This document shows, piece by piece, positions 1 to 64,000 of a stretch of DNA of 64,000 nucleotides (positions are counted from its first letter, which is position 1; the number at the start of each line of letters is the position of its first letter). Where the stretch lies: contig JAFWYF010000001.1 of assembly GCA_017522785.1 (NCBI GenBank), forward strand, positions 62,001-126,000, read 5' to 3'. Source of the DNA: Bacteroidaceae bacterium (GTDB lineage Bacteria; Bacteroidota; Bacteroidia; Bacteroidales; Bacteroidaceae). The position numbers and the translations under genes were made by a program. The notes under the pieces are model-generated. The model did no database searches, was not told the origin of the DNA, and worked only from the letters and a program-made list of their open reading frames with translations.

Positions 1-499
1 TAACAACAACTCTTTTCCCTCCTCTATTTTGTACCTTCATGAATGTTCCTTCGGCTCCTTCGAAAGGACCACTCAGAATACGTACCTTATCGCCACATGT
101 TAAGTCTACCTCTTCGCTGTCCAAATACATAATTTTCTCCTTCTCATTTCCTGCTATAGCAATAAAGCTTTGCATTTGTCGTTCCGGAACAATTAAGGGT
201 TGCTTCTGTGCTTCGCTTCTATTTTTCATGACATAGCGCAACCAAGGTATTTCGTAGCGTTTCAACTCATTAAGTTTCTCTTTGTAGGTGTTTATAAAAA
301 TGTAGTTATGTATAACCGATTCTGTACTCCAAATTTTAAATCCCTCCTTCGTTGTTTTTCTAACTCGCTTGGTAGGAACAAAACTTTCAATTCCCAATTT
401 GTCGAGTATTTCTTTTGCTTTAAGTTCCCTTTGATAGGTAACGCGCATAACAAACCACGACTTTTCCAAAGTATCATCCGCTACATTATTCACAAACAT
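1..499 (-). CDS. upxY: UpxY/NusG-family transcription antiterminator (partial, 3' end outside window)
   Basis: Specialised NusG paralogue (RfaH/UpxY type) that lets RNA polymerase read through long polysaccharide operons. Reading the minus strand from the ATG at 499 gives 166 codons open to the window edge. A NusG N-terminal domain begins at about residue 14 (KSWFVMRVTYQRELKAKE) and includes the typical FVPTKR segment. A KOW-like region follows near the edge (CGDKVRILSGPFEGAEGTF). In Bacteroides, UpxY proteins are usually the first gene of a capsular polysaccharide locus and act on its 5' leader, so such a locus probably lies to the left (inference). The divergent neighbour manC makes GDP-mannose, a common capsule precursor. 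A -7 box lies 20 bases upstream. Family assignment is firm; the exact subtype (UpxY versus general antiterminator) rests on resemblance and context. Confidence 0.85.
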   Translation of the reverse strand, partial: MFVNNVADDTLEKSWFVMRVTYQRELKAKEILDKLGIESFVPTKRVRKTTKEGFKIWSTESVIHNYIFINTYKEKLNELKRYEIPWLRYVMKNRSEAQKQPLIVPERQMQSFIAIAGNEKEKIMYLDSEEVDLTCGDKVRILSGPFEGAEGTFMKVQNRGGKRVVV

Positions 500-518
500 T
501 CTATTAGGTATATTATCG

Positions 519-549
519 CAAAGATAGGTATAAAGAATTTAAAATTAAA
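519..549 (-). promoter_or_regulatory. Promoter of upxY
   Basis: The minus strand carries TATCTTTG at 526-519, a perfect match to the Bacteroidota -7 consensus TAnnTTTG. A TTTA lies 19 bases upstream (549-546), resembling the -33 TTTG. The start codon is 20 bases downstream of the box. Confidence 0.6.
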
Positions 550-820
550 TGATTTACCCCTTCTATTTGTTAAAAAGTCTAAAAATATATATGGTTTTGG
601 CAAAAATTATATGGTATTCCATGTTTTGTTAAATGAAATAAAATCGTAGCTCTACATTTATGATGTAGGAAAATTATGTAAATAAAAAATACTTATTATG
701 AGATATAAATATGCTTCATAAACAAATCCATATTAACAAAGTTCATTTTATTTGTTTTTTCTGCATGTTGCTACTCTCTTTGTGTTGTTGAGGCTGTTAT
801 GCTAATTGTTATCACTTTTT

Positions 821-851
821 TTTGTATATTTTTTTATTTTTTATACTTTTG
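821..851 (+). promoter_or_regulatory. Promoter of manC (full consensus)
   Basis: TTTG at 821-824, a 19-base spacer and TACTTTTG at 844-851 match the Bacteroidota housekeeping promoter TTTG-N19-TAnnTTTG exactly. The predicted transcript starts near 857, about 24 bases before the manC ATG. Confidence 0.75.
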
Positions 852-880
852 TATTCCTAAGATATTTTTTAATCTGAGTT

Positions 881-1942
881 ATGAGTAATTCGAATCACGT
901 AGTAATAATGGCCGGTGGCATCGGAAGCCGTTTTTGGCCGGTCAGCACCACTGAATGTCCTAAACAATTTATTGATGTGTTGGGCTGTGGAAAATCGTTG
1001 TTACAATTGACGGTAGAGCGTTTTGGAGATATCTGCCCTCCCGAAAATGTTTGGGTACTTACTTCGGAGAAGTATGCCTCTTTGGTAAAAGAGCAGTTGC
1101 CAATGATTGCCGATGAAAATATCTTGTTGGAGCCTTGTCGCCGTAATACAGCTCCATGTATCGCGTATGCTGCATGGAAAATTAAAAAGCGCGACCCGAA
1201 TGCCAATATGGTGGTTACTCCCAGCGACCACTATGTAAATGATACACAAGAATTCCGTCGTATCATAAAATCTTCATTACGTTTTGTCAGCGACTCCGAT
1301 GCAATTCTCACACTTGGAATTAAACCGACACGTCCTGAAACGGGGTATGGATATATAGAAGCTGTGCTTGGTACATCTACTCTCTCTAATAAAGAGGTTT
1401 ATCGCGTAGATTCATTCAAGGAGAAACCCGACGTGGAAACAGCAAAATTGTATATATCAAAGAACAACTACTATTGGAATTCAGGAATCTTCATTTGGAA
1501 TGTTCAGACAATAGTAAATGCGTTCAGGGTATACCAGTCTCCTATTGCCGAAGTCTTTGAATCTCTTTTACCACTTTATTATACCGATAAAGAGCAAGAT
1601 GCAATAAATGAAAGATTCCCCGAATGTCGTAACATATCTGTCGATTATGCAATTATGGAGCGTGCCGAAGAAATTTTCGTCTTCCCTTCCGATTTTGGCT
1701 GGAGCGACTTGGGTACTTGGGTGTCGTTACACAACAAAATGCCACATGACATAAATGGTAATGTGGCTGTAGATTCAAATGCTGAAATGCTCGATTCGCA
1801 CAATTGTATAGTTTATGCCCGTGGCGAAAAGAAAGTTGTTGTTATAGGTCTCGATGATTGTATAATATCGGAGCACGATGGGCATCTTTTGGTTTGTAAA
1901 ATGAGCGAAGAGAACAGAATTAAAGAGATTTCCGATAAGTGA
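881..1942 (+). CDS. manC: Mannose-1-phosphate guanylyltransferase
   Basis: Makes GDP-mannose from mannose-1-phosphate and GTP in the cytoplasm, feeding capsule, LPS and glycoprotein sugar synthesis (GDP-mannose, GDP-fucose). The nucleotidyltransferase signature GGIGSRFWP lies at residues 12-20 and PKQF at 27-30; FKEKPD and WNSGIFIWN, typical of sugar-phosphate guanylyltransferases, follow in the middle. At 353 residues it has only the transferase domain and a short left-handed helix region, without the C-terminal isomerase cupin of the bifunctional AlgA/ManC type. It is transcribed alone and ends in a long bidirectional terminator. Its neighbour upxY suggests a link to surface polysaccharide, but GDP-mannose is also needed elsewhere. 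Confidence 0.93.
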   Translation: MSNSNHVVIMAGGIGSRFWPVSTTECPKQFIDVLGCGKSLLQLTVERFGDICPPENVWVLTSEKYASLVKEQLPMIADENILLEPCRRNTAPCIAYAAWKIKKRDPNANMVVTPSDHYVNDTQEFRRIIKSSLRFVSDSDAILTLGIKPTRPETGYGYIEAVLGTSTLSNKEVYRVDSFKEKPDVETAKLYISKNNYYWNSGIFIWNVQTIVNAFRVYQSPIAEVFESLLPLYYTDKEQDAINERFPECRNISVDYAIMERAEEIFVFPSDFGWSDLGTWVSLHNKMPHDINGNVAVDSNAEMLDSHNCIVYARGEKKVVVIGLDDCIISEHDGHLLVCKMSEENRIKEISDK

Positions 1943-1957
1943 TATCCATTGCATAAC

Positions 1958-1999
1958 ATAAAACAAATAGAGAGCTAATTAGCTCTCTATTTGTTTTAT
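1958..1999. terminator. Bidirectional terminator, 42-bp perfect palindrome
   Basis: A perfect 42-bp inverted repeat with centre at 1978/1979. Its arms run A-rich, then GAGAGC-type core, then T-rich in either direction, as expected for intrinsic terminators of the convergent genes manC and the TPR gene. The stop codon of the leftward TPR gene (1979-1981) lies inside the palindrome. Confidence 0.9.
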
Positions 2000-3400
2000 A
2001 AACTCTTCGGGCAAAATGGTCGATTTGTATGGTATATCAAATAGTTCAAACAGCTTATTCGATTTACCGTTTAATGCACCGGTTACATATTGAATAATAT
2101 CTGCATCTCTCTTGGTGGTGTGCAGAATGTAGGCTATGAAAGCATCTATTTCTGTTTTATCCTTGGCATAATATCTTGCCGTTAAAAAAGCCTGCAGGGC
2201 TATATCTAATACTCCTTGTCTGAAAAGTGATATTCCATATGAATATAATGCTTCGGCTTTGTTCCACTCTTTTGCATCGATACGGTCAATGTCGCTGTAC
2301 GTCATATTCTCTTTATCGCGTAACTCGAATAGAGAATAGTTGTCTAACATTAACTGCTTGAATTCATATTCCGGAAAGTTTTTCAATGCTTCGCATGATG
2401 TTGCGACTGCTAAATCGTCCATTCCCAAATCCTTATATAGGAGTGCAAGATTTGTTAATGCAATCATGCCGTCTATTGTACATAAATTTTCTTGTGTCGA
2501 TAGTTTTACAACCTCGTTAAACTTTTCAATGGCATCTGCATGGGCTTTCTGTTTGCCTAGTGATAGTGCAATATAGAACTTTGGAATTATGTCGTTGGGA
2601 AACTTCTTTTCTAAACCTTGGAAAACTGTGAGGCTCTGCATGTAATCCTGCAATTTGTAGTAACAATGCCCCTGCATCAGTTTTGCATAGTCTATTCCAT
2701 CGTCAATGGCTAATTCGAACTCGAAGCAATCGAGCGCTTTGCCATATCGTTCAAGCATAAAATATATGCGTCCTAGTTGTTCCCAATATATTATAGAGAA
2801 TGGATTGTTGTCGAGTAGGTAGTTATATATCTCTATTGCTTCATCGGTTTGTCGCATCTCAATCAGACATTCGGCTTTAGCTTCGAGAAGTTCATGCTGC
2901 TTTGGATTCTTTTGCAATTTCTCTTCAACAATTTGTAATGCCTCTTGGGTGGAACCGCAGTCTAAGAGAATGGATAGGGCATCATATATCTCTTCGTTTT
3001 GTAATTCTCTTTTCTGAAGAATTTTTCTGGCTATGTTGCTCGAAGTTTTGTATTCTCTTAGAGCAAGGAATACTTCGGCTTTAAGAATAAGTGTTTCGAT
3101 ATCCTCGGAAAAGGCTATGGCATCCAGTTTCTCTAATGCTATTTCGGGCCTTCCGCTCGAAAGCAGTATACGAATCTCAATCTTTGCAAGTAATTCGCTA
3201 TTTCCGGGATGTAGTTTACATGCGTAATCATATATATACTCTGCCTCATTTGCTTTTTCATAAAATAAAAAATAGAGTAGCAGATTATATAAATCATCTG
3301 CATCAAAATATGAGCAGATGTTCTCTGCTTTCATCTGCTCATATCTATTCAGTATATCGCGAAACTCTTTAGTGTCGAAATATCTCTTGCCGTTTTCCAT
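1979..3400 (-). CDS. Tetratricopeptide repeat protein
   Basis: A 473-residue, mostly helical protein built from degenerate TPR units. Clear examples have the W-LG-Y-A-F-A-P pattern, such as IYWEQLGRIYFMLERYGKAL, the following unit with CYYKLQDYMQSLTVF, and SYGISLFRQGVLDIALQAF near the end. No signal peptide or membrane segment is visible, so it is probably cytoplasmic. The start lies 8 bases after the glnS stop, so the two are almost certainly co-transcribed; the pairing does not by itself reveal a role in tRNA charging. TPR proteins mediate protein-protein contacts, and no specific function can be assigned. The last codons are formed by the terminator stem. Confidence 0.8.
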   Translation of the reverse strand: MENGKRYFDTKEFRDILNRYEQMKAENICSYFDADDLYNLLLYFLFYEKANEAEYIYDYACKLHPGNSELLAKIEIRILLSSGRPEIALEKLDAIAFSEDIETLILKAEVFLALREYKTSSNIARKILQKRELQNEEIYDALSILLDCGSTQEALQIVEEKLQKNPKQHELLEAKAECLIEMRQTDEAIEIYNYLLDNNPFSIIYWEQLGRIYFMLERYGKALDCFEFELAIDDGIDYAKLMQGHCYYKLQDYMQSLTVFQGLEKKFPNDIIPKFYIALSLGKQKAHADAIEKFNEVVKLSTQENLCTIDGMIALTNLALLYKDLGMDDLAVATSCEALKNFPEYEFKQLMLDNYSLFELRDKENMTYSDIDRIDAKEWNKAEALYSYGISLFRQGVLDIALQAFLTARYYAKDKTEIDAFIAYILHTTKRDADIIQYVTGALNGKSNKLFELFDIPYKSTILPEEFIKQIES

Positions 3401-3408
3401 TTGTGGAT

Positions 3409-5151
3409 TTACTTCCCTTTAATCTTGCTCCATGTATCTTTTAACGATACGGTACGGTTAAATATAAGATGTTCTGTTGTAGATGCCGGGTCTACATTGA
3501 AATAACCAATTCGTTGGAACTGCAAGTAGTCGTAAGGTTTCAGTTCATTGGCAAATTTCTCAATGTAGCAATTTGTCAAGGTTTGTAGTGAGTCGGGGTT
3601 TATAATCTCCTTCATCGCGGTTAGTGCATCGCACTGTCTCTCTTCGCGAATGGCAGCCAACTCATCACGTGGGTTTTCTACTTTCCAAAGACGGTCGTAG
3701 AGACGTACCTCTGCTTTAACGCTGTGAGCGCAACTTACCCAATGGAGAGTGCTTTTTACTTTGCGATTTGAATCTTTTTCACCGGTCTTTGTGTCGGGAA
3801 TATATTCGCAAAGAACCTCGGTTATATTTCCATCTGCATCTTTGTTACAACCTGTACAAAGTACAATATATGCATTTTTTAGGCGTACTTCGCGTCCCGG
3901 AGTAAGACGGTAGAAACTTTTGGGAGCGTCTTCCATAAAGTCGTCGCGTTCAATCCATAGTTCACGACTAAACTCAATAGTGTGTGTGCCGTCTTCAGCT
4001 CTTTCGGGGTTGTTTATAGCCTGTAACTCCTCAACTTTGCCTTCGGGGTAGTTTGTAACAATTAGTTTTACAGGGTTTATGACTGCCGATATACGTGTGG
4101 CACGGCTGTTAAGGTCTTCGCGAATAGCCGACTCCAAAAGTGATATATCGTTTAGAGCATCGTATTTTGTATAACCAATCTTGTCGATAAAATTGCTGAT
4201 ACCTTCGGGTGAATATCCTCTACGGCGTAATCCGCATATTGTCGGCATGCGAGGGTCGTCCCAACCACTTACCAATCCCTCTTTTACAAGTGTGAGCAGG
4301 TTGCGTTTGCTCATTAGTGTATAACTTAGGTTCAGTTTGTTGAATTCATGCTGACGTGGACGGTTGTCGTCTAAATCTTTCTCTTCCTTAACCCAATCGA
4401 CAAAAAGGTCATATAAAGGACGGTGAGGAACAAATTCCAATGTGCATAGTGAGTGTGTTACTCCTTCGAAATAGTCGCTCTGACCATGTGCAAAGTCGTA
4501 CATTGGGTAGGCTTTCCATGTCTCTCCTGTTCTGTGGTGAGGGGTTTTTACAACACGATATATAATGGGGTCGCGGAAATGCATATTGGAGTGTGCCATA
4601 TCTATTTTGGCACGTAGAACCATTGCTCCTTCGGGAACGTCGCCACTATTCATCTTTTCAAATAGACTCAGATTTTCTTCAATCGGGCGGTCGCGATAGG
4701 GGCTGTTTGTGCCGGGCTGTGTGGGTGTACCTTTCTGCTGTGCAATCTGCTCCGATGTCTGTTCATCGATGTAAGCTTTTCCCTCTTTGATGAGGCGTAC
4801 AGCGAAATCCCACAACTGCTGGAAATAGTCCGAGGCGTAGTATACATTTTCCCATTGGAAGCCGAGCCATTTTATATCATCCATAATGGATTCTACATAT
4901 TCTGTCTCCTCTTTGCTGGGGTTTGTGTCGTCGAAACGAAGGTTGCAAATTCCATTATATTTCTGTGCCATACCAAAATCCATGTGTATGGCTTTGGCAT
5001 GTCCTATATGTAGATAACCATTCGGTTCGGGCGGAAATCGTGTCTGTAATCGGCCACCGTTTTTGCCCTCTTCTAGGTCATTAACTATTGCTTGTTCAAT
5101 AAAACTGATGCTTTTCTTCTCGTTCTTTTCAGTTTCGTTTATTTCGGTCAT
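3409..5151 (-). CDS. glnS: Glutaminyl-tRNA synthetase
   Basis: Charges tRNA-Gln with glutamine. The class I HIGH motif is at residues 48-51 within PPEPNGYLHIGHAK, and the KMSKS-equivalent LMSKR is at about 279-283. The RFDDTNP segment after HIGH and the C-terminal anticodon-binding beta-barrels (VRLKNAYIVLC and onward) are typical of GlnRS rather than GluRS. At 580 residues it has the normal bacterial length. It leads a leftward two-gene unit with a TPR gene, and its own promoter is seen 40 bases upstream. Possession of GlnRS means Gln-tRNA is made directly here rather than only by transamidation. Confidence 0.96.
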   Translation of the reverse strand: MTEINETEKNEKKSISFIEQAIVNDLEEGKNGGRLQTRFPPEPNGYLHIGHAKAIHMDFGMAQKYNGICNLRFDDTNPSKEETEYVESIMDDIKWLGFQWENVYYASDYFQQLWDFAVRLIKEGKAYIDEQTSEQIAQQKGTPTQPGTNSPYRDRPIEENLSLFEKMNSGDVPEGAMVLRAKIDMAHSNMHFRDPIIYRVVKTPHHRTGETWKAYPMYDFAHGQSDYFEGVTHSLCTLEFVPHRPLYDLFVDWVKEEKDLDDNRPRQHEFNKLNLSYTLMSKRNLLTLVKEGLVSGWDDPRMPTICGLRRRGYSPEGISNFIDKIGYTKYDALNDISLLESAIREDLNSRATRISAVINPVKLIVTNYPEGKVEELQAINNPERAEDGTHTIEFSRELWIERDDFMEDAPKSFYRLTPGREVRLKNAYIVLCTGCNKDADGNITEVLCEYIPDTKTGEKDSNRKVKSTLHWVSCAHSVKAEVRLYDRLWKVENPRDELAAIREERQCDALTAMKEIINPDSLQTLTNCYIEKFANELKPYDYLQFQRIGYFNVDPASTTEHLIFNRTVSLKDTWSKIKGK

Positions 5152-5190
5152 TGTTCTATGTTATTATATTGTTTAATAGCCTTTAAACTG

Positions 5191-5220
5191 CAAAAGTAAT
5201 TATTTTTTTCGGTATACAAT
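5191..5220 (-). promoter_or_regulatory. Promoter of glnS
   Basis: The minus strand reads TACTTTTG at 5198-5191, a perfect -7 box, with ATTG about 18 bases upstream as a near-match to the -33 TTTG. The ATG at 5151 is about 40 bases downstream. Confidence 0.6.
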
Positions 5221-5264
5221 ATCTATTTTATAATTATTCTTGTGTGCAGGTCATTTGCCTTATT

Positions 5265-6143
5265 CTATTTTCTGTTTAAATAACAGAAATAGCCTAACTT
5301 ATAAATATTTAATAGGGTAATTGATGGCTTCTTGCTCAGCAGATTGCTTTTGAGCATGCGATTGCATGCTTTCCACATTGTGGCCATTATGTTTGTCAAA
5401 TGCATGCGTTCTATTTTATTTGCCATTGAGAGCAGTGGCGTGTCATTAATCTCATCGCCTATCTCTACCAATGTTTCTATACTCTCTTCAACTTTCCTAA
5501 GATAGACACAGTTACTCTCCAATCCACTGTGCAATAGTGCATTGTCGATATGTCTTATTTTAACTCCCTTCTCTCTTAATACATATCCAAATAGGGTGTC
5601 CTCGTGTCCGTAACGGGTTATTTGTTCGTTGAAAAGAATTGAAAGAAACAACCCTTTCTCAATAGCAAAATTGAATGTAGTGAAATTGTTGTAAGGTTGC
5701 TTGTTACGTATTTTGGCACTGCGTCTTTTGTCTGCTTTTTTTTCGTATCTGTATCGTAACGAGCAATTCTCGTCGGGTTGTTTGTCGGCATGATATAAAC
5801 CTCCGCAAACAACTCTATTTTTACCTAATGCTTCAATGTATTTATTAAGGAACGTATTGTTCTCGACAATAGCATCGCTGTCTATGAATAGTAAATATGG
5901 ATACTTTGCTTCTTTGGCCAAAAGGTTGCGTATCTTTGCGCGTCCTATATTGTTTTTCTGTGTAATTATGCGACAGTGGGGTAGTCTGTTTAGAGATTCA
6001 TTCAGTGCCAGCCCCTCAGATGATGAACCATCCTCGGCAACTATTATCTCGCATGGTTGTTGCAATTTTTCCACTTGCTCATGTAACGCACGAACAAGTG
6101 TGCAACAATTGTAATCTTTTGTTGGAATGAGAATGGATATCAT
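5265..6143 (-). CDS. Family 2 glycosyltransferase
   Basis: Cytoplasmic-face glycosyltransferase with a GT-A fold, transferring a sugar from a nucleotide donor to an unidentified acceptor. The start MISILIPTKDYN, the AEDGSS segment at about residues 37-42 and the metal-binding DSD in LLFIDSDAIV at about 90 are GT2 hallmarks. The second half (YGHEDTLFGYVLREKG) resembles the galactosyltransferase-like C-terminal region with an ED pair. No membrane helices are visible in the 292 residues. It stands alone, between the glnS promoter and the GC-rich hairpin at 6161-6192, and no promoter is apparent between the hairpin and the ATG. The acceptor could be LPS, capsule or a glycoprotein; the sequence does not tell. 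Confidence 0.85.
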   Translation of the reverse strand: MISILIPTKDYNCCTLVRALHEQVEKLQQPCEIIVAEDGSSSEGLALNESLNRLPHCRIITQKNNIGRAKIRNLLAKEAKYPYLLFIDSDAIVENNTFLNKYIEALGKNRVVCGGLYHADKQPDENCSLRYRYEKKADKRRSAKIRNKQPYNNFTTFNFAIEKGLFLSILFNEQITRYGHEDTLFGYVLREKGVKIRHIDNALLHSGLESNCVYLRKVEESIETLVEIGDEINDTPLLSMANKIERMHLTNIMATMWKACNRMLKSNLLSKKPSITLLNIYKLGYFCYLNRK

Positions 6144-6160
6144 ACTTTTTTATTTAGAAG

Positions 6161-6192
6161 TTTTCGGGTCGGTGCGCGCACCGACCCGAAAA
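6161..6192. repeat. 32-bp perfect GC-rich palindrome between hexosaminidase and GT2 gene
   Basis: A perfect inverted repeat with centre at 6176/6177 and a 12-bp GC-rich core on each side (CGGGTCGGTGCG and its complement). It starts 5 bases after the hexosaminidase stop and ends 17 bases before the GT2 start. The flanks are T-runs before and A-runs after the stem, the reverse of an intrinsic terminator, and no T-tract follows on the minus strand. It may still terminate or stabilise the hexosaminidase mRNA 3' end. Confidence 0.8.
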
Positions 6193-6196
6193 TAGT

Positions 6197-9100
6197 TTAT
6201 TTAATAAAAATCTTTTTACCTTTGTTTGTAATGTATATACCGTTACTTGGGTTCGTAATCCTACGTCCTTGAAGGTCGTAAACAATGTGCTCATCTTGTG
6301 CACTATTGTTCTCAATTACATCTTCTATGCTTGTTTCAATCTGAACAGTCGATTTCTCCAAGCTCCAAATACAGCCACCCCAGAAAGGTTTGGTAAGTAC
6401 ATATCCCCATGCGTTGGGGTTGATGTACCATCCATTCTTTCCTTCGCTTCCAATGATGCATATTCCGGAGTTTCCGGTATCAACAGTAATTTCTTCTAGT
6501 TTCCAAGAATACTCTTTTCCAACCATAACCGTTTGGTCGGCTAAATCACTGTTAATATAAGCACTGCTACCACTTGCCTTGTTATATAATATAACTGTAC
6601 CATCGCTGTTCTTCTTTATCTGCCATAGGTATTCATCGGTGTTGCCTGCAGTTTTGGGCTCTACACGATTGTTGATACTGTTGTATGTCGCGTAGTATGA
6701 TGCAAAATCGGGGTATGCATTTCTAATGTAATAGTAATGTTGTTCACTCAAAGAAGTCATGAGATTGGTGCGTGGCATAAGAAGATATTGATTGTAGAGG
6801 GCTACATATATATTATATTTTTCTTCGGTTACAACACCATCTTTAAGAGCCTCTTTTGCCGATGACAAAACACTAGTCTGCAAGAACGTAAGAGCCTCTT
6901 GTGTGGGTTGCCCCATCTCGTTGGGCTTCGCTTTCTCTATAATACGTTCGCATTTTGTACACAAACCTTCGAGCTGTCCTCTAAAGTCTGTAACCTCTTT
7001 AATTAACCATGTTCCGGGGTAGCATAGCGCTGGTTGGTTATATGCATTTATATTACCCGATAGTTCTCCATGCAGGCGTTTTACACTGCCTGTCGCTAAA
7101 GAACTGTATCCTTCAACGGCCGATATTGTAACAACTCCGGGTATAAATGTGTAGTTGCCGGTTGCTACGGTAGCTTTGTCTACTCTAACTGCAGTACCAT
7201 TCTCGTTTGCCATAGTAACAGCAGAATTGTATGCAGGCATTTGTAAAACTTTGCCGTTGCAAAGGTTTTTCAGAACATATCCACTTGTGGTCTCTTCGAA
7301 TTGCCACAACTCTTCGGGTTCTGTTTGCGGGGTATAGTGGAAGCGTACATTGTTGTCGCTAATGTACATTGTTGAACCTGCAAATTGTTTTTTGAAATAT
7401 GTTGATGCAGAAACAATTTGGTATGTTTTGCCCGGTTGAGGTTGGCATATTGTGGCATTTTTGTATGCTGTGATTGCGTCGGCAAGTGTTGTGGTTGCAG
7501 TTTCGCTATCTTGTAGTGCTGCGTTTAGCGCATCTTGTAATGCATTGTGAACATCTGCACTAGGAAAGCCTACAGCGCCGGGTTGGCTTGCTACAAGAAT
7601 CTCTTCGGCCTCTTTAATCTTCTTTTCTGCATCACTAAGTGTTCTTTGCTCTATATAATGTTTTGCATATGTGTAGCCAAGTGCATCTAAAATCTCGTCG
7701 TGTGTTTGCAAACGTTTGTAGAATGATGTCCAAAGCTTTTGTGCTGCAGGTAACCATCCGGTCTCGGCCAATGCAAGCATACGGGGTAACAATTGGTATT
7801 CAAGTTCTACATCATCGTTAAGTGTTTCGGCCCAAAGGTTTCCTTGCACACCCATGCAATACTCCTCTTTTCCTGCCAATGCAGAAACCGGGTTTAGAGT
7901 ATAAACTTCTTCTATTGTATTTACATGATTGTCTCCCCAACCTCCATAATAAGGCTCGTCTATTATGGTTTTATTGGCCGGAACTTGCATGAAATCGAGA
8001 TATACATGAGAGTATGGGGTTATGATACTCTTAAAACCTTTATTTGCGGCCTCGGAACTTTTGTTTATATTGTTCCATGCCATGATAACAGGCTTTACAG
8101 TGTTGTCGCTATTCCAATGTGATAGTAGTTCATCCCATACTACTATATCTTTACCATGAGTCTCTTTGAGATATATGCCAAGTTCCTCAACCAACCACGA
8201 TTGTAATTGATTAACACCACTTAATCCTTCGTCTTTAACGCGTTGCAAACATTCTGCATTGTTGGCCCATTGATCTGTAGGACACTCGTCTCCTCCAATG
8301 TGTATGTATGGGAATGGGAAGATGCTTGCAACATTGTCGAGTACGCATTTCAAGAATTCAATAACTTTGTTGTTACCTACATTCAGAACATCTTTCGATA
8401 TACCACCGTCGATACGTACCGAGTAGCTCTTTGTGGGGTCGCAACTGAACTCGGGGTAGGCTGTTACTGCTGCAACCATATGTCCCGGAAGGTCAATCTC
8501 GGGCAAAATGTCAATGTTGCGTTCTGCAGCATATTGTACAATCTCGCGCAATTCATCCTGTGAGTACCACATACCACGTCCATACTCTGTGTCGTCAAAG
8601 AATTTGGTGCCTTCACCGGGGTTTGTAAATGAACCGGAACGTATAGAGCCAACTTCTGTCAGAAGTGGGTATTCGGGAATCTCTATGCGCCAACCTTGGT
8701 CGTCTGTCAAATGCCAATGTAAACGATTCATCTTGTAAAGAGCCATAATGTCTAGAACTCGCTTAACCTCTTCTTTGTCAAAGAAGTGGCGTGCAATATC
8801 CATCATGAATCCTCTGTGCTCCAGTGCAGGCTCATCGGTGATGCTAATAAAAGGAATACTCCAATCAGCATCTTTGTTCAAACTCTTTTCAAAATAGTCG
8901 CGTGGCAATAATTGCTTCATTGTTTGCAGAGCATAAAAGAAACCGGCCTTTGTTGAGGCTTTAATCTCAATGCTGTTTTCTGTTACATCCAATTTATAAC
9001 CCTCTTTGGGTAGCGATTCATCTGTTGATAGCCATATCTCGCCACTGTTTGCTGTGGCTCCACTCTCTTTTAAAGTTAGTTGAACCCCCGATGTTAGTGC

Positions 9101-9751
9101 CAATTGGTCTGCGAAATCAGATACATATTTCTTTACATTATCGTCGGTATATGTGATTGCATTTAATGTGGTTATAGACTTCTTACCCTCTTTTATTACA
9201 TCCAATTGTGAGGGGTGTGGAATTAGTGATATGTTTTCTGTTGCTTTAAAAATATTAAAATCAACAAATTGAATGGGGTTATTTTCTTTGTTGGCATCCC
9301 AAAAACCTACACCCCTGTGCTCATTTGCGCCACCCCATAGGTTCATTGAAACTGCTATGCTGTTCTTAGGCTGTATTTCGAAAGCACCTTTGTGGTTGTC
9401 GAATTTTGTCTCATTAATTACAAATTTGTTTACTCCGCTAACTTGTGAAGCCGCATAAACCATTTCATTTTTATTTGCAGATGCAGCATACAATGTGTAA
9501 CCTTTCTTGTTTGTTATGGTGTAGCCGTTGATGTTGTCTCCTTCGAACTTCCATAACTGCTCATCGGCACCTGTCATGTTAACGGTATTAATCTCCTGTC
9601 CGCTACTATTTGCTTCAAATACATATCCACCATCTAAGAACTGAATAATATACCACACTTCGTTACCTTCACTACTGGTTTTAGGTAGCTCGAATGCTCC
9701 TACACTCAATGACAATAATATAACTGTCAAAAAAAGTGATACTTTTTTCAT
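6197..9751 (-). CDS. Secreted multidomain beta-N-acetylhexosaminidase (GH20)
   Basis: Removes terminal GlcNAc/GalNAc from glycans outside the cell. A signal peptide occupies residues 1-19 (cleavage after VGA). A ricin-like module follows at about 28-165, then a GH20 N-terminal domain at about 175-300 and the TIM-barrel catalytic domain at about 305-690 with HIGGDE, whose Asp488-Glu489 are the substrate-assisted catalytic pair. Further on are a helical FIVAR-like segment (about 715-775), a second ricin-like module, a helical stretch and a third ricin-like module. The protein ends in a sorting-type tail (YDLQGRRI, GIYI, KKIFIK), suggesting type IX secretion. At 1184 residues it is far longer than a single-domain GH20. 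It is monocistronic, with no SusC/SusD genes beside it. Substrate preference (mucin, N-glycan, chitobiose) is not determinable here. Confidence 0.92.
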   Translation of the reverse strand: MKKVSLFLTVILLSLSVGAFELPKTSSEGNEVWYIIQFLDGGYVFEANSSGQEINTVNMTGADEQLWKFEGDNINGYTITNKKGYTLYAASANKNEMVYAASQVSGVNKFVINETKFDNHKGAFEIQPKNSIAVSMNLWGGANEHRGVGFWDANKENNPIQFVDFNIFKATENISLIPHPSQLDVIKEGKKSITTLNAITYTDDNVKKYVSDFADQLALTSGVQLTLKESGATANSGEIWLSTDESLPKEGYKLDVTENSIEIKASTKAGFFYALQTMKQLLPRDYFEKSLNKDADWSIPFISITDEPALEHRGFMMDIARHFFDKEEVKRVLDIMALYKMNRLHWHLTDDQGWRIEIPEYPLLTEVGSIRSGSFTNPGEGTKFFDDTEYGRGMWYSQDELREIVQYAAERNIDILPEIDLPGHMVAAVTAYPEFSCDPTKSYSVRIDGGISKDVLNVGNNKVIEFLKCVLDNVASIFPFPYIHIGGDECPTDQWANNAECLQRVKDEGLSGVNQLQSWLVEELGIYLKETHGKDIVVWDELLSHWNSDNTVKPVIMAWNNINKSSEAANKGFKSIITPYSHVYLDFMQVPANKTIIDEPYYGGWGDNHVNTIEEVYTLNPVSALAGKEEYCMGVQGNLWAETLNDDVELEYQLLPRMLALAETGWLPAAQKLWTSFYKRLQTHDEILDALGYTYAKHYIEQRTLSDAEKKIKEAEEILVASQPGAVGFPSADVHNALQDALNAALQDSETATTTLADAITAYKNATICQPQPGKTYQIVSASTYFKKQFAGSTMYISDNNVRFHYTPQTEPEELWQFEETTSGYVLKNLCNGKVLQMPAYNSAVTMANENGTAVRVDKATVATGNYTFIPGVVTISAVEGYSSLATGSVKRLHGELSGNINAYNQPALCYPGTWLIKEVTDFRGQLEGLCTKCERIIEKAKPNEMGQPTQEALTFLQTSVLSSAKEALKDGVVTEEKYNIYVALYNQYLLMPRTNLMTSLSEQHYYYIRNAYPDFASYYATYNSINNRVEPKTAGNTDEYLWQIKKNSDGTVILYNKASGSSAYINSDLADQTVMVGKEYSWKLEEITVDTGNSGICIIGSEGKNGWYINPNAWGYVLTKPFWGGCIWSLEKSTVQIETSIEDVIENNSAQDEHIVYDLQGRRITNPSNGIYITNKGKKIFIK

Positions 9752-9799
9752 AAAAAATGAGGTTTAAAATAAAACAACTTTAAAAAAATATATAATGTG

Positions 9800-9833
9800 C
9801 AAATATGCAAAAAAAAAATATTATATTCGCAAA
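9800..9833 (-). promoter_or_regulatory. Probable promoter of the hexosaminidase gene
   Basis: The minus strand carries TTTG (9833-9830), 22 bases, then CATATTTG (9807-9800), one mismatch from the -7 consensus. It overlaps the candidate fhs -7 box on the other strand, so the two promoters would compete for polymerase. Confidence 0.4.
9822..9829 (+). promoter_or_regulatory. Candidate -7 box of fhs-rarA (TATATTCG, followed by C)
   Basis: TATATTCG belongs to the TATnTTCGC variant seen before several other genes in the window. It predicts a leader of about 65 bases. No good -33 element is seen. Confidence 0.45.
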
Positions 9834-9900
9834 CAGTAAGAAATGTTTTATTATGTTTCTCGCTAGAAACGGATTATCTTAATTTTTAAAAGAAAAAATT

Positions 9901-11562
9901 ATGAAAACAGATCTAGAAATTGCTCATGAAACGAAATTAGAACGTATTGAGAATGTTGCATCAGGTATGGGTATTTCGTCTGATGATTTGGAACACTACG
10001 GCAAGTATATAGCAAAATTGCCTTTGAGTCTTGTTGGTAAACAAAAGGGAAAACTGATACTTGTTACTGCTATAACTGCAACGAAAGCCGGCATTGGAAA
10101 AACAACTGTTTCGATAGGCCTCTCTCTCGGACTCAATAAAATAGGTAAAAAGGCTGTTGTCGCTCTACGTGAGCCATCGTTGGGTCCATGCTTTGGAATG
10201 AAAGGTGGTGCGGCAGGTGGTGGCTATGCTCAGGTGCTGCCCATGGAAAAAATAAATCTTCATTTTACCGGAGATTTCCATGCAATAACTTCGGCGCATA
10301 ATATGATATCGGCCCTTCTCGATAACTATTTGTATCAGCATGCAAAGGATGGGTTTGGCCTAAAAGAGATTTTGTGGCGTCGTGTCCTCGATGTTAATGA
10401 CCGTTCTTTGCGCTCTATTGTTACAGGATTGGGCCCTTCAACAAATGGTCTCACCCAGCAGGGTGGCTTCGATATTACACCGGCATCTGAACTTATGGCT
10501 ATTCTCTGTTTGGCGTCGAGCGAAGCCGATTTACGTCGTAGAATAGAGAATATCCTGCTTGGTTATACTTATGCGGGTGAACCGTTCACAGTAAAAGATT
10601 TAGGTGCCGCCGGCTCTGTTGTTGTTTTGCTTAAAGATGCAATTCAACCTAACTTGGTTCAAACAACAGAGAATACTCCGGCTATTGTGCATGGTGGTCC
10701 TTTTGCTAATATAGCACATGGATGTAACTCGCAGTTGGCAACAAAATTGGCCCTTGCTCATAGCGAATATACTATAACCGAAGCCGGCTTTGGTGCCGAT
10801 TTAGGAGCCGAGAAATTTTATAATATTCTTTGTCGTAAGAGTGGTTTGCAACCCGATGCAACAGTAATAGTGGCAACTGCACAAGGCTTGAAAATGCATG
10901 GTGGCGTTGCTCTTGATAAAATTAAAGAGCCTGACATGGACGGCTTGCGTAATGGTCTTGCAAATCTCGACCGTCATGTCGAGAACTTACGCTCATTCGG
11001 ACAGTCGGTAATTGTTGTGTTCAATCGTTTTGCTACCGATACCGACGAGGAGATGGCTATGCTACGTCAGCACTGCGAAACAGAACTTGGCTTGCCATTT
11101 GTTATAAATAATGCCTTTGCGCAAGGTGGTGAGGGTGCTGTAGAAATGGCTAAAATAGTGGTGGAAACTATCGAGAAGAACCCATCTAAACCTCTTCGTT
11201 TTACATACGAAGATACAGACGATATTCGTACAAAAATTGAGAAGGTGGCAAAAGGAATATATCGTGCAGCATCCGTCTCATTTGCAAAACCTGCTCTGGA
11301 CCGTATTAAGCTTGCCGAAAAACATGGAATGGATTCGTTCCCGGTTTGTATAGCAAAAACACAATTCTCATTCTCGGGTGATGAAAAACAATACGGTGCA
11401 GTGAGTGGCTTTGACCTTCACATACGCGATGTGGTGTTGAATGCAGGCTCTGAGATGATTGTTGCAATAGCAGGTAATATAATGCGTATGCCCGGTTTGC
11501 CAAAAGAGCCACAAGCAAATCATATCGATTTTATTAATGGAGAAATAGTTGGTTTAAGTTAA
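9901..11562 (+). CDS. fhs: Formate--tetrahydrofolate ligase
   Basis: ATP-dependent ligation of formate to tetrahydrofolate, giving 10-formyl-THF for purines, formyl-Met-tRNA and one-carbon metabolism. The P-loop TKAGIGKTT is at residues 61-69, preceded by the typical TAITA strand. The [18 protein letters not shown] and GDFHAIT blocks follow, and the GPFANIAHG block lies near 267. The length, 553 residues, is normal. It is followed after 4 bases by rarA and is likely co-transcribed. FolD, the other half of the 10-formyl-THF pathway, is at 40.2-41.1 kb. Confidence 0.96.
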
Positions 11563-11566
11563 ATAT

Positions 11567-12847
11567 ATGGCACAACCACTAGCAGAACGTCTCAGACCGA
11601 ACGATTTTGATGGTTTTGTCGGTCAGGAACATCTTGTCGGCGAAGGAGCAGTCCTTCGCCGTATGATAGATTCCGGGAGAATACTATCTTTTATTATGTG
11701 GGGCCCTCCCGGAACAGGAAAAACAACTATTGCAAAAATTATAGCTCATAGACTCAATAGGCCTTTCTATACACTGAATGCAGTGTCGTCGGGTGTTAAA
11801 GAGGTGCGCGAGGTAATTGAAAAAGCTAAATCATCGCCACTCTTTTCTAATGGTGGAGCCATACTGTTTATAGACGAAATTCATCGTTTTAATAAATCGC
11901 AACAAGACTCTTTGCTGAGTGCAGTTGAAACAGGTGTTGTAACACTGATAGGTGCAACTACGGAGAACCCTTCGTTTGAGGTTATACGACCATTGCTGTC
12001 TCGTTGTCAACTATATGTACTAAAATCGTTAGAGAAAGAGGATTTGCTATCACTGCTTAATCATGCTATAGCAAAGGACGTTATCCTAAAAGAACGTGGG
12101 GTGGAATTGCAAGAGACCGATGCTCTGTTAAGATATAGTGGTGGCGATGCGAGGAAACTGCTTAATATATTAGAATTGGTAGTTGAATCAGATGCATCAT
12201 CTTCTGTTGTGGTAAATGATACAAAGGTTGTTGCTTGTTTGCAACAGAACCCTTTGGCCTATGATAAAGATGGAGAAATGCATTACGATATTATTTCGGC
12301 ATTCATCAAATCCATTCGTGGAAGCGACCCCGATGCGGCTCTATATTGGTTGGCACGTATGATTGAGGGTGGAGAAGATCCTGCTTTCATAGCTCGTCGA
12401 TTAATTATCTCGGCTTCGGAAGATGTGGGTCTTGCTAACCCAAACGCATTGTTGCTAGCCAATGCCGCTTTTGATGCAGTAATGAAAATAGGTTGGCCCG
12501 AAGGGCGCATACCACTTGCAGAGGCAACTGTATATCTTGCGACATCTCCTAAAAGTAATTCGGCATATATGGGCATAAATAGTGCGTTGGAAACGGTAAG
12601 AGAAACAGGAAATCTGCCGGTTCCCTTGCATCTGCGTAATGCACCTACAAAATTGATGAAGCAACTAGGTTACTCCGATGGATATAAATATTCTCACGAT
12701 TTTCCCGGACATTTTGTTCGTCAGCAGTTTTTGCCCGATGATGGCCGTGAGTTTAGTTTTTGGGTGCCACAAGATAATGCTGCGGAACTCAAAACTAAAG
12801 CGTGGATGCATGAGTGTTGGGGCGATGACCGAAATTTCTCAAAATAA
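11567..12847 (+). CDS. rarA: Replication-associated recombination protein A (AAA+ ATPase, MgsA family)
   Basis: Clamp-loader-like AAA+ ATPase that acts at stalled replication forks and single-strand gaps. Walker A GPPGTGKTT lies at residues 46-54, Walker B LFIDEIH at about 100-106, and the sensor 1 region IGATTENPSFEV follows. The C-terminal tetramerisation and MgsA domains are recognisable from SPKSNSAYMGI and VPLHLRNAPTKLMK. The 426-residue length is that of the family. Its start is 4 bases after the fhs stop. It is convergent with argF' across a 50-bp palindromic terminator. Confidence 0.95.
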   Translation: MAQPLAERLRPNDFDGFVGQEHLVGEGAVLRRMIDSGRILSFIMWGPPGTGKTTIAKIIAHRLNRPFYTLNAVSSGVKEVREVIEKAKSSPLFSNGGAILFIDEIHRFNKSQQDSLLSAVETGVVTLIGATTENPSFEVIRPLLSRCQLYVLKSLEKEDLLSLLNHAIAKDVILKERGVELQETDALLRYSGGDARKLLNILELVVESDASSSVVVNDTKVVACLQQNPLAYDKDGEMHYDIISAFIKSIRGSDPDAALYWLARMIEGGEDPAFIARRLIISASEDVGLANPNALLLANAAFDAVMKIGWPEGRIPLAEATVYLATSPKSNSAYMGINSALETVRETGNLPVPLHLRNAPTKLMKQLGYSDGYKYSHDFPGHFVRQQFLPDDGREFSFWVPQDNAAELKTKAWMHECWGDDRNFSK

Positions 12848-12852
12848 ATATC

Positions 12853-12902
12853 TACAAATATAAAAGACGAATACCTCGAGGTATTCGTCTTTTATATTTG
12901 TA
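12853..12902. terminator. Bidirectional terminator, 50-bp perfect palindrome
   Basis: A 50-bp perfect inverted repeat with centre at 12877/12878 (CCTCGAGG core), A-rich entering and T-rich leaving on both strands. It serves rarA from the left and argF' from the right. Confidence 0.92.
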
Positions 12903-12913
12903 TCTGTTCTGCA

Positions 12914-13867
12914 TCAAAGGCTCTCCAATATTCTTTTTAGAACCACTGTAGCCGAAATCTCTCGATTTGCTGCTTCCGGGATAACTAATGAGCGTGGTCC
13001 TTCTATCACATCGTCTGTTACAATCATATTGCGACGTACAGGAAGGCAATGCATAAAGTGCGCATTGTTAGTTACAGCCATGTGCCGTTCGCTCACTGTC
13101 CAACTGCGGTCTGTACTAAGCACTTTTCCATAATTGCCATCGTTGTATGCCGACCAGTTCTTTGCATATACAAAATCGGCTTCTTCCAGCGCTTTAAGCT
13201 GGTCATATTCTATGCGAGCATTGCCTACAAACTCCGGTGCAAGCTCATAGCCTTTGGGGTGTGTAATAACAAAATCGTAATCTGTTGCATTCATCCATTC
13301 CGCAAAAGAGTTGGGCACCGCTTGTGGCAATGCCTTTGGATGAGGAGCCCATGTCATAACAACTTTTGGACGTTTTACGCTCTTGTGCTCCTCAATTGTA
13401 ATTAGGTCGGCAAAACTTTGTAGCGGATGACGTGTTGCTGCCTCCATAGAAAATACCGGTCGTCCGGAATATTTGATGAATTGATTAAGAATAACTTCGT
13501 TATAATCGTCTGCCTTGTTTTCGAAACGGGCAAAAGAACGAACACCAATAACATCGCAATATCTGCCCATTACCGGTATGGCTTCCAATATATGTTCCGG
13601 TTTGTCTCCATCCATAATAACACCTCTTTCGGTCTCCAACTTCCATGCTCCTTGGTTAATATCGAGAATTATAACATTCATCCCCAAGTTCAACGCTGCT
13701 TTTTGTGTGCTTAGCCTTGTACGTAAACTGGAATTGAAAAACACCATCATAAGTGTTTTATTTCTACCTAATTCGCAAAATTTGTAGCGGTTGGCTTTTA
13801 TCTCCAATGCCTCTTTCACAGCTACATCGAGGTTGCCAATATCTTTTACTGAAATAAAATTTCTCAT
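12914..13867 (-). CDS. argF': N-succinylornithine carbamoyltransferase (ArgF')
   Basis: Transfers a carbamoyl group to an N-acylated ornithine in the Bacteroidota-type arginine pathway, before deacylation. The carbamoyl-phosphate loop FFNSSLRTRLS lies at residues 43-53, the HPLQ block in the middle and HCLPVRR near the end. Residue 90 of the chosen frame is Pro (GDKPEH), the residue known in the Bacteroides fragilis enzyme to favour N-succinyl- over N-acetylornithine. The ATG at 13867 was chosen because it matches the family's N-terminus and because the -7 box at 13894-13901 would place transcription start downstream of the alternative ATG at 13906. No other arginine gene is adjacent. Confidence 0.93.
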   Translation of the reverse strand: MRNFISVKDIGNLDVAVKEALEIKANRYKFCELGRNKTLMMVFFNSSLRTRLSTQKAALNLGMNVIILDINQGAWKLETERGVIMDGDKPEHILEAIPVMGRYCDVIGVRSFARFENKADDYNEVILNQFIKYSGRPVFSMEAATRHPLQSFADLITIEEHKSVKRPKVVMTWAPHPKALPQAVPNSFAEWMNATDYDFVITHPKGYELAPEFVGNARIEYDQLKALEEADFVYAKNWSAYNDGNYGKVLSTDRSWTVSERHMAVTNNAHFMHCLPVRRNMIVTDDVIEGPRSLVIPEAANREISATVVLKRILESL

Positions 13868-13893
13868 GGTTATATTTTGTTTTGTTAATTGTG

Positions 13894-13901
13894 CGAATAT
13901 A
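13894..13901 (-). promoter_or_regulatory. -7 box of argF' (TATATTCG, followed by C)
   Basis: The minus strand reads TATATTCGC. It implies a short leader of about 20 bases before the ATG at 13867 and excludes the longer frame beginning at 13906. Confidence 0.5.
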
Positions 13902-13956
13902 TGCAAACTATTTGTATATATTCTGTATATAATGAATATTATATCAAATTATTGGG

Positions 13957-16900
13957 TTAATCTTCTTTTTTCCAGAATTTCCATCCATTGAAGTCGCGTC
14001 TGAGTAATATGCCTGCGCCTTGAGTTGTTAACGTTGTCTTTGAAAAATAACGGTCGTTGGTTTTGTTGTATGCCTTAAGGCTTATATTCCCTTTCTTGTT
14101 CAAAAGCCATTGTACCTCAAAATCTCCTATGAAGTTTTTGTTTGCAAGAGGGTTATCACGATATCCAAAATTGCCATTTATAAGCAATCTGTTGTTGAGC
14201 AGACGTCCCGACAGCATGCCTTCTACTTCCATGCTGTTCCATCCTTTCTCGCTGGTGGTGAAATTACTCGAAAAACTCCAGTTGTCGTTGTCGGTTATTT
14301 GTGAAAGCATGTTGTTTAATTGTCCCGATATTGTGCTGGAGATGAACGATTCCATCATAGTCGAAGATTGGTTCTCGCTGTTGCTGTTGTTGTAATCTTG
14401 TGTGTAGAACTTTCCAATTCCTATAAGATATATAAACTGCATATTGGTCTGCTCTTGGGTGCTTGTAGCATTGGCTAACAACTCACGTTCCTCTTCGTTC
14501 CCGTCTGGGAGTTCCAAATCAAATGTTAGTGTTGGTGCGGCAAGTGTACCTGTAATATCCATTAGGCAATTTACTTTAACATTCTTACGTCGTTCTGCTG
14601 TTAGACTTAAGTCGGTAAGTGGAACCGATGGCACTGTGTAAATTGTTTTTAGATTGAGGCGAGCATTAAATGGCTCTCCATTGAAGGCCAATGTACTACC
14701 CGAACGTATGTCAAACTCTTTCGGGAATATATCTTGTAATGTAAATTTATATGTACCACGTTCAAGGTCCAAGTTTCCCTTCATGCTAAATCCCTCCTTT
14801 TCGTCATAAACGGCATTTATTGGGCCAGTTCCGTAAAGGTCGATATAGTCGCCGGTCATGGTGTTTGTGTATACTCGTAGTTGCATGTCGGGTGTAACAT
14901 CTATCATAAAGTCGAGTCGGAATCGGCTAATTATGTTGTCAAAAAGGCTGTTTGTTTCGGCTGTAGAGAAACCTGAAGTGGTATTTCTCTGTTTACGGTC
15001 TACGAATGTTATAAATTTATTATCAGTCGCGCCGGTGGGACCTGCGGAATTATATACAAATTTTGAGCCTCTGTCTGTTCTTACATTTGCATTAAGGAAA
15101 ACTCCGGCAGAATCTACACTCAGTCCAATGTCGCCTGTAACAAATGCTGTCCCGTAGAATGTTTCGTTGTTGAAATCGGGTGAGTAATATGCTAATAGGT
15201 TGTTGGCATTGATGTCGAATCGACAAGTGAAATCTCCTAGGCATTTGTGATATACACCACCATTGATTATACCAACATTGTTGTGTAGGTCTTTTATTCT
15301 GAATTTATCAAAGGCAATGACATTGTAATCGAACCTCAATGTGTCTCCAGCCAAATGATACATGGTGTTTGTGGGCTTTAAACGTAAACGACCTGTGGGT
15401 GCCAATGCTCCGTAAAGGTTTATATTGCCCATGCTGCCTCGCACACATAATTCGCCGTTTGTCTCTCCTTCTACATCGCCAACAATGCTGCTTATCATGT
15501 GGTTCAAGAAGTCTATATTTGTGTCGTTTGCTTTAATATCAATATTTAACGTGTCGTGTGCCGGAGATACAAAACCATCGACATATGTTGCAACCTTGTT
15601 GCTGTTCACTATCTTTGCATTCAATAGTATCGCCTCATGCTCATCGTCCCATTTTCCATTAAACTCCATGTCGCCCATGTCTCCATACTCAAACTTAAAT
15701 TTGTTTACGTTCAGACGACTGTTCAATTTGAATGTTTTGAGAATACTCGAGAGATGTATATTGCCGGTTGCAATACCACCTAGCTCTACCGAATGGAAAT
15801 TGACAATATCCATTAATTCTTCTATGTCTATTTCTTTAAGGTCAACTGTGAGACAATCGTCATTCTCTTCTCCAATTGTACCGTTTATATGCATCTCTTT
15901 ATTGCGGTTCTGGAGAGCAAAATTTCTTATATGGAATTTATTGTGTTTGCTGTATATGTTGCTCTGTGAAATAACCCATGGCTCATCGCAATGAATCACA
16001 AGTCCCGGTTTTAATTTGGCTGAAAAGTCGGTCCCTTTTCTTTCGTTTTTGCTAATAGCTATATCTAGGTCGAGGTCTCCTTTGATAACCTCTTTACCTG
16101 TGTTGTTCCAAGATATTTTGTTTTTTATGGAATCGCAAGCAATTGTTGATATTGCTCTAATTGTTATATGGTCGTTATCCTCTTTTTTCTTGTTTATTGA
16201 ACGATTGAGTTCGGTGTAGCAAACAATACTGTCTTTTTCTGTTTTTCCATCTAAAACTATTTGTCGATATCTTCTACCCGAAAGGTCTGTTTCGTTTAAT
16301 TCAGCATTAAATGCTATGTGGTCGTAACTGTCATCGCAATTACCTTCAATTGTGGATTTTTTGTTTATAGTTATAGGTAAACCGAATACATTACTAAATA
16401 GGTCGGTATTGTTGATATCGAAACGAAAAACAAAGTTGTTCTTTGTTTTATTCCTGTGATGCTTATCAGTACTAATGTTAGGTAAATATTTTTGTATTAT
16501 ATTGGTGAAACTTCCTTGTAGCGTCTCGAAGTTGTAATAACCTGTTACATAACCTTGTAATATGTCTGAATCTATAATAAGGTTTCGTTTGCTCTCTAAA
16601 ATATTGTCTCGAAGATGTAAATAACGAATTAACCAATTCTTCTCTGGAGTGGTAAGGCTGAAATTATAGAAATTCACACTTAATAAGGAGTTATTGTTTT
16701 CCTCGGAAAACTCAATATCTCCATTAAATGCAATCTCTTGTTTTCTTTTTGTATCTATAAGACCCAATTCGTGTATGCGCAATGTATCAACATCTATCTT
16801 CGCCTTGTAGTATGGCTTTTCTTTTGTGTTATCGTACTCCAATGAAGCAATTGCTTTTAAATTATTGTCGTTCGATATTATGTTTGTAGAAACTGTGCTT

Positions 16901-18261
16901 TCTGTGAAGTCTCCTTCTATATCTACATTTTTGTAGTTGTAGTTCTTATAATGTAATGATGCTATTTTGCAATTGTACACTCCATGAAACTTTTTAGTAT
17001 CATGAAATTGCCCATTTGCTTTGGCATGAACATTGCAACGTCCAAGCTCTTTACTGCTTAAAATTCTTCCCAAGGCAACATCTTTTGCTACTGCGGTAAT
17101 GCTGTATCTACCATTTTTGTCCGAAATAAGTGAGCTTTGCACATTTCCGCTATTGGTTTTAATATCTACATTACTTTCTATTTCTTTGCCTTTGGTGCGT
17201 ATGTCTCCTTTAATTGAAATATCACCTAATTTGTCCTGTAAAGAGAGTTCGGCAATCTTTTGGGGTAGTATCGAGGTGATGTCCGATAATCCTTCTTTGG
17301 TTATATCAAATCTATTTACGTTAAGGTTATATTCGGGTAAACTTTCCTTTGTCATCCCACCTTTGGCCTCAATGTTGATATTCTCATTTAGGCTGCGTGC
17401 AATAAAGTCCCAAATGTCAATTCTGTTTTTATCTCCATAACCGCTTAACTTTATTCTCATAACAGGAACTTCTCCTATTTGGGGAATAAGTGGCAATAGG
17501 TCCTTTGGATTTATACGTATGAAGTCAATGGAGCCACTGTATTTAATGTCAGTTGGTACATTCTCTTCTATATTCCAATTGTATATGGCCTCTAATTTGT
17601 CCGATAATAGTTGTGAATCGGCAAGCCTTAACCTACATTTCTCGAGTTTTAATCCTCTTTTTGATGCGTTTAAGTGTGCTCTGAACTGCTTAATCTGCAA
17701 ACCCGATTTCTCTTTGGCGACAATATTTCTGACGTAGAGACTAAGTGTGTCGTTGCTAAACTTCTTTAATGAGATGTTTGTGCTTATATCAGATATTGCA
17801 ATGTGATTGTTGTCAAATATTGCAAAATCTTCTTCTTTCTCCGATAGAACGTCGTATGAGACTTTCCCGTCGTATATCTGCAATTGGTTTATCTTGAGCT
17901 CCGGTATCTCTTTTTTGGGTGTACTGTCGTTGCCTGCAAAGAGTTCCAATAGAAAATCGATGTTTGCTTTACTGTCGTGCGACTCACGATGTATTCTTAT
18001 ATCGGGCTCGGCTAACGTTATTGTGTTAATACGTATTTTCTTACGTAATAATTGTAAAGGAGAAATGTGTAGGGTAATTTTATCTACACATATCATGGTA
18101 TCTCCTTTTTGATCGTTTAAAAGAATGTCGTTAATTTCCAGTTTGTTGAAATGGCGCACTTTTATACTGCCCATTTGTAGTGGAAGGTGAATTCCTTTGT
18201 CTATCTCATGGGTAATGCGCTCTGCTACACTATGCTGTATCGCATCAATTCTTAGCAACAA
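13957..18261 (-). CDS. tamB: TamB-like translocation/assembly module protein (DUF490 C-terminus)
   Basis: A very long periplasm-spanning beta-rich protein, probably carrying lipid or assembling outer-membrane proteins between the two membranes (AsmA/TamB superfamily). The 1434 visible residues are repetitive beta-strand sequence. The C-terminal TamB/DUF490 domain starts at about residue 1050 and contains PINAVYDEKEG, LERGTYKFTLQDIFPKEFDI and LLNNRLLINGNFGYRDNP. The frame opens only at a TTG (18261), which would omit the membrane anchor. Upstream codons in the same frame encode a hydrophobic stretch (SIATIIFLAY) but contain no ATG. An ATG at 18346 is one base out of frame through an A7 run. 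The gene is monocistronic here. The family call is firm; the true start is not. Confidence 0.85.
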   Translation of the reverse strand: MLLRIDAIQHSVAERITHEIDKGIHLPLQMGSIKVRHFNKLEINDILLNDQKGDTMICVDKITLHISPLQLLRKKIRINTITLAEPDIRIHRESHDSKANIDFLLELFAGNDSTPKKEIPELKINQLQIYDGKVSYDVLSEKEEDFAIFDNNHIAISDISTNISLKKFSNDTLSLYVRNIVAKEKSGLQIKQFRAHLNASKRGLKLEKCRLRLADSQLLSDKLEAIYNWNIEENVPTDIKYSGSIDFIRINPKDLLPLIPQIGEVPVMRIKLSGYGDKNRIDIWDFIARSLNENINIEAKGGMTKESLPEYNLNVNRFDITKEGLSDITSILPQKIAELSLQDKLGDISIKGDIRTKGKEIESNVDIKTNSGNVQSSLISDKNGRYSITAVAKDVALGRILSSKELGRCNVHAKANGQFHDTKKFHGVYNCKIASLHYKNYNYKNVDIEGDFTESTVSTNIISNDNNLKAIASLEYDNTKEKPYYKAKIDVDTLRIHELGLIDTKRKQEIAFNGDIEFSEENNNSLLSVNFYNFSLTTPEKNWLIRYLHLRDNILESKRNLIIDSDILQGYVTGYYNFETLQGSFTNIIQKYLPNISTDKHHRNKTKNNFVFRFDINNTDLFSNVFGLPITINKKSTIEGNCDDSYDHIAFNAELNETDLSGRRYRQIVLDGKTEKDSIVCYTELNRSINKKKEDNDHITIRAISTIACDSIKNKISWNNTGKEVIKGDLDLDIAISKNERKGTDFSAKLKPGLVIHCDEPWVISQSNIYSKHNKFHIRNFALQNRNKEMHINGTIGEENDDCLTVDLKEIDIEELMDIVNFHSVELGGIATGNIHLSSILKTFKLNSRLNVNKFKFEYGDMGDMEFNGKWDDEHEAILLNAKIVNSNKVATYVDGFVSPAHDTLNIDIKANDTNIDFLNHMISSIVGDVEGETNGELCVRGSMGNINLYGALAPTGRLRLKPTNTMYHLAGDTLRFDYNVIAFDKFRIKDLHNNVGIINGGVYHKCLGDFTCRFDINANNLLAYYSPDFNNETFYGTAFVTGDIGLSVDSAGVFLNANVRTDRGSKFVYNSAGPTGATDNKFITFVDRKQRNTTSGFSTAETNSLFDNIISRFRLDFMIDVTPDMQLRVYTNTMTGDYIDLYGTGPINAVYDEKEGFSMKGNLDLERGTYKFTLQDIFPKEFDIRSGSTLAFNGEPFNARLNLKTIYTVPSVPLTDLSLTAERRKNVKVNCLMDITGTLAAPTLTFDLELPDGNEEERELLANATSTQEQTNMQFIYLIGIGKFYTQDYNNSNSENQSSTMMESFISSTISGQLNNMLSQITDNDNWSFSSNFTTSEKGWNSMEVEGMLSGRLLNNRLLINGNFGYRDNPLANKNFIGDFEVQWLLNKKGNISLKAYNKTNDRYFSKTTLTTQGAGILLRRDFNGWKFWKKED

Positions 18262-18346
18262 CGACGACGTATATGCTAAAAATATAATTGTAGCAATGGA
18301 AATTAATATGTACTTAAAATATTTAATTGTGTCTGCTTTTTTTCAT
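18262..18346 (-). other. Probable missing N-terminus of TamB, out of frame by one base
   Basis: From the ATG at 18346 the minus strand has ATG followed by seven A and then GCAGACACAATT. As written it stops after seven codons. With six A it would read MKKADTIKYFKYILISIA and run straight into the TTG frame at 18261, supplying a 28-residue cytoplasmic tail plus membrane helix. Either a homopolymer error, a phase-variable tract or slippage is possible. Confidence 0.6.
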
Positions 18347-18349
18347 TCG

Positions 18350-18357
18350 CGAAGATA
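18350..18357 (-). promoter_or_regulatory. Candidate -7 box upstream of tamB (TATCTTCG, followed by C)
   Basis: The minus strand reads TATCTTCGC ending three bases before the ATG at 18346. The same nonamer precedes recF, cysS and the DUF4831 gene. If functional here, transcription would begin at or just inside that ATG, which argues for a start farther downstream. No -33 element is visible. Confidence 0.35.
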
Positions 18358-18470
18358 GTGAAAAATGTGAATATATACTACATGTTCCCATTTATAATAT
18401 AATTTTAATTTTAAATTAAAGATAATTCATGTAAATAAATGTACATCTCGTACGTTAGGCACGTCTTTTG

Positions 18471-18502
18471 CTTGTATAATTGTTCGTTTTTTTTTAATTT
18501 TG
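18471..18502 (+). promoter_or_regulatory. Promoter of the SLC13-type transporter gene
   Basis: CTTG at 18471-18474, a 20-base spacer and TAATTTTG at 18495-18502, a perfect -7 box. The ATG follows 60 bases later. Confidence 0.55.
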
Positions 18503-18562
18503 CAATGAATATATGGCGTAGTTGTGCCTGCAATTGTTGTGTGAAATCTTAAAATGTAATAT

Positions 18563-20431
18563 ATGACAAATGATATGATTATAACACTGTCGGTATTGCT
18601 TCTTTCTGTTTTCTTTTTTGTGAACGGAAAGATACGCTCCGATATTGTTGCGTTATGTGCTTTGGCAACCCTTATGCTCTTTGGTATCATAGATGTAAAT
18701 GAAGCATTAGCCGGATTCTCAAATTCGGTTATCATAATGATGATAGGTCTTTTTGTGGTTGGTGGTGCCATCTTTCAAACAGGTTTGGCAAAAATGATAA
18801 GTTCCAAATTGATGAAGCTTGCCGGCAATAGCGAACTACGATTGTTTCTACTTGTTATGTTGGTTACTTCGGCCATAGGAGGTTTTGTTAGTAACACCGG
18901 AACAGTTGCAATAATGTTGCCTATAGTTGTCAGTATGGCAATGAGCGTAAAAATGAATCCTAGTCGTTTGCTTATGCCTTTGGCCTTTGCAAGTAGCATG
19001 GGTGGTATGATGACACTAATTGGTACACCGCCTAACTTGGTTATTCAAGAGGAACTAACCAAATCGGGCTATGAACCTCTGGCGTTCTTTTCGTTTCTTC
19101 CTGTTGGAATAATCTGTGTTATAGTTGGTGTATTGGTGTTAATGCCTTTGAGCAAATTGTTCTTGTCTAAGTCGGGAGCCCTTAGTGGTGATAGCGCGAG
19201 TACCGGAAAATCTTTGAAAACACTTGTCAAAGAGTATGGTATAGCGAGCAGTTTGCACCGTTTGCAAATTACTTCGGAGTCTTTGCTCATTGGAAAAATG
19301 CTTGTTGAATTGGATGCTCGTAAGAAATATGGCATAAATATCATTGAGATTAGACGAGTTGAGCGTGCTCAAAACAGATTGCTTAAAAATGTTATACAAC
19401 GAGCTGCAGAATCGGATACGGTGCTATATGATGGAGATATTCTCTATCTTACAGGAAATCGCGAAAATACGCATGCTTTTGCCGACGCATACAAACTTAA
19501 GTATATCTCCGAAGAGAAACATGGTAAGAGTCAATCTCTCGATTTCTACGATATCGGTGTTGCCGAAATCGTCTTAATGCCTTCGTCATCAATTATAAAC
19601 AAAAAAATTAAAGAGGCTGAATTCCGTTCAAAGTATAATGTAAATGTCTTGGGCATATGTCGCAAAAAGAAATATATACTTCAGGCATTAGCAGAAGAGA
19701 CAATTCAGAGTGGCGATGTGTTACTTGTGCAAGGTTCATGGGATAATATAGCGGCTTTGGAAAAAGAGACAACTGAGTGGATTGTGGTAGGTCGTCCTTT
19801 GGAAGAGGCGGCAAAAGTTACTCTCGATTATAAGGCTCCACTTGCTGCCGGCATAATGTTGCTCATGATAGCGGCAATGGTGTTCGACTTTATACCTATT
19901 GCTCCTGTAACAGCAGTTATAGTGGCCGGTTTGCTTATGGTGCTTACCGGCTGTTTCCGCAATGTCGAAGCTGCATATAAAACCATTAGTTGGGAAAGTG
20001 TTGTGCTTATCGCCGCAATGATGCCAATGGCTACAGCTCTCGAAAATACCGGTGTTTCTTCGTATATTTCAAATACTTTGGTAAATGTATTGGGTGAAGG
20101 ATTTGGCCCATTGGCTCTACTTGCCGGAATCTATTTTACGACATCGCTAATGACTATGTTCATTAGCAATACCGCAACAGCAGTCTTGCTTGCTCCTATA
20201 GCAATGAGTAGTGCTGTTATGTTGGGCGTTAGTCCTGTGCCTTTCCTGTTCGCAGTAACAGTTGCAGCAAGTATGTGTTTTGCTTCCCCGTTCTCGACAC
20301 CACCAAATGCACTTGTTATGCCTGCCGGACAATACACCTTTATGGATTATGTAAAGGTGGGTTTGCCTTTGCAAATAATAATGGGCATTGTTATGGTGCT
20401 GTTATTGCCTTTGCTCTTTCCATTTAATTAG
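18563..20431 (+). CDS. SLC13/DASS-family anion transporter with two RCK_C domains
   Basis: Inner-membrane secondary transporter for a divalent anion such as sulfate, a dicarboxylate or similar. Hydrophobic helices fill residues 1-200 and 415-620, with the characteristic SNTGTVAIMLP and GTPPNLVIQ motifs in the first half and ISNTATAVLLAP and FSTPPNALV in the second, the inverted-repeat architecture of the family. Between them, about 210-385, lie two soluble TrkA-C (RCK_C) domains that typically bind a regulatory ligand. The length, 622 residues, fits this subfamily. It has its own promoter and stands between tamB (divergent) and the sigma-54 activator operon. The substrate cannot be read from the sequence. 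Confidence 0.88.
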   Translation: MTNDMIITLSVLLLSVFFFVNGKIRSDIVALCALATLMLFGIIDVNEALAGFSNSVIIMMIGLFVVGGAIFQTGLAKMISSKLMKLAGNSELRLFLLVMLVTSAIGGFVSNTGTVAIMLPIVVSMAMSVKMNPSRLLMPLAFASSMGGMMTLIGTPPNLVIQEELTKSGYEPLAFFSFLPVGIICVIVGVLVLMPLSKLFLSKSGALSGDSASTGKSLKTLVKEYGIASSLHRLQITSESLLIGKMLVELDARKKYGINIIEIRRVERAQNRLLKNVIQRAAESDTVLYDGDILYLTGNRENTHAFADAYKLKYISEEKHGKSQSLDFYDIGVAEIVLMPSSSIINKKIKEAEFRSKYNVNVLGICRKKKYILQALAEETIQSGDVLLVQGSWDNIAALEKETTEWIVVGRPLEEAAKVTLDYKAPLAAGIMLLMIAAMVFDFIPIAPVTAVIVAGLLMVLTGCFRNVEAAYKTISWESVVLIAAMMPMATALENTGVSSYISNTLVNVLGEGFGPLALLAGIYFTTSLMTMFISNTATAVLLAPIAMSSAVMLGVSPVPFLFAVTVAASMCFASPFSTPPNALVMPAGQYTFMDYVKVGLPLQIIMGIVMVLLLPLLFPFN

Positions 20432-20488
20432 GTCTGCCAAAATTGCAACTTTTTTATAAAATTGCACTGTTTTTTAATAATTAATCGG

Positions 20489-20496
20489 TAATTTTG
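20489..20496 (+). promoter_or_regulatory. -7 box of the sigma-54 activator-lptE-TPR-secG operon
   Basis: TAATTTTG is a perfect TAnnTTTG match, 16 bases before the ATG. The -33 element is poor. This is a primary-sigma promoter; I see no GG-N10-GC sigma-54 site here. Confidence 0.5.
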
Positions 20497-20512
20497 TCAG
20501 CAAATTCGTTAT

Positions 20513-21742
20513 ATGGAAAAAATAGAGATACAGAGGGTGAAACAGCAATTTGGTATAATAGGAAATGATGCCGAATTGTTACGAGCAATAGATACAGCTA
20601 TCCAAGTGGCTCATACCGATTTAACAGTTCTAATTACAGGTGAAAGTGGTGTGGGTAAGGAGTTCTTTCCTCAAATAATACACACAAATAGTGTGCGTAA
20701 ACATGGAAAGTATTTTGCTGTGAACTGTGGAGCTATCCCCGAGGGAACCATCGACTCCGAACTGTTTGGCCATGTAAAGGGCGCTTTTACCGATGCTGTT
20801 AGTGAACGTAAAGGCTATTTCAGTGAGGCCGATGGTGGTACAATCTTTCTTGATGAAGTAGGCGAATTGCCTCTCTCGACACAAGCGCGACTTTTACGTG
20901 TTTTGGAAAATGGGGAGTTCATCAGGGTGGGTTCTTCAAAAGTGGAAAAGACCAATGTTCGCATAGTGTGTGCAACAAATGTGAATCTTCCCGAAGCAAT
21001 TAGTGAAGGACGTTTTAGAGAGGACCTTTACTACCGTTTGAACACAGTTCCTATTAAAATACCTGCATTGCGCAAACGAGGTGAAGATATAGTGCTTCTG
21101 TTCAAAAAATTTGCAATGGATTTCTCAGTCAAATATAATATTCCCAAGGTACAACTCGATGAGCAGGCAAAACAGATGCTCATGAATTACTCTTGGCCGG
21201 GTAATATAAGACAACTGAAAAATGTGGCAGAGCAAATATCTATTTTGGAACTAAATCGCGAGGTTTCTGCCGAAACCATGAAGCGTTATTTGCCGGAACA
21301 GTCAAAATCGAACCTTCCAACTCTGTTTGCTCGAAAAGGTAGTGCGGATAAAACTTTTGAAAGTGAGCGCGAAATATTGTACAGCGTTCTGTTCGATATG
21401 CGTCGCGATATAACAGAATTGCGTAGCCAAGTACAGAAATTGATGTCGGGACATTCTCATTCTAACGATAATATCCCACTGTATCAGGCACAAGAGTTGC
21501 CGGTGGTGCAGAGCGCAGTGCAACCAACCTTGCATATACCTCCACAAGTACACGAGGTTGAGCATAGTATAATTGATAGTAGTGAATATATAGAAGAGGC
21601 CATGACGCTGGAGGATTTAGAGAAGCGTGCTATTGTGCAGGCGCTCGAACGTCATCGTGGAAAACGTCGTGATGCTGCAAAGGAACTGGAAATCTCGGAA
21701 CGAACTTTATATAGAAAAATAAAAGAGTATGGTATCGACTAA
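20513..21742 (+). CDS. Sigma-54-interacting AAA+ transcriptional activator with Fis-type HTH
   Basis: Bacterial enhancer-binding protein that would remodel RNA polymerase carrying RpoN, encoded at 49.2 kb. Walker A GESGVGKE is at residues 43-50, Walker B GTIFLDEVGEL at about 109-119, and the arginine-finger/sensor region FREDLYYRLN follows. The Fis-type HTH is C-terminal (AAKELEISERTLYRKIKEYG). There is no receiver, GAF or PAS domain, so input must come otherwise. The sigma-54-contacting loop reads GAFTDA at residues 90-95 instead of GAFTGA (Asp94, codon 20792-20794). It leads an operon with lptE, a TPR gene and secG, a conserved-looking envelope cluster; the lptE start lies inside its 3' end. 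Confidence 0.92.
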   Translation: MEKIEIQRVKQQFGIIGNDAELLRAIDTAIQVAHTDLTVLITGESGVGKEFFPQIIHTNSVRKHGKYFAVNCGAIPEGTIDSELFGHVKGAFTDAVSERKGYFSEADGGTIFLDEVGELPLSTQARLLRVLENGEFIRVGSSKVEKTNVRIVCATNVNLPEAISEGRFREDLYYRLNTVPIKIPALRKRGEDIVLLFKKFAMDFSVKYNIPKVQLDEQAKQMLMNYSWPGNIRQLKNVAEQISILELNREVSAETMKRYLPEQSKSNLPTLFARKGSADKTFESEREILYSVLFDMRRDITELRSQVQKLMSGHSHSNDNIPLYQAQELPVVQSAVQPTLHIPPQVHEVEHSIIDSSEYIEEAMTLEDLEKRAIVQALERHRGKRRDAAKELEISERTLYRKIKEYGID

Positions 21743-22256
21743 AATAGGAAAAAAGGTGTTGACATTTCTCGCAGTCGTAATGGTTATGGCTGTTGCAGGG
21801 TGCAAGGTTAGTTATAAACTCACCGGCGCTTCAATTGACTATACCAAAGTGAAAACAATATCTCTTGAGACATTTCAGAATCGTGCCGCATATCAATGGG
21901 GCCCAATGGCTACAATGCTGAATGAAACATTGAGCGATGTTTTTGTTCAACAGACAAAGTTGCAACAGGTTCCTCGAGGTGGCGATTTGCAACTTGCAGG
22001 TGAGATTACTGCATACGACCAATTCAATAAATCTATCTCGGCCGACGGATATTCTGCAATGGTGCAGTTAAAGATGACGGTTAATGTACGCTTTACAAAT
22101 AATACAAATCACGAAGAGGATTTTGAAAGAACATTCTCGGCAACACGTGATTTCGATGCGACACAATCGTTGGAGAGCGTGCAAGAAGAACTTGTAACTC
22201 AAATGATAAAAGAGATTGTAGAGTCAATATTTAATGCATCGGTAGCAAATTGGTAA
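21729..22256 (+). CDS. lptE: LPS-assembly lipoprotein LptE-like
   Basis: Outer-membrane lipoprotein expected to plug and stabilise LptD during lipopolysaccharide insertion. A lipoprotein signal with lipobox VAGC places the acylated Cys at about residue 25. The mature part begins VSYKLTGASIDY, followed by KTISLETFQNRA and LQLAGEITAYDQF, typical of the Bacteroidota LptE family. It has 175 residues, the expected size. Its start overlaps the upstream activator gene by 14 bp, implying translational coupling, and the next gene follows after 4 bases. The assignment rests on family pattern and position in the secG cluster. Confidence 0.88.
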   Translation: MVSTKIGKKVLTFLAVVMVMAVAGCKVSYKLTGASIDYTKVKTISLETFQNRAAYQWGPMATMLNETLSDVFVQQTKLQQVPRGGDLQLAGEITAYDQFNKSISADGYSAMVQLKMTVNVRFTNNTNHEEDFERTFSATRDFDATQSLESVQEELVTQMIKEIVESIFNASVANW

Positions 22257-22260
22257 CAGA

Positions 22261-22971
22261 ATGGAGCCTCTTGCATTCTACATATCGCATCCCGGCCAAC
22301 TTAACAGAGAAACACTCTATGAGTTGCGTATGCTTGTTGGTAAATACCCCTATTTCGATGTTGCGCGTCTATTGATGCTCAAAAATCTCTATCTCTTACA
22401 CGATATTGAGTTTGGTAAGGAACTTCGCAAAGCGGCACTCTATCTCAAAAATCGTTGGGCCTTGTTCGAGATAATTGAGGGTTATGGTGTTCTGCCTGCT
22501 GAGGAAAATGTTACAACAGACATCTCTATAGACAGAACAATGACCTTGATAGATGCTTTCCTCGATACTCTGCCACACGAAACACTCTCTTTGGATGCCG
22601 AAGGAGCTGCGGCAATTGATTATATGTCGGCATACATGAAAAATGAGGAAAATACCAATGTCTCTCCTATCCCCGAACTGAGAGGACAAATGCTTATAGA
22701 CCGTTTCTTGTCGAGTGATAATGAGAAAATAACATTGCAACTTCATGCCGATAATGAATCCGATGAAGTGCTTGCTTCGCAAGAGGATGATGATTTACCC
22801 GAAACATCTTTTTTTACAGAAACTCTTGCAAATATTTATATTAAGCAGAAAAAATATGATAAAGCACTCGAAATTATTAAGCGATTATGTTTGGAATATC
22901 CGAATAAAAACCGTTACTTTGCAGACCAAATAAGGTTTTTGGAGAAAATTGTTAAATTCTCCAAGAAATAG
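22261..22971 (+). CDS. Tetratricopeptide-like hypothetical protein
   Basis: A 236-residue soluble protein with no signal peptide. The first third (HPGQLNRETLYELRMLVGKYPYF) is typical of a Bacteroidota protein of unknown role. The middle is acidic and of low complexity, and the C-terminus holds a TPR-like hairpin (ETLANIYIKQKKYDKALEII, then LCLEYPNKN). It lies 4 bases after lptE and 44 before secG in the same operon, so a role in envelope biogenesis or export is a reasonable guess, but no function is known to me. Confidence 0.75.
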   Translation: MEPLAFYISHPGQLNRETLYELRMLVGKYPYFDVARLLMLKNLYLLHDIEFGKELRKAALYLKNRWALFEIIEGYGVLPAEENVTTDISIDRTMTLIDAFLDTLPHETLSLDAEGAAAIDYMSAYMKNEENTNVSPIPELRGQMLIDRFLSSDNEKITLQLHADNESDEVLASQEDDDLPETSFFTETLANIYIKQKKYDKALEIIKRLCLEYPNKNRYFADQIRFLEKIVKFSKK

Positions 22972-23015
22972 GCACTTTTTTCAGTAATTAGTAAAAATTA
23001 AAATTAGAATAGAAA

Positions 23016-23360
23016 ATGTATTTACTTTGTATTTTTTTGATTGTATTAGCATCAGTGCTAATGTGCGGAATAGTTCTTATTCAGAACTCTAAAGGCGGTG
23101 GCCTTGCATCGGGTTTCGCTTCATCGAACCAAATTATGGGTGTTCGCAAAACTACCGATTTTCTTGAGAAAGCAACATGGACTTTGGCTATCTTCATCGC
23201 AGTAATGAGTGTATGTGCAGCATTTGCAATGCCCGATGCTGTTCAGGTTGATAGCAGCCACATCCAACCCAGTGCTGTTGAAAGCAGTGAGGTAAATCCC
23301 AATATTGCTCCCGACTTCTCACAAGAGGTTGAGGCTCCCGCACCTGCTGAGGCTGAATAA
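23016..23360 (+). CDS. secG: Preprotein translocase subunit SecG
   Basis: Small accessory subunit of the SecYEG channel. It has two membrane helices (about residues 1-22 and 52-72) separated by the conserved loop QNSKGGGLASGF and TDFLEKATW. The C-terminal tail is acidic and Pro/Ala-rich (about residues 75-114) and not conserved. At 114 residues it is a normal SecG. It is the last gene of the activator-lptE-TPR-secG operon, followed 10 bases later by a strong terminator. Confidence 0.95.
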   Translation: MYLLCIFLIVLASVLMCGIVLIQNSKGGGLASGFASSNQIMGVRKTTDFLEKATWTLAIFIAVMSVCAAFAMPDAVQVDSSHIQPSAVESSEVNPNIAPDFSQEVEAPAPAEAE

Positions 23361-23370
23361 TTGTAATCAG

Positions 23371-23420
23371 ATATAAAAATAAAGGATGCAAAAAAATTTT
23401 TGCATCCTTTATTTTTATAT
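23371..23420. terminator. Bidirectional terminator, 24-bp stem with 2-base loop
   Basis: Arms 23371-23394 and 23397-23420 pair perfectly around a two-base loop. It serves secG (rightward) and the ATP-grasp gene (leftward), whose stop codon at 23415-23417 lies inside the right arm. Confidence 0.92.
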
Positions 23421-24527
23421 AGAGTTTTTCATCTCAATAACTAACCTGTGGTTGTTTATTGATGCTATAAATCCTTTTTCTCTATTTGGCGTGAGTAAGG
23501 TGTTGCAATCGCCTTTTTGTTTGTATATCTCAATGGCGGCTATTCCTAAATTCATACGCATGTTAATTTCAATACAGGGGTGTATTTTTATTCTGCCATC
23601 TTCATTGGTAATCAATAGATCAATACCTATGAACCCTGTATAATCGTCAGCAAAATGTTTTTTTAACAGTGTTTTATGTTCATCTATGACCCATTGCAAT
23701 ATGTCGTCATCAATTCCTGTGGCTAGAATTGTGTTGTGCAGAGTATCTTGCGATGCAACAATATTGCTACCATAATATCCATTGTCTGCTGCTAGAAAAA
23801 CCGAATATCCACAAAAAGATATTTCTCTGTTTTCTCCTATCTTGAACTCTAAAGCAAAATCGAGGCTTTTCTCATAGTATCTGTCGGCAACAAATCCTCC
23901 TTGACGTTTAATAAATCCAACAAGCTTTTCGCGTATCGATGGCAAGAATAGGCTGTCTCCTGCAAAAACACCTCTTCCGCTACTCGACCAAGGCGATTTG
24001 AATATCGTGCGTTCGTGTAATTCGGGAATCTCTAGAGTTGTTTCGAAACGCATCTGCTCTCCAACAAAATGGCATCCTATTCCGTCTCTCTTTGCTTTGT
24101 CTAAAAACTCTTTTATATATATAGTGGCATATCTTTTGCTCGACAATTCTCTAATTTTGTTGAGTGTGGCATCTGTCGGCAATAGATTCTCGGGTACACC
24201 AAATCTGCGAAACTTTTCTGCGATAGCTCTGCTCCAACCCCAAGGAGATGGTTTGTACTCTCTGCCTATGCGTTTGCATAACTCGTTGTAGTTCTCCTTA
24301 GGCGTTGTGAAAAAGAGTGTTTTACCGCAACTTTTTATTAGTTCGTCTGCATTAATAAGCAATTCTTCGTCGTTAGTCATAACAACGTCATATTCATTTG
24401 CCCACCACATTGGCAGTAGAGCCAAGTCGTGCTCCATGCTCAATATATTCTTTGGTGGAATATATTTGCGCATGTTCGATGCCAACGCTAATTCGTTGGA
24501 ACAATTGAATATATGCAGGTTGTTCAT
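23415..24527 (-). CDS. ATP-grasp-like protein of unknown function
   Basis: A 370-residue cytoplasmic protein. The C-terminal half has ATP-grasp features: a Lys/Gly-rich loop FKSPWSSSGRGV at about residues 185-196, GFIGIDLLI and then IHPCIEINMR with the Glu/Asn pair that normally binds metal-ATP. The N-terminal half (HIFNCSNELALAS, SPWGWS) is not a domain I recognise. ATP-grasp enzymes ligate a carboxylate to an amine or thiol, so a small-molecule or peptide ligase is likely, with unknown substrates. The start ATG at 24527 shares one base with the ribH stop (TAATG), implying translational coupling. A longer start at 24569 would invade ribH and looks spurious. Relation to riboflavin synthesis is unproven. 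Confidence 0.75.
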   Translation of the reverse strand: MNNLHIFNCSNELALASNMRKYIPPKNILSMEHDLALLPMWWANEYDVVMTNDEELLINADELIKSCGKTLFFTTPKENYNELCKRIGREYKPSPWGWSRAIAEKFRRFGVPENLLPTDATLNKIRELSSKRYATIYIKEFLDKAKRDGIGCHFVGEQMRFETTLEIPELHERTIFKSPWSSSGRGVFAGDSLFLPSIREKLVGFIKRQGGFVADRYYEKSLDFALEFKIGENREISFCGYSVFLAADNGYYGSNIVASQDTLHNTILATGIDDDILQWVIDEHKTLLKKHFADDYTGFIGIDLLITNEDGRIKIHPCIEINMRMNLGIAAIEIYKQKGDCNTLLTPNREKGFIASINNHRLVIEMKNSI

Positions 24528-25009
24528 TATTTGAACTGGGCCATCATTTGCAGGGCAGTTACAGCGCATTCATCGCCTTTGTTGCCAAGACGACCTCCAC
24601 TGCGTTCTTGTGCTTGTAGCAGTGTGTTTGTGGTTATCAATCCAAATATTACAGGAATGTCGTATGTTACATTTAACTGTGATAGACCGGCTGTAACACC
24701 TTCACATATATAATCGAAGTGAGGTGTGTCGCCACGAATAACACAGCCAATGGCAATAACAGCATCATATTTCCCGCTTTTAACCATTTGTGAGGCACCG
24801 AATATTAGTTCGAAACTGCCGGGAACACTTGCAATAGTTATATCATCTGCTTTAACTCCGTTCTCTTGCAGTGTCTTTATAGCACCATCGCGCAGAGCGT
24901 ATGTGATATCACTATTCCACTCGGCATATACTATACCAACTTTTCGTCCTTCACCCGATGCAATCTTTGTGGGGTCGTATTGCGATAAATTATGCATTTC
25001 TGTAGCCAT
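24527..25009 (-). CDS. ribH: 6,7-dimethyl-8-ribityllumazine synthase
   Basis: Penultimate step of riboflavin synthesis, condensing 5-amino-6-ribitylaminouracil with 3,4-dihydroxy-2-butanone-4-phosphate. Conserved blocks are [13 protein letters not shown], the [11 protein letters not shown] substrate loop and [15 protein letters not shown] with the catalytic His. The 160-residue length is standard. The ATG at 25009 (MATEMHN) was preferred over one 30 bases upstream because the -7 box at 25037-25044 would put transcription start between the two. It is first in a two-gene unit with the ATP-grasp gene. No FMN riboswitch is visible in the short leader. Confidence 0.96.
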
Positions 25010-25036
25010 ATATATATTTATTATTTCATTTATTTG

Positions 25037-25067
25037 CAAATATAGTGCAAACGAGTGAAATATGAAA
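25037..25067 (-). promoter_or_regulatory. Promoter of ribH
   Basis: The minus strand has TATATTTG at 25044-25037, a perfect -7 box, with TTTC 19 bases upstream as a near -33. It predicts transcription start near 25031. Confidence 0.6.
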
Positions 25068-25109
25068 TTTACTTTAGTGATTTACTACAAGTTTTGCGGT
25101 CTGTTGTAA

Positions 25110-25149
25110 ATTGAAAGAGGCTGTATCACACGATACAGCCTCTTTCAAT
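25110..25149. terminator. Terminator of the membrane TPR gene
   Basis: 18-bp perfect stem (25110-25127 with 25132-25149) around the loop ACAC. It lies 16 bases beyond the TPR stop on the minus strand and insulates ribH. Confidence 0.85.
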
Positions 25150-25165
25150 GGAAAATATTATTCTA

Positions 25166-25834
25166 TTATTTTACGTGCTCAATATATTTGTCAATATCCA
25201 TGGCCTCGTAAGAAGTGGGGTACTCGCTCTTAATCTGGTTGTAAAGTTCGAGTGCTTTAGCCTTGTCGCCTTGTACTTCGTACATTCTTCCTGCGTTGAA
25301 TAGGCAGTTGGGGCTGATGCTGTTGCTCTCTGCTACCTCTGCAGCCTCTAACAAATATTTGATTGCTTTGTTGTTGTCGCCTGTGTTTGCATAGCAATTA
25401 CCCAAAGTGCGTAGAACTGATGCAGCAACCATTTGGTCGTTCCCGTCAAAATCTTTTAAGTAGGGGATAGCCTCCTCGTAACGGTTTAGTTTTGCAAGTG
25501 AAAAACCTGCGTATGCCTTTGCAAGGTTTGCAACTTTAGTTCCGCTATATTCGTCTGCAACTTGAACGAAGCCAAGAATGGTTACACTATCGCCATTAAG
25601 AGCCTCTTCGTAATGGTTTGCTGCAAAAAGAGCTTCTGCCTGAAACATTGCTTCTGCTGCCTCAGTCTCACGCTCCTCAGCGTATGAACTGTAGAATACA
25701 CTACCAATAATTGCAATAACAATAACTGCTACTGATGCAAGAATCTGATTTTTGTATTTGAGGATAAATGCCTCTGATTTTCCAAGAGCCTCGTCCAAAA
25801 TAATGGGCTCGTTGCTTGTCTGTTTTTTGCTCAT
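25166..25834 (-). CDS. Membrane-anchored tetratricopeptide repeat protein (YfgM-like)
   Basis: 222 residues with a single N-terminal membrane helix at about 31-49 (ILASVAVIVIAIIGSVFY) and a periplasmic TPR region thereafter. TPR units are visible as FSLAKLNRYEEAIPYL, LGNCYANTGDNNKAIKYLLEAA and AGRMYEVQGDKAKALELYNQI. This architecture resembles YfgM/ancillary SecYEG or BamD-neighbourhood scaffolds, so a chaperone-like role at the membrane is possible but unproven. It is monocistronic with its own terminator and is divergent from recF. Confidence 0.82.
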   Translation of the reverse strand: MSKKQTSNEPIILDEALGKSEAFILKYKNQILASVAVIVIAIIGSVFYSSYAEERETEAAEAMFQAEALFAANHYEEALNGDSVTILGFVQVADEYSGTKVANLAKAYAGFSLAKLNRYEEAIPYLKDFDGNDQMVAASVLRTLGNCYANTGDNNKAIKYLLEAAEVAESNSISPNCLFNAGRMYEVQGDKAKALELYNQIKSEYPTSYEAMDIDKYIEHVK

Positions 25835-25894
25835 GTCTATATGTTTTTTGTTTTATTCTTTAGGAATTAGTCTTATATCTGCAAAATGCGCTTG

Positions 25895-25902
25895 CAAAAA
25901 TA
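25895..25902 (-). promoter_or_regulatory. -7 box of the membrane TPR gene
   Basis: The minus strand reads TATTTTTG at 25902-25895, a perfect TAnnTTTG, 60 bases before the ATG. The -33 element is weak. Confidence 0.45.
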
Positions 25903-25962
25903 ATCAAAATTTGTTTAGTGCAGAAATTATATCTGTTTTTTTTCTTATATAATTGAATTGTG

Positions 25963-25993
25963 TCTGTTATAACGAGATTTTTTTCTATCTTCG
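25963..25993 (+). promoter_or_regulatory. Promoter of the recF operon
   Basis: TATCTTCG (25986-25993, followed by C) with TCTG 19 bases upstream. The ATG is 30 bases downstream. It belongs to the TATnTTCGC promoter variant seen repeatedly in the window. Confidence 0.5.
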
Positions 25994-26023
25994 CACCTAT
26001 ATTCAAAATAGAGAAGAGACGAA

Positions 26024-27127
26024 ATGCTATTAGATAAAATAACAGTACTCAACTACAGAAACCTATCGGACGTGAATGTTGCTTTTTCGTCAAAAATTAA
26101 CTGTTTGATAGGTAGTAACGGCATGGGAAAGACGAACCTGCTGGATGCAATATACTATCTCTCGTTTTGTAAGAGTGCTGTGTCGTCGTTAGATGCCTCC
26201 AATATAATGCACGATTCTCCATTTTTTATGCTACAAGGAAACTATTGCAGTGATAGTGGAATTGCAGAAGAGATATCTTGTGGCTTGAAGCGTGGCGAAA
26301 AAAAACAGTTTAAACGCAACAAAAAGAGTTACGACAGACTATCCGAACATATAGGCTCAATTCCGTTGGTGATGGTTTCACCTGCAGATAATGAACTTAT
26401 AGCGGGTGGTGGCGAGGAGCGTCGTCGCTTCATGGATGTAGTAATATCGCAATACGACAAAGAGTACCTTAGTGCACTCATACGTTACAATCGCGCTCTG
26501 CAACAACGTAATGTTTTGTTGCGTGGAGAATATGAACCCGATGCCGATATGCTTTCATTAATAGAAGAGATGATGGCTGTTGAGGCACACAGAGTTTGCG
26601 AGGGACGCCGTAATTTTGTGAATGAACTAATTCCGATATTCAAAGAATTTCATGCAACCATAACCGGTGGCGAAAATGTTAGTCTGCATTATCGTAGCGA
26701 TTTATGCGATAAAAATTTAGCCGACTTGTTGCGTTTGTCGCGTAACGATGACCGTCGTTTGGGGCATACAACAAAAGGGGTGCATCGCGATGAACTGGTA
26801 ATGCAACTAGATGGTTATGCTATAAAGAAAGAGGGCTCGCAAGGACAAAACAAGAGTTTCCTTGTTTCGCTAAAATTGGCACAATTCGATTTTTTGCGAC
26901 GCAAAGGTGGCGAAACGCCTTTGTTGTTGCTCGATGATATATTTGATAAACTCGATTCCAACCGTGTCGAAAAAATTATATCTCTTGTGGCCGGTGATAG
27001 TTTTGGGCAAATATTCATAACAGATGTAAATCGTGAACATATCGACCATATATTGGATAGAATAACCGGTGAATACAAACTTTTTGAGGTTGTCTCGGGT
27101 AATGTACAATTAGTGAGAGAGAAATGA
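26024..27127 (+). CDS. recF: DNA replication and repair protein RecF
   Basis: SMC/Rad50-like ATPase that loads RecA at single-strand gaps with RecO and RecR. Walker A GSNGMGKTN is at about residues 31-39, the signature region KKEGSQGQNKSFLVSLKLAQ at about 270, and Walker B LLLLDDIFDKLD follows. The length, 367 residues, is normal. It is the first gene of a long rightward operon and overlaps dciA by 4 bases. dnaA and dnaN, its usual neighbours in many bacteria, are not here. Confidence 0.96.
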   Translation: MLLDKITVLNYRNLSDVNVAFSSKINCLIGSNGMGKTNLLDAIYYLSFCKSAVSSLDASNIMHDSPFFMLQGNYCSDSGIAEEISCGLKRGEKKQFKRNKKSYDRLSEHIGSIPLVMVSPADNELIAGGGEERRRFMDVVISQYDKEYLSALIRYNRALQQRNVLLRGEYEPDADMLSLIEEMMAVEAHRVCEGRRNFVNELIPIFKEFHATITGGENVSLHYRSDLCDKNLADLLRLSRNDDRRLGHTTKGVHRDELVMQLDGYAIKKEGSQGQNKSFLVSLKLAQFDFLRRKGGETPLLLLDDIFDKLDSNRVEKIISLVAGDSFGQIFITDVNREHIDHILDRITGEYKLFEVVSGNVQLVREK

Positions 27128-27414
27128 AACGCGGAGAAACAAAGTCTATAGCAGAACTTGTGAATGTCGTATGTCGTGAAGATGGCATAGAGACACCTCT
27201 TAATGAGTATCGTCTTATACAGGCATGGCCAAAGATACTCGGCAAAGGTGTGTGTGCATATACAAAGGGCCTGTATATAAGAAATCAGGTTCTATACGTA
27301 ACCCTCTCCTCGTCGGTGCTTCGTCATGAACTTATGATGAATCGAAAATTGTTGGTTCATAGGCTTAATGATAGTGTAAAAGCGCAAGTTATTACCGATA
27401 TTGTTTTTCGATAA
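27124..27414 (+). CDS. dciA: DciA-like protein (DUF721), probable replicative helicase loader
   Basis: 96-residue protein of the DUF721 family. DciA recruits and loads the replicative helicase DnaB in bacteria lacking DnaC or DnaI. Visible family features are YRLIQAWPKILG and the KGLYIRNQVLYVTLSSSVLRHEL block, a KH-like fold ending in LRHELMMNR. It overlaps recF by 4 bases (ATGA), consistent with coupled translation. Identification is by family pattern and by the frequent recF-DUF721 pairing. Confidence 0.85.
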   Translation: MKRGETKSIAELVNVVCREDGIETPLNEYRLIQAWPKILGKGVCAYTKGLYIRNQVLYVTLSSSVLRHELMMNRKLLVHRLNDSVKAQVITDIVFR

Positions 27415-27464
27415 TAGATTTGCGAACTTTTTAATGAATAAAGGTTTTTATATAAATAAACATT

Positions 27465-28724
27465 ATGCAAAATTCAGGTATTAGAGTAAGACTCATTATT
27501 TTGAGTTTTTTACAATTTGCAGTGTGGGGTGCCTATCTCACATCTATGGGTCGTTATTTAGGTTCAGTTGGTTTGGGTGCAAACATTGGTTGGTTCTATG
27601 CTGTACAGGGTATAGTATCAATTTTCATGCCGGCTCTCATGGGTATAATTGCCGACCGTTGGGTTCCGGCACAAAAAATGCTTTCGTTTTGCCATATAAC
27701 AGCGGCTATATTCATGGCTCTTACGGCTTACGTTGGCTTTGCCAATGGAGCAGACGTGGTATTTAACGATATATTCTGGTTATATTCCATTAGTGTGGCA
27801 TTCTATATGCCGACATTGGCTCTCTCCAATTCTGTGTCGTATACAGCACTCGAAAGAGCAGGTCTTGATACAGTGAAAACATTCCCTTCGATTCGTGTTT
27901 TTGGAACAGTTGGTTTCATTGTTTCTATGTGGCTTGTCGATTTGCTCGGTTTTCAAAGCAATTGCAACCAATTCTATACATCGGCTGTTTGGGGAGTTAT
28001 ATTGGGAATTTATTCCCTTACAATGCCTGCTTGTCCGATAAACCCAAAACAAGAAGGACAGTCGCTTGTGGCTGCATTGGGCTTGGATGCTTTCAGCCTC
28101 TTTAAACAGCGTAGAATGGCAATCTTCTTTGTTTTCTCAATGCTGTTAGGTGCAGCTTTGCAGGTCTCTAACAGTTATGCAAACCTTTTTATCGAAAGTT
28201 TTGGCTCACAGCCCGAATATGCAAATACTTTTGCAGTGGAGCATACCAATATTATCATATCGTTGTCGCAAATGAGCGAGACTCTATGTATCTTGCTTAT
28301 ACCGTTTTTCCTAAGTCGATTTGGTATTAAACGTGTGATGATAATATCAATGTTGGCATGGATGTTGCGTTTCGCTTTCTTTGGAATAGGTAATCCCGGT
28401 GATGGCGTATGGCTCTTTATACTATCAATGATAGTTTATGGTATGGCATTCGATTTCTATAATATATCGGGTTCTTTGTTTGTAGACAAAGAGGTTCCCG
28501 AAAATTTACGTTCCAGTGCACAAGGACTATTCATGCTCATGACCAATGGTTTAGGAGCCTCTTTTGGCGTTATTGCAGCACAAGAGGTTGTGAATATATC
28601 TACAAATAGTTTGGAAAATCCGGCAGGTTGGCCTACCGCATGGTATATATTTGCTCTATATGCATTGGTTATTGCACTGCTTTTTGCAATTCTCTTTAAG
28701 GAGAATGTTGCTGTAAAAAAATAA
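27465..28724 (+). CDS. MFS nucleoside permease, NupG/XapB-like
   Basis: Inner-membrane proton symporter with 12 predicted helices in 419 residues. The N-terminal LQFAVWGAYLTSMGRYL and the loop MGIIADRWVPAQK are characteristic of the nucleoside:H+ symporter family. The conserved LGASFGVIAA helix is near the C-terminus. It sits 50 bases after dciA; a TAGATTTG at 27415-27422 could be an internal promoter, but its -33 is poor. Substrates are probably nucleosides by family; specificity is not evident. Confidence 0.85.
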   Translation: MQNSGIRVRLIILSFLQFAVWGAYLTSMGRYLGSVGLGANIGWFYAVQGIVSIFMPALMGIIADRWVPAQKMLSFCHITAAIFMALTAYVGFANGADVVFNDIFWLYSISVAFYMPTLALSNSVSYTALERAGLDTVKTFPSIRVFGTVGFIVSMWLVDLLGFQSNCNQFYTSAVWGVILGIYSLTMPACPINPKQEGQSLVAALGLDAFSLFKQRRMAIFFVFSMLLGAALQVSNSYANLFIESFGSQPEYANTFAVEHTNIIISLSQMSETLCILLIPFFLSRFGIKRVMIISMLAWMLRFAFFGIGNPGDGVWLFILSMIVYGMAFDFYNISGSLFVDKEVPENLRSSAQGLFMLMTNGLGASFGVIAAQEVVNISTNSLENPAGWPTAWYIFALYALVIALLFAILFKENVAVKK

Positions 28725-28730
28725 TTAAAC

Positions 28731-29306
28731 ATGGTAGAACTCATAGTATCCGATATACTGAGTAGGGCATCCGATGAACATGCCTATGTAATGCTCTTAA
28801 AGGAACGTGACGGAGAACGCAAAATTCTTGTTGCAATAGGACACTCCGAGGCACAGGCTATTGCTTTCTTCATTCGTGGAGTGAAGCCGAAACGTCCTAT
28901 AACACACGATTTGTTCAGACATTTTGCCGAAGCATTTGGTGCTCAGATGCAGTGTGTTACTATTAACAAGGTCGATGATGGAACATTCTACTCGGGTATG
29001 CTCTTCAAAATGGGTGATGAGCTACGTGAAGTCGATGCACGTACATCGGATGCTGTTGCCATAGCACTGCGTTTTAATGCTCCAATATACATTCCCGACT
29101 CTTTGTTAAATCGTGTATGTGTACGTGATGAGTGGGAGGGCGCATTTTCTGTTCCAATATCTACAGCAAATATAGAAACATTACGTGCTGTAATGGATAA
29201 GGCCGTTAAAGCAGAGGACTATGAGTTGGCAATGAAATTAAAAGAGGAGATTGATTCGAGGGAGATGAAATACAACGATAAAAAAGAAGATAAGAGTAAC
29301 GCTTAA
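28731..29306 (+). CDS. Bifunctional nuclease family protein (DUF151) with UVR motif
   Basis: 191 residues. The first 125 form the bifunctional nuclease domain (DUF151), with FIRGVKPKRPITHDLF, VDDGTFYSGML and the signature DARTSDAVAIALRFNAPIY. The C-terminal region contains a UvrB/UvrC-type motif (AVKAEDYELAMKLKEEIDSRE) that usually mediates UVR-type protein contacts. A DNase/RNase activity has been reported for plant relatives; the bacterial role is unclear. It lies 6 bases after the permease and 10 before rsmE in a co-directional operon, suggesting nucleic-acid metabolism. Confidence 0.87.
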   Translation: MVELIVSDILSRASDEHAYVMLLKERDGERKILVAIGHSEAQAIAFFIRGVKPKRPITHDLFRHFAEAFGAQMQCVTINKVDDGTFYSGMLFKMGDELREVDARTSDAVAIALRFNAPIYIPDSLLNRVCVRDEWEGAFSVPISTANIETLRAVMDKAVKAEDYELAMKLKEEIDSREMKYNDKKEDKSNA

Positions 29307-29316
29307 AAACAGAGAG

Positions 29317-30018
29317 ATGGCACTATTCTATGTACCTGATATTGAGACAACATGGGAACTTCCCGAGGATGAAGCAACACACTGTTTGCGTGTTTTGCGT
29401 CTCACACAAGGCGATGAACTGGAGATTACCGATGGCAAGGGACATTTTTATAAAGTAAAAATATCCTCCATTGCCGGAAAACATTGCTATTTGGAGTTGA
29501 AAGAGGTTATATCGGCGCCAAAAGGGTGGAAGGGGCATTTGCATCTTGCAATAGCACCTACAAAAAATATAGACCGCATAGAATGGATGATTGAAAAGGC
29601 TACAGAGATAGGTATAGATGAGATAACATTTTTGAATTGTCGTTTCTCGGAGCGTAAAGTTGTAAAAAACGACCGTATAGAACGTATTATAGTGTCGGCA
29701 ATGAAACAATCGCTAAAGCCTTTTAAACCACTACTTAACGAACTTATCGATTTTAAAAAGTTTATTTCCAATGAACGAACAGGTGCAAAATATATAGCAC
29801 ATTGTTACGATAGCGAAAGAGTTCTGCTTAAAGAGCAACTAGTTGTTGGCGAAGATGCAACAATTCTTATTGGTCCCGAAGGTGATTTCAGCCCTGAAGA
29901 GGTACAATTTGCGATAGAGGCCGGTTACAAACCTATCAGTTTGGGAAATTCGCGTCTGCGTACCGAAACAGCGGGCCTCGTTGCTTGTCATACGTTTAAC
30001 CTTGTAAACGAAGATTAA
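29317..30018 (+). CDS. rsmE: 16S rRNA (uracil(1498)-N3)-methyltransferase
   Basis: SPOUT methyltransferase modifying U1498 of 16S rRNA with S-adenosylmethionine. An N-terminal PUA-like domain (HCLRVLRLTQGDELEITDG) precedes the trefoil-knot domain with KNIDRIEWMIEKATEIGI, the SERKV segment, IGPEGDFSPEE and LGNSRLRTETAG. The 233-residue length is typical. The stop and the truA start share a base (TAATG). Confidence 0.95.
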   Translation: MALFYVPDIETTWELPEDEATHCLRVLRLTQGDELEITDGKGHFYKVKISSIAGKHCYLELKEVISAPKGWKGHLHLAIAPTKNIDRIEWMIEKATEIGIDEITFLNCRFSERKVVKNDRIERIIVSAMKQSLKPFKPLLNELIDFKKFISNERTGAKYIAHCYDSERVLLKEQLVVGEDATILIGPEGDFSPEEVQFAIEAGYKPISLGNSRLRTETAGLVACHTFNLVNED

Positions 30019-30767
30019 TGCCTCGTTATTTCATTATATTTTCCTACGATGGTGGAGCGTACCATGGCTGGCAGATACAGCCAAATGCACACACCATTCA
30101 GCAGACACTCGAAGAGGCTCTGTCATTGCTTTTGCGTGGTAAATATGCTGTCGTGGGTGCAGGACGTACCGATACCGGAGTAAATGCATTACAAATGGCG
30201 GCGCATGTAGATTTGCCGGAAAATGTCGATATCACGCAGTTGAAATATAAACTGAACAAGATATTGCCACAGGATATAGCAGTTATAGATATTCGTCGTG
30301 TACGCGACGATGCGCATGCTCGCTTCGATGCAGTAGCACGTCGCTATAACTATTTTGTTACAACTGCAAAATCGCCTTTTGGCAGACGATACTCCTGTCG
30401 TGTTCCTGCCGATTTGGATTTCGATGCAATGAACCGGGCTGCGGCAACTCTTCTTGAATATACCGATTTTACAAGTTTCAGTAAGTTGCACACCGATGTG
30501 AAGACAAATAATTGTAGGGTGGTGCATGCCGCTTGGCGTAAACTGAATGACAATTCTTGGGTTTTTGAAATAGAGGCAGATAGATTCCTGCGTAATATGG
30601 TTCGTGCTATTGTGGGAACATTGTTGCTGGTAGGTCGTGGTAAATTAACGCTCGACGGTTTTCGTAGAGTGGTGGAGCAAAAAGAGCGTTGTGCAGCCGG
30701 GGATTCAGCAATGGCGGAAGCTCTATTTCTTGCACAGGTAAAATATCCCGAAACTATTTGGTTATGA
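30018..30767 (+). CDS. truA: tRNA pseudouridine(38-40) synthase
   Basis: Converts U38-U40 of the tRNA anticodon arm to pseudouridine. The GRTDTGVNA motif with the catalytic Asp lies at about residues 48-56, followed by RFDAVARRYNY and the C-terminal RFLRNMVRAIVGTLL. The length, 249 residues, is normal. It is translationally coupled at both ends: its start overlaps the rsmE stop and its stop overlaps the next start (ATGATG). Confidence 0.96.
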   Translation: MPRYFIIFSYDGGAYHGWQIQPNAHTIQQTLEEALSLLLRGKYAVVGAGRTDTGVNALQMAAHVDLPENVDITQLKYKLNKILPQDIAVIDIRRVRDDAHARFDAVARRYNYFVTTAKSPFGRRYSCRVPADLDFDAMNRAAATLLEYTDFTSFSKLHTDVKTNNCRVVHAAWRKLNDNSWVFEIEADRFLRNMVRAIVGTLLLVGRGKLTLDGFRRVVEQKERCAAGDSAMAEALFLAQVKYPETIWL

Positions 30768-31663
30768 TGTGGGCGTTATTAGCATTTATATCTGCTGCAC
30801 TGCTGGGGTGTTACGACTTTTTCAAAAAGGTGTCGCTAGAGGATAATTCCGTTCTTGGAGTTCTCTTTCTTAACACACTCTTTTCTACAATTATATTCCT
30901 ACCTTTTATCCTGTTGTCATCGCTGGGGGTTATCGACGATGGTTTCTTGCATGTACCGTCGGCTCCTGTTCAAACACATCTGTTGCTTGTGCTAAAAGCT
31001 GTGATAGTACTTAGTTCGTGGCTATGTGGATACATTGGCATAAAACATTTGCCAATAACCATTGTTTCTCCAATACAGGCTACAAGGCCGGTCCTTGTGT
31101 TGTTAGGTGCGTTGTTGCTTTTTGGCGAACAACTGAATACCTATCAATGGATTGGTGTGCTCATGGCGATATTGTCGTTTTGGCTGCTTGGCAAAAGTGG
31201 AAAACGTGAGGGCATAAATTTCTCCAGTAACCGATGGGTGCTTTTTGTTGTTATGGCGGCTCTTTTAGGTGCTGTCAGTGCATTGTACGATAAATATCTA
31301 ATGCGCACTCTCGAACCTATGCTTGTGCAGTCGTGGTTTAATCTTTATCAGTGCTTGCTCATGGGAACTATTGTGCTGGTAATGAATTTCACATCGTCGG
31401 CACAACGTAATAAACGTCTGCAATGGCGTTGGACCATTCCTCTTATCTCAATTTTTCTTGCCTTTGCCGATTTTTGCTATTTCTCGGCATTAGCACAAGA
31501 AGAGGCACTCATTGCGGTTGTCTCAATGATACGTCGTGGTAGTGTTGTTGTTTCGTTTGCTTTTGGCGCTCTATTACTACATGAAAAGAATTTAAAGAGT
31601 AAAGCACTCGATTTATTGTTGATTTTAATTGGATTATTCTTCCTATATCTTGGTTCAAAATGA
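30764..31663 (+). CDS. EamA/DMT-family transporter
   Basis: Inner-membrane transporter of the drug/metabolite superfamily with about ten helices in two EamA repeats. The N-terminus has WALLAFISAALLGCYDFFKK, the first repeat ends with PVLVLLGALLLFGEQL, and the second ends with SFAFGALLLHEKN. The start was set at 30764, where ATGATG overlaps the truA stop by 4 bases; an upstream frame start at 30689 lies well inside truA. The final codons overlap the next gene by 4 bases. Substrate is unknown. Confidence 0.85.
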   Translation: MMWALLAFISAALLGCYDFFKKVSLEDNSVLGVLFLNTLFSTIIFLPFILLSSLGVIDDGFLHVPSAPVQTHLLLVLKAVIVLSSWLCGYIGIKHLPITIVSPIQATRPVLVLLGALLLFGEQLNTYQWIGVLMAILSFWLLGKSGKREGINFSSNRWVLFVVMAALLGAVSALYDKYLMRTLEPMLVQSWFNLYQCLLMGTIVLVMNFTSSAQRNKRLQWRWTIPLISIFLAFADFCYFSALAQEEALIAVVSMIRRGSVVVSFAFGALLLHEKNLKSKALDLLLILIGLFFLYLGSK

Positions 31664-32268
31664 AAAAATTGTTATTCTCAATACTCCTTTTTACCGTTTC
31701 TTTTGGTTTGTCGGCGCAGAATATGCGCACTCTGTTTGTGGAAATGCCCGATTCACTTCTTCCGCTTCTTTCAAAAATAAATCGTGAAGATTGCGTTGAT
31801 TTTCTCGATGCCAATATGCGCGCTCGTGTAACGAATGTGTTAGGAGAGGAGAGTGAATTATTGGCCTTTACAGATAACTATCTTCATCTTAAGACCTCTA
31901 ACAGTGGCGTTATGCAAGTGAAATTACTGCTATGTGAATCGGATACAGTGTTATGCGTAGTAAATACAGTCTCTGCTGAGGCTTCCAGCAGTCGTATAGC
32001 GTTTTATACACCGCAATGGCAACAATTAAATAGTGATAAATATTTTACAGCACCAAGAATTAGTGATTTTATTGTAGAAGGAGATTCTGCCGATTATTAT
32101 AGAAGTATGGCAGATATCTATCTCGTAGAGTTCTCTCTCTCTGCAACTTCCGATAGTTTAAAGGCAGGTTATACTATGCCTTCGTACATGTTGCAAGAGG
32201 ATTCGGCAAAGATAGTACCTCATCTTAAAAATTTATACTACAGATGGAATGGAACTCGTTTTGAGTAA
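31660..32268 (+). CDS. DUF3256 family secreted protein
   Basis: A 202-residue protein with signal peptide (residues 1-19, cleavage SA|Q). The mature part begins QNMRTLFVEMPDSLLPLL and continues with REDCVDFLDANM, which I recognise as the Bacteroidota-specific DUF3256 family of unknown function. It is likely periplasmic. It is the last gene of the recF operon (4-base overlap with the transporter) and converges with the TonB-domain gene across only 7 bases without a visible hairpin. Confidence 0.82.
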   Translation: MKKLLFSILLFTVSFGLSAQNMRTLFVEMPDSLLPLLSKINREDCVDFLDANMRARVTNVLGEESELLAFTDNYLHLKTSNSGVMQVKLLLCESDTVLCVVNTVSAEASSSRIAFYTPQWQQLNSDKYFTAPRISDFIVEGDSADYYRSMADIYLVEFSLSATSDSLKAGYTMPSYMLQEDSAKIVPHLKNLYYRWNGTRFE

Positions 32269-32275
32269 CTAAGTT

Positions 32276-32692
32276 TTATTTCAGTTTGAACGATATCGGA
32301 AGTGTAAGCCTAAAATTTATTTTCTTGTTGTATAGCGTTCCCGGTTCCCAGTTAGGCATAATAGATACAAGACGCATTGCTTCCTTGTCCAAGTTCTCAT
32401 ATCCGCAACATTTTAATAATTTAATATCATGAATAAAGCCTAATGTGTCTATTGCAAAATTTACAAAAGCTCTTCCTTCGTGCATTGCATAACAATCCTC
32501 TTTTGGGTATTGTATGTTCTTTTCAATGAAGGTTGTAAGTGCTTTAATGCCTCCGGGGAATTCCGGTTGCTCCTCCCATGTTACGAATGTTAATTCTTCG
32601 GGTGGTATATTGGCTACTATGCTGTCTTTTTGTATGTTTATAGCATTTGCGGTGGTTGTTGCCAATAGGAATAGTGCTATAAACCGTAGCAT
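32276..32692 (-). CDS. Periplasmic TonB C-terminal-domain protein
   Basis: 138 residues: a cleavable-looking signal peptide (MLRFIALFLLATTTANA) followed directly by a TonB C-terminal domain, with EQPEFPGGIKAL, IQYPKE, GRAFVNFAIDTLGFI and the ending FRLTLPISFKL. There is no proline-rich spacer and no ExbB-binding anchor apart from the signal sequence. It could be a membrane-anchored mini-TonB if the signal is not cleaved, or a soluble modulator. It lies 42 bases after obg on the same strand and may be its distal co-transcribed gene. Confidence 0.8.
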   Translation of the reverse strand: MLRFIALFLLATTTANAINIQKDSIVANIPPEELTFVTWEEQPEFPGGIKALTTFIEKNIQYPKEDCYAMHEGRAFVNFAIDTLGFIHDIKLLKCCGYENLDKEAMRLVSIMPNWEPGTLYNKKINFRLTLPISFKLK

Positions 32693-32734
32693 CGTTGTAG
32701 TAGTTTTTGTGAATTTGTTGGGCTTTGATATATC

Positions 32735-33889
32735 CTATTCTTCATCCCAATCCTCTTCGTCATAATAGAACTCTTCGTCGTCTTCAATAGGCTCGTAGCT
32801 ATCATCTTCCCAATTGGCAAAGTCATTGGCAAGCATGTTGCGATCGTAGTTCCTGTGTACTAATTCATCTCGTTTGACTGCCGCCATACGGTTTTCTTCG
32901 CTATTCAGTTCGCCCCAAAGAATGTCTTTTAGTTCGGGAATTCCCTCACCTGTTGCTGCCGAGATGAATATGTGCGGAAGGCCTTCGGGCAGGTGCTCCG
33001 AAAGCATCTCTTTTAATTCGTCGTCGATAAGGTCGCTTTTTGTAATAGCCAGAACACGTTGCTTGTCCAGCATTTCGGGGTTGAAGGTTGCAAGTTCGTT
33101 CAGCAAAATCTCGTACTCCCTCTTTATGTCGTCGGTGTCGCTAGGTATCATAAACAGCAACAGCGAATTGCGCTCAATATGTCGCAGAAAACGAAGTCCC
33201 AAACCTCTTCCTTGGCTTGCACCCTCAATAATTCCCGGTATGTCGGCCATCACAAACGATTTTCCGTCGCGATACGATACAATACCTAAATTAGGCTCTA
33301 AAGTGGTAAATGGATAATTTGCTATTTTGGGCTTTGCGGCCGAAACGCTAGATAGAAGAGTCGATTTTCCGGCATTAGGGAAACCTACAAGGCCAACGTC
33401 GGCCAACAATTTCAGTTCTAATGTAACTGTCATCTCTCGCATGGGCTCTCCAGGCTGAGCAAAACGGGGTGCCTGACGTGTTGGTGTTGCAAAGTGTACA
33501 TTGCCTAAACCGCCTCGGCCACCACGCAAAAGTACAACCTTTTGACCATCTTCCGTTACATCACACAAGTACTCTCCTGTTTCGGCATTATATGCAACTG
33601 TGCCACATGGTACATCAATTATCTTGCTCTCACCATCGGCACCGGTGCTTTTGTTTATGCCTCCATTTTGTCCGTTGCCGGCAAAGACATGTCGCTGATA
33701 TTTCAGGTGCAATAATGTCCAATAGTTACGATTTCCTCTAAGAATTATATCGCCACCTTTGCCTCCATCGCCACCATCGGGGCCACCATTGGGTAGGTAT
33801 TTGGCGCGATGCAAATGAGCCATTCCTCTGCCTCCTCTTCCCGAGCGACAGATAATCTTCACATAGTCAATAAAATTGGTTTCTGCCAT
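32735..33889 (-). CDS. obg: GTPase Obg (ribosome assembly)
   Basis: Essential GTPase for 50S maturation and growth control. The glycine-rich Obg fold covers residues 1-160 ([24 protein letters not shown]). The G domain follows with G1 GFPNAGKST at about 168-176, G2 around [11 protein letters not shown] and G3 DIPGIIEGA; the TKSD G4 motif comes later. The C-terminal tail is strongly acidic. At 384 residues it is complete. It is the third gene of hpt-adk-obg. Confidence 0.96.
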
Positions 33890-33954
33890 ATACCTTAGTT
33901 CTTAAGCCTTTCTTAGTGTATAACAAATAATGCGATGGGTTGCTCGATGATATA

Positions 33955-34527
33955 TTATAATTTGCTGTCGATTGCAACTACAATATCTTCAAATATTCGG
34001 TCCAATTCCCCGGAACCATTTATGTAACAATGTTTTCCGTCGTTTTTGTACCAATCTTTCAATGGAGCAGTTTGCTCATGATAAACGACAAGGCGTTTTC
34101 TTATTGTTTCCTCGTTATCATCGGCTCTTCCCGACTCTTCTCCTCGTTTAAGCAGACGAGTCATCAATTCTTCCTCGGGAACATCGAGCTCAATCATAAC
34201 AGTAACATCCTCACCACGTTTGTTGAGCATCTTTTTCAATGCTTCGGCTTGTGCTATAGTACGGGGAAAACCGTCGAATATTACACCTTTGCTGTTCTCG
34301 AAGGTGTCCAATTTTGCCGATAGGATACTTACCATGAGGTCATCGGGGATAAGTTGTCCGTTATCTATTAGGCTTTGAGCTGTTTTACCTAGTTCTGTGC
34401 CGGCTTTTATTTCGCCACGTAGAACATCGCCTGTAGAAATATGATTAATTCCGTATTTCTCAACAATTTTTTCGCTTTGAGTGCCCTTACCAGAACCCGG
34501 TGCACCGAATATTACAATATTTAGCAT
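33955..34527 (-). CDS. adk: Adenylate kinase
   Basis: Balances ATP + AMP with 2 ADP. P-loop GAPGSGKGT lies at residues 8-16; GDVLRGEI and GFPRTIAQAE form the AMP-binding parts. The lid is the short, zinc-free type: after LLKRGEESGRADDNEETIRKRL the chain goes directly to the final helix, giving 190 residues. Upstream by 66 bases is hpt, downstream by 65 is obg, all leftward. Confidence 0.96.
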   Translation of the reverse strand: MLNIVIFGAPGSGKGTQSEKIVEKYGINHISTGDVLRGEIKAGTELGKTAQSLIDNGQLIPDDLMVSILSAKLDTFENSKGVIFDGFPRTIAQAEALKKMLNKRGEDVTVMIELDVPEEELMTRLLKRGEESGRADDNEETIRKRLVVYHEQTAPLKDWYKNDGKHCYINGSGELDRIFEDIVVAIDSKL

Positions 34528-34593
34528 TTTGGATACGGTTTTAATTTTATTAAATACTATTTTGAAATCTATAATTTCTGTTTATATGATTAG

Positions 34594-35130
34594 TTAATCA
34601 ATTGCTTCGTAAATGTTTGGCAGGTTGCGTCCCAAACCGTTGTAATCCAATCCATAGCCAACAATAAAGCGGTCGGGTATAGTTAGAGCACTATATTTTA
34701 CATTTACAGGAACTTGTAAACGGGCAGGTTTTAGGAATAGTGATGCAATTTCGATAGATGCAGGTTCACGTGTACCAAGGCTCTCTAACATTCTTTGCAT
34801 AGTGAGTCCTGTGTCTACAATGTCTTCTATGATTATTATATCACGTCCGCCAAGAGACTCCGATAGACCTATAACCTCTTTAATAACACCTGTACTTGCT
34901 GTACCTTGATAGGATGAAAGTTTTACAAATGAAACTTCACATTCTATATCGAGACGTTTTAATAATTCAGCTGCAAACATAAAGCAACCATTCAACACTC
35001 CTAACAGTATAGGGCGTTTTCCTTTGTAGTCTCTGTTGATTTCGTTTGCAACTCTTGAAATCTCTTTAATAATCTCAGTTTCGGGAATTGAGATTCTAAA
35101 CTCTTTGTCATGTAATTTAACTGTTGACAT
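34594..35130 (-). CDS. hpt: Hypoxanthine phosphoribosyltransferase
   Basis: Purine salvage enzyme converting hypoxanthine (and often guanine) plus PRPP to the nucleoside monophosphate. The PRPP-binding motif IIIEDIVDTGLTM is at about residues 94-106, preceded by the flexible-loop segment SSYQGTASTG. FIVGYGLDYNGLGRNLP near the C-terminus is diagnostic. The length, 178 residues, is typical. It heads the hpt-adk-obg cluster behind its own promoter. Confidence 0.95.
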   Translation of the reverse strand: MSTVKLHDKEFRISIPETEIIKEISRVANEINRDYKGKRPILLGVLNGCFMFAAELLKRLDIECEVSFVKLSSYQGTASTGVIKEVIGLSESLGGRDIIIIEDIVDTGLTMQRMLESLGTREPASIEIASLFLKPARLQVPVNVKYSALTIPDRFIVGYGLDYNGLGRNLPNIYEAID

Positions 35131-35186
35131 TCTTAACGCGGTTTATTGTAAATACATGTTTACAATTTTTGAATATTTTTCAACTA

Positions 35187-35219
35187 CAAAGATAAATTAA
35201 AATCTGCAAATATTCCAAC
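35187..35219 (-). promoter_or_regulatory. Promoter of hpt-adk-obg
   Basis: The minus strand reads TATCTTTG at 35194-35187, a perfect -7 box, with GTTG about 21 bases upstream. The ATG is 56 bases downstream. Confidence 0.55.
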
Positions 35220-35256
35220 AAACCGGCGAGATATATGAAACTTGTTACAAGATTTA

Positions 35257-35308
35257 ATTTATAAAACAGAGGCGACTATCTGACAATAGTCGCCTCTGTT
35301 TTATAAAT
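35257..35308. terminator. Terminator of the sialidase gene, 23-bp stem
   Basis: Perfect 23-bp stem (35257-35279 with 35286-35308) around a six-base loop, GC-rich in the middle (GAGGCGACTAT) and A/T-rich outside. It begins 8 bases after the sialidase stop and lies ahead of the hpt promoter. Confidence 0.92.
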
Positions 35309-35316
35309 GAGGTTTG

Positions 35317-38300
35317 TTATTTAACTACAACCTTAGAAACTTGTGAATCGGTAACTACCAGATATACACCCTTTGCAACATCAATGATTGCGCTGTTATT
35401 GACAACAGCTTCATTGATTAGTTGTCCTATAGCGTTGAATATCTGAACTTTGCCATTAAATCCGCTAACACTTATAGCGCTGTTGCGTGCATTTACATTT
35501 GCAACTTTTGCATCGGTGTTTTCTATGCCTGTTTCACTCTTTGCTACAACCTTTATAGCGAAGTCGTATGCTTTACCATTGCGAAGAACACACTCTTCAG
35601 TTGTAAATAGTGTCTCGTGCCATGCATCGGTTGCGATTGCTGGCTCAAAGTAACATACTCTCATTTTGTATGTACCTTCGGCTATATCTGCCGGAATGGC
35701 AAGTGTTCTTGTGTAACCCTCTTCATCATCAATAAATGAGTAGTTGGGCAAATTGTTGCCACTCTTGCCATAGTTCTCGTTCTCGTCCAAGAAATAATAG
35801 TTATTGTTCCAGTCTATATAAATAGCTTGTTGTGTCCAATGCAGTTGACTTCCTGCACTCGATGTTCCAACGGCAATCATGTCGGTCCATGCAATGAAGT
35901 TCAGGCTCATCTCGTTGGTACCTTGTTCTACAATAATAGGATTCTCTGTTTTGTCAATTAAAGCACCTTCTATCAATCTTTCGTTGTATGCTGTTGGTTC
36001 TGTAACTGGTAATTCCTCTTCGCTGGTAGCAGAGAATACTGTTGTTACGTTATTGCCGGCTGTTGCTGTTACCTCTTTCAAATAACGGTTTGTTTGAGTC
36101 TCGTTATTTGTATACAGATATGACATAATTGGGTACGAAGCAATGAATGTAGCTGTATATGTCTTGTCGCCGTCAGTCGCATCTACAAGCGTAGGTTTAG
36201 TAGAAATAACCTCTCCATTTAATTTCCAATCTACAAACAGATATCCGGGGTTGGGTGTTGCAGTCAATGTGATGTTGCCCGATGCAGTTCCTGCTCCTGC
36301 TACGGTTCCTCCCTCTACCGGTTCAATCTCTACTGTGATTGTGCGCTCTTTTACTTTAGGCGCAATTCTTATAATAACATCAACAAAGCAACCTCCATTC
36401 ATCTTGATATCACTTGTTCCACATGGGTCAAGGTTGTTCCAGTCTATTTTAACACGCATACGATAGTCGCCTTCGGTTAATTCTTTCGGAAGTACAAATG
36501 ATGGTAACCCATAGCTATTTGCATATTGTTCACTACCTGCCTCTCCATGGCTGTTTTTGCCATTATAGTAGTTATATGATACAACATTACCATTTGTTGT
36601 TCCATCAGCATTTATCTCTTGGTTCCATCCGTCATGTTCGTAATCTACAAATGCGAAAGCATGCATCCACTGGCCTTCCCAATTGAATTCCGGGAATGTG
36701 ATTGTGGCTCCTGCCGATGTCTCCAATATTGCAGTTGCAGTTCTGTCGTGGTACATCAAATCTGTTTTTGTCATCTGTATTTCAGCAACCTCAACGGTTT
36801 TTACGCCATCGGAGAATGAGAATGAATCGAATCTACGATGGCCACTGCTGCTGTTACCTTCCATCTTGCAATAATCGAATGCTCCTTCTTCTTCAAATGT
36901 TGCAATGAACTCAGTCTCCTCTGTTATTGTTGCAATATATGGGTTCTGGGTGCTTACAACCTTTGTGCCAACAAGCCAGCCGGTAAATATATATCCTTCA
37001 TTTGCTGTTGCCTCGAGTTTTGCTGTTTCTCCATCCCATATCTGCACAGGGTCTGTTCCTCCTTCAACTGTTGCACTACCTCCTTCGTTAGCTTTAACAG
37101 AAACGGTGTATTGTATCTCTTCGGGGAAACCAATAAGTGTTCCGTCATGTCCGTTGCCCGAGATGTCGGGTACTGTATATCCTACGATATTTGCAAAGTC
37201 GTATGCTGCAACAAGGCCTTCTGTCTCTTCGCCTACTGTTGCTGTCATGTCGGCTACTATTTCGGCTTGCGACAGTGCCTTGTTATAGAAACGTACATCA
37301 TCAATGTAACCTGTTGCAAAGTAAGTAGGTTCAACAGCTTGGCCATCGGTGTTTGTGTATCCAGCACCAACAAGTATATCGGCTTTCGATGGAATTCCTA
37401 AAGTAGACATTCCTGTTTTGCTCTCCTTTAGTACTCCATCAGCATAAATATACGATGATGTTCCATCAAGCACCCATGTGATATGAGTCCATGTGTCTTC
37501 GTCTATACCGCTTTGCCAATTGAAACTGTTACCCCAAGGCTTTCCATCGTATGAGAGGTTTACAGAATATGCTTGTGTCGAAGAGTTGCAACCATATAAG
37601 TCGAATCCGGTTGTTCCGCTGTTTGCTGTTCCTTCATAGGCACGGTTGTTTACAAAACGCATGTTTTGACCACTCTTGTATTCAGGAATCTTAACTTTTA
37701 GAGTAATTGTGTAACCAGCTTCTCCTCCTGCAGGAATGCTGAATGCTTCATTGTTCTTAATAGACATGTAACGAGAGCCGTTAAGGTCGAGAACTCCCTC
37801 TTGTACAGGAATTACCGGCTCTTGTCCATCGAGTAGCCAATCTAAAGTGAAGTTGTAATATGCAAGGTTAAAACCATCGGTTCCGGGTAAACCGCTATCC
37901 CATTTTCCCTCTTCAACAACAATACCAATAGTACCATCGTTCAAAACTGCTAATGAAGAGTATGCAGAATAGCCACTAAATATTTGGCGCTTGATATCCC
38001 ATGTCTCGCCATTGTCGGAACTCAAATAAACTGTAACATTTTCACGTGTGCTTGTGCTTGCAGGCAAAGAGTGTAGCAGATAGTATTTTCCATCATGTTC
38101 GTATTTTATAATGTCTCCGTTACATGCCGGGTCCATAAGATTGGTGTTCAATGTTGCAGTTGTCCATGTAGCACCTCCATCTGTAGATTTTGCCATCAAA
38201 CGATTACCTTTGTTACGGTTTTTGATACTCATAATAACGGTACCATCTTTTAACTCGGCAACCTTAGCCTCGTCTCCATTGCTATAAGCGGCATTTGTGG

Positions 38301-38976
38301 ATGCTTTCCATGTGGTGCCACCGTCATCGGAGTAAATAGCATAATTACTCATTGTTCCACCCCATGTAGCATCGTTACGTGCGGCTACAACAAACATAAT
38401 ACGACCTGCATTTTCTCCAACCTGCAATTGACAACCGTTACCTGAACCTGTAAATAGTCCATGCCATGTCTTTGCTCCATATACAGCACCATAAACTTGG
38501 TCGGTAATGTCTACAACTTCTCCCCAAGATTGGCCATTGTCGCTACTCTTACATGTGTATATTCTAATTAAACTCGATGCATAGGATTGCCAAAGACCGT
38601 TGTTTCCTGCAAATACGGCTACAAGGTTGTTTGTTTTAGTGTCTAACACAACAGCTGCATCACCATATGTGGTTCCTTTTGTTGCATCTGCTGTCGCTAC
38701 GGGTACTGCATCGCCCCAAGTCTTTCCACCATCGGTACTTCTCTTGGATACAATTGAAATTGTGTTTGGAAGGTCTCCCAGTTGGCTACCACGTTTGTCG
38801 GCAATACACACTAACGAACCGTCTGCAGCCTTAACCAAAGCAGGAATACGGTAGTACTGTGAATTTGATTCGCCCATTGTGAAAACGGGAACCCTTGTAA
38901 GCGCGTCTTCCTGCGCCCATGTTGCTGTTACTAACGATGTAAGTAACACTAAAAGAAGTAGAAGTCGTTTTTTCAT
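35317..38976 (-). CDS. T9SS-secreted exo-alpha-sialidase (GH33), multidomain
   Basis: Releases terminal sialic acid from host glycans. The signal peptide covers residues 1-21 (TWA|Q). The six-bladed sialidase domain spans about 25-390, with YRIP at 42-45 (substrate Arg), DKRGS (catalytic-acid Asp region), the nucleophile Tyr/Glu region (GYSAYSSL, GDEAKVAEL) and several Asp boxes such as STDGGKTW, SDDGGTTW and SSDNGETW. A LamG/concanavalin-like module follows at about 395-595. Two bacterial-repeat segments (EGYIFTGWLVG, PGYLFVDWKLNG) alternate with two beta-sandwich modules of GEVED-like appearance (FVDYEHDGWN, IYIDWNNNYYF). The end is a T9SS sorting domain (KVQIFNAIGQLI, GVYLVV). At 1219 residues it is monocistronic. 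No sialate uptake or catabolism genes are adjacent. Confidence 0.94.
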   Translation of the reverse strand: MKKRLLLLLVLLTSLVTATWAQEDALTRVPVFTMGESNSQYYRIPALVKAADGSLVCIADKRGSQLGDLPNTISIVSKRSTDGGKTWGDAVPVATADATKGTTYGDAAVVLDTKTNNLVAVFAGNNGLWQSYASSLIRIYTCKSSDNGQSWGEVVDITDQVYGAVYGAKTWHGLFTGSGNGCQLQVGENAGRIMFVVAARNDATWGGTMSNYAIYSDDGGTTWKASTNAAYSNGDEAKVAELKDGTVIMSIKNRNKGNRLMAKSTDGGATWTTATLNTNLMDPACNGDIIKYEHDGKYYLLHSLPASTSTRENVTVYLSSDNGETWDIKRQIFSGYSAYSSLAVLNDGTIGIVVEEGKWDSGLPGTDGFNLAYYNFTLDWLLDGQEPVIPVQEGVLDLNGSRYMSIKNNEAFSIPAGGEAGYTITLKVKIPEYKSGQNMRFVNNRAYEGTANSGTTGFDLYGCNSSTQAYSVNLSYDGKPWGNSFNWQSGIDEDTWTHITWVLDGTSSYIYADGVLKESKTGMSTLGIPSKADILVGAGYTNTDGQAVEPTYFATGYIDDVRFYNKALSQAEIVADMTATVGEETEGLVAAYDFANIVGYTVPDISGNGHDGTLIGFPEEIQYTVSVKANEGGSATVEGGTDPVQIWDGETAKLEATANEGYIFTGWLVGTKVVSTQNPYIATITEETEFIATFEEEGAFDYCKMEGNSSSGHRRFDSFSFSDGVKTVEVAEIQMTKTDLMYHDRTATAILETSAGATITFPEFNWEGQWMHAFAFVDYEHDGWNQEINADGTTNGNVVSYNYYNGKNSHGEAGSEQYANSYGLPSFVLPKELTEGDYRMRVKIDWNNLDPCGTSDIKMNGGCFVDVIIRIAPKVKERTITVEIEPVEGGTVAGAGTASGNITLTATPNPGYLFVDWKLNGEVISTKPTLVDATDGDKTYTATFIASYPIMSYLYTNNETQTNRYLKEVTATAGNNVTTVFSATSEEELPVTEPTAYNERLIEGALIDKTENPIIVEQGTNEMSLNFIAWTDMIAVGTSSAGSQLHWTQQAIYIDWNNNYYFLDENENYGKSGNNLPNYSFIDDEEGYTRTLAIPADIAEGTYKMRVCYFEPAIATDAWHETLFTTEECVLRNGKAYDFAIKVVAKSETGIENTDAKVANVNARNSAISVSGFNGKVQIFNAIGQLINEAVVNNSAIIDVAKGVYLVVTDSQVSKVVVK

Positions 38977-39045
38977 ACAATATAGTTTTAAGGTTTATAA
39001 ATAGAATATATTGTTTCTATAATAGGTGGCATAACCTAATATTTG

Positions 39046-39076
39046 CAAATATAAAAGTTAAAAAGTGAAAAACAAT
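39046..39076 (-). promoter_or_regulatory. Promoter of the sialidase gene
   Basis: The minus strand reads TATATTTG at 39053-39046, a perfect -7 box, with ATTG 19 bases upstream. It gives a leader of about 65 bases. Confidence 0.55.
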
Positions 39077-39111
39077 ATATAATATAAATATTATGAATTT
39101 TTGTTTATTAT

Positions 39112-40218
39112 CTATTTTTCAATCTGGAATTCGGTTATGCATGGAGTGTTGTGTTTGTCAAATAATGTACGACTGTCGCTTACAAACTCTTTTAGTTTGT
39201 TCCTTGTTGTTTCTCCAAAATTCAGGGGTGGTGTGGTAGCAGGGATAATTGTGAAGTTTGCTACACCGTCGCGTCCGGGGCGAGCAACCCAAATAAGTGC
39301 ATATTGTAGTGAATCGAGCAGTGGAATATCGAAAAATTTCCTCATATTAAGTTTAACCAATACTCCTCCGTCGCGTTTGCGGGCATACATCCCCGATATA
39401 AGATTGCCTAGTGAAAATACTACAGCATGCTTCGCTATAATTGAATTGTTATTGCGAATTTCCATAGGTTGCAGAACATGTGGGTGGTTACCGATAATGT
39501 GTGTAACCCCCTGTTCAATTAACCAATCGGCCATCTCCTGAACTCTTTTTGGTGGAAGGCTTACATATTCGTCGCCCCAATGCATACAGGCTATTATGGC
39601 ATCGGGACGCATCTCCTTTGCTTTCTGTATGTCGTTAGCTATAATCTCTTTGTCAATAATATTTACAATAATGGGTTTGGGCACAGGTATGCCGTTTGTG
39701 CCGTAAGTGTAGTTCAGTATAGCAATTTTGAAATTGTTCTTATCTATCAGTAACGGATAGCGTTGTGCTCTGTCCAAACTATCCCTGTACACTCCACAAT
39801 GTGCAATCTTTAATGAGTCGAGCATTGTCAATGTGTGTAGTGCTCCCCTTTTCCCTTTGTCTAAACAGTGGTTGTTGGCAAATAGCAGAACATCAAATCC
39901 GGCTCCTTTTGCTGCGTAAAGAAAACTGTCGGGAGCACAAAACGAAGGATATCCACTAAATCCCTTTGCTCCTATTGTGGTTTCTAAATTGGCTATTGCA
40001 ATGTCGGCTTTGGAGACCTCTTTGCGAATATGGTCGTAACAAGGCGAGTAGCTATATGTGCCATCGACTTTTTTTGCCACTTTTAGTTGGCTCTCATGTT
40101 GCATCAGGTCGCCGGCAAATAGCAGGCTTATATTATACAAACTATGCGTAACATTTTGTGCGACAAGGGTTGTTGCCGACAATAATGTTACGCATAGTAT
40201 AAGGCGCAAATTTTTCAA
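39112..40218 (-). CDS. CapA-family metallophosphoesterase-like protein
   Basis: 368 residues of the CapA/PgsA family (calcineurin-like metallohydrolase fold), linked in Bacillus to poly-gamma-glutamate capsule; in Bacteroidota the role is unclear. Motifs are LFAGDLMQH, NLETTIG, FANNHCLDKG, MHWGDEY and IGNHPHVLQP, which supply the expected metal ligands. I set the start at the TTG at 40218, 11 bases after the folD stop, because it yields a clean signal peptide (MKNLRLILCVTLLSATTLVA|Q); no ATG fits, and the upstream ATG at 40329 lies deep inside folD. It is the last gene of DUF4831-ffh-folD-capA. The protein is exported, probably periplasmic. Confidence 0.83.
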   Translation of the reverse strand: MKNLRLILCVTLLSATTLVAQNVTHSLYNISLLFAGDLMQHESQLKVAKKVDGTYSYSPCYDHIRKEVSKADIAIANLETTIGAKGFSGYPSFCAPDSFLYAAKGAGFDVLLFANNHCLDKGKRGALHTLTMLDSLKIAHCGVYRDSLDRAQRYPLLIDKNNFKIAILNYTYGTNGIPVPKPIIVNIIDKEIIANDIQKAKEMRPDAIIACMHWGDEYVSLPPKRVQEMADWLIEQGVTHIIGNHPHVLQPMEIRNNNSIIAKHAVVFSLGNLISGMYARKRDGGVLVKLNMRKFFDIPLLDSLQYALIWVARPGRDGVANFTIIPATTPPLNFGETTRNKLKEFVSDSRTLFDKHNTPCITEFQIEK

Positions 40219-40229
40219 AAGTGCAATTT

Positions 40230-41108
40230 TTAATATATCTCGTGCTTTGCAGCAAGAAGAGTGTTCTTCATTAGCGATACGATTGTCATGGGGCCTACAC
40301 CACCGGGAACCGGTGTTATGTATGAACATTTTGGCGCTACATTCTCGTAATCGACATCACCACAAAGACGGAATCCCGATTTGCGTGTTGCATCGGGTAC
40401 ACGTGTTGTGCCTACATCTATTATAACCGCACCTTCTTTAACCATTTCGGCTTTCACAAAGTGGGGCTGGCCCAATGCTGCAATTATAATGTCGGCATTG
40501 CGACACTCTTCGGCAATGTTTGCTGTGTGGCTGTGGCACACTGTTACAGTTGCATCTCCGGGTGTCTGTTTTTGCATCATAAGGCTTGCTACAGGCTTGC
40601 CTACAATGTTACTACGTCCCAAAACAACGCATTTCTTACCTTTTGTATCAATGTTGTAGCGACGGAGCAGTTCCATTATTCCATTGGGAGTTGCCGAAAG
40701 GAAACAGGGTAGTCCAATTGAAAGACGACCTGCATTTACAGGATGAAAACCATCCACATCCTTACGATAGTCTATTGCTTCTGTAACCTTCTGCTCGTCG
40801 ATGTGTTTTGGCAACGGTAGCTGAACAATGAAACCGTCAATATCGGGGTCGTTATTCAACTCTTCTACTTTTGCTAGTAGTTGTTCTTCGGTTATATCAT
40901 CTTCGTAACGTATCAATGTCGATGTAAATCCGCACTCTTCGCATGCACGTACTTTGTTGGCAACGTATGTCTCGCTACCACCATCATGTCCGACAAGTAT
41001 GGCTGCCAAATGGGGGCGTTTACCTCCGTTGGCAATAATGCTTTCAACCTCTTGTGCAATCTCTTTTTTTATAGTTGCCGAAATGGCCTTTCCGTCGATA
41101 ATTTGCAT
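40230..41108 (-). CDS. folD: Methylenetetrahydrofolate dehydrogenase/cyclohydrolase
   Basis: Bifunctional cytoplasmic enzyme interconverting methylene-, methenyl- and 10-formyl-THF with NADP. The substrate domain has [20 protein letters not shown] (with the catalytic Tyr and Lys) and [10 protein letters not shown]; the Rossmann part has [12 protein letters not shown] and the C-terminal [11 protein letters not shown]. It is complete at 292 residues. It sits between ffh (57 bases upstream) and the CapA-like gene. Together with fhs it gives two routes to 10-formyl-THF. Confidence 0.96.
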
Positions 41109-41165
41109 TGTATAATACTTTTGAATATTATTGTAATGTTTGTTTCTTTTTTGTGGAATTTGCTA

Positions 41166-42497
41166 CTATCGTCTCATCTTGGGCATACCTGGCATCATTT
41201 TGCCAAATTTGCCACCCGCAACAGTTTTCATAGTTTTACGTATCTGCTCAAACTGTTTCATAAGACGGTTTACCTCTTGCAGAGTAGTTCCGCTACCGCG
41301 TGCAATGCGTTCGCGGCGTGATGTGTTGATGATATCGGGGTTTGCACGCTCCTTGGGAGTCATGGAGTGTATAATAGCTTCGACACTCTTGAATGCATTG
41401 TCATCTATATCCAAATCTTTAACAGCTTTGCCTACACCGGGTATCATAGCCATAAGGTCCTTTATGTTACCCATCTTCTTTATCTGCTCAATTTGTGATA
41501 GAAAATCGTTGAAATCGAACTGGTTGCGTGCTAATTTGCGCTGTAGTTTCTTTGCTTCCTCTTCGTCGAACTGCTCTTGTGCACGTTCAACAAGTGATAC
41601 AACGTCGCCCATGCCCAAAATACGGTCGGCCATACGATTTGGATGGAACATATCTATGGCTTCCATCTTTTCGCCGGTACCAATGAATTTTATAGGCTTA
41701 TCTACTACACTGCGAATTGATAGTGCCGCTCCACCACGTGTGTCGCCGTCGAGCTTTGTCAGAATCACTCCGGTAAAGTCGAGACGCTCGTTAAATTCCT
41801 TTGCGGTGTTTACAGCATCTTGTCCGGTCATTGAATCGACAACGAATAATGTCTCGTTGGGTTTGATTGCCTCCTTAATAGCCGCAATTTCCTGCATCAT
41901 CGCCTCGTCTACGGCAAGACGTCCGGCTGTATCTATAATTACAAGGTTATATCCCTTCTGCTTAGCCTCTTTTATAGCATTTTGTGCAATTTCAACTGGA
42001 TTCTTGTTCTCGGGTTCGCTGTAAACAGGAACTTCTATTTGCTCACCAAGAACTTTCAACTGGTCTATGGCCGCAGGACGGTAAATGTCGCAGGCAACCA
42101 ACAGTGGACTACGATTTTTCTTTTTCTTTAAATAATTTGCAAGTTTAGATGAAAATGTAGTCTTACCGGAACCTTGCAAACCCGACATAAGTATCACTGC
42201 CGGATGTCCGTCGTAATTTATTTCGGCTGTTTCGCCACCCATTAGGGTTGTAAGTTCGTCATGAACAATTTTTATCATCAATTGGCTGGGATGTATCGAT
42301 GTCAATACATTTTGACCAATGGCTTTGTTCTTAACAGTGTCGGTAAAACTCTTTGCTACTTTGTAATTGACGTCGGCATCGAGTAGTGCTTTGCGCACAT
42401 CTTTCAGTGTTTCGGCAACGTTTACCTCGGTAATGCGTCCCTCTCCTTTTAATATTTTAAATGAACGTTCTAGGCGTTCGCTAAGGTTTTCAAACAT
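41166..42497 (-). CDS. ffh: Signal recognition particle protein Ffh (SRP54)
   Basis: GTPase that binds signal sequences and 4.5S RNA for co-translational membrane targeting. The N domain occupies residues 1-90, G1 GLQGSGKTT about 107-115, followed by DIYRPAAIDQL, DTAGR, TKLDGDTRGG and the M domain with methionine-rich helices and SRRERIARGSG, the RNA-binding motif. The length, 443 residues, is typical. It lies 26 bases after the DUF4831 gene and upstream of folD. No SRP RNA gene is seen in the window. Confidence 0.96.
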   Translation of the reverse strand: MFENLSERLERSFKILKGEGRITEVNVAETLKDVRKALLDADVNYKVAKSFTDTVKNKAIGQNVLTSIHPSQLMIKIVHDELTTLMGGETAEINYDGHPAVILMSGLQGSGKTTFSSKLANYLKKKKNRSPLLVACDIYRPAAIDQLKVLGEQIEVPVYSEPENKNPVEIAQNAIKEAKQKGYNLVIIDTAGRLAVDEAMMQEIAAIKEAIKPNETLFVVDSMTGQDAVNTAKEFNERLDFTGVILTKLDGDTRGGAALSIRSVVDKPIKFIGTGEKMEAIDMFHPNRMADRILGMGDVVSLVERAQEQFDEEEAKKLQRKLARNQFDFNDFLSQIEQIKKMGNIKDLMAMIPGVGKAVKDLDIDDNAFKSVEAIIHSMTPKERANPDIINTSRRERIARGSGTTLQEVNRLMKQFEQIRKTMKTVAGGKFGKMMPGMPKMRR

Positions 42498-42523
42498 CTT
42501 ATTTATCTATTTTATTGTTATAA

Positions 42524-43567
42524 TTACTCTTTGTCAATTCTTATAATACCTCCTGTTGCAGTATCGAACACTACTTGTGTGTCTGCATTTTTGTTGAATA
42601 GGCTTTTTGAGAGAATTTCCACATTGCCAAGTTGTGCAATAGGCACTTCTTCGTCGAAGTAAGTTTCACTAGGTGTGTATATTCTAACTTGAGCTCTACC
42701 GGGGACATTGTAGCAAATGCCCTCTTTTTTTACTATTTTTTTGCCGTCAGTTGCTGGTATTATAACATTCTTGCTTGTAAAATCGTAGTAAATAGGTTTT
42801 CCGGCAAGGTTGTCTTTTTCGAGTATTCCCAATTTACGTGAAAAACGGAACAGAATGTTCTTTTCGGTATTGTTTTGAACTGCCGGAGTTAATTTTATAT
42901 TACAAGTGTATTTTACTGTATCAATGTAGCCTGTGAAAAGTTGTGTTAGAGCCATCTCTTGTGTGTTCAATTCGTTGAGAACCAACTGCATGGAAAGTCC
43001 GTCTTTGGGCATGTTATCGGCAGTGCCACGTGTTATTGCCATTTTACTCTCGCGAATGGCGTAAATCTCTTTTGCGGTAAGCTCGGCCATTTTGGCGGTA
43101 GAGGTGGCTTGCAATATCTCCTCGGTCATATATTGCTTAGCATCGATACGTTCTACATGCTGCTTTGTTGTTTGGCTTTCTTCGTTCTTTTCAATTTTGC
43201 AGTTTATGCTCTCTATAATGCCATCTTCGTTAAGTACTACATTGCTTGCGCTACTATTGTTTAATTTTATAGTATACATTTTGTCGGGGTCGGGAACACC
43301 CGAGGTTGTCAATTTCACTCCTGTCAGTTCCCAATATTTTTCCTCTTGAGAAATAGCATCGTTTATACGAAGAAATCTGTCGGCAAAGCGACTGAACTCT
43401 CCGGGTGTACGTGTTATGCATTCTGCTTCAACTGTAATATTTAAAACTGTTTGCGGAAGAGTGTATGTTACTCCTTCGCCAAAACCGGGGTTAAACATGT
43501 TTACCTCGGTCTGTGCAACAACAGGAAGTGTTGTCATCACAAGTAATGTCAATATAACTTTTTTCAT
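42524..43567 (-). CDS. DUF4831 family exported protein
   Basis: 347 residues with signal peptide (MKKVILTLLVMTTLPVVA|Q). The family, DUF4831, is restricted to Bacteroidota and uncharacterised; GEGVTYTLPQTVLNI, EFSRFADRFL and GLSMQLVLNEL are recognisable stretches. The ATG at 43567 starts the signal peptide; an upstream ATG at 43603 adds a non-signal extension and was rejected. It is first in the DUF4831-ffh-folD-capA unit, behind a TATCTTCGC box. The position ahead of the secretion gene ffh may be only operon convenience. Confidence 0.82.
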   Translation of the reverse strand: MKKVILTLLVMTTLPVVAQTEVNMFNPGFGEGVTYTLPQTVLNITVEAECITRTPGEFSRFADRFLRINDAISQEEKYWELTGVKLTTSGVPDPDKMYTIKLNNSSASNVVLNEDGIIESINCKIEKNEESQTTKQHVERIDAKQYMTEEILQATSTAKMAELTAKEIYAIRESKMAITRGTADNMPKDGLSMQLVLNELNTQEMALTQLFTGYIDTVKYTCNIKLTPAVQNNTEKNILFRFSRKLGILEKDNLAGKPIYYDFTSKNVIIPATDGKKIVKKEGICYNVPGRAQVRIYTPSETYFDEEVPIAQLGNVEILSKSLFNKNADTQVVFDTATGGIIRIDKE

Positions 43568-43630
43568 CACGTACTTTTTTGCGTTAATTGCAGGTGTGCA
43601 CATTCATGCAAACTAATCTGTAATTTGTTG

Positions 43631-43638
43631 CGAAGATA
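43631..43638 (-). promoter_or_regulatory. -7 box of the DUF4831-ffh-folD-capA operon
   Basis: The minus strand reads TATCTTCG followed by C, 64 bases before the chosen ATG. The -33 element is weak. Confidence 0.45.
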
Positions 43639-43683
43639 CGAAATAGTTTTGAATTTACATTATAAATATCGTTGCCTTTATCA

Positions 43684-43721
43684 TACAAATCCCTCAAATG
43701 ATGTCATTTGAGGGATTTGTA
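43684..43721. terminator. Terminator of the AraC-family gene
   Basis: 18-bp perfect stem (43684-43701 with 43704-43721) around a two-base loop, with a CCCTCAAATGA core. It lies 19 bases beyond the stop on the minus strand. Confidence 0.9.
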
Positions 43722-43740
43722 GTGAAAATTATGTTATTTG

Positions 43741-44619
43741 TTATTTTTCAATGTCGTCTACCATCACTCCGTTAGTGCGGAACTCCGATAACGAATATCC
43801 GGTATGTCGTTTAAAATATCTGTTTAAATAGGATTGGTCGGGGAAATGAAAATCATTGACAAGCTCCTGAAAACTCTTGTGGGTGTACATGAGTGCAACT
43901 TGTAACTCTATGATTGTATAGTGGTCAATAATCTCTTTTGCATTTTGCCCCGAAACTCTTTGGCAAATGGCATTTAGATGACGGGTCGAGATGCTCATCT
44001 TGTCGGCATAATACTGTACGGAACGCTCCTCACGAAACTTTTGTGTTAGTAGAGTACGAAATTCGTAAAAGGCTTTGTCTTTGTTCTCTATTGAGTGTTC
44101 TTTTGCTTGGCTGTCGGTGCCACTTTCAATTCGTTGTATATATAGTAACAGTGCGTTTACCGATAGAATTATATTTTGACGGCAGAATTCGGTGTCTTGA
44201 GGGTTGTTTGTAACCTCTATATCCATTATGTCTATCTGACGGAATATATTGGAAACAAATTCTTTTTCTAACTCGGTGTCGCCACATTTGTGTGGTCGGC
44301 GCTCAATTTTTTGCATTGTTTCGAGGCTGAATGCACTACGCGCTGCAAGCCATATGTGTTTTGATAGTCCTAAAAGACGCGAAGTGAAATCACTTGTAAT
44401 GTCGAGTAGCAAAATATTCGAACCAGTTGGACAAATTATAATTTGCCCACTTGTGAAACGGTGCTTTTGACCGTCAATGGTAAAAAGCGCTTCTCCACTC
44501 ATGCACCAAAATATTGACGTGTGTTGTATCTGGTATGAGTGTTGCACAAATTGTTGAAGAGACGATTTTGTTGTCGCAAACCCTTGCTGTGGTAGTTTCT
44601 TAAGGTATATGTTGTTCAT
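43741..44619 (-). CDS. AraC-family transcriptional regulator
   Basis: 292 residues. The N-terminal half is a cupin-like sensor (WCMSGEALFTIDGQKHRF, GQIIICPTGS). The C-terminal hundred residues form the double HTH of AraC regulators: YADKMSISTRHLNAICQRVSG for the first and ELVNDFHFPDQSYLNRYFKRHTG for the second. Its ligand and targets are unknown. It is separated from the CBM9-like gene by a hairpin at 44644-44682 and ends in its own terminator, so it forms a single-gene unit. No clear promoter box is found between the hairpin and the ATG. Confidence 0.9.
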   Translation of the reverse strand: MNNIYLKKLPQQGFATTKSSLQQFVQHSYQIQHTSIFWCMSGEALFTIDGQKHRFTSGQIIICPTGSNILLLDITSDFTSRLLGLSKHIWLAARSAFSLETMQKIERRPHKCGDTELEKEFVSNIFRQIDIMDIEVTNNPQDTEFCRQNIILSVNALLLYIQRIESGTDSQAKEHSIENKDKAFYEFRTLLTQKFREERSVQYYADKMSISTRHLNAICQRVSGQNAKEIIDHYTIIELQVALMYTHKSFQELVNDFHFPDQSYLNRYFKRHTGYSLSEFRTNGVMVDDIEK

Positions 44620-44643
44620 GCAAGTAATAGTTTTTTGTTCCTG

Positions 44644-44682
44644 AAAAACATAGGATATACATCAACTATACCCTATGTTTTT
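44644..44682 (-). terminator. Probable terminator of the ATPase-DUF4435-CBM9 operon or araC leader hairpin
   Basis: Arms 44644-44659 and 44667-44682 pair over 15 of 16 positions around a seven-base loop, with A5 before and T5 at the end, the layout of an intrinsic terminator. It lies about 100 bases after the CBM9-like stop and 24 before the AraC ATG. Confidence 0.6.
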
Positions 44683-44784
44683 GTACATTTTCGACTGCAA
44701 TATTCGTAAAAAATAACGAAATGTGCAAATGAAATCGTAATATTTCGTCTAAATGCGACAATAAAATCCCTTACTATAATAAGG

Positions 44785-45432
44785 TTATTCAAAGTGTAAT
44801 TCGCCAAAGAATTCGGGACGGTGAAAACTTGGTTCTTTCCATTCAATTACATTCCATGATATGAAATGTGGTGTTGGCAGATTATCGCCACACTTGTAGA
44901 AGTTTGCACTCATGGTTTTACCATCCCATGAGGTTATATCGCTACGGAATAGTGCTTTTGCTGGAATAATTTCTATTAGGCTCCACGATGTTTCTCCTTT
45001 GCGCAAAGGGAAATTCTCGCTTCCGAGTGATGGAATTCGTTTAATGGTGCTTAACAGTTCAATTGGGGCGTCCTCTTTTGGCTCACCTGCAGGGTGCCAA
45101 CCCAAAAGCATTTTGCCAATGCATGTACATTCAAAATTGTAATAATCCATGTTCCCTTTGGGCGATACAAAGAATTCGACGCATGGGTCGGTCCATATTT
45201 TACCGAAGTCTTCGGTAACCAATGTGTGTATATCTTTCTCTGTTACATCGAATTTAATGTAAAGGTTTTCACCGTCATGGAACATTTTGAACGACACTTT
45301 TGGGGTATAAGGATAATCGTTTGGCCAATTGCAACAATCTATGGCATTTGACTCTGTGTTATTGAATATCTGCTCGATACTCTCTTTTGTGTTATCTATA
45401 GGCTTAAATTTAGGAACGTTTATACTTTTCAT
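44785..45432 (-). CDS. CBM9-like carbohydrate-binding-fold protein
   Basis: 215 residues without a signal peptide, matching the CBM9-like (DUF1083-type) beta-sandwich found alone in many Bacteroidota. Recognisable parts are GENLYIKFDVTEKDIHT, WTDPCVEFFVSP and YYNFECTCIGKMLLG, and the ending ISWNVIEWKEPSFHRPEFFGEL. Related domains bind sugars in xylanases; this stand-alone form has no assigned role. It begins 26 bases after the DUF4435 gene on the same strand and is likely co-transcribed, although a functional link is not obvious. Confidence 0.8.
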   Translation of the reverse strand: MKSINVPKFKPIDNTKESIEQIFNNTESNAIDCCNWPNDYPYTPKVSFKMFHDGENLYIKFDVTEKDIHTLVTEDFGKIWTDPCVEFFVSPKGNMDYYNFECTCIGKMLLGWHPAGEPKEDAPIELLSTIKRIPSLGSENFPLRKGETSWSLIEIIPAKALFRSDITSWDGKTMSANFYKCGDNLPTPHFISWNVIEWKEPSFHRPEFFGELHFE

Positions 45433-45458
45433 TTTTTCAAAGGTTTTAAATTTATATG

Positions 45459-46466
45459 CTATTTATGTTCATCCTCTATCGATTGCAACAATTCTCTTAT
45501 ATCGCGTTGTAACCATTTATAAGGTGTTGCGTCTTTGTAGTTGGTATTTTTGTGAAGCATTAATGTTACATCGCATTGGCTGTGTCGGTACGACGAAAGT
45601 TCATTGTTATATTGTTGCTTGTGGTATGCAAGGCGCTGAATCTCGGTTTCGCGTTTGTTGCGAAGATGGCGACATATTGGTATTAACATTCTAAGTACAA
45701 CGCTATCCATTATGTGATGCCCTTGTATGTAAAGATAAGTCTCTTCCTTTTCAATTCCAAGTTGCTTTAACTCTTTATCCAGTTCTTCTATTTTGGAAAT
45801 CAAGTGTGGAAACCTTTTTCTAAGTATCTCTACCTGATGGTTTACCCGAACAGTTAATTGACGCAAGGAGTGTTCGGGGTTGCCAATGTTGAACGATGTC
45901 AATCGAACGATTTCGCAGAACTTCTGCATGCTCATGCTACTTAAGTCGTGAATACGATAGAGCAGAATATTCCATAGAAACAGAGGATAACAAATCTTTG
46001 AGTATAACTTTAGAAATTCCGAAAAATCTATTATATCTATGTCGTTCAGAGTGCTTTGTACACAAATACGTTTTAAGCTCTCGGCATAGCATTTGTAGTT
46101 TTCTATGGCGTAGGTGTATGTGTGCAGTATATATCTGTTGTTAATCATGCGACGTGATGTCTCTGTTGCTCCTTGCATCAGGTAATCGTAATCGCTGTCC
46201 ACACATGCTATCATATTCTTTCCAAATGCCTTACCCAACATGTTCATCATGGCCTGCTTTTTGCCTTTTGTCAGTTTAGTACGTGCCGGCAACATCACCT
46301 CGAAATGAAATTTATCGTTCTCGAACTCATCGAAAACAGAACGCCAAAACGAAATATCCTCGTAGCTCTCTACGTATGCTACGATTCTGCTTTTGGATTT
46401 TTTTGGTTGTAATGCGTTTGCCGCATTTATAAAATCCGAATTGAGATATTCCGTAAGTCTTTTCAT
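45459..46466 (-). CDS. DUF4435 (TOPRIM-like) protein, AriB-like partner of the AAA ATPase
   Basis: 335 residues. The N-terminal part has a TOPRIM-like pattern: a Glu in a hydrophobic strand (IVAYVESYED, Glu33), then a strand with the Asp cluster ACVDSDYDYL (Asp90, 92, 94), and the YAIENYKCYAE motif at about 119-129 typical of DUF4435. The C-terminal half is helical and charged. In PARIS, the DUF4435 protein AriB is a TOPRIM nuclease released by its ATPase partner to cleave host tRNA. Here it follows an ABC-type ATPase after 20 bases, in the same order as ariA-ariB. Nuclease activity is inferred only from the conserved acidic residues. Confidence 0.75.
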   Translation of the reverse strand: MKRLTEYLNSDFINAANALQPKKSKSRIVAYVESYEDISFWRSVFDEFENDKFHFEVMLPARTKLTKGKKQAMMNMLGKAFGKNMIACVDSDYDYLMQGATETSRRMINNRYILHTYTYAIENYKCYAESLKRICVQSTLNDIDIIDFSEFLKLYSKICYPLFLWNILLYRIHDLSSMSMQKFCEIVRLTSFNIGNPEHSLRQLTVRVNHQVEILRKRFPHLISKIEELDKELKQLGIEKEETYLYIQGHHIMDSVVLRMLIPICRHLRNKRETEIQRLAYHKQQYNNELSSYRHSQCDVTLMLHKNTNYKDATPYKWLQRDIRELLQSIEDEHK

Positions 46467-46486
46467 CCCCCCTATTAATTAATGCT

Positions 46487-47314
46487 TTACTCTTTTGTTA
46501 TATCCTCAATCTCGGTTATGGCATCAATCCATCCGTCCATGATTATTGCAGGAGAATGGGTGCAAAGAATAATCTGTACATTGGGGTTTAATGTGCGTAT
46601 GAGAGTGATAAGCCTTTTTTGCCACTCAATGTGTAAAGAGATTTCGGGCTCATCCATGAATAGTACGCATGGACGATTCTCCTGAACAAGTGTTGTGAGC
46701 ATAATAACCAATAGTTGTTTTTCTCCCGATGATAACAGATAGGGCGGAATTGTTTCGCCGTATTGGTTGAAGAATATTTCATTACTATCGCGTACAATAG
46801 TCTTGCCTGTTGGAGCAAATAGCTCGTCGATAAGGTCCTGAAAAATCTTTTTCGATTTTGTCAGTTCTGTCGCCAGTCGTTGGTCATCGGGGTTACCCGA
46901 TGTAAGCAACGATATAATTCTATTACCGATATTAACCTGATAATTAAGATAGCGACGTTGCAGGTTGTAGAGTTGCCAATCGAGCTCGGTGCGAATGTCG
47001 GCACCCGAAATCTTTTCCAGTAGCTCGCTATTCAGTACCGGACGGTCAATGCTACTGATTACATCGAACTGTATGCTTGTGGCATCTTCGGGGTGAAATG
47101 TGAAACGTACTCCATCCTCGGGGTTTTTTGTAACCAAACGGTTACGCATCACTTTTAACTGTGTTGCAGAACGGTTTATAATGGTGCTTTTCCCAACTCC
47201 ATTACTTCCACTAAGGATATTTACATCGGGGCGTAACTCCCAATAGATATGTTTGCGTTTACTCCATAAAGCATCAATTTCAATGCTTTTGATGTATTGT
47301 GCCTGCTTCTCCAT
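46487..47314 (-). CDS. ABC-type AAA ATPase, AriA-like, upstream of DUF4435 gene
   Basis: 275-residue soluble ATPase of the SMC/RecF/OLD-like class. Walker A GSNGVGKS is at residues 36-43, the ABC signature-like LSSGEKQ at 194-200, Walker B CVLFMDEPE at 216-224 and the switch His in CTHSPA at 253. Between Walker A and the signature is only a short helical insert, so there is no long coiled coil and no transmembrane part. It is first in an operon with DUF4435 and a CBM9-like gene behind a perfect promoter. Domain pairing and order recall PARIS. It could instead be a conserved housekeeping ATPase of Bacteroidales. Confidence 0.82.
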   Translation of the reverse strand: MEKQAQYIKSIEIDALWSKRKHIYWELRPDVNILSGSNGVGKSTIINRSATQLKVMRNRLVTKNPEDGVRFTFHPEDATSIQFDVISSIDRPVLNSELLEKISGADIRTELDWQLYNLQRRYLNYQVNIGNRIISLLTSGNPDDQRLATELTKSKKIFQDLIDELFAPTGKTIVRDSNEIFFNQYGETIPPYLLSSGEKQLLVIMLTTLVQENRPCVLFMDEPEISLHIEWQKRLITLIRTLNPNVQIILCTHSPAIIMDGWIDAITEIEDITKE

Positions 47315-47344
47315 AATCTATGCTTTTCTGGCAATTTTATTTTG

Positions 47345-47375
47345 CAAAAATAATACAATGTTTTACTATTCCAAA
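47345..47375 (-). promoter_or_regulatory. Full-consensus promoter of the ATPase-DUF4435-CBM9 operon
   Basis: The minus strand carries TTTG (47375-47372), exactly 19 bases, then TATTTTTG (47352-47345). Both elements match perfectly. Transcription would start about 25 bases before the ATPase ATG. Confidence 0.75.
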
Positions 47376-47451
47376 TCGTGAATGGTTATTTAATAAAATA
47401 AAACAACTTCGGAATTACGTATTAAAAAAGTATAAATAGTGAATTATTTAG

Positions 47452-47480
47452 TTGCTCTATCTGAATTTTTCTTATTTTCG
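47452..47480 (+). promoter_or_regulatory. Promoter of nucleoside kinase-rpoN
   Basis: TATTTTCG (47473-47480, followed by C) with TTG 18 bases upstream. The ATG is 24 bases downstream. Confidence 0.5.
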
Positions 47481-47503
47481 CAACATATATAAATTATACA
47501 ATT

Positions 47504-49147
47504 ATGGTACGTATATTCTGCAAAAACAGTGGGGAAACACGCCAATTCCCGGCAGGTGTTTCGTTAATGGATGTATATAATAATCTGGATTTGAATTTAC
47601 CTTACGATGTCGTGGCGGCTCGTGTAAATAACGAAGTGGTGGGGCTCACTTATCGTGTCTACCGTCATAAAGATGTTGAATTCCTCGATATAACATCTGA
47701 TGATGGAATGAGGGTGTATGTACATTCATTAACTTTTATAATGATGAAAGCCATGCACGAACTATTCCCCGGCAGAGTAGTGCGCTTGGAGAATCCTATT
47801 TCCAGAGGATACTATTGTCGTGCCGAAACGGAGCTGACAGAAAAAGAGGTCGATTCTATACGCAATCACATGCACGATATAATAGAACGCGATATTCCAT
47901 TCCGACGAGTGGAATGTCATACCGATGAAGCAATAGAAAAATTTAATTCAATAGGTCGCAAAGACAAGGTGCGTCAGCTCGAAACATATGGCTCGCTCTA
48001 TTCCAGTTATTATATGCTCGATGAATATATCGATTACTATTATGGCGGTTTGTTGCCGAGCACCGGGTGTGTGAAACTATTCGAGATTGAGAAGTATGGC
48101 GAAGGTCTGCTTTTGCGAGTTCCCAACCGCGAAAAACCAATGTCTCTCGAAGATAAAGTCCCACAAGAAAAATTGCAAGAACGTTTCACCGAACGTTTGC
48201 GCTGGCATCAGGTGATGGGTGTGGAAACAATTGGAGATTTTAACAAAGCTGTTCAAAGTGGACATGGTATAGATTTGGTAAATGTTTCCGAAGCATTGCA
48301 AGAAAAGCGTATCTCTTTCATCGCCGACGAGATTGCTCATAGAGGAGCGCGTGTGGTGCTTATCGCGGGTCCGTCATCATCGGGTAAAACCACAACCAGC
48401 AAGCGCCTAAGTGTTCATCTCATGGCATGCGGGTTAAAACCATATGCAATATCTCTCGACGATTATTTTTTGAATAGGACAGAAACACCCCTTACAGAAA
48501 CGGGTGATTACGATTTTGAATCGATATATTCAATAGATCTTCCCTATTTCAATGATTCACTAACAAAAATGCTTGCCGGTGAAGAGGTTGATTTACCCCA
48601 TTATAATTTTCAAACAGGCAAGCGCGAGTATCTTGGAAAACGACTTAAGCTGACTCCTCAAATGGTGTTGGTAATAGAGGGAACCCATGGGCTAAACCCT
48701 ATGCTTACAGAACAGATACCTGAATCGGATAAATATCGTGTCTACGTCTCTGCTCTCACATCAATGAAACTCGATTATCATAATTATATACCTACATCGG
48801 ATAATCGTCTTTTGCGTCGTATGTTGCGCGATTATAAATATCGCGGATATTCGGCCGTTGAAACAATAAAGCGTTGGCCAAGTGTTCGCGAAGGCGAAGA
48901 AAAATGGATTTTCCCATATCAGGAGAATGCCGATGTAATGTTTAACTCTGCATTGTTATATGAACTTGCAGTGCTACGCCCACATGTTGAGCCATTGTTG
49001 CGTAATGTTCCTCAAAATATCGAGGAGTATTCCGTTGCACGCAGGCTTTTGAAATTTTTGGAATATATTGTACCTTTGCAGGACACAGAGCTACCACCAA
49101 CATCGCTGATTCGTGAATTTTTGGGAGGTAGTAGTTTTGAATATTGA
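47504..49147 (+). CDS. TGS-domain nucleoside (uridine) kinase
   Basis: 547 residues. The N-terminus is a TGS domain (about 1-62) followed by a ThrRS-like second-additional domain (about 70-200, with HSLTFIMMKAMHELFP and RAETELTEKE). The C-terminal phosphoribulokinase/uridine kinase domain begins at about 280, with Walker A GPSSSGKTT near residues 289-297, SLDDYFLNR and VIEGTHGLNP. Such fusions phosphorylate nucleosides with ATP or GTP; the TGS part presumably senses a ligand or RNA. It lies 3 bases before rpoN and is divergent from the ATPase gene. Confidence 0.88.
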   Translation: MVRIFCKNSGETRQFPAGVSLMDVYNNLDLNLPYDVVAARVNNEVVGLTYRVYRHKDVEFLDITSDDGMRVYVHSLTFIMMKAMHELFPGRVVRLENPISRGYYCRAETELTEKEVDSIRNHMHDIIERDIPFRRVECHTDEAIEKFNSIGRKDKVRQLETYGSLYSSYYMLDEYIDYYYGGLLPSTGCVKLFEIEKYGEGLLLRVPNREKPMSLEDKVPQEKLQERFTERLRWHQVMGVETIGDFNKAVQSGHGIDLVNVSEALQEKRISFIADEIAHRGARVVLIAGPSSSGKTTTSKRLSVHLMACGLKPYAISLDDYFLNRTETPLTETGDYDFESIYSIDLPYFNDSLTKMLAGEEVDLPHYNFQTGKREYLGKRLKLTPQMVLVIEGTHGLNPMLTEQIPESDKYRVYVSALTSMKLDYHNYIPTSDNRLLRRMLRDYKYRGYSAVETIKRWPSVREGEEKWIFPYQENADVMFNSALLYELAVLRPHVEPLLRNVPQNIEEYSVARRLLKFLEYIVPLQDTELPPTSLIREFLGGSSFEY

Positions 49148-49150
49148 TAG

Positions 49151-50596
49151 ATGGCAAAGAACTCGCTAACACATACACAACATCAAACGCAAATACTAAC
49201 GCAGACATTGTCGCCCCAACAGGTGCTTGTGGCACGTCTGTTGGAACTCACTACATTGGAATTTGAGGATAGAGTGCGTAGCGAAGCAATGGACAATCCG
49301 GCACTTGAACAGCAGGAAACAGACATTGTTAATGTGGAGCAATTGTCGGGCTCGCAAGATGATTCCTCTATGGTAAATTCTGCCGATGATTATCGGGCCG
49401 AGGATGATATACCCGATTATAATGGCTGGGATTACCGCCCACATAGTGGAGTGGCTGATGAAATCCCAACATCGTCGGATGTGTCGTTCGGCGAAACGCT
49501 TATGGAACAATTGGGTGAGCTTTCACTCAACGAAACAGAACGGATAGTTGGTGAATATCTCATAGGTTCACTCGATGAAGACGGCTTGTTGCGAAAACCT
49601 CTATCTGAAATAGTTGATGAGCTCGCAATTTATTATGGAGCAGATGTAGAGGAGTGTGATTTGGAACGTGTATTAAAAATGATACAGACGTTCGACCCTC
49701 CCGGAATAGGTGCAAGAACATTGCAAGAGTGCTTGCTGCTACAACTACAACGAAATGATGGAAATCGCGATATGTCGTTGCAAAAACGTATAGTGAACGA
49801 TTATTATACTTTGTTCAGCAAAAAGCATTGGGATGTCCTGCCTGCAAAATTAGGCGTATCCGACGAGGTGTGTCGCGAAGCTATAAACGATATCGTAAGG
49901 CTGAATCCACGTCCCGGGGTGGCACTGGCAGAAAGTGTTGGTCTCAGCCGTCAACAAATAATGCCCGATTTTAACATTGAAGTTCATGGTGAGCAGATTG
50001 TTGTTGTCTTAAACAATATGTATGTCCCCGAACTAAGAGTAAGTAGCGACTATCAAGAGATGCTCGAAGAACAGGTGAAGAGTGGAACTGCTGAGAGCAA
50101 AGCTGCTGCACAGTTCCTAAAGCAGAAAATTGATGCCGCAAAAGGTTTTATAAGTGCTGTAAAACAGCGTGAACAAACTCTACTCGATACGATGAATGCA
50201 ATTGTTCAATATCAAAAATCGTTTTTTGTGGGTGGCGGTGATGAGTCGCTACTTAAGCCTATGATATTGGATGACATTGCAAAGCAAACAGGCTATGATA
50301 TCTCTACAATCTCGCGTGTGAGTAATAGTAAATATGTGCAACTGCCTTGGGGTATCTTCCCCCTGAAGTTTTTCTTTAGCGACGGCGTTGTTATGAGCGA
50401 CGGAAATGAAAAGTCGGTACGTGAGTTATACGAGTGTTTACGTGAACTTGTAGATGGAGAGGATAAGAGTAATCCCTTAACCGATACCGAGTTAATGGAA
50501 AAACTGCAGGAGCAGGGCTTTACTATGGCACGTCGTACAGTGGCTAAGTATCGTGAACAACTGCATATTCCGGTTGCAAGGTTGCGCAAAGAGTAA
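49151..50596 (+). CDS. rpoN: RNA polymerase sigma-54 factor
   Basis: Alternative sigma factor that needs AAA+ activators. The N-terminal region I is Gln/Leu-rich (HQTQILTQTLSPQQVLVARLLEL), an acidic linker follows (about 60-105), then the core-binding domain (FDPPGIGARTLQECLLLQL) and the HTH (TGYDISTISRVSNSKYVQ). The RpoN box MARRTVAKYRE is at about 463-473. The length, 481 residues, is standard. It is coupled to the nucleoside kinase gene (3-base gap). The sigma-54 activator at 20.5 kb is one candidate partner. Confidence 0.96.
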   Translation: MAKNSLTHTQHQTQILTQTLSPQQVLVARLLELTTLEFEDRVRSEAMDNPALEQQETDIVNVEQLSGSQDDSSMVNSADDYRAEDDIPDYNGWDYRPHSGVADEIPTSSDVSFGETLMEQLGELSLNETERIVGEYLIGSLDEDGLLRKPLSEIVDELAIYYGADVEECDLERVLKMIQTFDPPGIGARTLQECLLLQLQRNDGNRDMSLQKRIVNDYYTLFSKKHWDVLPAKLGVSDEVCREAINDIVRLNPRPGVALAESVGLSRQQIMPDFNIEVHGEQIVVVLNNMYVPELRVSSDYQEMLEEQVKSGTAESKAAAQFLKQKIDAAKGFISAVKQREQTLLDTMNAIVQYQKSFFVGGGDESLLKPMILDDIAKQTGYDISTISRVSNSKYVQLPWGIFPLKFFFSDGVVMSDGNEKSVRELYECLRELVDGEDKSNPLTDTELMEKLQEQGFTMARRTVAKYREQLHIPVARLRKE

Positions 50597-50706
50597 AATA
50601 TATTTGTGCAGATGTAATAAGTTGTGGAATATTAATAAATCGTTGATTGTTTCTCGACAGAACGATCCCAATACATAATTTCTAGCTCTCTTATTCTTGT
50701 ATAATG

Positions 50707-50737
50707 TTTGTTGTTTGAAAATTTAGATGTATTTTTG
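50707..50737 (+). promoter_or_regulatory. Full-consensus promoter of fbp
   Basis: TTTG (50707-50710), 19-base spacer and TATTTTTG (50730-50737): perfect. Transcription would start near 50743, so a coding start at 50727 is impossible and the ATG at 50784 is favoured. Confidence 0.75.
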
Positions 50738-50783
50738 CGGTATAACGTCTATGTATGACGTTGTTTATTTAAAAAATAGAGCT

Positions 50784-52775
50784 ATGTTTAAGTCGAACGT
50801 AACATTGGAAGAGGTAAAAGACGACCTAAGATACCTGCGTCTGCTTGCTCGCGATTTTCCTACAATTTCGAGCGTTACCACAGAAATTATAAACTTGGAG
50901 GCTATATTGCATTTGCCAAAGCCTACAGAGCATTTTCTTGCCGACCTTCATGGTGAGTATGAGGCATTTCAACATGTGTTGCGTAATGCTTCGGGAAATA
51001 TAAAAGGCAAGGTGAAAGAACTTTTTGGAGATACACTTTCGCACGAGGAACGCAAGGAATTGTGTTCTCTGATATACTATCCCGAAGAGAAACTGAAACT
51101 TATAAAACAGTCCGATATTGACTTAGATGAGTTCTATACACGTACTCTGAATAGGTTAATTGTATTGTGTAGAAATATCTCTTCTAAATATACACGTTCC
51201 AAAGTACGTAAAAGTCTTCCCGAAGAGTATACATATATATTCGAGGAACTTATGCATGAGGCGAATGATTTTCATAATCGTCAGGCCTATTCGGGTGCTA
51301 TCATACAGAGCATAATTCGTACAAATCGTGCCGACCACTTTATTACCGCTATATGCTATCTGATTCAGCGTTTGGTCATCGACCGTCTGCACATCCTAGG
51401 CGATATATTCGATAGAGGGCCCGGAGCACATCACATAATGGATATTCTTTGCAATTATCACCATTTGGATATCACATGGGGAAACCACGATGTTCTATGG
51501 ATGGGTGCGGCTGCCGGCAATACTTGTTGCATAGCAAGTGTACTACGTCTGTCGTTGCGCGATGCCAACACTACAACATTAGAGGATGGTTATGCTATTA
51601 ACATGGTGCCTCTTGCAACATTTGCAATGGAGCAGTATGCCGATGACCCATGTGAAATATATCAGCCACGTGTCGATGAAGAACGCACAAACTTCACCGA
51701 TAAGGATATACGATTGATAGCTCAAATGCACAAAGCGATTTCTGTCATTGAGTTTAAATTGTCGGGGCAAATAGCGATGCAACATCCTGAATGGGGCATG
51801 GAAGATCGTGCGCTCATGGAGTTTATAAATAAAGAGCGTGGCACAATTACCATAGATGGCAAAGAGTATGAGATGCTCGATAAACTATGGCCTACATTAG
51901 ACCCGGCAAACCCTTATGCACTCACTCCTGAGGAGCAAGAGGTCGTAGAACGCTTGCGCCACTCATTTGTGCGTAGTGAGCGTTTGCAGAACCATGTAAA
52001 CTGTCTGCTTATGCGTGGTGGAATGTATGCAATATACAATTCAAATCTTATGTTCCATGCTGCTGTGCCTATTAACGAGGATGGTTCTATGCGCGAAGTT
52101 GTATTTGACGGTGTACCGGTTAAGGGTAAAGAACTCATGAAAAAGGTAGAGCGTATGGCACGTGCCGCATTCGATAATGAGGTCTCTCCCGAAGGACGCA
52201 AGTATGCGGCAGATTTCTTCTGGTATCTATGGTGTGGCCCGGAGTCGCCTCTTTTTGGTAAATCTAAAATGGCAACTTTTGAACGTTATCTGCTGACCGA
52301 TAAAGAGGTGCAGAAAGAACCAAAAGGTTGGTACTATATTTTACGTGATAATGCCGATGTTTGCGACCGAATTTTAGATGAGTTTGGGGTGAAAGGTGAG
52401 CACAGACACATTATAAACGGACACGTTCCCGTTCGTGTAGGACATGGTGAAACTCCAATAAAAGCCGATGGCCGTCTAATGGTTATAGATGGTGGCTTGT
52501 CGCGCGTATATCATAATCGTACAGGTATCGCCGGCTATACACTTGTATATCATAGTCGTGGCTTTGAATTAGTACAACACGAACCGTTTACATCAACCGA
52601 AGAGGCTATATTAAACGGAACAGATATCAAGAGTACAACACAAATTGTTGAGATGATGGGTAAACGCGAAATGGTGCGCGATACAGATATAGGCCGAGGT
52701 ATTCTTGTGAAAATCTCCGATTTGGAGCGTTTGCTGACAGCCTACAGAAAAGGAATTATAAAAGAAAGACCATAA
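50784..52775 (+). CDS. fbp: Fructose-1,6-bisphosphatase, class III
   Basis: Gluconeogenic phosphatase of the large Firmicutes/Bacteroidota class III type. Metallophosphoesterase motifs are ADLHGEYEAF, GDIFDRGPGAH and TWGNHDVLWMGA, with IINGHVPV and MVIDGGL later. YYPEEKL and SKYTRSKVRKSLP are family blocks. I chose ATG 50784 (663 residues), which matches the family N-terminus and lies 41 bases after the predicted transcription start; the next ATG upstream, 50751, is less likely. It is followed 9 bases later by purE and may lead the purE-ispG unit. Confidence 0.95.
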   Translation: MFKSNVTLEEVKDDLRYLRLLARDFPTISSVTTEIINLEAILHLPKPTEHFLADLHGEYEAFQHVLRNASGNIKGKVKELFGDTLSHEERKELCSLIYYPEEKLKLIKQSDIDLDEFYTRTLNRLIVLCRNISSKYTRSKVRKSLPEEYTYIFEELMHEANDFHNRQAYSGAIIQSIIRTNRADHFITAICYLIQRLVIDRLHILGDIFDRGPGAHHIMDILCNYHHLDITWGNHDVLWMGAAAGNTCCIASVLRLSLRDANTTTLEDGYAINMVPLATFAMEQYADDPCEIYQPRVDEERTNFTDKDIRLIAQMHKAISVIEFKLSGQIAMQHPEWGMEDRALMEFINKERGTITIDGKEYEMLDKLWPTLDPANPYALTPEEQEVVERLRHSFVRSERLQNHVNCLLMRGGMYAIYNSNLMFHAAVPINEDGSMREVVFDGVPVKGKELMKKVERMARAAFDNEVSPEGRKYAADFFWYLWCGPESPLFGKSKMATFERYLLTDKEVQKEPKGWYYILRDNADVCDRILDEFGVKGEHRHIINGHVPVRVGHGETPIKADGRLMVIDGGLSRVYHNRTGIAGYTLVYHSRGFELVQHEPFTSTEEAILNGTDIKSTTQIVEMMGKREMVRDTDIGRGILVKISDLERLLTAYRKGIIKERP

Positions 52776-52784
52776 ATAAAGTAT

Positions 52785-53291
52785 ATGAAAGCAATAGTAA
52801 GCGTTATAATGGGAAGTACATCGGACCTTCCCGTAATGAAAAAAGCAACAGATTTTCTTAATGAGATGCAAGTTCCTTTTGAGGTTAATGCATTGTCGGC
52901 GCATCGTACACCCGAGGCTGTAGAATCTTTTGCTAAGGGTGCGAAGGAGCGTGGTGTGAAAATTATTATAGCAGCGGCCGGAATGGCGGCGCATTTGCCC
53001 GGGGTGATAGCGGCTAGTACCACCTTGCCGGTAATAGGAGTTCCCATAAACAGCACGCTCGATGGTATGGATGCTCTTCTTGCAATTGTTCAGATGCCTC
53101 CCGGAATTCCGGTGGCAACAGTTGGTGTAAATGCTTCGTTAAATGCAGCTATTTTAGCAGTGGAGATGCTATCACTTGCTGATGGAGAACTTGCAACACG
53201 TCTTGCGACATATAAAGAGAATTTGAAAAAGAAAATAGAGAAGGCAAACGAAGAATTGAAAGAACTTCACTATGACTATAAAACAAATTAA
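52785..53291 (+). CDS. purE: N5-carboxyaminoimidazole ribonucleotide mutase
   Basis: Purine synthesis, converting N5-CAIR to CAIR. Class I PurE features: VIMGSTSDLPVMKKA at the N-terminus, SAHRTPEAV at about 41-49 with the catalytic His, AAAGMAAHLPGV and the P-rich MPPGIPVATVG. The length, 168 residues, is typical. Its end overlaps ispG by 20 bp, implying coupled translation. purK is not adjacent. Confidence 0.95.
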   Translation: MKAIVSVIMGSTSDLPVMKKATDFLNEMQVPFEVNALSAHRTPEAVESFAKGAKERGVKIIIAAAGMAAHLPGVIAASTTLPVIGVPINSTLDGMDALLAIVQMPPGIPVATVGVNASLNAAILAVEMLSLADGELATRLATYKENLKKKIEKANEELKELHYDYKTN

Positions 53292-55047
53292 TAGAAACCT
53301 TTTTAACTATAAACGTCGTCCAACGGAGCAGGTATTTGTTGGAACAGTAACTATAGGTAGTGAAAATCCTGTCAGAGTACAGTCGATGACAAATACATCG
53401 ACAATGGACACAGAAGGTAGCGCAGAGCAAGTTGTGCGTATCGTTGAGCGTGGTGGCGAATTGGTTCGTTTGACAACACAAGGAAGTCGTGAGGCTATCA
53501 ATTTGGGGGCTATAAAAAAACTCCTTAAGGAGAAGGGGTGTAATGTCCCACTAGTTGCCGATGTACACTTTAATGCTTCTGTTGCAGATGTGGCTGCGCA
53601 ATACGCCGATAAGGTGCGTGTTAATCCCGGTAATTATGTCGATGCAGCACGTACATTCAAACATATAGATTATACCGATGCGGAATATGCCGACGAAATG
53701 GCACGTTTGCGTGAACGTTTTGTCTCATTTCTTAATCTATGTAAAAAAGAGGGTAAGGCTATTCGTGTTGGTGTTAATCATGGCTCTCTTTCCGATAGAA
53801 TAATGAGTCGTTATGGCGACACTCCATCGGGCGTTGTTGAATCGTGTATGGAGTTCCTACGTATTTGTCGCGACGAGAATTTTAAAAATGTAGTGGTTTC
53901 CATTAAAACCAGTAATACAGCAATGATGGTTACCACTGTCCGTCAGTTGGTTTTGGCTATGGAAAATGAGGATATACACTATCCTCTGCATCTAGGAGTA
54001 ACCGAGGCCGGCGATGCCGAAGATGGGCGAATAAAAAGTGCAGTTGGAATAGGTGCATTGCTCGCTGATGGTATAGGAGATACAGTACGAGTTTCACTTG
54101 CGGAGGCCCCTGAAAATGAAATACCTGTCGCAAAAGAACTTGTTAACCATGTGGCTTTGCGTGCCGGACATGCAACAATAGACGGGAATGTAGCTCCTAC
54201 ATTCAATTACTACGAGCCGAAGCGTCGCAAAACATTGGCTGTGGCATGCGTTGGTGGAGATGCTGTGCCTGTGGTTGTTGGTGGTGCCGATGCAGAGAGT
54301 GTCGATACTGTGCCCGATTTTGTTATTACAGGGGATGGTATAAAGTACAAAGAGAATATTGTTAAAGTTCTTCCTATAACATTTGCTGAATCTGCAAAAG
54401 AGGTTGTATTTGTTCCACTGCAATATAATGATATTACGTCCGAGAATATATCAATACTAAAAGCGAATGAGAACATAGTGATTGTTGCAAGCAGTAATCA
54501 TGTTAATCCTGTAGGAGAGATAAGGGCTTTGGTTCATCGCTTGATGATTGAAGGAGTTGATGCTCCTGTAATTTTACATCAAAAATATAATGAATCTTCT
54601 GTTGAAGCACTTCGTATAAAGGCAGCTGCTGATGCCGGTGTGCTGTTTATCGATGGTCTGCTAGATGGCTTGTGGATAGAAAACGAGGGTATCGCCGAAA
54701 AGGATATAAATTCTATTGCATTTGGTATCTTGCAGGCTACACGCGCCAGAATAAGTAAAACAGAGTATATTGCTTGTCCCGGGTGTGGACGTACAATGTA
54801 TAATTTGCAAGGAACCCTTGCAAAAATAAAGGCTGCTACCGGGCATTTGAAAGGATTAAAAATCGGTGTCATGGGTTGCATTGTAAATGGCCCCGGCGAA
54901 ATGGCAGATGCCGATTATGGCTACGTCGGTGCGGCACGTGGAAAGGTCAGTCTCTATCGTAAACAGGTGTGTGTCGAAAAGAATATCCCTGAAGAGGAGG
55001 CTATTGAACGTCTCTTGCAATTGATAGAGAATGATAGAAAGGGATAG
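53272..55047 (+). CDS. ispG: 4-hydroxy-3-methylbut-2-enyl diphosphate synthase, long form
   Basis: MEP-pathway [4Fe-4S] enzyme reducing MEcPP to HMBPP for isoprenoid synthesis. The N-terminal TIM barrel has VQSMTNTSTMD, VADVHFN and RVNPGNY. At 591 residues it is the long form, with a large insert domain between barrel and cluster domain (about 285-490), as in plants and Bacteroidota. Cluster ligands are Cys502 and Cys505 (CPGCGR), Cys536 (GVMGC) and probably Glu543. It overlaps purE by 20 bp and the acyltransferase by 17 bp. Confidence 0.95.
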   Translation: MTIKQINRNLFNYKRRPTEQVFVGTVTIGSENPVRVQSMTNTSTMDTEGSAEQVVRIVERGGELVRLTTQGSREAINLGAIKKLLKEKGCNVPLVADVHFNASVADVAAQYADKVRVNPGNYVDAARTFKHIDYTDAEYADEMARLRERFVSFLNLCKKEGKAIRVGVNHGSLSDRIMSRYGDTPSGVVESCMEFLRICRDENFKNVVVSIKTSNTAMMVTTVRQLVLAMENEDIHYPLHLGVTEAGDAEDGRIKSAVGIGALLADGIGDTVRVSLAEAPENEIPVAKELVNHVALRAGHATIDGNVAPTFNYYEPKRRKTLAVACVGGDAVPVVVGGADAESVDTVPDFVITGDGIKYKENIVKVLPITFAESAKEVVFVPLQYNDITSENISILKANENIVIVASSNHVNPVGEIRALVHRLMIEGVDAPVILHQKYNESSVEALRIKAAADAGVLFIDGLLDGLWIENEGIAEKDINSIAFGILQATRARISKTEYIACPGCGRTMYNLQGTLAKIKAATGHLKGLKIGVMGCIVNGPGEMADADYGYVGAARGKVSLYRKQVCVEKNIPEEEAIERLLQLIENDRKG

Positions 55048-56125
55048 CAGGTATACAAATTTGTCTCAAATAATAGCATGGGTCCGTTTACCTCTCATAA
55101 TAGGGGTTGTGTTGGCCCATGCGAATTTATATGCCCTTGTGGAGAATTGGTATGGTGAAACTCCCGTTTGGCCCCAATGGCTCATATTTATATTTTATAA
55201 TTTGAAAAATATTCTACTGCCGGAAAGAGTTGCTGTGCTATTTCTCATTTCCGGATTTTTCTTCTTCAAAGGAATACACAGAGCCGAACCTAATTTTTTT
55301 ATAAACAAACTGAAGCGTCGTGTACATTCATTGTTGGTGCCCTATATTGTTTGGAATACAATAGCCCTAATACTCTTTTATATAAAATCGAATGAAGTAT
55401 TGGGTAGCTTGTCGGTGCAGAGTGGCGAAGAGTTTTCTATTATAAAATATTTATCGGGTTATTGGGCTTTCTATTTTACCGGGGATACACCTGCAAATAT
55501 GCCACTTTGGTTCGTACGAAATCTAATGGTAATATGTTTATTGACCCCTTTGCTTTACAGATTATTGCGGACTACATGGAGTTGTTTTTTTTTAATTGTA
55601 CTGGCTTTTTGTTTGGTCTATGATATTGTTATTCCTATTAATGGATTAGATATTTCATCAATTTTTTTCTTTTCACTTGGTGCATGGCTACAGATTAATA
55701 ATGTGAGTATAGTTACTATTCCTGCAAAAGTGGGGTGGATGGCAGTTGCACTATATATACCTTTGTCATATTTTCAATTCGGTCTATATGATGAGCCTTG
55801 GTATATACTTTGCGCACTTGCTACTGTCTTAATAAAAGCTATTGCTTTGGTTTTTGCTGTGTCGGAGTTGTTTAAACATAGAATAATATGTTCTGTTCCT
55901 AAAATTGCAGAGCAAACATTCTACCTCTATGCTTTACATGGCTTAATTATCGGTCCGGTAATAAAAATTCTTTATATTCTTTCCGGGGCAACAAACAATC
56001 CGTTCTTGTTGCTGTTTATATCTCTGTTGTCGGTGTTTTTTGTGGTACTTCTTTCATTTATAAGTTATAATGTGCTAAAAAAATATGCCCCATCTTTTCT
56101 TAAAATCTTATCAGGTGGCAGATAA
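55031..56125 (+). CDS. Acyltransferase family 3 membrane protein
   Basis: 364 residues with about ten membrane helices. The N-terminal IIAWVRLPLIIGVVLAHANLY contains the His-bearing helix of acyltransferase family 3, the FLISGFFFFKG segment and the KLKRRVHSLLVPYIVWN block, with MPLWFVRNLMV further on. Such proteins transfer acetyl, succinyl or similar groups to surface sugars. The ATG is 17 bases inside ispG, giving coupled expression with an isoprenoid gene, perhaps only by convenience. The acceptor is unknown. It is the last gene of the unit, with no clear terminator after it. Confidence 0.82.
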   Translation: MIERDSRYTNLSQIIAWVRLPLIIGVVLAHANLYALVENWYGETPVWPQWLIFIFYNLKNILLPERVAVLFLISGFFFFKGIHRAEPNFFINKLKRRVHSLLVPYIVWNTIALILFYIKSNEVLGSLSVQSGEEFSIIKYLSGYWAFYFTGDTPANMPLWFVRNLMVICLLTPLLYRLLRTTWSCFFLIVLAFCLVYDIVIPINGLDISSIFFFSLGAWLQINNVSIVTIPAKVGWMAVALYIPLSYFQFGLYDEPWYILCALATVLIKAIALVFAVSELFKHRIICSVPKIAEQTFYLYALHGLIIGPVIKILYILSGATNNPFLLLFISLLSVFFVVLLSFISYNVLKKYAPSFLKILSGGR

Positions 56126-56201
56126 AATATACATTACTTTGTCATTTAATTCTTTTGCTACAAATTTTATCCGGTTATAAAAAACAAATAGTATATCTTA
56201 A

Positions 56202-56744
56202 GTGTTCTATTGTAGTATAAGTAATTTAAAACTTAGAAAGTTGGACACTGCTAAATTTAGGAAGGATTTGCTAGAGGTACAATCGGAATTGCAACGATTT
56301 GCATATAAACTTACAGCAGATAAAGATGAAGCGAATGATCTGCTTCAAGAGACATCGCTAAAAGCGTTGGACAATATGGATAAATATATGCCCGATACAA
56401 ATTTTAAGGGCTGGATATATACCATAATGCGTAATATCTTTATAAATAATTACCGTAAGGTGGTTCGGGACCAAACATTTGTCGATCGTACCGACAACCT
56501 CTATCACATGAATCAATCGCAGGAACTAGAGAATTATACCACCGAGAATAACTATGATACAAAAGAGATTTATCGTGTGGTAAATAATCTTCCAAAAGAG
56601 TATCGAATTCCCTTTATGATGCATTTGTCAGGTTTTAAATATCGTGAGATTGCCGATAGACTATCATTGCCACTGGGCACAGTTAAAAGTCGTATCTTCT
56701 TTACAAGGCAACACCTGCAACATCTTTTAAAGGATTATAAATAG
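56202..56744 (+). CDS. ECF-type RNA polymerase sigma factor
   Basis: About 165-180 residues. Region 2 has FAYKLTADKDEANDLLQETSLKAL and GWIYTIMRNIFINNYRK; region 4 has LPKEYRIPFMMHLSGF, YREIADRLSLPLGTVKSRIF. This is the common stand-alone Bacteroidota sigma type without an adjacent anti-sigma factor. There is no ATG in frame: the frame opens with GTG at 56202, directly after an in-frame TAA, and a TTG at 56241 would give a start closer to the family's usual N-terminus. Start is therefore uncertain. It is monocistronic, 181 bases from cysS. No housekeeping -7 box is convincing upstream. Confidence 0.85.
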   Translation: MFYCSISNLKLRKLDTAKFRKDLLEVQSELQRFAYKLTADKDEANDLLQETSLKALDNMDKYMPDTNFKGWIYTIMRNIFINNYRKVVRDQTFVDRTDNLYHMNQSQELENYTTENNYDTKEIYRVVNNLPKEYRIPFMMHLSGFKYREIADRLSLPLGTVKSRIFFTRQHLQHLLKDYK

Positions 56745-56859
56745 AAAAGATAGCGAACACATCGTCTGAAATTTCATATATCAATATATTCTCTCATGGC
56801 CCTATGAAATTATAAAATGAATTAAAATGATATTTCTTTATTGCTATTCTGTTTAATTG

Positions 56860-56892
56860 TTGTCAGTTTTTGGTTTTTTATCACTATCTTCG
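56860..56892 (+). promoter_or_regulatory. Promoter of cysS-M28-sufE
   Basis: TATCTTCG (56885-56892, followed by C) with TTG about 22 bases upstream. The ATG lies 33 bases downstream. A weak inverted repeat (56770-56778 with 56803-56811) precedes it. Confidence 0.5.
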
Positions 56893-56925
56893 CGTCTTAG
56901 ATAGTAACAATAAAGAGAATGCTTT

Positions 56926-58401
56926 ATGGAAAATAAATTTATGATATACAATACTCTTTCTCGTAAGAAAGAGGTGTTTGAACCACTGCATGCTCCCAAC
57001 GTGGGATTATATGTGTGTGGTCCTACTGTTTATGGCGATGCGCATCTTGGTCATGCTCGCCCTGCTATTACGTTTGATGTGCTCTTCCGCTATCTAAAGA
57101 ATCTTGGTTACAAGGTTCGTTATGTTCGTAACATTACAGATGTGGGTCATCTTGAACATGATGCCGATGAAGGTGAGGACAAAATAGCTAAAAAAGCACG
57201 TTTGGAGCAGTTGGAACCAATGGAGGTTGTGCAATACTATACCTTGCGCTATCACAAGGCTATGGAGTCGTTGAATGTACTTCCACCTAGTATAGAACCT
57301 CATGCATCGGGTCATATAATAGAGCAAATACAATTGGTTAAAGAGATTCTCGACAATGGTTTTGCTTATGAGAGTGAAGGCTCTGTATATTTCGATGTTG
57401 CAAAATATGATAAGGCGCATAACTATGGTGTGCTGTCGGGACGTAATTTGGATGATGTACTAAATACTACACGTGAACTAGACGGTCAGAACGAGAAACG
57501 TAATCCGGCCGATTTTGCTTTATGGAAATGTGCACAACCCGAGCACATAATGCGTTGGCCCTCACCGTGGAGCGATGGCTTTCCCGGATGGCACTGTGAG
57601 TGCACTGCAATGGGACGTAAATATCTAGGTGAACAGTTTGATATTCATGGTGGTGGCATGGACCTTATCTTCCCTCATCATGAGTGTGAAATTGCGCAAG
57701 GTGTTGCGGCTATGGGACATCAGGTTGTTAAGTATTGGATGCATAACAATATGATTACCATAAATGGACAAAAGATGGGTAAATCGTATGGTAACTTCAT
57801 AAATCTAAGCGAATTCTTTACCGGTTCACATCCGTTGCTTGCGCAGGCATATTCGCCAATGACAATCCGTTTCTTTATTTTACAAGCACATTATCGTAGC
57901 ACAGTAGATTTCAGTAACGAAGCATTGCAAGCAGCCGAAAAGGGACTACAACGTCTAATGGATGCATGGAAAACTCTTAATTCATTAACAGCTTCGGCAG
58001 AAACAACTGTCGATGTGGTCGGCTTGCGTAGCAGATGTTACGATGCGATGAACGACGATATGAATACAGCGCAAGTCATCTCTCATTTGTTCGATGCTTC
58101 ACGTGCAATAAATCAGATTGCAGATAAAAAAGCAACAATCTCAGAGAACGATTTGAATGAGTTAAAAGAGACATTCCGACTTTTCGCGTTCGATGTTCTT
58201 GGTTTAAAAGAGGAGCGTGGCAGTGATAGTGGCAGGGAAGAGGCTTTTGGTAGAGTAGTGGACATGCTACTAGAACAGCGTCAGGCAGCAAAGGCGGCAA
58301 AAGATTGGGCAACAAGTGATAGAATACGCGATGAATTGGCTACGCTTGGCTTTGAGGTGAAAGACACAAAAGATGGTGCAACATGGAAACTAAATCGATA
58401 G
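56926..58401 (+). CDS. cysS: Cysteinyl-tRNA synthetase
   Basis: Charges tRNA-Cys. The zinc ligand Cys31 is in [13 protein letters not shown]-type HLGH is at residues 40-43, the WHCECTAMG segment supplies further zinc ligands, and the KMSKS loop is KMGKS at about 280. The DALR-type C-terminal helices end the protein. At 491 residues it is complete. Its last 19 bases overlap the M28 gene, implying coupling. Confidence 0.96.
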
Positions 58402-59387
58402 TAAGGAGTATTCTTTTGTTACCTCTCATTTGCCTGTTGTTATTGGTTTCATGTGGAGCCGGGAATAAACATAAAGAGAATGCAAAGTCTGTCCCAATGT
58501 CGGTCATTGTTCCTATTTTTAATGGCGATAGCGCATACAGTTTTGTAAATAGTCAGGTTGCTTTTGGTCCCCGTGTACCCAATACTCAGGCGCATGTCGA
58601 TTGTGGAAATTGGTTAGAGAGTAAGTTACGTGGCTATGGAGCAGAGGTGGTGGCACAGAATATGGAACTGACTGCATATAATGGAACGAAGCTGCAAGCT
58701 CGCAATATTATTGCACAATTCCAACCCGAAAATAAGAAACGTGTGCTGTTGTGTGCCCATTGGGACAGTCGCCCATGGGCCGACTCCGACCCTAACCCCG
58801 ACAATCATTATAAACCAATCCTAGGAGCAAACGATGGTGGTAGTGGTGTTGGTGTTCTATTGGAGATTGCTCGTCAAATCTCTATGGTTCCAACTACTAT
58901 AGGTGTCGATATTGTATTGTTCGATGCCGAGGATTATGGTGTGCACGAAAAGGAGAGCTCCGAAATGGAACATTCATGGGCTTTAGGCTCTCAATACTGG
59001 GCACGTATGCCTCATAAAAACAACTATAATGCACGTTACGGAATACTTCTAGATATAGTAGGTGCTCCCGGTTCAAAATTCCATAAAGAGAGAATTTCGG
59101 TACATTTTGCCGAGAGCATAGTTAATAAAATATGGAGCTGTGCGTCTAACTTGGGATATGGTGATACTTTTATAAGTGAAGATGGTGGATATATAACTGA
59201 TGATCACTTTTATGTAAATCAGTTTTTGGGTGTTCCTTGCATCGACATAATAAATTACGACCCGGAGAGCCCCAATGGCTTTGGCCCTCACCATCATACC
59301 ATGAATGATAATATGGACTGGATATCGGCAGATATGCTTAAAATTGTTGGACAAACTGTATTGACAGTTATTTATAACGAAAAATAA
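58383..59387 (+). CDS. M28-family lipoprotein, glutaminyl-peptide cyclotransferase-like
   Basis: 334 residues, with lipoprotein signal and lipobox VSC (Cys24), so membrane-anchored in the periplasm. Zinc-binding motifs of M28 glutaminyl cyclases are visible: HWDSRPW (His126, Asp128), GANDGGSGV (Asp151), DAEDYG (about 181-186) and GPHHHTMND near residue 300. The large LFDAEDYG and WALGSQYWA region is typical of Bacteroidota QC. Such enzymes cyclise N-terminal Gln of exported proteins to pyroglutamate. It overlaps cysS by 19 bp and shares a base with sufE. An aminopeptidase activity cannot be excluded from sequence. Confidence 0.87.
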
Positions 59388-59818
59388 TGAGTACTATAAA
59401 AGAAAAACAGGATGAAATAATTGAGGAGTTTTCTGCTTTCGACGATTGGATGGACCGCTATCAGTTGCTAATTGATTTAGGTAGCGAACAGGAGCCTCTT
59501 GATGAAAAATATAAGACAGACAATAATCTTATTGAAGGATGTCAGAGTCGTGTTTGGCTACAGGCCGATTTTGTAGACGGCAAGGTGGTTTTTAGAGCAG
59601 AGAGTGATGCGCTTATAGTGAAAGGAATTGTATCTCTATTAATAAAAGTCTATTCGGGGCATTCTCCCGAAGAGATTCTCGATAATGAACTCTATTTTGT
59701 CGAGGCCATTGGTCTGCGCGAACATCTTTCTCCAACACGTAGCAATGGTCTTGTTGCTATGATTAAGCAAATGAGGCTCTATGCTATGGCTTTCAAAGTA
59801 AAAATGGCACAAGAATAA
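59387..59818 (+). CDS. sufE: SufE-family sulfur acceptor protein
   Basis: Takes persulfide sulfur from the cysteine desulfurase SufS for Fe-S cluster assembly. The acceptor Cys52 lies in LIEGCQSRVWL, and the GHSPEEIL and SPTRSNGL blocks follow. The length, 143 residues, is normal. The ATG shares one base with the M28 stop (TAATG). No suf genes are adjacent. The operon ends in a hairpin that overlaps the convergent LD-carboxypeptidase gene. Confidence 0.94.
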   Translation: MSTIKEKQDEIIEEFSAFDDWMDRYQLLIDLGSEQEPLDEKYKTDNNLIEGCQSRVWLQADFVDGKVVFRAESDALIVKGIVSLLIKVYSGHSPEEILDNELYFVEAIGLREHLSPTRSNGLVAMIKQMRLYAMAFKVKMAQE

Positions 59819-59837
59819 TTTTTATTATGTAAATAGT

Positions 59838-60737
59838 TTAACCGCGTTTGAATGTTAATTCGACGCGGTTTTTGTCTATAATAAGTTCTGCATCTGTTCC
59901 TATGAGCATAGGGTAGTTGTTATCGCAGTGCCCAATAGGAAAATTATAACATGTGGGTATATTGTAATTGGCAACTACGGAGTGAATGATGTCGTAAACC
60001 GAACTGCCAATTCCCGGTTGCTCTTTAATATTGTTGAATTGCCCAATTATAATACCACTTATTTTGGATAATGCACCTGTAAGTTTCAATTGATACACCA
60101 TGCGCTCAATACGGTAAAGAGGCTCGTTAATATCTTCGATAAATAAAATGCTTTTCTCTTTTAGAATGTTGTATGGTGTACCAATGAGCGAAGATATAAT
60201 GGATAAATTTCCACCTACGATGGTCCCTTTTGCCTCTCCTGTAATATTTAACCTGTGTGCTTCTATTGCGTATGTTGGCATTTTGCCAAATAGTATATCC
60301 CTTAGATATAAATTTGCACAGCTGTTGCCATGAGATAACTGACGGCATTGTGCGGAATGGATGGATGCGACTCCTGCTATCAAACTACCTGCTAATAATG
60401 CAGTGCAATCGCTCATACCCATAACCCATTTTGGATTATCTTTTATTGCATTTGTGAATTTTTCCAGAATATGAACACAACCATATCCACCATAACTACA
60501 TAGTATGGCTTTTATGTTATTGTCGCTTATGGCATCTAAAAAATCTTTTGTGCGTTCCTCGATGCTACCGGAATAGTACCCTATGTTCCCAAAACAATGG
60601 GGTGTAAAGAGTACATTAAGTCCCCAACTCTTCAAAGTCTCTGCTGCTTTTGTTGCAATGGATATGTCCGATAATGCTCCTGCTGGGGAGACAATGGCTA
60701 CAGTATCACCTTTCTCTAAAAATGGAGGAATAAGCAT
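59838..60737 (-). CDS. LD-carboxypeptidase (peptidase family S66)
   Basis: Cleaves the terminal D-Ala from muropeptide tetrapeptides in murein recycling. The start LEKGDTVAIVSPAGALS and the active-site region YGGYGCVHIL are family hallmarks; the usual nucleophile Ser is in VMGMSDCTALL at about 108-118. The C-terminal domain has the catalytic Glu/His region, GNLSIISSLIGT and IGHCDNNYPMLIGT. At 299 residues it is complete. It starts 1 base after the U32 gene stop and forms a leftward pair with it. Confidence 0.9.
   Translation of the reverse strand: MLIPPFLEKGDTVAIVSPAGALSDISIATKAAETLKSWGLNVLFTPHCFGNIGYYSGSIEERTKDFLDAISDNNIKAILCSYGGYGCVHILEKFTNAIKDNPKWVMGMSDCTALLAGSLIAGVASIHSAQCRQLSHGNSCANLYLRDILFGKMPTYAIEAHRLNITGEAKGTIVGGNLSIISSLIGTPYNILKEKSILFIEDINEPLYRIERMVYQLKLTGALSKISGIIIGQFNNIKEQPGIGSSVYDIIHSVVANYNIPTCYNFPIGHCDNNYPMLIGTDAELIIDKNRVELTFKRG
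59840..59870 (+). terminator. Terminator of the cysS-M28-sufE operon, inside the 3' end of the convergent gene
   Basis: AACCGCGT (59840-59847) pairs with ACGCGGTT (59863-59870) around a 15-base loop and runs into T5 on the plus strand. The hairpin is formed by the last codons of the leftward LD-carboxypeptidase gene. Confidence 0.65.
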
Positions 60738-60738
60738 A

Positions 60739-61992
60739 TCAGTTGCAACTAGCAGTGCTTACAATCTTGTACAGTTTATCGGCAGGGCGCACTTTGCCCG
60801 GTACTTTGAAAGAGACATACACTCCTTTGGGAACGGTATCTACAGCTTTTAAATCGACACGTGCTTCTTCTAAATCTAAATACATGGCACCTGTAGTGGG
60901 CCCTGTTACAAGTAATTTATCGCCTACATGTAGTTCACCGGCCTCTATCAGAAATTCTCCAACGCCTAACTTGGAAAAATATTTTATCCCTTTTCCGATA
61001 TAAACTTTGCGCTCAGTGGCTTGTGAACCATATTTGTCGCTCCACTCTCCTAGCTTTTGTCCAAGGTAGTAGCCATCCCAAAAACCTCTGTTGAATACGG
61101 TAGATAGACGTTTGTCCCAATCCTCTTTCTTCTCGTCGGTGAAACAGCCGTTGATGTATGCATCTAAAGCTTCGCAATAGCATTCTACTACGGTCTTAAC
61201 ATACTCAGGTCCTCTTGCACGTCCCTCTATTTTGAACACTCGTACTCCTGCCTCTATCATTTTGTCCATGAAACGAATAGTCTTGAGGTCCTTGGGCGAC
61301 ATAATATATTTGTTATCTATCTCTAATTCGATATCGCTTTCACGGTCCTTTACAATATATCCTCTGCGACATACCTGCATACATTCACCTCGGTTGGCAC
61401 TGCGTCCGAGTTGGTGTAATGACATATAACATTTTCCCGATATAGCCATGCATAGAGCGCCATGACAGAACATCTCAATACGAATCTGTTCTCCTTTTGG
61501 ACCAAGAATATTTTCATCTATAATTCTTTTATGTATCTCGGCAACCTGTTCAATGTTCAGTTCACGTGCAAGTACTACAACATCGGCAAATTGTGCGTAG
61601 AACTTAAGTGCTTCGCTATTGCTAATATTAAGTTGGGTCGATAGATGAACCTCCATGCCAATGCTATTGCAGTATTGTAGAACAGCAACATCGGCTGCTA
61701 TAACAGCCGAAATGCCCGACTCTTTTGCTGCATCTACAATTCGGTGCATCATTACAATATCGTTCTCATAAATTATGGTATTTACGGTAAGATAGCTTTT
61801 TACATTATGTTCATCGCATATTGCCGCAATTTCTCGTAGGTCGCTTATACTGAATGTACTTGCAGAGTGTGAACGCATGTTTAAATGCTCAATGCCAAAA
61901 TAAATTGAATTTGCACCTGCTTGTATTGCAGCCATAAGACTCTCACGTGAGCCGGCCGGAGCCATAATCTCTATTTCGTTCCTTGAAACCAT
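60739..61992 (-). CDS. U32-family protein (YegQ/TrhP-like)
   Basis: 417 residues named for an old peptidase family, but most studied members are Fe-S proteins of RNA or ubiquinone hydroxylation. LMAPAGS-type start (IMAPAGSRESLMAAIQAGA), HLSTQLNISN and the conserved Cys cluster MFCHGALCMAISGKCYMS plus NRGECMQVCRRGY, presumably cluster ligands, are visible. The C-terminus has a small beta-barrel. By resemblance it is closest to the tRNA hydroxylation protein TrhP; the exact substrate is not provable here. It is followed at once by the LD-carboxypeptidase gene. Confidence 0.87.
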   Translation of the reverse strand: MVSRNEIEIMAPAGSRESLMAAIQAGANSIYFGIEHLNMRSHSASTFSISDLREIAAICDEHNVKSYLTVNTIIYENDIVMMHRIVDAAKESGISAVIAADVAVLQYCNSIGMEVHLSTQLNISNSEALKFYAQFADVVVLARELNIEQVAEIHKRIIDENILGPKGEQIRIEMFCHGALCMAISGKCYMSLHQLGRSANRGECMQVCRRGYIVKDRESDIELEIDNKYIMSPKDLKTIRFMDKMIEAGVRVFKIEGRARGPEYVKTVVECYCEALDAYINGCFTDEKKEDWDKRLSTVFNRGFWDGYYLGQKLGEWSDKYGSQATERKVYIGKGIKYFSKLGVGEFLIEAGELHVGDKLLVTGPTTGAMYLDLEEARVDLKAVDTVPKGVYVSFKVPGKVRPADKLYKIVSTASCN

Positions 61993-62108
61993 TGCTAAGA
62001 TTCTATTTGAATTTACTATATGTTCTTTATTCTAAGTAGTACATGTTACTTATCTGTTGCTAAATTAGTAATAAAAAAGGAAAATACTTTCATTCCGTCA
62101 TCTAATTG

Positions 62109-62139
62109 TTGTTTTTATGCTCGCTTTAAAGTATTTTCG
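62109..62139 (+). promoter_or_regulatory. Promoter of dus
   Basis: TATTTTCG (62132-62139, followed by C) with TTG about 20 bases upstream. The predicted transcription start near 62145 excludes the ATG at 62117 and supports the one at 62159. Confidence 0.5.
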
Positions 62140-62158
62140 CGCTCAGAATAAGTTTTAT

Positions 62159-63142
62159 ATGAAGATTGCCAATATAGAATTTGATAAATATCCGGTCTTT
62201 CTTGCTCCAATGGAAGATGTTACCGATGAAGCTTTTCGCTTGTTGTGTAAACGTTTTGGTGCGGACATGGTGTATACCGAATTTGTTTCTAGCGACGCTC
62301 TGATACGCGACATAAATAGTACAGTACGCAAACTCAATATTCATGAGCAGGAGCGTCCTGTAGCTATACAGATATATGGTAATGAGGTGGAACCGATGGT
62401 TGAGGCTGCCAAACGTGTTGAAGAGGCCCACCCCGATATTTTAGATATAAATTTCGGTTGTCCAGTAAAGAAGGTTGCTCGTAAAGGTTGTGGCGCCGGT
62501 ATGTTGCAAAATGTCCCCAAACTGCTGGAAATTACAAAGGCAGTTGTTGATGCTGTAAATGTGCCTGTAACTGTAAAAACCCGTTTAGGGTGGGATGAAA
62601 GCAGTAAATGTATTGTGGAACTGGCCGAAGCGTTACAAGATTGTGGAATAGCAGCTCTTACAGTGCATGGTCGTACTCGCGCGCAAATGTATACAGGCGA
62701 GGCCGATTGGACACTAATAGGTAAAATAAAAGAGAATCCACGAATGCACATCCCAATCATAGGCAATGGTGATATTACTACGCCGGAACGCGCCAAAGAG
62801 TGCTTCGATAAATACGGTGTCGATGCTGTGATGATAGGACGTGCCAGTTTCGGGCATCCTTGGATTTTTCGCGATGTGAAATATTTCCTTGAGAATGGTG
62901 AACATGCCACACCGTTTACTTTTGCAGAATGTATGAATGTTCTACGTCAGCAGGTTTGCGATAGTGTTGAGTGGTTGGGAGAGCGTCCGGGTATATTACA
63001 TGTGCGACGTCATCTTGCTGCAACCCCTCTACTCAAAGGACTGCCCGATTTTCGTCCATTGCGAATAGAAATGTTACGTGCCGATAAGTTGGAATCTTTG
63101 TTAGATGTTCTGGCTCGTATAGAGGAAATATATTCTAAATGA
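62159..63142 (+). CDS. dus: tRNA-dihydrouridine synthase (DusB type)
   Basis: FMN enzyme reducing uridines in tRNA D-loops with NADPH. The N-terminal FLAPMEDVTDEAFR, VQI-type IQIYGNE, DINFGCPVKKVARKGCGAGML with the catalytic Cys, VTVKTRLGWD, and the VHGRTRAQMYTG and IGNGDI blocks are the family core. The ATG at 62159 (MKIANIEF) gives 327 residues; an upstream ATG at 62117 precedes the transcription start. It is monocistronic and convergent with rny over a strong terminator. Confidence 0.95.
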   Translation: MKIANIEFDKYPVFLAPMEDVTDEAFRLLCKRFGADMVYTEFVSSDALIRDINSTVRKLNIHEQERPVAIQIYGNEVEPMVEAAKRVEEAHPDILDINFGCPVKKVARKGCGAGMLQNVPKLLEITKAVVDAVNVPVTVKTRLGWDESSKCIVELAEALQDCGIAALTVHGRTRAQMYTGEADWTLIGKIKENPRMHIPIIGNGDITTPERAKECFDKYGVDAVMIGRASFGHPWIFRDVKYFLENGEHATPFTFAECMNVLRQQVCDSVEWLGERPGILHVRRHLAATPLLKGLPDFRPLRIEMLRADKLESLLDVLARIEEIYSK

Positions 63143-63144
63143 TT

Positions 63145-63185
63145 ATACAGAAAGCGACCACTTTATTGGTGGTCGCTTTCTGTAT
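63145..63185. terminator. Bidirectional terminator between dus and rny
   Basis: 17-bp perfect stem (63145-63161 with 63169-63185) around a seven-base loop, with GAAAGCGACCAC core. It starts 3 bases after the dus stop and ends 13 before the rny stop. Confidence 0.9.
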
Positions 63186-63198
63186 GTATAATAAAAGA

Positions 63199-64000
63199 TT
63201 ATCGTGCGTAGTTTACAGCGCGTGTTTCGCGTATAACAGTAATCTTTACCTGTCCGGGGTAGGTCATCTCGTCTTGAATCTTCTTTGCTATCTCTCCCGA
63301 CAATTGTTCTGTTTGCTTGTCATCAATCTTGTCTGCACCTACAATGACGCGCAACTCTCTACCTGCCTGAATTGCATAGGTCTTTGTTACTCCGGGGTAT
63401 GACATTGCGAGTTGTTCCAAGTCGTGCAAACGTTTGATGTATGCTTCTACAATCTCGCGACGTGCGCCGGGACGTGCTCCTGATATGGCGTCGCACACCT
63501 GAACAATGGGTGCTATGAGGCTGGTCATCTCTACTTCGTCGTGGTGAGCACCTATGGCATTGCAAATATCGGGTTTTTCTTTGTATTTCTCGGCAATCTT
63601 CATACCATACTCTGCGTGTGGTAATTCTGTCTCCTCATCGGGCACTTTTCCTATATCGTGGAGCAAACCGGCACGTTTTGCCTTTTTAGGATTCAATCCA
63701 AGTTCTGCAGCCATAACAGCACATAAGTTTGCTGTTTCACGTGCATGTTGCAATAGATTTTGGCCATATGAAGAACGGTATTTCATTTTTCCAATTATGC
63801 GAATTAGTTCGGGGTGCATGCCATGAATACCTAAGTCGATAGTGGTGCGTTTACCAGTTTCTATTATCTCTTCTTCAATCTGTTTCTTTACCTTTGCTAC
63901 AACCTCTTCGATACGTGCGGGGTGTATACGGCCATCGGCAACAAGCTGATGAAGTGCTAAGCGGGCAATTTCGCGACGAACGGGGTCGAATGCACTCAAT
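63199..64000 (-). CDS. rny: Ribonuclease Y (partial, 5' end outside window)
   Basis: Membrane-anchored endoribonuclease that initiates mRNA decay. The 267 visible codons cover the end of the KH region and the HD domain. HD metal ligands are the HDIGK at about 115-119 of the visible part and the upstream His in [17 protein letters not shown] follows, and [12 protein letters not shown] ends the core. The first visible residues ([15 protein letters not shown]) are internal to the family, so the N-terminal membrane helix and coiled coil lie beyond the right edge. Confidence 0.95.

Follow-up and report, generated by a model that had tools for sequence, protein, structure and literature searches.

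The closest described relatives of the gene pair reported here are the PARIS anti-phage systems, in which the gene for an ABC-type ATPase, AriA, precedes that for a DUF4435 Toprim nuclease, AriB. PARIS of E. coli loses its defence when either gene is absent, and E. coli AriB without AriA is non-toxic at its native level (PMC9122126). According to PMC12409363, AriB is a dimeric Toprim tRNase whose active site resembles that of RNase M5, and the OLD nucleases have DNA as their target; PMC11455837 describes how AriA holds AriB inactive by sequestration. The published rule for detecting PARIS is an AAA_21 or AAA_15 ATPase adjacent to a DUF4435 protein, both with scores above the cut-offs (PMC9122126).

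The window, which is the whole stretch of 64,000 nucleotides analysed here, contains a compact pair of this kind (Table 1). An earlier note on this DNA had described an ABC-type ATPase gene followed after 20 bases by a DUF4435 gene, behind a perfect consensus promoter and with a CBM9-like gene 26 bases further on, and our analysis reproduced the open reading frames, their strands and both gaps. The promoter, TTTG-N19-TATTTTTG, is indeed present; four matches to this pattern occur in the window against 1.8 expected by chance, so the pattern by itself is weak evidence, and its -7 element was found upstream of the ATPase gene in 42 of 46 stretches from the same genus, some genomes having been scanned twice. 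The CBM9-like gene is real, but it adjoins the pair in none of the relatives examined and therefore lies outside the system. Both it and the AraC-type gene were considered as members and rejected, as neither adjoins the pair in relatives.

Table 1. Positions of the gene pair, its sequence elements and its neighbours in the window
Feature	Position	Strand	Basis or remark
Compact AriA-like ABC-type ATPase, 275 aa	46487..47314	-	AAA_21, PADLOC AriA, AriA structure match
AriB-like DUF4435/Toprim nuclease, 335 aa	45459..46466	-	PF14491, PADLOC AriB, AriB structure match
CBM9_2 protein	44785-45432	-	Pfam CBM9_2, 227 bits
AraC-type gene	43741-44619		After the pair and the CBM9_2 gene
Promoter, Bacteroidetes-type, TTTG-N19-TATTTTTG	47345..47375	-	Pattern scan; 30 bases before the ATPase ATG
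Walker A GSNGVGKST (ATPase residues 36-44)	47183..47209	-	Alignments
ABC signature LSSGEKQ (ATPase residues 194-200)	46715..46735	-	Alignments
Walker B VLFMDEPE (ATPase residues 217-224)	46643..46666	-	Alignments
Switch histidine H253 of the ATPase	46556..46558	-	Invariant in 46 aligned ATPases
N-terminal motif LTEYLNSDF (nuclease residues 4-12), predicted ATPase-docking element	46431..46457	-	Tracks ATPase presence
Toprim region (nuclease residues 26-115) with E33, D90, D92 and D94	46122..46391	-	AlphaFold2 secondary structure; residues invariant

The Walker A, LSSGEKQ, Walker B (DEPE) and switch-histidine elements that had been read in the ATPase were all found in alignments, in which they are mostly invariant. 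Against Pfam the protein scores 71.4 bits with AAA_21 (cut-off 27) and 45 bits in an SMC_N/RecF-type match, and the PADLOC model PDLC04164 for AriA covers it entirely at 184.8 bits. AlphaFold2 models of the ATPase and the nuclease were built from alignments of fetched relatives. That of the ATPase (mean pLDDT 87.5) has AriA chains as its best matches among solved structures, with an E-value of 2.1e-13, followed by retron and Septu PtuA; the sequence similarity of the ATPase to AriA is confined to the C-terminal part of the latter.

The nuclease scores 163.5 bits with DUF4435 (PF14491; cut-off 27), and 187.5 and 127.3 bits with the PADLOC AriB models PDLC02983 and PDLC04165. Its TOPRIM-like pattern of Glu33 and Asp90, 92 and 94, already recognized in the earlier note, holds throughout the core clade, in which E33, D37, D90, D92 and D94 are invariant in every nuclease examined, including the solo proteins described below; the proteins that missed a strict DxD pattern did so because the pattern was too narrow, and all the residues are present in the alignment. 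The predicted model (mean pLDDT 91.3) retains the Toprim fold, the loss of which the note would have counted against defence. Among 350,542 PDB chains, the model has one significant match, chain 8ux9_A, which is AriB in the PARIS complex (E 2.8e-5, TM 0.44-0.47). Sequence and profile searches of the PDB gave no relevant match, AriB being found by fold search, and neither Pfam nor fold search gave a match to RNase M5, the Toprim ribonuclease of 5S rRNA maturation. The lysines K60 and K64 of AriB grip tRNA; a conserved KGKK stretch, seen in the alignment of the core clade, may correspond to them in the core nuclease. The comparison with AriA and AriB that the note had called for thus returned them as the best solved matches of the two models, and its proposal of kinship is supported by both sequence and predicted fold.

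The window pair passes the published detection rule (71.4 and 163.5 bits), as do pairs from B. fragilis, P. plebeius and a Prevotella. It resembles PARIS of the E. coli B185 type in gene order, in the combination of an ABC-type ATPase bearing Walker A, Walker B and signature motifs with a DUF4435 Toprim protein bearing the catalytic acids, and in its closest solved folds, which were obtained from predicted models. In contrast, its ATPase has 275 residues, about 190 fewer than the 464 of AriA; this size is not strictly defining, and PADLOC does have a compact AriA model. The compact PADLOC pairs (PDLC04164/PDLC04165), with similar-sized pairs on pRK2 and pKp_SB61170_2, are akin to the window pair in ATPase size and gene order, but its 184.8 and 127.3 bits on these models are far below the 324.8 and 302.1 bits of another Bacteroidales lineage (L043). 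Pairs of a compact AAA ATPase and a DUF4435-like protein on two plasmids of 4-5 kb, NC_017636.1 (E. coli W pRK2, L231) and NZ_CP084858.1 (K. pneumoniae, L230), appear to be mobile PARIS-type pairs of minimal size. The DUF4435-like protein of pRK2 is annotated merely as hypothetical, and the pair spans the start of the record.

Two other known systems are more distant. PtuA of retron and Septu systems shares the ABC-type ATPase fold and the signature region with the window ATPase, but it stands behind AriA in both sequence and fold, and its partner is the HNH nuclease PtuB, whereas that of the window ATPase is a DUF4435 protein. OLD nucleases likewise combine an ABC ATPase with Toprim, but as one fused protein with an OLD Toprim, whereas the window has two open reading frames with DUF4435.

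The clade of the window pair differs from PARIS in its distribution. Variable, mobile-linked occurrence is typical of PARIS, although not strictly defining, and the core clade instead has a core, mostly vertical distribution. Among 101 Bacteroidaceae genomes, drawn evenly with one genome per species and including many MAGs, the nuclease is present in 98, and in 73 of the 74 good ones, where the ATPase is adjacent. ATPase matches were found in 100 of the 101 and in all 74 good genomes, although only weakly in G482, which is the sole good genome of the family without the nuclease and which also lacks a convincing ATPase. A second, distant copy of the pair exists in seven of the 101. Within the window's genus, 36 of 37 genomes have the nuclease, with 65-77% identity. 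A scan of named genomes confirmed at least 585 relatives, of which the best 80 come nearly all from Bacteroides, Phocaeicola, Prevotella and other Bacteroidaceae, with the ATPase nearly always adjacent.

Upstream of the pair, the window's genus has a nucleoside kinase gene and an RpoN-like gene, and downstream, in most species, genes read as TrkH, TrkA and Dxs. This arrangement on the downstream side is seen again in other genera and suggests that the locus is old. In the present genome TrkA lies on a different contig from the pair; the downstream side has thus undergone rearrangement, and the CBM9 gene is an incidental neighbour. The neighbours in Bacteroides are MeaB, a DMT transporter and a mechanosensitive channel. 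No conserved neighbour of the pair names a pathway; the neighbours are ordinary core genes that differ between genera, and a pathway assignment based on them was dropped for this reason.

Within the genus, mean identity to the window is higher for the ATPase (82%) than for the nucleoside kinase (73%) or the RpoN-like gene (61%), and the nuclease evolves faster than the ATPase. The ranges of pairwise dN/dS are 0.03-0.06 (nuclease) and 0.02-0.05 (ATPase), many pairs being near silent-site saturation; a nuclease value of 0.14 came from a single pair of almost identical sequences, with very few changes between them. Nuclease distances follow those of the kinase and RpoN genes (r 0.85, a value reached in none of 2000 permutations). 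Low dN/dS together with distances that track the neighbours is what is expected of a resident gene pair. None of 50,697 phage records matched. Near matches to plasmids were two, a Bacteroides and a Phocaeicola record, and the annotated one has chromosome-like content.

Beyond the Bacteroidaceae, homologues in the family f100 are about 30% identical and are mostly all-or-none by genus, so that a description of all other Bacteroidales homologues as patchy was dropped. Clade-level inheritance of AriAB-like pairs may therefore be broader than the window's family. Outside the order, one full-length relative (34% identity) was found among 393 genomes across the phylum.

A further comparison is with a second family of the same order, f107. 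Here the nuclease is present in 75 of 81 genomes, and in 47 of the 47 good ones, nearly always as a single copy, and a true AriA-like ATPase occurs in about 25 of the 81, a reading that excludes weak AAA matches. The ATPase gene lies next to the nuclease gene in eight genera and is unlinked to it in two (g240 and g246), and in eleven it was not found, whereas PARIS needs both components and the window's family has both. Genus g240 has thus retained both genes without linkage; in genome G545 about 152 kb separate them. In the nuclease tree, of which the deep forks are only moderately supported and a few rows sit on very long branches, the solo nucleases are united in one clade (SH-aLRT 92), which belongs to a larger group with paired nucleases (93), and the window's family is also one clade (96). 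With one solo clade grouped with paired nucleases, the tree is most simply explained by the ATPase having been lost once. No replacement partner was recognized among the conserved neighbours of solo nucleases. A more basic N-terminal tail in the solo proteins was also considered and rejected, their net charge being not clearly different from that of paired ones. In three genera (solo loci L173, L177 and L181), a gene that reads as a short SUI1/YciH-like translation factor lies divergently upstream of the solo nuclease.

A short motif just ahead of the Toprim domain, with the pattern [LF]xxx[LIVF][NST]Sx[YFMW], tracks the ATPase. Where the ATPase exists, the motif is present in 146 of 146 core-clade loci, genus g214 being left out: 123/123 in Bacteroidaceae (some genomes counted twice), 1/1 in f98, 13/13 in paired f107 loci and 9/9 in f107 loci that have both genes unlinked. 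It is present in none of the 27 solo loci, and it is lacking in other Bacteroidales lineages wherever this region is readable. Two g214 loci, with a longer or divergent ATPase, also miss it. These loci (L200 and L201, Bacteroidaceae) carry a divergent pair, the ATPase of L200 having about 358 residues, and the g214 pair is possibly a replacement by another lineage. The N-terminal segment is predicted from these sequence patterns to dock the ATPase. As the pattern was written after viewing the same sequences, and as the solo state and the loss of the motif are probably one evolutionary event, which leaves the coupling unreplicated, the coupling of motif and ATPase is a strong hint, short of a test.

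We consider it probable that the pair represents a branch of AriA/AriB that is resident, passed on vertically and engaged in housekeeping in Bacteroidaceae, most likely as an ATP-gated ribonuclease. This explanation is based on the predicted folds, the conserved active sites, the core distribution, purifying selection, the dissociation and loss of the ATPase while the nuclease was retained, and the coupled loss of the motif. The DUF4435 protein would most likely be a metal-dependent Toprim ribonuclease with structured RNA as its target, and tRNA or some other stable RNA would be the first to consider; RNA is suggested as the substrate by analogy with AriB and its likeness to RNase M5. The ATPase would most likely bind the nuclease via the N-terminal motif and would gate or deliver it in an ATP-dependent manner. 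That the two proteins dock physically, and that their role is in housekeeping and not in defence, is what we infer from these data. Since both genes are required for defence by PARIS of E. coli, a nuclease on its own is unlikely to perform the PARIS function; the solo lineages probably use it for something other than PARIS defence, and, by parsimony, the paired lineages may do so as well. However, E. coli AriB alone is non-toxic at native level, so that solo existence by itself is no proof of a new function, and conserved presence by itself is compatible with defence. The faster evolution of the nuclease and the lack of a conserved neighbour that names a pathway also count against the housekeeping explanation.

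PARIS-type defence could have become a fixed, resident trait in Bacteroidaceae, the ATPase sensing phage anti-restriction proteins and releasing a tRNA-cutting nuclease. Membership of the AriA/AriB family by sequence and fold, agreement with the published detection rule (PMC9122126), the compact pairs on small enterobacterial plasmids and the occasional second copies in the family are all consistent with this. Nevertheless, we regard it as unlikely, because the pair is near-universal, usually single-copy, mostly vertical and under strong purifying selection, has ordinary chromosomal neighbours and lacks a match among the phage records, because eleven f107 genera have lost the ATPase and kept the nuclease whereas E. 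coli PARIS without AriA no longer defends (PMC9122126), and because the ATPase is so much shorter than E. coli AriA. The earlier note had seen no mobile-element context, which agrees with the neighbours and the phage search, and had left open whether the pair is a defence system or a housekeeping version of the same machinery; the near-universal, mostly vertical inheritance in Bacteroidaceae favours the latter. It had also held that conservation with vertical inheritance throughout the Bacteroidales would argue against defence, and this is largely what we find in Bacteroidaceae but not in all Bacteroidales.

An internal switch for stress or growth arrest, in which the ATPase would restrain the nuclease and, independently of phage, release it for tRNA cleavage when the cell starves or its translation is stressed, would accord with the sequestration of AriB by AriA (PMC11455837), with the conserved active sites and with the very strong constraint on the ATPase, but the solo lineages, which keep an intact nuclease without the ATPase, make it improbable. 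That the pair serves DNA repair or recombination in the manner of OLD/RecF, with DNA and not RNA being cut, is highly improbable, for although the OLD arrangement also unites an ABC-type ATPase with Toprim, OLD nucleases act on DNA (PMC12409363) and the ATPase has an SMC_N/RecF-type match, AriB is the one solved structure that the nuclease matches, and the ATPase matches AriA best, then retron and Septu PtuA.

The housekeeping reading bears on surveys of PARIS. Our searches of the open literature found no study of the core pair. Because its scores exceed the published cut-offs in every genome that was tested, the published PARIS pattern may largely reflect Bacteroidaceae taxonomy. Defence-counting software likely records the core pair as PARIS, which probably inflates PARIS counts in gut Bacteroidales, and we think that it supplies many of the PARIS calls of the published survey. 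In its widest form, to which we would give about an even chance, the proposal is that PARIS has a housekeeping sister of common origin with the defence system, namely an ATP-gated Toprim ribonuclease that belongs to the core genome both of Bacteroidaceae and of a second family, where the nuclease has been released from its ATPase and works alone, and that a sizeable share of reported gut PARIS is not defence. If the role is indeed housekeeping, these bacteria would provide a natural setting for studying an AriB-type nuclease outside infection, and the lineages with unlinked or solo nucleases would allow a direct test of what the ATPase does.
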